Shown here piece by piece: positions 1-28,425 of a stretch of DNA of 28,425 nt. The notes below the pieces were generated by a model that made no database searches, was not told the DNA's origin, and saw only the letters and a list, made by a program, of their open reading frames with translations. This stretch comes from Saccoglossus kowalevskii (Eukaryota; Hemichordata; Enteropneusta; Harrimaniidae). Position 1 is the stretch's first letter; every line of letters begins with the position of its first letter. The stretch is from positions 471,886 to 500,310 of the forward strand of contig NW_003123406.1 in assembly GCF_000003605.2 (NCBI RefSeq), written 5' to 3'. Both the position numbers and the translations under genes were made by a program.

Positions 1-1063
1 ATAGTATTTAATAATAGATAAGTTTAGGTGACAAACACATAATACAAATATTTCAAGTTAGTGTTGTTTTTTGTGATAATAATTTCCTTCTCCACTTTAT
101 TTTTACTCAAATGTCTGACAATCGCAATGTAATCTTCATTAACTATACTATGTCGCATGTCAATACAACTCCAACTCATCCGACACTGTTTTCATTAATT
201 ATATGGCTTGTGTAAACCGTGTAAAAGTTTGAGAGCGTTGAACAATTATAGTTTTTATGTCGTTAACCCCCATGGGGATAATATTGTTATCATTATGGGC
301 ATGTATTATTATGAGCTATTTCAATACATGGCAAGTAATTAGCTGTAATGAGCTGAAGTCCATGCTTATGCAGCTTATATCACTCTGACCGTTTTTAAAT
401 TATTAAATACTAGTACTACTAATAGAAGGCATGTTCTGCATGTGCTTGATCACAAACGTTAACTTAGAACTGTTTTGCCTAAAATCCCAGTCGTTATGAA
501 AAGGAACGTCGTAAAAATGATTATTTCTATGAATTTCATAAGTAACATGAGAATGTAACAGGAAATGCCGCAAAAGGGCATTCCCATTGGTCGGTCGGTA
601 TCTCTTGCTGTTTTGTAATTAATGTAACGTACTTTCACAGAAACGCTTTTGGGGTAATAATTCTTCCACAAAAATTTGAAAGAATTGTCCAAATTATACA
701 ACTGAATGTGCAACTACAGAATGTCAGATAGTTTTAGGAATAAATGTGAAATGTTTTTACTTGACATAAACCCAGCCTTGCTGAGTTTTGCCACAACTGA
801 AAATATATATCCAGCTCTAAGGGAAATGTTGGCTCTTTGTTGGTAATTTTTTTAGTTTCAAAAGAACTAAAAAGTCAGTTTTTGATCGGAATTAGGTCAT
901 TTATGGTAAGTTTTGTGCAAATTTAGTCCAACCAATCTATCATTTTAGTCTCTCCAACAGATCCGCGTATAACTTTTCCAGTGTAAGAGCATCCCAGGAT
1001 TTTACAGCTATGTGCATGCGCAGTCAGCTTGCGCACAGGAGATAATAAAATAAATACTTACTT
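1..1063. other. AT-rich intergenic sequence, nothing recognised
   Basis: No exon-like open frame with splice sites, no RNA gene and no clear repeat was seen here. Short open frames on both strands look like chance. Confidence 0.5.
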
Positions 1064-1404
1064 ATGGGGCCACCATTTTGAATACGGCATGCAACTAAAT
1101 TAAGAGACAAGTTGTGAAACGCGTTTTTTGGATTCCAACAAATCGGGGAAAAAATTTTTAACATCTAAACGATTTGTTGAGCCAGCCGCTATGAAATTTG
1201 GCCGATTTCGTCGTTTTTTGTGAAAAAATTCCTTGTATACGAACACCTAATTACAAGAAGAATATGGAACACTTTTCCAGAGTATTTGAAGCCAAAATTT
1301 TCATTTAACTATAAGGTCGTTGCTGATTGGCTGCTGAGTTGTAACTACAATTTTTGGTTTCAAATACGCCAGGAAAGTGCTATTCGTGTAATTAGGTGTT
1401 CGTA
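1064..1404. repeat. Foldback (MITE-like) repeat, copy A
   Basis: The left part (1064-1237) matches a second copy at 11588-11785; both share the core TTGAATACGGCATG and TGTGAAACGCGTT. The right part is a long imperfect hairpin: the 17-mer at 1238-1254 (TACGAACACCTAATTAC) is a perfect inverted repeat of 1388-1404, and the arms continue inward through the TTTGAA.CCAAAA.TT blocks to a centre near GATTGGCTGCTGAG. This is the structure of a non-autonomous foldback or MITE element. No transposase is encoded and target-site duplications were not resolved. Confidence 0.75.
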
Positions 1405-2607
1405 CTTACACACATAGTTGTGTATATATAGTATGTGGAAGGATGTGCTTTATGTAGCGTGGTGCATTTCGTCGTAAAATGCCAAATTCTAGATGAGGTG
1501 GAGTGTTGACATGGCTTAGAATTACCACGAACATACATTTGGGTCTGTCTGTTTCAAAACATTTGTATATAATCAAATTATCAACGTAGTAATTCATGTC
1601 AAATATCGTCCCTGCAATGTGGTCATCGCCTAATATATTAAAGAGTGCCATTTCGGTAGGATCACACAAGTCAGAACTAATGGGAAATGACTCAAATAAC
1701 CAATCTCCGTCATTGAGCCGATTCATCATATGACCATAGCAGAATTACTTCCAGAATCAATTGTGTATTCATTCCTGTCATCTATTGTTCCAGCTTGGCG
1801 AATATATTTAACATAATAATATGTCATCCAAACATTTGGTCCGACAATTCAAACTTGATCCATGTTTAACCCACGATTTGTTGTTCCCGAAAAAATTACT
1901 TTTCCAAAAATATGGGTAATCTATTTCGACCGTACATCGTGTACATCTTTTCTTCGTGAGTGCGCTCCGGGATTTATGTCATGATAAATGACAACACACA
2001 TTTGCAGGGGTCAGAATTTACCCGCAGAGTAGAGCGTGCTTTAGATTTTCCATACAAATTCCAGGGCTAAAACGTGCATCTCGCACATAAAGTAAGCAAA
2101 CAAAGTAATAAAAAATGCAATTATTTTAGTTTTGATACTTTGCATTTACGAACTAGACGAACTAGACTGGCAACGTCGGGTGAGTCAATGACGTCTCGCG
2201 TTCTATTCGAATACTACATTGAATGCGTAAAATCCGCAATATATTAACAATTTTGGCGTAGGTGTGTACATTCTACATATAATTATGTGGATACATTAAT
2301 TGACTTGGCTTAGAATTTCAACATACATACATTTGGATATATCTGTTTCGCACCTGGAATTTGACAGCCAAGAATGTATGATGAATGAATAAATCATTAT
2401 TTATTTGAGACTAATTAGGTTGATTACAGAGAATGCATATCTAAATGATTCCTGTACGAGTGTTGTACCCATGTAACGCATTTTCACGCTTTCCCGTCCA
2501 TGCTTGACAACAGCGCAAAGCATGCTGGGAATAAACCACATGTCAAAGAAACAGAAAAATGGAGGAGCAACAACGTGATGCGTAAGCGAGAGCATGATAC
2601 TAGCTCT
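1405..2607. other. Intergenic sequence with a weak diverged direct repeat
   Basis: About 50 bases at 1505-1556 resemble 2300-2352 (shared TGGCTTAGAATT and CATACATTTGG), roughly 80 percent identical with no third-position bias, so an old non-coding repeat is likelier than a conserved exon. The minus-strand open frame over 1406-1729 was not recognised. The start of the DIRS remnant may extend back to about 2500. Confidence 0.4.
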
Positions 2608-3108
2608 CAGCTGGAGCTATCGGCTCACCACCTTCCGGGGTTACGCAACAGCGCCGCGGACGCCCTCTGGAGAAGTATTCGGTTTCAGAACACCGAGTGG
2701 CAGATCCCGCAATGGGTGGCGGGTCGACTTATTCGTCTCTGGGACGGTCTCCGGGTAGATCTGTTTGCCAATCACCGGAATGCCAAGCTCCGGGCGTACG
2801 TGTCGCTTCTCCTGGAGACGAGCGCCTTTGCGCCTTTCGCTCTATCGATCTCATTGGAGTCACATGGGCGCTTACGCCTTTCCACCCTTCCAACTAGTGC
2901 ACCTAGTGTTGGAGGAACTACGACTCGAGCCACCTGTCTTCTGACACTGGTGGCGCCTAATTGGCCAGTGAAGGTCTGGATCCCAATGTTGCTTGACCTT
3001 CTAGTCGAGTCCCCCGTGGAGTTCCCGGATCTTTCAGCACTCTCCCGATGAGCCCCCGGGATCACATAGATCTGCTGAAAGAGGTTCGGCAAACAGGCCT
3101 GACACATC
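2608..3108 (+). pseudogene. DIRS-type retrotransposon remnant: RNase H end and linker
   Basis: The frame from about 2620 reads HHLPG..N..AD.L, then EW near 2695, then G..VDLFA...NAKL..YVS near 2745-2810. This is the signature of the end of the RNase H domain in DIRS/Ngaro-type tyrosine-recombinase retrotransposons. Around 2845-2935 the matching protein moves to another frame (W.HMGAYAFPPF..V), then returns to the first (LVAPNWPVK.W.P.LLDLL), so at least two frameshifts break it. The first frame stops at 3049-3051, and weak similarity continues to T.LTHP near 3108. No reverse transcriptase portion is recognisable upstream. It is a dead fragment. Confidence 0.75.
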
Positions 3109-3919
3109 CACAGAGTGGATGGAAGTAGCAAGGGCTCTGTTAGATGTCTGGGAACTAACTAATAATAAAGATTTCGGTCGTGAAATGACATAACAATTTA
3201 TTTTGAATAGTTATATTATAGCTACTCAATGCGAGACGGGTTGACATGGTTCTGTTTCAGTTGTGGGCACTTGTACTTAATCGTTTTCTGACACCCGAGA
3301 AAGAACGTACCGGAAACGAAATTAGAACAAGTTACCTTCCCGCTAAATACGCAACTCAACTCTCTGGTAATGTTAATTATTTTGAATATTTTAATTAACA
3401 TACATATTATAGACTTTAGCATATAGAAAGCAAAATGTTGTAAACATCAGTATGATGCTTGTGTTAATCCATATTTGCAAAATATACAATAAGTTTCGTG
3501 TATGTTAAAAATAACAATATCAGATCGCCTGAATCCTTGAAAAAGTCAATTGGGTCACATACTACAATTTGAATATATTTGTGAAAGTAATACATTATGC
3601 GATGTTGTGCCACTAATCCAATATGACAGTCGAATTTTATGAATTGTTCGAATATTTTTTTCCAACCACACATGAAGCCAAATTATGAGTAACAACAATA
3701 CACGTTTTTTATTGGCAGTGTTCAAGTAGACAAAAACCTGACTGGTGAACTCTGACACTCATAAAACCATACCAACAATTTAAGATGGTGAACGTCAGGC
3801 CATGTTGGCCAAAACAACCTTCCCTTGGTCTATATATATACTGTTAACCAACATGGACAAAGCATAGTAATGTTTTCTGAGAAAATATGTTGAGCTAAAT
3901 ATTATTTCATAGTGCCATA
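3109..3919. other. AT-rich sequence between two DIRS-type fragments
   Basis: Nothing recognised. It lies between the RNase H fragment on + and the recombinase fragment on -, so it may be part of the same rearranged insertion. Confidence 0.4.
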
Positions 3920-4274
3920 CTTAATGTCCGCCTCTCCCAAAGACTCGAAAAGGGGGGGTGTCGTAGCGCCGCCAGGACCAATGACAAGTCCCAGTCTGGA
4001 GGATTAGTTATACTTAAACAGTTGTTGCATAACCGAACTCGAGGCCAGTTTCAGTCCAGCAGATTCTGATAAGACTGGGAACACAAAACTGACCGATATC
4101 CAAGAATCGTCGATATAGAGGGACGGAGACGATCAATCACCCTTCCGTTACATCAATCAATGTAGATTCTCCATCTGGACTCATACAAACGTGTGATGCC
4201 GTCTGAATGTGCCGAAGCGTCTGACAGCCTCCACACGTGAAGATGGAATAACGCAGGGCTCACACACCCCGGGG
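3920..4274 (-). pseudogene. DIRS-type retrotransposon remnant: tyrosine recombinase N-terminal/core-binding region
   Basis: Reading the minus strand downward from 4274, one frame gives LFHLHVWRLSD, then RLYESRW, then a stop in place of the usual W before C, then RPS.STILGYRSVL, another stop, and NPPDWDLSLVLAALRHPPF ending near 3925. LH.WRLS, the Y..RW segment, the GYRS.L segment and DW.L..VL..L...PF are hallmarks of the recombinase N-terminal half of DIRS/Ngaro elements. At least two in-frame stops and the missing catalytic half make it non-functional. Its orientation is opposite to the RNase H fragment at 2608-3108. Confidence 0.72.
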
Positions 4275-5219
4275 GACTCTAAATTAAAACTTTACACCAT
4301 GTGCATTCTTGCTAAATAAAAATAATAGGCCCCTAGATCTGGCATCGACCGAATCGCACAGTTTCGCTAAAGCCGGTCATTCATAACCGGCCAACGAACC
4401 CGTGCGTGATCGTGTTATGAATAGCTGTATTTAACTGCAGCTACATTGAGTCACTTGATTGGGCGCGCCAAGGAGCTGGCGCTACCAATCAGAGTTACTG
4501 TATCATAAATGTGAAGATCGGGGAGCTCATCACATATTAAAACCGTGGCGGCATTTAGGCTTTGCGCTAATTCACCCGGATTCAAGAACAGAAGGACACG
4601 TTTCCAAAATTTCTTATTCCGACGTTGAAAATTGTTTGTGGAAAGTGAATGAGGACGATGGAATGTCTAAATATTTGGGCAAACTGTGTTTTAGTAAACT
4701 GACAAAACTGTCGAAACTGATAACATATCGACTTGCCCGATTCGATCTTCGTTGCAACACAGTCTAGGGACTGTGTTTGCAACAAACATGTCATTTTCTT
4801 CAGATACAGCACTAAGTGCTTTCTTTTGATAATAAATAAGCTCGTTCAGAGAAAAAGCTAGCAACACGTTTATTTGATTCCACCATTTTAATTTTACCAA
4901 GTAATGTGTAGTTTCTTTCGTTAGTTCTGATTGGGTGATGCAAATGATCGAAGTGAATCCTATAATCGTTCGAGGGCGTGCGACATACAGTAAATCGCGG
5001 TGAAATCTGCCAAAGGTTAATATTGAGGCTTCGGCCAAATAAATGGTCCTTGGCTGGCGAAGATGTAGATCTGGCAGCACATTGGCAAACCATACCCCTA
5101 TTGCGGACGCAATGAAAATTTAGTATCCCCTAGAGAAGACATATCGTCACGATCCGGACAAATTTGGAAAGAGCCGCATTTGATACCTCTCGAATCAGGA
5201 TCCATCTTATCGATCTGTG
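4275..5219. other. Unassigned intergenic sequence
   Basis: A 102-codon frame on + (4459-4767, opening with TTG) stays open to a TAG, but it has no recognisable domain and no clear splice sites, so I do not call it a gene. Confidence 0.35.
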
Positions 5220-5600
5220 CGAATAAGGCCGAGGCGCGAAAGGAGTGTGGATGACCCCGGGGATGACTTTCCGTATGCTCGTGTTGGAAGTGGCGGGAAA
5301 GTCCCAGTGGGAAAATTCGGGCGGGCGATTGGGGCCTGGTCGGGGCTTTGGGGCCGCCGATTCGGGGCCTAGGGCGGTGTATAGGAGTGGTTGTTGCAAG
5401 AGGGGGTCTACTACAGTGGGCGCAGCAGCCCTGTGAGTTTATTCCTAGGAGCCTATTGCATACATTAGCATTTTGAAGGGGGCATATTTGCCGCCCGCGC
5501 GGGCCCGCTTTAAAAGGTAAAAAACACCTCCCTTTCCCGCTAAATTTGGAACGCACATGGGGTAGTAACGGCATATAGAGTGCCCCCGGGGGGTGTGATG
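5220..5600. other. GC- and CpG-rich patch
   Basis: This stretch is strikingly G-rich and rich in CpG compared with its AT-rich surroundings, and contains the palindrome GCCCGCGCGGGC near 5490-5501. Long open frames on both strands are expected from the composition and match nothing I recognise. It could be a CpG-island-like promoter for the receptor gene, whose first visible exon starts about 0.7 kb downstream, or part of an inserted element. Confidence 0.4.
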
Positions 5601-6294
5601 CATTACTATTATCTAAATATATGTCTCTTTGAAGGAGAGGTCATTCTGAAATGTTTAAGAACAATTCCTTTAGTTCCGTTTAAACTAATTGGTTAGTACA
5701 CGGCACCTTTTGAGAAAGTGAATATAAATGCCCGGCGTCGTCTGCTTTGTTTACATAACGTGCTGACCTACTTTTTCAGTAGGTGTAAATATCAGCTAAA
5801 ATGCATTCAATAATTCTTATTTCCGCATAAATATACAAAATCACTCTTATATAATACGTTCTATCAATGTCGCTGTACGACCTGGCAACCAATGGCGTCA
5901 TTGTGCGTCGGTCATGCACAAAGCAATGACGTACTCATTCTCGTTCCGTTCTCGTACGCACATCTTAATGTCTCTATTATACGAGTACATCTGTCACTGT
6001 AACGCCATAAGTTACAGCGTGCCGTAATTTAGCGGTATTTTACCGACTACTTTGTGTGTACTTCTTCTACTACTGAACGGGCAAATAGCTCAATTGTAAA
6101 TCTGGCAGAAGGCATACAAAAAAGAAAGGGACTATCATCATAATTCCTTTCATAACCTTTTAAATTTATCTGCGACTAAAATACTAACGATTAAATGCAT
6201 TTACGCTTCATGATCTCGACATATGGGTATTTTTGTCGATTGTGTGTTGATGTCCATTTTGTATAATTATTGTGCTCTAATATTGTTATTTCAG
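5601..6294. other. Sequence upstream of the SUEL exon; intron or 5' flank
   Basis: It ends in a good splice acceptor (TTGTTATTTCAG, ending at 6294). No signal-peptide exon with a phase-1 donor was found in it. Confidence 0.4.
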
Positions 6295-6639
6295 AATATG
6301 CCAGCATTGGTTGTTACAAAAACGATAGTGACGCAGCAGTCCTTGAAAGATCTCGCTCAGGAAGTGATTGTTTATATATCAGTGAACATGCATGTGAAGG
6401 GTCCGAACTAAAACTCTCATGTTATAAAGTTACACTTCAAATAGTATCTTCTAATTACGGGCGTACAGATGATACAACGTGCAAGTCACACAAAAATACT
6501 AACTGCAGAGCAGAAGACAGTCTGGAGCGTGTCAATTCAATGTGTCACGGCAAAAAATCGTGCACGATTACAGCAAGCAACAGCGTTTTTGGTGACCCGT
6601 GTGGAGGCACTCCCAAGTATTTAGAAGTCAATTACTACT
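6295..6639 (+). CDS. Receptor exon: SUEL/rhamnose-binding lectin domain
   Basis: A phase 1-1 exon of 345 bases between TTTCAG and the donor GTGAGT. From about residue 34 it encodes a full SUEL (Gal-lectin) domain: CEGSELKLSC, the YGR motif, V..MC...KSC.I.A, then FGDPCGGTPKYLEVNYYC, whose last Cys codon is completed by the first two bases of the next exon (T + GT). YGR, DPC and KYL are the sugar-contact motifs of rhamnose-binding lectins and all are kept, so glycan binding is plausible. The first 30 or so residues (..SIGCYKNDSD..) carry extra Cys and were not assigned to a family. Confidence 0.92.
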
Positions 6640-9600
6640 GTGAGTATACAAAGTCACGTGCACATACATAGGTGGACAGTTGGCTGGGGGGGGGGGGTGA
6701 TCAGTGGGGTACCCTATTTTCGATTTTGCGAATGGGGGTCCACCATGTTTTTGATGTCATGAATAGGGGGCACCATGTTTTCCAGAATTCACACACGCGC
6801 TTATGCATATTTTTTAATTTATTTCAGAATAAAAGATAAAAAAAGTCAATCGTAGAAATGTGTTGTCAATAATAACTATTACTTATATTGCATATACATT
6901 TTTTGATGAAAAAAAATATAGGCTAGATATTTTGGGGTTGAAGTTGCCAAATAACTAACAGATTATGCAATGCGGCTTGAAAGGCAAGATATGGAAACAT
7001 TATTTTTAGATTATCTTACAAAATATGGTAAGGTCTATAAAATGCAAACACTAAAAATGATGTCAAATTTATGGCAAACCATGACATTTTCACTGCACAT
7101 ATAATACATTTTGTAATCATGTCAGAGCCAAAACTGTTCAGGGGGTCAGCATGACAGTTTTAAAGTATAATGATGAGGTGGATCACCCACTTTTTTTTTA
7201 TTTTATAGGGGGTGGGTCAACTGAGATTAACAGCTGAATAAATGGAATCTGCTGACCCCCCCCCCCCCAGGCCGAAGTAACTGAGAATAAAACTTGTAAC
7301 GCGTAGTTAAATGATACAACAAACATCATAATTGCGTGAAATTAGTCAGATCGAAACGTGTCCCAGTGTCGGCGACAAGCTTTGTAAATGGATATGTTTT
7401 GGTTAGTCAATTATGATAAACAAATACATTGTAGCAAACATAACGCCCAACCGTCCATTGCAGGTAATATATATAGGTGACGGTAGATATTGTTTTGGCG
7501 ACGCACATCTGTGTTAGGCTAGTTTATAGGGGGCATAGCTCTTCTGTGTCGATAAAAATCCTAATGTCTGAAAATAACAAATTTGATGACACCAACTAAA
7601 AAACACCACAAAGACTAATAGCAGACACAAAAAGATCAACGGACCCACATCTAAGTCAAACTGTTACACTCGTTAAAACACGGTATATCTCTTTCTGGAG
7701 GATATGGTGGCTCTAAAAGGGGTCGTTTTGTAAAGTTTCTGAGCTAAACGAACAGATATCCTGTTGCACTGAAGAATGATCTAGTGTCAGTTGGTGTAAT
7801 TATAGAATGTATATAGAATGCGGAAAATTTTCGAAGCTGATTAAAGACAATGGTGGTCGCTCTAAACACTTTTATTTTGTTACAACATAATTCCCCGGAT
7901 TATTTCACGCACACAAATGCTTTTCACAACAATGATGACTGTACACGCTCAACACGTGTTCAGAAAAACTTCCACTTCCTGAACTCAAATGGTTGCCAGA
8001 CTGGGTTGCCAGACCGGGGTGCCAGGCAGCTCCAGCTTATTACAGGATTTAGTTATTGGTATATTTCGAAAATTGTCGAACCGTTACCATCCAAATCTTG
8101 TTTTTATACGAACGTGTCACATTCCGCGTTTGTTCGGCACAAATGAGATCACAGTTACCACTCATTTGAGTAAAATGGTTTGTCTCATTAACCTCCGCCT
8201 TTTCGTCGCTGTTTGTTTTTTAAATGTAGCCAGTTTGTTGTTACAGTTATAGCGGCCAACAAGCAATCGACGGCACCAGATGCCTGGCAGGACAAACGCA
8301 CAGTCAATCAAACGGACCGACTGTTCTAAACTAATTTCGAACTCGACCACACAGTCAATCAGTCAGTTAGTCAAGCAATCAATACATATTGAATTCATAG
8401 GAAAGAATTTACATTATTTAACCTCCTACCCCATCCATGTTGGCGTTTTATTTCAGACTGAAGCTTCAATTTTACACAGGCACTCGTTTTAGTTGTCATT
8501 GTCACTCGGCGACCAATATGGCTGCCGCTCAGAAAAGACCACCTTCAACGCCAACGAATCATCTAACTAGAAACCATGCGATATCCCAGTCGAAACATAT
8601 GTAGAGGCAATTGCGGATTGCTGAACCGATCTGTCATAGTTTTTTTCTAACTAATATCTCATGGGTTGATATGGTCTCTACCGCTGGCATTGAAGATTTG
8701 CACGTGTCAGTCAAACCTCTGGCCCGTCCCTCATCGAAATTGTGTTATCTAATGTACCCGTGTTTACCAGATCCCTGTATTACAAACGACTTAGCCAAGT
8801 ATATGCGTGTTGTGACCGCGGTGCGAGCGAACCCACTAGGTTGTAAAAACAACACTGAAACATGTAAAGTCTTTTCGCTTTATCCGATGAAGTGACTTGA
8901 CATTTCATGCAAGATGAAAGGGCACGGAAAACATGTCCAAACGCACAATCAATAGATATGCAAATATTACATAGTGAACACTGTAGTGAACAGACATGCA
9001 ACAGGTGAAAGGTAAGTTAAATACCACTGACACGCTGACATAACAGACGTTGACGTAACATATAAAAATGTCAGAACACCACCAGATACTGCTATACAAA
9101 AAAATAGACCCATGATCTAACATAGATCACTGAAACTGATATGGCTCACCCCAAAACACGGCTAAAATACGCATGCGTTCAAAATCACCAGTTAATAGAA
9201 CAAATTGAAGATGAAAATAGGATTGAACCAATTTTCAAAAAAGCGCAACGATGGGAATGAAATAGAAAACCCTCCAAAACACAACACAGCACAACACAAC
9301 ACAAATGTATTACTTACGACTCAACGCATTTCATCCCAGGTGCCTGTGTCTGTCCAGATGGGTGGATATTTTTTGGTTCATCTTGTTATTGGTTTAGTAA
9401 CCTAAGTCTATCGTGGGGTGAGGCAAGTGATTATTGCCGAAATAACAGTGCATCGCTGGCTGTACCAAATGATGACAAAGAAAACAAATTTCTGCATACA
9501 ACTGTTACTCCTGAGTTCAATTTGCTTTCGAATGCGTGGGTGGGATGCAGGCATTTACTTGTGAGTAAATCTTTGAAATTGAGCATGCTGATATTTTAAA

Positions 9601-12600
9601 AATTATAAACAAAGTTATCAAATATATTTTATAAAATACATTGCAAAGTCATATTTCAATTTAGCTAAAATAAGTATCTGTTAACGATCGTCATTCACAG
9701 GTACGATGTATAAAACATATATTTACCAAACATCCAAATATTGGTTTAAGAAGTAACATAAAGTATTACATTTCTAACCCCAGGCCGAAGGTACATGGAC
9801 ATGTGGAAGCGGCTATGAACTGTCATTCAGCAAATGGATCCCAGGGCTACCCAACGACTTTACAAATCACGATTGTATGACATTATATTATATATCTAAC
9901 GAACAGTGGTCACGTGACTTGTGTACACGCAGTCATCCATTCATATGTGAATCGGAATGTTATGGTAAAAATACTATTTAAATGTCGTGTTCAGATGTAT
10001 CGCATCATGAATGAAGTGCAAGGCAGGATGCGAAATTTCCAATTATTTATTTATTTATTTATTTATTTTATTTTAGACATAGATGAATGTAACGCATACC
10101 TTCCATGCAAAAATGGTGGAATATGCAACAATACGGATGACTCGTACATCTGTAATTGTAGCGACACTGGGTACATTGGAAGAAACTGTCACATAGGTAA
10201 GTGTTTATATATCGCTAATTATTGATTATATTATGTTTCGATTTTTTAATGATTAATAACATATTGTTAAATTTCGAATAACTTATTGTTCTGTATTTCA
10301 GACATAGATGAATGTACCATGGACAGTCCATGTCAAAATAAAGGTATATGTACAAACACTGATGGATCGTATACATGTAACTGCAACAACACTGGATATG
10401 AAGGGATGCACTGTGACAAAGGTAATATATGACATTATTAGCTACAGCATGTTTCGACTGTGTGATTTACATTTAGTCTTTTGTTTGTGTAGTTAGGAAT
10501 GGGATGAGTATGCCGATTTATACGAATGTTATAATTATATGAATGATAACACTTTCAGCTACCCTGGTTCCAAACAATATACACTTAAATATAAACTAAA
10601 GAACATGTTGTATAATTATATATTCTTATAAAATGTGTGCTTTGTTATTACATTTGAATATAACTTTACCCTCGAGTATAAATTTCAACTTTGATTGTGT
10701 GATATCCACAATTGCTTTGTTAACAAATGCTTCTATGTTGAAGATATTGATGAATGTACCAGGACAAATCCTTGTCAAAATGATGGTGACTGTACTAATA
10801 TAGATGGATCTTATACATGTGACTGTAACAATACTGGATATGACGGGGAAAACTGTGAAGCCGGTAATAGAATATGTTTCTAATTATTGCTCGTAACATC
10901 TCAGTGTTGTTTAGTTAATTGTTGCTTAGCTGGTGTAAATATTAGTGGATGAGTCGGTCATACGATTGGTCGGTCTATTCAATCATTCATTAATGATTTG
11001 TTGATTAATAATACAGTGTATTTTTCTTTATTTCAGATATAGATGAATGTACCATGGACAGTCCATGTCAAAATAAAGGTATATGTACAAACACTGATGG
11101 ATCGTATACATGTAACTGCAACAACACTGGATATGAAGGGATGCACTGTGACAAAGGTAATATATGACATTATTAGCTACAGCATGTTTCGACTGTGTGA
11201 TTTACCTTTAGCCTTTTGTTTGTGTAGCTAGGATTGGGATGATTATGCTGATTTCTACGAATGTATAACATTATAACATATTATATGAATGTAATTATAT
11301 GAATGATAAACTTTTGGTCTAAGAACATAAAACATATCAGTTACCCTGGTTCGCAAACAATATACACTAAAATATGCACTAAAGCACATGTTGTAAAACT
11401 TTATATAATATTGCTTCATAATCGTGTAAATTTGTTTATTTCTGCATTCCAGATATAGATAAATGTGCCACTGAAAACCCATGTCAAAATAAAGGTGGCT
11501 GTACTAACATGAATGGGACATATATATGTAACTGTGATATTGGATATGAAGGAAAACACTGCGATACAGGTAAATGAATATATATATATGGGGGCCGCCA
11601 TCTTGAATACGGCATGACACTAAATGAGAGAAACAGGTTGTGAAACGCGTTATTCAGATTCCCGAAAATCAGGAAAAATGTCAATCTTTCACAGTCAAAC
11701 GTTGGGGTAATATTAAGCCAACCAGTAAAAAAATTCGGCCGAATTCGTCGTAGTTTTTTTGTGTGTGGAGAGATCCATTGAATACGAACACCTAATTGCA
11801 CAAAGAACATAAAAGGCTTTCCTGGGTTGCTTGAAACCAAAAATTGTCATTCCAACTCAGTAGCCAATCAACGACAGCCTTACAGTTAGATGAAAATTCG
11901 GTTCCCTGTAATTCGTCAAACAAACCATGAATAATCGTATAAAACTTTTTGAGTTATCAAAAGAAACTATCCTCAATATTACCAGTTGATATTTGTATCA
12001 AAGGAAATTCCCTTTGAATTACCAATGAAGAATAATTCCCACGGTTCATGTAAGTTTATAGATCATAAAGATGTATTGTGTACCGGAACAGGTCGGATTA
12101 CCAAATATCGTTTCAGACGTAGCTATCGTGAAACTCGGACGGGTGAACGTTTCTTTCCTACACGTTGTGAAGACATCACAGTTGTTATTAGATAAAAGGA
12201 TACCTAGTACCTAAAACTATCGCATGGCCCATATACAAAAATAAATTCGTGTGTTCTTCTATACAAACTCAACTAAGCCATAAACGAAATTACATATTTT
12301 ATATCCAAAACATTGAAAGATAAAATTTCGATATTTCGAAAAAACATGAAATACAATATGTTAATAATAAATTTAATGTTCGTATTAATCATTGTAACTG
12401 TAATTAAAATATAGCAACTGCAAAAAACAGTAATAATTTAAATTGCAGCTCTTACAGTTCATTCATACGAATGTTTTTGTCTGTTTGTCATTAGTATTAT
12501 TTAATATTATACACTAGGAAAAATTAAAACCATTTCAGATATTAATGAATGTGATGTCAGTAATCCCTGTAATTCCGGAGAGTGTATAAATACTCCTGGG

Positions 12601-15600
12601 TCGTATAAATGTGGTTGCAAGCTACTTGTACGAGGAGGACTTGAAGGTTTGTCGCAACCAGGTGTAAATATAATGGTGACATGTACATCCGGGTTAGAAG
12701 TAGAGGGCGCCCAGTCTGTTCAGTGCGAAAATGGACAATGGACTCCGCCTTTTCCAGAATGCACAGGTAGATTAATATTTTTAATGTTTTATATAGAATA
12801 AATGTAATAAATGTTGTTTTTTTATAAAATAATTGGCAGGTCCGAGCATGTTTTGAAAATCGTGCTATGTTCCCTTCCCTAGTACATATGGTTGGTAATT
12901 ACATTTCAAACAATTAAGTAATTAGTAAGGCCTAAGCATTACGTCCGCCCAAAACATGGCTACTATTGCCATAGCAGAAGGATCTGTATTTATATGATCA
13001 AACATTTTTTTTAATAATAAAGTATTGATTTACAATACCAGAACAACAAAAACATTGTACGGAAATTTGATTTCCATATAGAGAAATGTTATTTTCATTT
13101 ATTGTTTAATTTTTCTCAGATTACATGTAGAATAAAATAAATAGTTTATAGACTTTCATTTAAATGCTTTTGAAAATCCATGTCAGCAAAATTGGTAAAT
13201 TTCCTTTATAGCTGAACTATTGAATGCTGATGATTAACTTAACCAAGATTAAAAAATGAAAACCGCACATCAAGTATGATGACTGCTTTATATGTATTTT
13301 ATTTTATAATTTGCATTATTTTTAAAATGAAAATTTGACAAGCTGCTATGCAAATCTTGCTATGCTAAGTGTATCTGAGTACATCAATCACAACAAAGTA
13401 TTGTGAAAATTAAATATTTAAATTTGAACTTTACATATATAACTAATAAGCCAAACGGTTAATCTTCTCGTGCTGGGGTATATAAATTTCGTATTTTGCA
13501 GACATTGACGAGTGTTCTTCTGACCATTCACATGACTGTAGTGTTAACGAGGTCTGTATAAATACTATTAGCAGTTATGAATGTCATTGTAAAGATGGTT
13601 ATCATAGAGAAATCAGTGAATGCGTACCCACACTGGTGGAAACGAAACCAGTGCTGGAACAAGGTAATACTTATATATAATCACATTAATATGAAATATG
13701 TAGCTGACATGCAGACCAGAAGTACACTCAGAAGTAGCACAGCACGTCGAGATTGCGGTTCCATGTCGATCATTGTATTAGTATTACATCTACTTGTGTT
13801 AGGGAAACTTACAAATCCTCCCTAACACATTATCCACGTCAATGCCCATGTATATAAAGGTATACCCCAATAATAAGCATTTCAAGTTCTCCTTGTAGGG
13901 GTCGGTCTACACGTTTGCCCCGTGGACACGTCACTCGATAAGCAGTGGCCTGCGACAACGTCAATGAGTTATACTGCGTGGTTCAAATGCCCCAGTGAAA
14001 CAAAAGGTACGTGAATATTGAATAGACCATAATATCTGTCTGTGTATGGCGTTATTTTTTACAGAATAACAGAACAGGTTGTTAAATTACACACATATGC
14101 TATACACACATACGTAAACTCGTTGTTTATGGTGGCATATTTTTATTTTGTGCTTGTTTCTGTTGAAGGTGTAATGAGACGATACTGTAATGCCGATGGT
14201 AAATGGGAACGACCAGATACCTCAGACTGTAGATCCACTGTGTTGATGGAAATGTTTCTGAATGTATGGTGATAATATGTTCCATTATACAAGTAGATTC
14301 GTTGCGCACTGATCTGATTTAATAGCGAGAGATTATGTAAAACATATAGATTTCTATATTAATATTATTGTTATCATATTATTTCATACACAGGCTGTGA
14401 ATATAACTGATCCTGCCCAAGCAACAGTTATACTACGAAATGTTTCCAATATTATCCAGGCACAATGGCAACCTTTGAGTGGAGATGTGCATATGACAGC
14501 TCTTATTCTTGATAGTCTGTCTGTCAGTGATGTAATATGGGATACTCATAGTATAACAGTGTACATGAAGGTAATGCGTAGTGTGTATCTGGATCACGTA
14601 TTCCTCATAACAATATCTTTATAAAATTATATTTCTCATCAAAAACCTGGCACAACAGTCCAAGGACATCATTACTGTACAAGGAGTTATTTATCTTATT
14701 TTCAACTTGTTTATTGACAAGAACATGTTGGATGTCCGCTGATTCAGCTGCCACACAGTTGCGCTTTCGTGTGTTTACGTTCGATTTGTGCGTTTCATTT
14801 GTTTATAATCAGTTGCTGGCGGCGCCACCACCGTCGTCGTTGTTTTGAGCATCTGTATTGACAATATTGCTCTGATTTTCGCAGTAATCGAGTTTGTTGA
14901 ACCTGTCGGTATTTGGACTTTCAACATTTTGCATTTCGATGCCTAAATTTTCCACAATTCGGTCAGCCAGAATGGTATGTTTGCGTGATGCGACGTGCGC
15001 GCCATAACAGTAGAATATCAGTGTGATTTGCATAACATTGGATATATAGTGCTTTATTCCATTCTAAGTTAGAATTAGAATTAGATGACAATAACATTCA
15101 TTTCTAGGAATTTATCAACTTGGTTGATTATTTGATGGATCTGCAAACAGTTTGGACAGAACTACAAAAGGCAAGTAATATTTCTATGTATCTGTTATTT
15201 TTTTAATTGTTTACGGTACTTCACTAAACGTTTTCAGAGTACATGTTGTGTGATACACTCATCAGACCAAAATATTGTATATTAATTAGTATAATGTTTC
15301 ACCGTACGCTGCGGCTGCGTATTTTCATTAGTATTAGATGGCCAGTTACCAGATTATAACATGGTAGTGCCAAAGCGAACACGATTAAGAATGGATTCGT
15401 AATATCCAAAGTTTAGCCACATTTGTAAGGATTAATTTTAATATTAGTAGTATAATTGAAATTAAAGACCCTACAGCCTACACTATATGATGTTAGAACT
15501 TGTTGCACGGGGATATCCGATTTATATAATGGGATTCGACTGCGTCTTGCCAATTACTGCGTACACTCCTACCTTTGCCCTGATATTTAAACAATATTGA

Positions 15601-18600
15601 ATCTCCAAAAGCGCTGATATGACGCTGTAGTGATTCGTTATTGTTGTTATAAATCACCATCATCAAAATGAAAAAAAGTTGTTACATTTGGGGACTTTTT
15701 GTTGAAATGAATCCGAATGAATTTACAAACAGTGTTTTAAATTTGTGACGTCATAAACATTTTGGATTCTGATTTATGATAGTGGTAATTTGTAACAATT
15801 ATGGAAATCGATTCGTCCTTCATTTTCTTAATAATGATGTTGTTGGAATACCCATTATAGTAATATGGTATTCATTGTTATAACCATACTTAATGCAAAT
15901 GCAAATGAGCTAAAATAGTCCCTTCTATAGTTCTTTATAGTTTTCTTGGCAGTTGATGCACAATTTCAATTAATTCCCACAGTGCATTTTGACACTTTAT
16001 GTTGTTTAATGTTATAGTTATGCATATTTGAATATAAAAACCTCCAGATTACCAAAAGCCATGAAATAAATATGCAAATTAGTCACGTGTCCATGTAATA
16101 ATAATTTCGGTATTTTCACGGCAAATTATGTAAATGGGCCGTTTTCATAGTTGAGTGATGTACAGCTCAAAACCAAAGTGATATGCCTCTGCTAAAGCTG
16201 TAATTTGTGTGTTTTTTCTTCATAAATTGAGTAACAAATTAAATGATTGATGTATTGATCAAATTAAATACAAATCGTGTACTTTTTAAAGCATCAAAAT
16301 AAAACAATATGTTTGAAAATCGCCCTAGCAATGACCCGTGCTCTATGGGTCGAATATGTTAGTGTATATGTTCCCAAATTGAATGAAGACCTTATAGACA
16401 CCTGTTTATACATATCTAGCGCTATGGACCAAGAAATGGAATCTCTCTTCTTTTGGAGACTCTCGGACGTTTCGGCGATACTGTATATGACTTCATGGTG
16501 CTCACTGGAGAAAATATCACTCTCCCTGGTGAAAATATTGGTAAGAATAAAATAGTTACAAAATATTATTTTGTGCATTTTTTTATTTTTTACAGTATTG
16601 ACTGTAATCTCTTTTGTTAGATCTGTTTGGTAGGTTTGTTCTAGATGGTAGTCAGGTTGATATGGATTTTTTCCCTGGAAGAACTGAAAGATCATTGCAT
16701 CCAAACTCGTCTGTTCCTATGCCAACACTGAGCATATCAGCACATACAATACAAAGCTTGAACAGCACTAATCCAGGTAGATGTTTTTCCATATATTCGA
16801 AATTGTTGAATATATATAACTTATGGTAGACTATGTTAAATGCAGTGCACACTGTATATTGCAAAGTCCATCATTAAGTATGACCAATGTGACTGAAATC
16901 CAAGTCATGCTAATTACCCATCAGTATGACAGCGGCTTTTCGGTGCACTATATTTATAATAAACAGACAAAGTTGCTAAATTCAAATTTATTTAACAAAC
17001 CAGTATTTTAACAAGAATTCAAATATTTAACAGATCTTATATTATTGTGCGTTGAGGAAGAAAGAGGGGAGGGAGAGAGAGAAAATTATTTATTATAATG
17101 TGTGTCTTGTGTCTTTTATCCCATCTCAGTAATACATCCTTAGTATAATTTTTCTATTTCTACTATTATAGAAACACCACTAGGAGTAGTGACGTATATC
17201 TTTAAGTACCCAAATGGCGTCTTGCCTTCTATTACTGCGTCAAATCGGTGTGTAGTATACAATTCATTTTTTGTGTGTAAATCAAATTAAAGCGGGGAGT
17301 CGTCACCTGCGCATGCGTCAGATGGCCATAGCGTGTCATTATTTACAAACAAGCGTCTACCTAAGAGCGTTTTTAGCGTGTGTTTTTATCGTAGCTTGGG
17401 ACTCAATTCCCACGCGTGCGCAAGTGACGACCCTCCCGCTTTAAACATATATAAATGTCTCACTGTGATAAACAACCAAGGAGTTGGTGATGAGTACATA
17501 CTGTTGCACACCAATAATGAAATGTTTTTTTTTTATGAATGTAATCATCATGAATTACGCAGTGAAGGAACATAATTTAATTGTCTTCATTTTTAGCCCG
17601 AAGAAGCGGGAGTGGGTCAAGTCAATTACAGCTGTCAAGAAGGTAATTGAAGTAAACACCGCTGTACTATCAGTATCTGTTTATCCAACATCCGTCCGTG
17701 ATATTCTGCCTGGTATGGAGGATGTTGTTAAAATGAAATTATATGAGATCAAGGTTAGTCATTTATTTGTAAGCAATATCATACATATTGTTGATATGCT
17801 CACGGTTAGTGACACGAATAAGCGTTTTACTACACAAGCTCCATTAATGATTGACTTCTATTTTTATGTGAATAATGTAAGTTATGTGCAGAGTACAATC
17901 AGTGAGGAATTAATTTCAAAAATATAATTGACATATACTGGACCTAATCTCCCTAAATTGGTGGCGTGTGTCGCTGTAAAGTCATATTATAGTCCAGGTA
18001 AATGTATATGAAATTGCATCTCCAACAGGATGGATACAATCCGATTTGTTCATACATGAATTTGGATGCACGTTATGGGTAAGCATATATATATATATAT
18101 ATGTAGCAGATACATATAATAGTTATAGGTTATATGATGGTAATTATAACTAATATATAATGACGTAATATAATGTTTCCTAGTTATTTAAGATTTTCAA
18201 TATGAAAACAGTAATAACCGACAGTGCGTTTTATTGCATTTTCATACACTCCTCATTTCTCTTTCAAGGATATGGGAATCGTCGAGCTGCATCATGATTC
18301 ATGACGGAATAGATGAACTGTGGCAGTATACTGATTGTCAGTGTAATCGGTTTGGCAGCTTTGCTGTTATCATGACTATCGGAGAGCCACTGGTGGTATG
18401 TAAATGAAAAAAATTGCAATGCTCATGTCTGTATACATTGTGGCAAGGTGTTCCAACTATTTTATTTTTCGACATTTGATGTAAGAACTCTCGTCGCCAT
18501 CCTCTACAAATCCGATATTTATTTACAAATACATCCATCTGCAATATCTTGTACTAAATAGCTCTTTTGAAACATTATTTAGTTAGCTTCCACCGTATGT

Positions 18601-21600
18601 ATATTGTTAGACGGTATGATTGTAATGTAACAAATTGTTTCCTGGTTGAAATATTACACTGAAAGTTATCCGTATCTATGATTACTACTTGGTATAAGCC
18701 GTCGCACTTGTTGGCAAAAAACGGTCGTTCGCATCAGAATATAAAATAACGGCATTGTATGTTGTTGTTGATTACGAGCTATTGCTGATCGATGAGCGAC
18801 ATACATTCGCACGCTGGTTTTGGTAACAAACGACGAAATATAGCATGAGATAAACCTTATTTTACCACGTAAATTTCATATTTCAGTCTTTTCTGGAGTC
18901 CGGTATCGATGTAATCACAACAATTGCGGGTGTATTATCTGCTGTAATGATTTTTATGACGTTTGTCATGCTGTGTATTCCCAGGTGAGTGATTGATTGT
19001 TATATATCATTGCAAATACGAATCTTGCTAGTGATGTGTGTGGTATATACTAACATATATATGTATCTTACAAGTTACACTACCTATTTTGCAGCTGGAA
19101 TGTGTATTCTGTTCCCTTTGATTCTGAACTATACGTTTTATTGGGGATTTTTGCAATATAAAATCACGTGATTCTTTAAATACAGTTGTATTGTAGAACT
19201 ATGACGTTCTTGATGCACTATACGCTGCTGGTCAATTCTATGTGGATGTTGAATACGAGTATCCAGCTGTTAGCAAGAATGAAGCTGTATGTTTATCAGT
19301 CGACTGCTGCAAGGTACGATACCCGTTCTTTTCTCATATGACAATATTGACAGTTATCCATTACTGTAGAATCGTCTGATTAATGGGGTACAGCTTCACG
19401 AGTCATATTCGAAATACCATATGATCGTTGCATTACCTAAATTCTTGTTTTATTTGTGTATTATTGTTTACAGAGTTGTTTATTTCGTTTCTGGATGGGC
19501 AGTTCCATTAGTCATTGTGTGTGCTTGCTTCTATAGCAATGTATCGTCATACGAAAAAGCAAACAGGTTAGAATTTAGCAGTTATTGCTCATATCAGACC
19601 TATTACCTACAATAATTTTTATTTGTATATATATTGGTTCTTGCGAAAAGTCTGTATAAAGTAGTAGAAAGAACACGTCAGAAGTATTTATCACTGATAT
19701 TATTTCGTTATATATATTTATAGTTGTTGGATTAATAAACAGACTGGCCATTTAATGTTATCGGAAGGTATAGCAACAATGATCATCACAGTAAGTAAAA
19801 TATATGTGGACAAGGTTTCAACCCATTATTCAAGTTTAGTGATGTTTGTAGGTTATCAACATATTATATATACAATGTAACTATACTGAAATAGGTGTTG
19901 TAATCAAAACACACGTCGGTACTAACACACAAACACAACTGGAAATATTAACAGTTTATTTTGGAATTCATTCATTTGCTGGTTAGTCACAATCAATATT
20001 CTCTCAATAAAGCAATAATTGGCACAACATAGATTTCAACGTGATAGTAAGTAATACTGCAATCCAAATGATATGTTACCTGTAACGTTTTGAACATTTT
20101 TGTTTGCAGATTGCATCAATAATACTATCATTGGTATACTATAACTTCAGTGAGTTTGCAGGGAATAAGTGGGGAATTGAGGAACAGAAGTTATGGTGAG
20201 GTTTATAAATTATTAGTTCAGATTCACAAAACAAAATTACCATATATAGCTCGATATCTGTTGATTACATGTTTGTCGAAGTAAACTTTCTTTTGAAATA
20301 TCTCTCCCAGGCAGGAAATCCGATCCACTATTTTGCTAACAGCTTCTTTCACAGTTTGTCGCGTGGCCGGTTTCATCGTGGGAAATGGATCTTCTACCTT
20401 GGCAATTAAGTATGTGTTTGCCGGAGCTATATTTGTCGAGGTAAACATAATGACTCTTTTCGACGAGTGTAATGAGTGGCAAACGTTTGATTAAAACTCT
20501 TCGTTAATACAATGTTGAGTTGTGGAGTGTTGTTGTTCTTATATTATAAACATTTTTATGTAATTATTTTGCAGGGATCAGTGGTGTTTTTGTGCTTCAT
20601 TGCCATAAATAACGAGGTTTGTTCTACAAATAGATACTGATACTTACAAACGTTCCATGTGAAACGATATATATATATATATATATATATATAGTTTTTC
20701 TTAATAACAATATGTTAGAGTTTATTGTCTTTATCAATCTCCAGTTATTGAAAGGTATTAACATCAAATGGTTCATGGGTGATGCTGATTATAAGTTCGC
20801 TTGGCAAGAGTTTCAGAGAAAAGAAGCATCGCGATTGGCTGTTCGTAAAGAAAACAATCAACGTACAAGGAAGTTGTTGCGTTTAAAGCAGGAAGCTGAA
20901 ACAAAAAGACTATTTGCAGCTAGACAACGATCCAATAGAGTGGTCGATCTCTTCACACATGTGAGTAAACGCGATTAATACTAATATTCACAATACCTGT
21001 GTAAATTTAGAAACACATAGTTATTCACAACTATGTAGGTATATAAATTAGGCATATAAATATACAATGTCAGGATTAAAAATTAATTAGTCGCCACATC
21101 CGTCATTCGTACTTAAACAAAACAGAATGTCTAGAATACAAGTTACTCGTAACTGACGAATTACTTGGCGGTCTAACGAACGAGTTTATGGTATATACTG
21201 AAATGGCTTGCATGGATACATGACGAATTGGCGCGGTCGTGTGCAATTTTATAAGCATAAGTTGTACATTAGTGAATCCACATTAATGCTATTACTGTCC
21301 TAGTAGTACTAGTAATAGGTCAAACTAGAAACGTGAAGTCCCATCTTTGTTTAAGTCGACGTGGTGTTTAGTCTAGAGTGACCTATATACAATTCAGTAA
21401 TGACATTTCCAAGGAGAGCTCGGAATAAATTACTACATAAACTATACAAATTGCATTTATTCTGCTGTAAAATAAATAAGATTATATCGTTTGACCTATA
21501 CCACAATATAGTGTCTAGATTGTTATGAGTCACTTTATTATATATTATATATAGTTACTTTATTGATGAATACTTGCTACGAGGATTACATCATTGTAAA

Positions 21601-22018
21601 CCATGATCTTCAAAACATTATACATGTAATTATCAACATCACGCAATATATCAATGTTCATCAATTAAGTAGTACTTCTTTCATTTCACCCCTAATGATC
21701 ACAATTTCACAATGGCTATGTGTGTTCATCAGCATTTTAAAACTATTTCTGAAAAATAAAACAATATAAGTATATATTGTAAATTGTGACAACAATTGAT
21801 TGTAGCCTTCACATTGCTAATGAAGTGAAAAAATGCAATTCTATAGTGTAAACTGACAATTTAGAATCGGAAAATTATGTACGCGCGTTGATTAGCATCA
21901 AGTGATACTGTTTGATATGCGTATTAACTTATTCATTTATTTATATTTTCATTTGTTCTAGGCAAACAGATTTCAACACGCTGACACTGAAAATGATGAT
22001 ATGGATTGTAATATTTGA
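6295..22018 (+). CDS. Adhesion-GPCR-like receptor gene with lectin/EGF/sushi ectodomain (29 exons seen, 5' end missing)
   Basis: This is a multi-exon gene for a cell-surface receptor. Splicing the 29 exons listed separately gives an open frame of about 1,256 residues from 6295 to the TGA at 22016-22018, with matching phase at every junction. Domain order is SUEL lectin, C-type lectin, EGF x5, EGF-sushi, EGF, HormR, GAIN, GPS, membrane core and basic tail. HormR-GAIN-GPS immediately before a membrane core with GW..P in TM4 and CW in extracellular loop 2 defines the adhesion GPCR family; a SUEL domain also begins latrophilins, but the C-type lectin/EGF/sushi stalk and the lack of an olfactomedin domain separate this gene from them. 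The predicted role is surface recognition of glycans or a protein ligand with signalling through the core; that is inference. The GPS lacks the usual cleavage tripeptide and TM2 is not found, so the gene may be an unconventional receptor or be decaying. The signal-peptide exon upstream of 6295 was not identified. Confidence 0.9.
6640..9339 (+). other. Intron 1 (2.7 kb) with G-run and C-run
   Basis: It begins GTGAGT and ends CATCCCAG. It contains a 12-base G run (6686-6697), a 13-base C run (7256-7268), a possible alternative first exon (8175-8232) and a CAACA-type simple repeat at about 9278-9304. Nothing else recognised. Confidence 0.7.
8175..8232 (+). CDS. Candidate alternative first exon encoding a signal peptide
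   Basis: An ATG with A at -3 and G at +4 starts MVCLINLRLFVAVCFLNVA, a short hydrophobic leader with a small-residue end. A potential donor (CCA|GTTTGT) would end the exon in phase 1, exactly matching the C-type lectin exon at 9340 and giving ..NVAS-ACVCPDGW. The TM7 exon of this gene also uses a GTTTGT donor. If used, this exon would make a secretory-leader isoform lacking the SUEL domain. Without transcript data it could be a coincidence. Confidence 0.35.
9340..9560 (+). CDS. Receptor exon: C-type lectin domain, first half
   Basis: Enters in phase 1 and leaves in phase 0 (CTT|GTGAGT). It encodes CVCPDGW.FFGSSCYWF, then W.EAS.YC....ASLAVPND.KEN.FL and ends at NAWVGC, the start of a long-form C-type lectin fold (N-terminal Cys pair, helices, and the position of the usual WIG motif as WVG). 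Confidence 0.92.
9784..9964 (+). CDS. Receptor exon: C-type lectin domain, second half
   Basis: Phase 0 to phase 1 (TATG|GTAAAA). It encodes WIPGLPNDFTNHDC, then EQWSRDLCTRSHPFICE, the C-terminal half of the lectin fold with the closing Cys residues and the PFICE end. The usual sugar/calcium motifs are altered: GLPN replaces G(E/Q)P(N/D) and WSRD replaces WND, so classical calcium-dependent sugar binding is doubtful. Confidence 0.92.
10043..10070 (+). repeat. (TTTA)n microsatellite forming an acceptor tract
   Basis: TTTA repeats directly before the TTTTAG acceptor of the EGF 1 exon. Confidence 0.85.
10077..10196 (+). CDS. Receptor exon: calcium-binding EGF 1
   Basis: A 120-base phase 1-1 exon. 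It starts with DIDEC (calcium-binding consensus), has six Cys and the ASN-hydroxylation pattern C.N....Y.C. Its acceptor tract is an unusual (TTTA)n repeat (10043-10070) directly before TTTTAG. Confidence 0.94.
10302..10421 (+). CDS. Receptor exon: calcium-binding EGF 2
   Basis: A 120-base phase 1-1 exon with DIDEC, six Cys and C.N....Y.C. It differs from the EGF4 exon (11037-11156) at one base only, a silent change in the first Asp codon. Confidence 0.95.
10744..10863 (+). CDS. Receptor exon: calcium-binding EGF 3
   Basis: A 120-base phase 1-1 exon with DIDEC, six Cys and C.N....Y.C. The acceptor (TATGTTGAAG) is poor in pyrimidines, so this exon could be inefficiently spliced or skipped; skipping would keep the frame. 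Confidence 0.88.
11037..11156 (+). CDS. Receptor exon: calcium-binding EGF 4 (near-identical to EGF 2)
   Basis: A 120-base phase 1-1 exon, 119/120 identical to 10302-10421, preceded by a good TTTATTTCAG acceptor. The homology continues into the following intron. Confidence 0.95.
11453..11569 (+). CDS. Receptor exon: EGF 5 with altered calcium site
   Basis: A 117-base phase 1-1 exon with six Cys. The consensus DIDEC is DIDKC here, so the calcium-ligand Glu is lost, and the loop before GYEG is one residue shorter than in EGF 1-4. Confidence 0.93.
11588..11917. repeat. Foldback (MITE-like) repeat, copy B, in intron
   Basis: Second copy of the element at 1064-1404. The left part aligns directly from ATGGGGGCCGCC; the CGAACACCTAATT block near 11785 and CTTGAAACCAAAAATTG downstream match the hairpin arms of copy A. 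It lies 18 bases after the EGF5 donor, in the intron before the EGF-sushi exon. Confidence 0.72.
11918..12538 (+). other. Remainder of the intron between EGF5 and EGF-sushi exons
   Basis: AT-rich, no further element recognised; it ends in CATTTCAG. Confidence 0.6.
12539..12766 (+). CDS. Receptor exon: truncated EGF 6 fused to a sushi (CCP) domain
   Basis: A 228-base phase 1-1 exon. It starts DINEC and gives four EGF Cys up to SYKC; the next Cys (GCKLL) is followed by a sushi pattern: C-21 residues-C-13-C-11-C with G.W...FP.C at the end. Eight Cys are present where a full EGF plus full sushi would need ten, so the last EGF disulphide seems lost and the fifth Cys probably serves as the first sushi Cys. 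The first sushi loop is short. Confidence 0.88.
12767..13501 (+). other. Intron between EGF-sushi and EGF 7 exons
   Basis: AT-rich; GTAGAT donor and TATTTTGCAG acceptor. No element recognised. Confidence 0.7.
13502..13663 (+). CDS. Receptor exon: EGF 7 and linker
   Basis: A 162-base phase 1-1 exon: DIDEC, CSVNEVC, C.N..SSYECHC, then EC, giving a calcium-binding EGF in the fibulin/fibrillin style, followed by about 14 residues of linker that lead to the HormR domain. Confidence 0.92.
13899..14006 (+). CDS. Receptor exon: hormone-receptor motif (HormR), first half
   Basis: A 108-base phase 1-1 exon. It encodes VCPVDTS...QWPATTS...TAWFKCPSETKG, matching the W..T..G..A...CP core of HormR domains found before GAIN in many adhesion GPCRs. 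Confidence 0.88.
14169..14263 (+). CDS. Receptor exon: HormR second half and start of GAIN
   Basis: Phase 1 to phase 0. It encodes RRYCNADGKWERPDTSDC, the closing HormR pattern (R.C...G.W..PD.S.C), then the first helix leading to GAIN. The donor is AAT|GTATGG. Confidence 0.88.
14394..14570 (+). CDS. Receptor exon: GAIN subdomain A
   Basis: Phase 0-0, 59 codons. NITDPAQATVILRNVSNI and LSGDVHMTALILDSL match the helical GAIN A region (IT......A..LSN.T.......L...D...AL..L). Confidence 0.88.
14571..15107 (+). other. Intron between GAIN exons
   Basis: It holds a more GC-rich stretch around 14712-15010 with a 74-codon open frame on - (14809-15033) that I could not assign; it may be an insertion. 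Confidence 0.55.
15108..15170 (+). CDS. Receptor exon: GAIN helix, followed by a GC donor
   Basis: Phase 0-0, 21 codons (EFINLVDYLMDLQTVWTELQ.), a GAIN A helix. The exon ends AAAAG|GCAAGT. The downstream exon is open only in phase 0, which requires the GC donor; the GT four bases later would shift the frame into stops. Confidence 0.85.
15171..16419 (+). other. GC-AG intron, 1.25 kb
   Basis: Donor AAG|GCAAGT, acceptor ATATCTAG. The body is AT-rich with no recognised element. Confidence 0.75.
16420..16540 (+). CDS. Receptor exon: GAIN subdomain A end / B start
   Basis: Phase 0 to phase 1. It encodes SLLLETLGRFGDTVYDF, the LL..LE.F helix, then GENITLPGENI, the I.L...NI strand at the A/B boundary. 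Its acceptor lies just after the in-frame TAG that closes the frame upstream. Confidence 0.85.
16621..16776 (+). CDS. Receptor exon: GAIN subdomain B
   Basis: A 156-base phase 1-1 exon after CTCTTTTGTTAG. It encodes FGRFVLDGSQVDMDFFPG and a Ser/Thr/Pro-rich loop, consistent with GAIN B strands and an insertion. Confidence 0.86.
16777..17171 (+). other. Intron with purine-rich tract
   Basis: A purine-only tract (GA/GGGA repeats) lies at about 17054-17084; otherwise AT-rich. Confidence 0.65.
17172..17247 (+). CDS. Receptor exon: GAIN B strand
   Basis: Phase 1 to phase 2, encoding LGVVTYIFKYPNGVLPSI, matching the V.F..Y....L strand pair of GAIN B. The donor is ATCG|GTGTGT. Confidence 0.82.
17287..17444. 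mobile_element. TTAA-flanked miniature inverted-repeat transposon
   Basis: A 150-base element (17291-17440) with near-perfect terminal inverted repeats of about 28 bases: the left end starts AGCGGGGAGTCGTCAC, the right end finishes GTGACGACCCTCCCGCT. It is flanked by TTAA on both sides (17287-17290 and 17441-17444), the target duplication of piggyBac- and Kolobok-type transposons. It has no coding capacity and sits in a GAIN intron. Confidence 0.85.
17597..17753 (+). CDS. Receptor exon: GAIN B strands
   Basis: Phase 2 to phase 0 (ATCAAG|GTTAGT). It encodes NTAVLSVSVYPTSVRD, then VVKMKLYEIK, matching the V.S.SV......L...V.I.F.H strands just before the GPS. Confidence 0.86.
18029..18078 (+). 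CDS. Receptor exon: GPS motif, first part
   Basis: Phase 0 to phase 2, 50 bases: DGYNPICSYMNLDARY, holding the first GPS Cys. The next intron starts with an AT dinucleotide repeat (18085-18102). Confidence 0.82.
18085..18102. repeat. (AT)n microsatellite
   Basis: Nine AT units, starting six bases after the donor of the first GPS exon. Confidence 0.9.
18269..18395 (+). CDS. Receptor exon: GPS motif with altered cleavage site
   Basis: Phase 2 to phase 0. It encodes IWESSSC, then WQYTDCQCNRFGSFAVIM. The two Trp and the Cys spacing follow the GPS consensus (W....C.......W...T.C.CN...SFAVLM), but the H-L/M-T/S cleavage tripeptide is R-F-G. The catalytic His and the nucleophile are both gone, so self-cleavage is not expected. 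Confidence 0.9.
18396..18886 (+). other. Intron between GPS and TM1 exons
   Basis: GTATGT donor, CATATTTCAG acceptor. No element recognised. Confidence 0.65.
18887..18984 (+). CDS. Receptor exon: TM1
   Basis: Phase 0 to phase 2, ending CCCAG|GTGAGT. After a short linker it encodes VITTIAGVLSAVMIFMTFVM, one hydrophobic helix ending in LCIPR, where TM1 of adhesion GPCRs stands. Confidence 0.88.
19197..19313 (+). CDS. Receptor exon: TM3 (start uncertain; TM2 not found)
   Basis: Phase 2-2 if it starts at 19197. It encodes TFLMHYTLLVNSMWMLNTSI.LL, matching TM3 (LHYF.L..F.WML.EG..L). Joining 18984 to 19197 is in frame but leaves out TM2. The same frame continues upstream through LYC (the expected TM3-top Cys, 19186-19194) to another acceptor, TATTTTGCAG ending at 19094, preceded by a TACTAAC branch-point sequence, but that extension has in-frame TAA codons at 19159-19161 and 19177-19179. 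Confidence 0.75.
19474..19566 (+). CDS. Receptor exon: TM4
   Basis: A 93-base phase 2-2 exon: VVYFVSGWAVPLVIVCACFY. GW..P is the adhesion GPCR TM4 signature. Donor AACAG|GTTAGA. Confidence 0.9.
19724..19790 (+). CDS. Receptor exon: extracellular loop 2 and start of TM5
   Basis: Phase 2 to phase 0. It begins with S-CW (ECL2 Cys-Trp of adhesion GPCRs) and runs into the hydrophobic GIATMIIT. Donor GTAAGT. Confidence 0.88.
20110..20195 (+). CDS. Receptor exon: TM5 end and intracellular loop 3
   Basis: Phase 0 to phase 2. It encodes IASIILSLVYYNF, completing TM5, then the polar loop EFAGNKWGIEEQKL. Confidence 0.86.
20311..20440 (+). CDS. Receptor exon: TM6 and first half of TM7
   Basis: Phase 2 to phase 0 after a strong CTCTCCCAG acceptor. 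RSTILLTASFTVCRVAGFIV is TM6, lacking the usual conserved Trp; KYVFAGAIFVE starts TM7. Confidence 0.88.
20575..20616 (+). CDS. Receptor exon: second half of TM7 (42 bases)
   Basis: A phase 0-0 microexon-sized exon: GSVVFLCFIAINNE, matching the QG..IF...C..N.EV end of TM7. Acceptor TATTTTGCAG, donor GAG|GTTTGT. Confidence 0.87.
20667..20693. repeat. (AT)n microsatellite
   Basis: About 13 AT units in the intron between the TM7 and tail exons. Confidence 0.9.
20745..20960 (+). CDS. Receptor exon: cytoplasmic tail, basic helical region
   Basis: Phase 0-0, 72 codons. Directly after TM7 it encodes a Lys/Arg/Gln/Glu-rich stretch (for example RTRKLLRLKQEAETKRLF) that looks like a continuous amphipathic helix, then RSNRVVDLFTH before the GTGAGT donor. 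Confidence 0.85.
20961..21961 (+). other. Last intron of the receptor gene
   Basis: 1.0 kb, AT-rich, ending TTTGTTCTAG. Nothing recognised. Confidence 0.65.
21962..22018 (+). CDS. Receptor exon: acidic C-terminus and stop
   Basis: Phase 0. It encodes ANRFQHADTENDDMDCNI and the TGA stop at 22016-22018. The tail ends acidic, with no PDZ-ligand-like end. Confidence 0.82.
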   Translation, partial: ANRFQHADTENDDMDCNI

Positions 22019-22611
22019 TTAGGACCAATTATTTAATAATTACCTGATATTGTTACGATCGGCAATGATTTTGATTTGTTCTATTGTTTGAATTCCTTGT
22101 TTATTATTGATTACTAATCAGTATACGTTTTAAACAAAATTACACATGATATGATTATGATTATATATGATTATAGTTTAGATTGAGTTATAAATTCATT
22201 TATTTATGTGTAATATTCAGCAGTGTATTGTCATGATTGGGTTACGCCATATTGTTACGTCCTGGGCTGCCAATTTTATGAAAATTTTCATTTGATTATG
22301 ACTGATATAGGAGCGTGGGGATAATCGGAAGTTAATCGACTTGTTGTATTCCCACGATATGTGCACATGTTAACCAGTCCGGATTTGGATCGGTAAGAGA
22401 AAGTTGAGGACCCTAATATCTTGTTTCTAACCTGGTTAACAATGATGGAATCCTTAAAATTATTATATTAATATTATTCAATCAGTGTGTTTTTAACATT
22501 TTTCGTGTGTGATTTACTATACATTTTCTGAGACGGGGCAAATGTTGTATGTCGCTAATTGTTGAGATCTATGTAAATTGTCATTATGAGAATGTAGGTA
22601 TAGTCAATAAA
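22019..22611 (+). other. Probable 3' UTR of the receptor gene with AATAAA
   Basis: AT-rich with no open frame. A canonical AATAAA lies at 22606-22611; cleavage is expected within about 30 bases after it. Confidence 0.65.
22606..22611 (+). terminator. Poly(A) signal of the receptor gene
   Basis: AATAAA about 590 bases after the stop codon. Confidence 0.6.
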
Positions 22612-22635
22612 TATATGTAAAATCTGAAATACGAG

Positions 22636-22641
22636 TTTATT
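22636..22641 (-). terminator. Poly(A) signal of the converging minus-strand gene
   Basis: TTTATT on + reads AATAAA on -, about 260 bases after the proposed minus-strand stop codon. Confidence 0.5.
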
Positions 22642-22903
22642 TTGTGTATCCGCATAACCTCTATAGAATATATAATGTTAACAAATGATGCCTGATCCAA
22701 GCTGGAACCTGTATAGAATGCATATCGAGGTATGAGATACTGACTATATAAAGTAGACATATAATCGAAATTAAACAGAATAATCCAACTATTTTTATAT
22801 CCTCCTCTCATGTTTCCCCAACACACCTTCATCATTTCCAAGAACGTGTCCGGCATTCATGCCTACTTCCAAACGACTTATTTAGACACTTCAGCTTCCT
22901 TCA

Positions 22904-23025
22904 TCAAAAAGGCTTCTCGTAAAACTTCCCATTGTCCTGAATTTGGTGTTGTATATAGCCTGGAAAAATTATAGCATTGACAATGGAAAAACCCAATTTG
23001 TGTGGCAATACTGGTACATGCCCTT
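22904..23025 (-). CDS. Probable terminal exon of an unrecognised minus-strand gene
   Basis: On the minus strand a strong acceptor (TATTTTTTTTAG) precedes a phase-1 frame of 39 codons beginning GHVPVLPHKLGFSIVNAIIF and ending NGKFYEKPF before TGA (22904-22906). Composition looks coding, with a hydrophobic middle, and an AATAAA follows on the same strand. I do not recognise the family. An overlapping alternative exon (22878-22959, frame ending EAEVSK, after a TTTTTCCAG acceptor) is also open, so the choice is not certain. Upstream exons were not found. Confidence 0.5.
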
Positions 23026-23871
23026 CTAAAAAAAATAGATAATAATATATTCCAAAGCGAACAATTGTTTTTAATTTGCATAATTTTTCCTGAGAATCGT
23101 CCGGTAATATTTACAACCATGGCTCTTCTTGTGTTGGTCTTTAAATTATTTGTTAAGTATTATTCATTTATCAGCACAGGAGAGGTATGGTTCGTCGCAG
23201 TATGGAAACTGACGCCAATCGATAAGTTTATTACAGTTTCGTGAAAGCGAAAATGGCGACAAACACGGAAAGAGCTATGAACCAAAGCTAAATGTGATCG
23301 TATCAATGGTGGGCCAGTTAACGGACTAAAGTATGGACCCCATCATGCCTTGGATTTTGCACCATCTACAAGAGGGTTTAAAAAAACGGAATGGTATTCC
23401 CAAATCTCGACTTAATAAAGTGTTAATTAATGACTAGTTTACATTATACAGAGTAACTTTTGTCCACGTAAACAATACGGCTAACCAACAACAATGGGGT
23501 AATTTTACTAATTTCATTTGAGGACGCCCCAAACCCTAAAAGTAAACTATTGTGTTATAATGCAAATAGTATATCCTTGTCCTTTAACCTTTTCACCACC
23601 AGTTCCCTCTTTTCATCACAAATGCACAAAATAGTCCCGTTTATAGGTCAGCACTTTCCTTCAGAAGATTTGGACAAATATACCCAGATTTGTTGAGTAA
23701 AATCTGAAAATTTACTCAAATTTTGTGTTGGCTCCAAAATTATGGTTCATTTCCAGAAATATTGAAGAATAAAATAAAATGCAGAAAAATTCTGGCGTTG
23801 AAAAGGTTAATTTGTGCAATCAAGGCATCTAACATACAGCTTTCCTCGATCACCTAAATGCAGCTTGAGCT
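23026..23871. other. AT-rich sequence, nothing recognised
   Basis: Probably intron of the minus-strand gene. No element recognised. Confidence 0.4.
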
Positions 23872-24595
23872 TCTAAATCCAACACTCATAATACTGTTAC
23901 AGCAAAATGCCCGACGTCTACACTGAGCACGAGTGTTAAAGTTGAAGAAATATTTTACCAACATAGGTTCAAGACAATGTACCCGCAGTCGCCTTTGAAT
24001 GCCAGAACAATTTATCTGCCAGAAAATATTCACAAGAACGACCAGTTTGTTGCAGACCTGGGCGAGATAAGAGATTTAATTGGACCTTACGATTCACCTC
24101 CAATACCAACTTTCTGCATTAACCCACTGGCTTGGTTGGGGGAAAGTATTTTAAGAAACTATGACTGATCATTGACATTTCAGCATCACATGACAGAACA
24201 CACGTGCCTGGCCCTAATAGTGCAAGAGACATTCTACAAAATACATCGATGTTAGATGCAAACAATTCAATGTATACATTTTATGAGCAGATACTTTTGC
24301 ACCCTGTTAAATGGAACAATCCAGATCAAACCTGAAAATATTTCACTCATTGTAGGATAGCAGAGCATGGATTGAATGTGAAGTGTGTCCTTAATATACT
24401 GGATAATATCCCTACCGTGGATAAATTGACCATTTTCCATTCACTGCGAGAATCACGCGTTATGCGTGTAATGGATGTAGAAACAGGACAAACAAAGGTC
24501 ATAACATCGCGTGGGATTCCACAAACGTGAAAGTATTTTTGGGATATTTCCATGCTTAATAATGTGCTGTACACAATTGATGATAGGTAATTTCG
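23872..24595 (+). pseudogene. Decayed intronless coding-like stretch, family unknown
   Basis: One frame is open from about 23869 through TMYPQSPLNARTIYLPEN and FVADLGEIRDLIGPYDSP to a TGA at 24166-24168. After a frameshift near 24165 a second frame continues through HVPGPNSARDILQNTSMLD and LNVKCVLNILDNIPTVDKLT to about 24592, interrupted only by two TGA codons, each in a Q-T-stop-K-Y-F context where the original was perhaps Trp. This looks like a single degraded protein without introns, such as a retrocopy or a transposon-encoded gene. I do not recognise it. Confidence 0.45.
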
Positions 24596-24609
24596 ATGAA
24601 GTAAGGGAC

Positions 24610-24789
24610 GACGTCAAAAGATTGCGGCTGATCTGCACTGGCTCGGAAGATGAATTCTGATTGGCTAAAAAAACAAAAAAACTTGTGGCGTTGAATGCAC
24701 GTTCATTGTCAGTATTGTTATGCAAATTCAAACTAGCTAATCATTTACAACCTTCCGAGCCAGTGCAGATTAGCCCAAAGATTGATGTC
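24610..24789. repeat. Palindromic MITE-like element
   Basis: The left arm (24610-24649) and right arm (24752-24789) are inverted repeats; the block ATCTGCACTGGCTCGGAAG is matched exactly by CTTCCGAGCCAGTGCAGAT. The arms continue inward more weakly. The total is 180 bases with no coding capacity. Target-site duplication not resolved. Confidence 0.75.
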
Positions 24790-27700
24790 TAATAAAAATA
24801 CTTATTTGCTTTAGTTTAGGGGTGGGGGGGTTTTGACCTCAAAAAGTTTCCATCCTACAAAAACGATTTTATTTTTTAATGAAGTCAACAAAATCTTGGA
24901 GTATTTGTAGTTTGGTCCGAGTGTAAATATGAGCATCAAATGAGGTCAATTTCTAGGCATGGACCTAGAACATGCACAGAACCCAGAAAAGTAGTTTGCG
25001 CACGCGTATATTCCCTTCATTATTTCATCTTGAACGGCTGAAGGTTTGGTGGCTGGGTTTTTTCTGGGCGCGAGTTAGTAAGACACCATGATCAATATTT
25101 ATCAATTAAGTTTCAGTGGGGGGTTTGGGAAAAAACTAAAGGAATTAAGTTATTTATCCTACATTGAACTTTTGATGTTGTCCCTAAGGGTATTCGAAAG
25201 CAATCTTCTGTCGAAGATCGGCCGGTCAATGTGAGCTACGAAATAAAAAAATTAGAGTTCAAAATCAAATTGTTCGATTTTTGCAGCAGACGTTCGACGC
25301 ACGTCTTCATGCAACTCGCGAGATCTCGCAGTTGAACGGGAAATCACCTATTTATGGAAACTGGTGTGTTCATGCAAAGATGTCAATCTGCAAATTACTT
25401 GTCTTGTCAATTGTCTTATCTCAAAAAAACGTTTTAGACAACCTTCTACCCTGTGCTCCACCTAATTTTACCATATAAAAAAGATTCCTGCCTTATTTTG
25501 GACAACTTTAAACTCCTTTGCCCTTTTCAATATACATGCTTGGCCTGTAAGTAAATTGTTCGGCTCTCAGGTCAACTTCACCGTACAGGATATAATGCCA
25601 TTCAACTGTATGTTCATGGAAAACTTGAAGTCATTCCAAACATGCCTGGCATTCAAACTTTTTTTCATGTGCCTTCCACAACATTCTGCCTTCTAAGAGT
25701 AGTCTTCCCAGAAAACGTTGGGTCTGATTCTCTAACTAAACTAAAAATATACTCCAAAAAATAAATGCCAATGCTTACTTTGTAGAAAATCAACCAAGGG
25801 GGTATCCTAGAAAATTATAAATGGTCAGTAAACACACATAGTAAACAAGTCTGTTTTGGGGACTGCAAAAGGACAGCAAAAGACACATAATAGGTTACTG
25901 GACACTTCCAGTGATATGGAAAGGTTTTATTTTTTGTAACAAATAGTGGACTTTCACTAATCTGAAATTGACAGAAAGTATCATGTCTGGACAGTGTACA
26001 ATGAGTAGCAAGTTCAGTAATATGAAAACTGAGAGGTTTGTATTCAGTAGATTCGCACAAGTTATGTATAAACCCACCTTTAAGAGAGTTGCACCTGTCA
26101 TCCGATTTATTATGCCCAGAAATTGCCTAAGCATTAGAGTTGCGTTCCCACTTTACAAATCTGAGAGATGCCATCTTCCGACCAAGATAAAAAAAATGTG
26201 GATGGGTAAATGTGAAATTAACTGCAGAACATGAACAGGTTTCTTTTCGGTTCTTGAAGAGTTGTATGATTGTATAACAGAAACAAACCCCCAGTAATTT
26301 CAAAATGAATTGTCTGGATATTTACTTACATATATCATATTTCTCTTAGCAATACCAAAATGATTTTCACACATTTTATGTTCCATCTTGTTCTGGGAGT
26401 AATGTTCCACAAATTAGCAAAATGGGAGATTAACGAAAACAACAAGTTTAGTTCAAATTAACGAGTAGTTACAATAGGCAAACAACAATAACCAACCTGC
26501 ATGCTTAGGCATGAACGAAAACGGTATTAATGTCTTACATGATACTGACAGACAAGCTGCAAAATAAAATCAAGACACGTACAGAATAAACAACCAAAAT
26601 CATTAATGACATGAATGGAGAATCAAAACCTGCAAATTTTCCTTTGACAATCTGAATCTTGCTCATTAATTTAGAAATGAAAAGTTTCTCCCAAAAAGTA
26701 AGTGTTCACCATCAAAGGATTAGTTTAAACAATTTTTGAATCTGGTCCCAGTAAATACAACAGAGGTATGAAGAGTATAGTATATTTTGAACATTGATAG
26801 ATTAGTTTTCAGGGTTTTGCAGTAAATATTGGCAGAGAAGTTGGCCCTATGCTGCTAAATGTTAAATACCCTGTAATTGATCTTTAGACAACTAACAATT
26901 TGTTACTCACAATATTCGTTTTCGTACAGACACAACAAATTGCAATATTACCAAAATTATTCATGATTCTGTCTTGAGCTGGGAATAATTAAAATGTACG
27001 AATTGAAACAGGTGTGATTGCTTTAATTGCTAGCTTAAATGGACTATTTTCACCCAACAAAGAAAAGATGCTTTGTGCATCAACATTCCAATCACATTAA
27101 TTATGTTCTATATAAAATAGACATGTCCTTGAAACTCAGTGGAAACTTTTAACATAAAAAGTGATAATTTCTATCAAGAGACGCATACTGCTATCTAATT
27201 CTTTGAGCATTATAAATTTTGGTGAAACACTTAGCATATTTATGTGTTCATTCTCCTGCTCAAAATTTCCGAAAATTTTTAGTTTTTGACAGTTGATTCA
27301 GAACTCAGAATTAAAAATAAAATAACAACATTACTAGATTAGCTATACGCTGATTTGTGATTGGTCTTGCGACCCGGATAATAAGTGTATTATTAATTTT
27401 ATAGAGTAATAAAATTTATGAAAAATATTACATTCAAGTATTAAATTTATTTTGGTATTCAAGCATAATTCAGTGACAGGATAATTCAATTTGTGCATTT
27501 TTAGTTTTTCTAAATATTAAAAATTTCAACAAATGAAGAAAACTCTGAGAGACATCACTGATGTACAAACCCACACATAAACCATAACGATCGAATTTAT
27601 GGTTTTTATTTGTACACACAGAAGAAAAATAAAATATTATAAATTTTGGTGATTTCAGAGGAACATTTGAGTGATGTCATTCAGAAGATTAATATTTGAT

Positions 27701-28076
27701 GTGAAAATGACACAAACTTTGATTTATCAGAAAGGGCAACAGCCTGCGAGTCACGTACAATTTATTTTCTTGTGATGTCAAATACAGTTTGATGTATAAT
27801 AATCATGGCCCTCCAATCAGTATCTAAACCAGCTCCCTCTAGTGGCAGCATTTGACCATGACAGAACATAACATGGTGATGAAGAATAAGGTAATGCATC
27901 CTGGGTAACAAAACAACCACTGCATTGTGAATTGTGGTCTATGAAAATAATTGCAATGCATGTGTGAATAAACCCCTCCCTGCCCAAATAAAATTTTACC
28001 GAAAAAAAACAAACATAAGAGCTACAAATGGTCATTACAATTTCTCTTCTAGCCAGGATAGAACATTAATCCAGTC
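24790..28076. other. AT-rich non-coding sequence
   Basis: No exon, RNA gene or clear transposon was recognised over 3.3 kb. The part next to 28076 is probably the 3' UTR of the minus-strand exon at 28077-28154, with TTTATT (AATAAA on -) at 27760-27765 as one candidate signal. Confidence 0.4.
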
Positions 28077-28154
28077 TTATTTGCGTCCACCTTCTGCACC
28101 TCCTGCTGGTTCTGTAGCTGCATCTGAAGCTGCCTCTTTTGCCTTAGTAGCAGC
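28077..28154 (-). CDS. Probable minus-strand exon, unrecognised, two frames open
   Basis: A good minus-strand acceptor (TATCTGTTTTGACAG) precedes 26 codons reading AATKAKEAASDAATEPAGG..EGGRK and TAA (28077-28079) in phase 0. In phase 2 the same DNA reads RQKRQLQMQLQNQQEVQ and stays open to a TAG further downstream. A possible preceding exon runs off the window (28397-28425, donor CTG|GTAAAT): in phase 0 it reads PFHHQFL, in phase 2 YLFTTSSW, which would look like the end of a membrane helix. The frame cannot be settled here. Confidence 0.35.
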   Translation of the reverse strand, partial: AATKAKEAASDAATEPAGGAEGGRK

Positions 28155-28425
28155 CTGTCAAAAACAGATAATATTTGATAAATCAGTACAAACCATATAC
28201 ATAAACCTGAACACATCTTTTTTCACCACTATTTCGCTATTGATTGTTCCTGTTGTCCCCCAGCTTCCTGACAGAAAAAGGCAGAATTTGAGGTTTGTGT
28301 TTTTTACTGGGCATTATTAAGACATACACAGCCCAATCATCTCATGTAATATATATATACAGGGATACAGTGGGCTGTCTAGTGCTCACGATTTACCAGG
28401 AACTGGTGGTGAAAAGGTAGACTGG

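Follow-up and report, generated by a model that had tools for sequence, protein, structure and literature searches.

A Saccoglossus kowalevskii adhesion GPCR gene with a probable C-type lectin head and, as assembled, a broken second transmembrane exon: one copy of a probable clustered family

Introduction

The EGF-TM7 receptors (ADGRE) carry tandem calcium-binding EGF repeats on a GAIN domain and a seven-transmembrane core, and the secreted rhamnose-binding lectins are tandem lectins without a receptor part. The latrophilins (ADGRL) display a SUEL (rhamnose-binding lectin, RBL) domain, a HormR domain, a GAIN domain, a GPS, and a class-B2 core, and EGF and other extra domains have been reported in some of the invertebrate forms (PMC6422961). 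In PKD1L2, a C-type lectin, a galactose-binding lectin, and a GPS occur on one protein (PMC5318412). The HLT/HLS triplet is not universal among adhesion GPCRs, and members that are not cleaved are known (PMC13197933).

The locus described here lies in a window of 28,425 bases from Saccoglossus kowalevskii (C1594:471886-500310), which contains no N. It shares with the latrophilins the HormR, GAIN, GPS, and class-B2 modules and a SUEL exon that may be joined to them, and with some of their invertebrate forms the EGF repeats, but it differs from them in its C-type lectin domain (CTLD), its EGF/sushi hybrid, and its lack of the HLT triplet. No olfactomedin domain was matched by Pfam in the spliced protein. 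The tandem EGF repeats are likewise found in the ADGRE receptors, from which the locus differs by its lectin heads, HormR domain, and sushi module. In PKD1L2, in contrast, the CTLD precedes the galactose-binding lectin, PLAT and channel domains are present, and REJ occurs in some; no Pfam match to PLAT, the polycystin channel, or REJ was observed in the spliced protein up to an E-value of 1. The closest solved relatives of the SUEL domain are the secreted rhamnose-binding lectins (5h4s, CSL3).

An initial annotation had described the locus as unlike vertebrate receptors. That description fits the adhesion GPCRs that were checked, but vertebrate PKD1L2 does pair two lectins with a GPS (PMC5318412). 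A literature search that reached few subscription papers returned no report of an adhesion GPCR with both a SUEL domain and a CTLD. Among lancelet gene models, novel domain combinations, one of them with Lectin_C, were prediction errors (PMC4967905), and by analogy the combination in the window may carry the same risk. The window gene itself is real and belongs to a real domain family; one junction of the proposed chain is wrong, and we infer the attachment of one head, the SUEL domain.

Results

The gene and its relatives

A chain of 29 exons on the plus strand, open throughout, was rebuilt from the sequence at positions 6295-22018. All 28 junctions agree in phase, as the initial annotation had claimed, although the one leading from TM1 to TM3 does so only through an AG within the TM3 exon. 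The intron borders comprise 27 of the GT-AG type and one of the GC-AG type (15171-16419). The spliced translation runs to 1257 positions when the split first codon and the terminal TGA are counted, and it contains no other stop. The domains follow one another in the order SUEL, CTLD, five EGF repeats, EGF/sushi hybrid, EGF, HormR, GAIN, GPS, and membrane core. A Pfam run on the spliced protein placed SUEL (73.8 bits), Lectin_C (59.4 bits), EGF_CA (117.4 bits, seven stretches), and 7tm_2 (50.3 bits) above the cut-off, whereas HRM (21.1 bits; cut-off 26.2), GPS (21.0; 22.5), and GAIN (19.5; 26.5) fell below it in the right order. The phmmer alignment to ADGRL3 covers the HormR/GAIN/GPS region and continues through GAIN, GPS, and TM1. 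The Pfam order and the ADGRL3 alignment thus show GAIN and GPS adjoining the membrane, the arrangement of an adhesion GPCR. The domain order claimed initially stands insofar as Pfam and phmmer place the modules, but the core lacks TM2 and the SUEL and CTLD exons are only putatively joined.

Six flanking open stretches (2449-3048 among them) gave no match in a Pfam scan, and signal-peptide scans gave no decisive candidate for a first exon with a start codon and signal peptide. The fetched assembly flanks of the window read as N, as does the contig stretch at 452-471 kb. Decayed open stretches at 2449-3190 presumably resemble the end of a retrotransposon polyprotein. A dispersed repeat is present at 1066-1377 and 11591-11898 as two direct copies plus an inverted match, with one copy inside a receptor intron, and an inverted repeat at 24626-24775 has 42-base arms that are 79% complementary.

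The window's own genome (572 Mb, 4830 contigs) was searched with the HormR-to-tail protein, which yielded 71 matches, the window's own exons included. Further groups of matches lie on the same contig near 30-39, 78-87, 326-337 (referred to as P1), 340-344, and 366-375 kb (P2), and family matches were also found on contigs C4070 and C2722. The shared stalk can be followed piecewise in the C2722 relative, which repeats the order of EGFs, hybrid-like exon, EGF, HormR, GAIN, and GPS, and from HormR or GAIN to the tail in the others. Adhesion-type cores in intronless open stretches of 678-773 residues (L001, L004, and L005) fall outside the receptor family.

The lectin heads

The features at the start of the gene are as follows.

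6295..6639, plus strand: SUEL (rhamnose-binding lectin) exon, phase 1-1, with ~30 extra N-terminal residues
8175..8232, plus strand: speculative candidate for an alternative first exon, signal-peptide-like (MVCLINLRLFVAVCFLNVA), phase-1 end, donor score 1.8
9340..9560, plus strand: C-type lectin exon 1 (Pfam Lectin_C), phase 1-0, with counterparts upstream of P1 and P2
9784..9964, plus strand: C-type lectin exon 2, LPN for QPD and WSRD for WND, with a counterpart upstream of P2

Calcium-dependent sugar binding by CTLDs is associated with the motifs QPD or EPN and WND. A comparison of the window CTLD with ASGPR1 reveals LPN at the QPD position and WSRD at the WND position, and because both positions are changed, sugar binding of this type is doubtful. 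Upstream CTLD exons on the same strand, placed by position, accompany both P1 (first exon) and P2 (both exons), and thus the CTLD probably belongs to the receptor family. An additional C-type lectin exon is located between the cluster and the window at C1594:416841-417074, with no stalk match reported nearby. In the C2722 relative, a Laminin_G_3 match (Pfam, 50.9 bits) lies at L042:9303-9998, shortly upstream of the first EGF, and its position suggests that this LamG-type domain is part of the same gene. Given that domain, the N-terminal heads may be exchanged among family members. The proposal that the locus encodes a recognition receptor, possibly a lineage-specific one, is supported in part by the relatives clustered on one contig and by one elsewhere whose EGFs are preceded by another kind of domain, all in the single genome searched.

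The best PDB match for the SUEL domain is 5h4s (183.8 bits over three repeats); a score of 117.4 bits was obtained over two repeats, and the best single repeat gave 75.4 bits. The rhamnose contacts of latrophilin-1 are E42, adjacent to the first cysteine, Y63 in the YGR motif, and G117 and K120 in loop 2 (PMC2430599). When matched by eye to latrophilin-1, the contact residues are kept in the window domain within ACEGS, NYGR, and DPCGGTPKYL. Of the two glycan-binding folds claimed at the outset, the SUEL domain therefore retains its rhamnose contacts, but the CTLD is changed at both motifs and the SUEL domain perhaps lies outside of the gene.

The SUEL exon, further upstream than the CTLD, may be joined to the receptor gene, and on balance we regard such a join as rather probable. 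Its splice sites are ordinary in a leave-one-out scoring (donor 5.8, acceptor 6.2) and its phase is 1-1, although about 5% of the window sites score as well (151 of 3407 GT and 153 of 2619 AG), and no other coding exon was recognised between it and the CTLD exons. The alternative, possible though the less probable of the two, is that the SUEL exon is part of another gene or an optional first module, and that the receptor proper has its signal peptide joined directly to the CTLD. In keeping with this, the searchable part of the genome contains 26 SUEL matches, of which the only one on C1594 is that in the window, and there are none on C4070 or C2722. No SUEL domain was observed upstream of the CTLD in the 2.7 kb (P1) and 2.0 kb (P2) read; since the two domains are 2.7 kb apart in the window, the stretch read for P2 is too short for comparison. 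In the window, P1, and P2 alike, signal-peptide-like exons are located upstream of the CTLD, with donor scores of 1.8, 2.2, and 2.9 to 5.7, respectively; the donors of the window gene model score at least 5.2, or at least 3.2 when left out one at a time. Finally, the CTLD exon of P1 also starts with GT, and completion of the last SUEL cysteine at the junction is thus unspecific. On another contig, a CTLD match at C1503:52696-53073 and a SUEL match ~2 kb further on at 55162-55428 share one strand; they may represent a further gene that combines the two lectins, arranged in the order seen in PKD1L2.

The stalk

The stalk comprises the following exons.

10077..10196, plus strand: EGF 1 (Pfam EGF_CA)
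10302..10421, plus strand: EGF 2 (Pfam EGF_CA)
10744..10863, plus strand: EGF 3 (Pfam EGF_CA)
11037..11156, plus strand: EGF 4, near-identical copy of EGF 2
11453..11569, plus strand: EGF 5 (Pfam EGF_CA)
12539..12766, plus strand: EGF/sushi hybrid exon
13502..13663, plus strand: EGF 7 and linker (Pfam; C2722 relative)
13899..14006, plus strand: HormR exon 1 (Pfam HRM, below cut-off)
14169..14263, plus strand: HormR exon 2 (Pfam; relatives)
14394..14570, plus strand: GAIN exon 1 (Pfam; ADGRL3 alignment; relatives)
15108..15170, plus strand: GAIN exon 2, GC donor (AAAAG/gcaagt)
16420..16540, plus strand: GAIN exon 3 (Pfam; ADGRL3 alignment; relatives)
16621..16776, plus strand: GAIN exon 4 (Pfam; relatives)
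17172..17247, plus strand: GAIN exon 5 (Pfam; relatives)
17597..17753, plus strand: GAIN exon 6 (Pfam; relatives)
18029..18078, plus strand: GPS exon 1 (Pfam; relatives)
18269..18395, plus strand: GPS exon 2, CQCN-RFG-SFAVIM

The EGF 2 and EGF 4 exons differ at one of 120 bases, a likeness that reflects a recent duplication or conversion inside the gene. The sequence after each of these two exons is also highly similar. The hybrid exon begins as a truncated EGF, covering the first 31 of the 43 EGF_CA profile positions (1-31), to which a Sushi part is fused. When the exon was scanned alone, Sushi scored 31.7 bits over profile positions 20-56 of 56, which exceeds the cut-off, whereas the Pfam scan of the whole ectodomain returned no Sushi match. 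A similar exon in the C2722 relative is 39% identical over 76 amino acids, and there Pfam matches EGF only and no Sushi. The unusual donor of GAIN exon 2 is supported by the relative at L047, whose exon ends in the same phase with a GT donor.

In the GPS, the window has RFG where ADGRL3 has HLT. The HLT triplet is absent from the window and from all four GPS hits of relatives (L019, L026, L044, and L045), and is present in all four of the other GPS hits among the fetched loci (L036, L038, L039, and L041). The core of the tethered agonist, FAVIM, is kept in the window copy.

The membrane core

The exons of the membrane core and tail are listed below.

18887..18984, plus strand: TM1 exon, ending in phase 2 (ADGRL3 alignment; relatives)
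19095..19158, plus strand: TM2 exon relic, acceptor and phase as in the relatives, part missing, 3' end and donor gone
19186..19313, plus strand: TM3 exon as defined by the relatives, starting LYCR in phase 0, conserved cysteine kept; it starts at 19197 in the chain first proposed
19474..19566, plus strand: TM4 exon (Pfam; relatives)
19724..19790, plus strand: ECL2/TM5 exon a (Pfam; relatives)
20110..20195, plus strand: TM5 exon b (Pfam; relatives)
20311..20440, plus strand: TM6-TM7 exon, CRVAG where ADGRD1 has SWVFG
20575..20616, plus strand: TM7 exon (Pfam; relatives)
20745..20960, plus strand: C-terminal tail exon 1 (chain reconstruction; relatives)
21962..22018, plus strand: C-terminal tail exon 2, ending with TGA

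The match to the 7tm_2 profile does not begin until position 78 of 250. When the first chain is aligned with ADGRL3, the subject jumps from residue 971 to residue 1011 between query residues 410 and 412, and thus TM2 and the following loop are absent from that chain. Its junction from 18984 to 19197 is in phase only by way of an AG that lies inside the TM3 exon as the relatives define it. The membrane core of the chain first proposed is not whole, as this junction skips TM2.

All three relatives whose sequence was read continuously onward from TM1, namely P1 (L019), C4070 (L026), and C2722 (L044), have an intact, separate TM2 exon. It sits in phase 2-0 between TM1 and TM3 in C4070 and C2722, and soon after TM1 in P1. 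For P2, no TM2 match was found in the 1.5 kb read upstream of TM3. In P1, P2, C4070, and C2722, a TM3 exon beginning with LYCR or LLCR can be read that is in phase 0 and includes the conserved cysteine; on the basis of this phase and cysteine, the window exon starts at 19186 rather than 19197.

Reading from the acceptor at 19095 in the frame of TM3, the window shows a short hydrophobic stretch, TAA codons at 19159 and 19177, and then the conserved cysteine before TM3. With X at both stops, this reading aligns through to ADGRD1 and ADGRL3. In a chance test, equally good alignments to both proteins were obtained for 145 of 5000 shuffled sequences and for 40 of 1287 pieces of intron (~3%), so the relic alone proves little and the case rests on the relatives. 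Alignment of the window with C4070 and C2722 reveals a deletion within the TM2 exon as well as the loss of its 3' end, its donor, and the greater part of the intron that follows. A TM2 exon candidate at 19075-19167 was rejected (acceptor 0.7, donor 3.5, intron of 29 bases), as were the frame-1 reading from 19095 and candidates inside the 212-base intron, which fail in splice sites, intron size, or frame. No conventional splice route to seven helices was found in the window. As assembled, the window copy lacks the class-B2 seven-helix core that the family possesses as far as it was read.

The TM3-TM7 part scores 23.3 bits against ADGRL3 and 32.0 against ADGRD1, no better for the latrophilin; core matches to ADGRD1, ADGRL3, and ADGRE are all weak, with ADGRE weaker than ADGRD1. 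The vertebrate adhesion GPCR signatures for TM3, TM4, and TM7 are LHxxxLxxFxW, GxGxP, and FxxxxxxQG (PMC8584163). Their window counterparts, MHYTLLVNSMW, GWAVP, and FAGAIFVEG, keep the W, P, and G, with one or two other positions changed in each, as judged by eye. The TM6 position occupied by tryptophan in ADGRD1 is an arginine in the window, P1, P2, and both of the C2722 copies seen. The view that the lectins sit on one signalling receptor thus finds no support in this copy, given its broken TM2, the RFG at its GPS triplet, and the arginine at the tryptophan position of TM6. As sequenced, the window copy probably cannot signal in the manner of a normal receptor and would be signalling-dead or recently disabled. 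A second copy on C2722 (L046:282-410) has two stops within its TM3 match and is apparently another damaged member; the window copy is therefore not the sole one.

Constraint on the window copy

Comparison of the window with P1 gave Ka 0.169 and Ks 0.589 over 13 of the 29 exons, and with P2 Ka 0.187 and Ks 0.590 over 12 of the 29. These values leave out exons of less than 45% ungapped identity, which biases Ka downward, and include the TM3 exon, which is seemingly converted. With C2722 as the outgroup (10 exons, 348 positions), the window copy accounts for 20 changes and P1 for 22. The Ka and Ks values, together with the even protein changes relative to P1, indicate that the family is constrained and that there has been no general decay of the window copy. 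Either TM2 was lost recently, or its loss is tolerated, or the assembly is in error. Between the window and P1 the TM3 exon differs at 8 of 142 aligned bases, and between the window and P2 at 5 of 139, whereas protein identity in the remaining exons compared is 45-87%. This near-identity resembles gene conversion, which could have produced the TM2 break.

Discussion

The reading we consider likely is that the window contains one copy of a clustered adhesion GPCR family, with a CTLD head, a SUEL domain perhaps joined to it, and a broken TM2 exon. The part shared by the family would consist of EGF repeats, an EGF/sushi-like exon, an EGF, HormR, GAIN, and the class-B2 membrane core. On C1594 the head would include the C-type lectin, as seen in the window and, by its upstream position on the same strand, in P1 and P2. 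Relative to C4070 and C2722, the window copy appears to have lost some of its TM2 exon along with the donor and most of the intron after it, and with TM2 broken no normal seven-helix receptor can be produced from the assembled gene. Counter to a broken gene, all 29 exons of the chain are free of stops and frameshifts.

An open reading throughout the rest of the gene, in a copy that is not accelerated, would also be expected if the TM2 stretch had been lost or mis-joined in assembly, among similar relatives and repeats, and the real gene encoded an intact seven-helix receptor. The near-identical TM3 exons of the window, P1, and P2 can be explained by such a mis-join as well as by gene conversion. 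The relic, however, has an internal deletion in addition to its lost 3' end, which is more than one mis-join predicts, and the window contains no N; we thus regard an assembly error as improbable.

Still less probable is a functional six-helix protein made by splicing 18984 to 19197. That splice is in phase, and its acceptor score of 5.9 is within the range of the model, though the site itself was in the training set. The same AG sits inside the TM3 exon of P1 and P2, whose upstream acceptor keeps the conserved cysteine, and with one helix fewer the basic tail would be expected to lie on the outer face. Preservation of seven helices by a tiny, unrecognised intron is highly improbable. The candidate is a 33-base GC-AG stretch at 19153-19185 that would remove both stops in phase, and among the joins tried it gives the best 7tm_2 score (59.8 bits versus 54.4 for read-through and 54.0 for the first chain). 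However, no intron of the model is shorter than 80 bases, and the donor of the relatives lies further on in sequence missing from the window. The gain in score, moreover, may stem solely from the inclusion of LYC, residues that the start at 19186 supplies anyway.

If the TM2 exon is indeed broken, the gene would be either a copy that was disabled recently or the source of a membrane-anchored lectin, truncated or with six helices, that can bind but does not signal. By analogy to known adhesion GPCRs, the intact relatives would be tethered recognition receptors in which the head binds a glycan or a protein. The uncleaved GAIN domain would remain attached, and force or binding might expose the conserved FAVIM agonist segment without shedding of the head. 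A more far-reaching scheme, which we think unlikely as it stands, is a tandem array with a constant uncleavable stalk, exchanged lectin-fold heads (CTLD, SUEL plus CTLD, or LamG), and helix-losing copies serving as non-signalling decoys, that is, a recognition repertoire built on adhesion GPCRs.

The locus carries a caution in that 28 of 28 in-phase junctions hid a missing helix, and it was relatives from the same genome that exposed the gap. The family is more interesting than the window copy itself. If it works as we infer, with a fixed stalk, no cleavage triplet, and a varying head, the function of the head and cleavage-independent activation would be separable.
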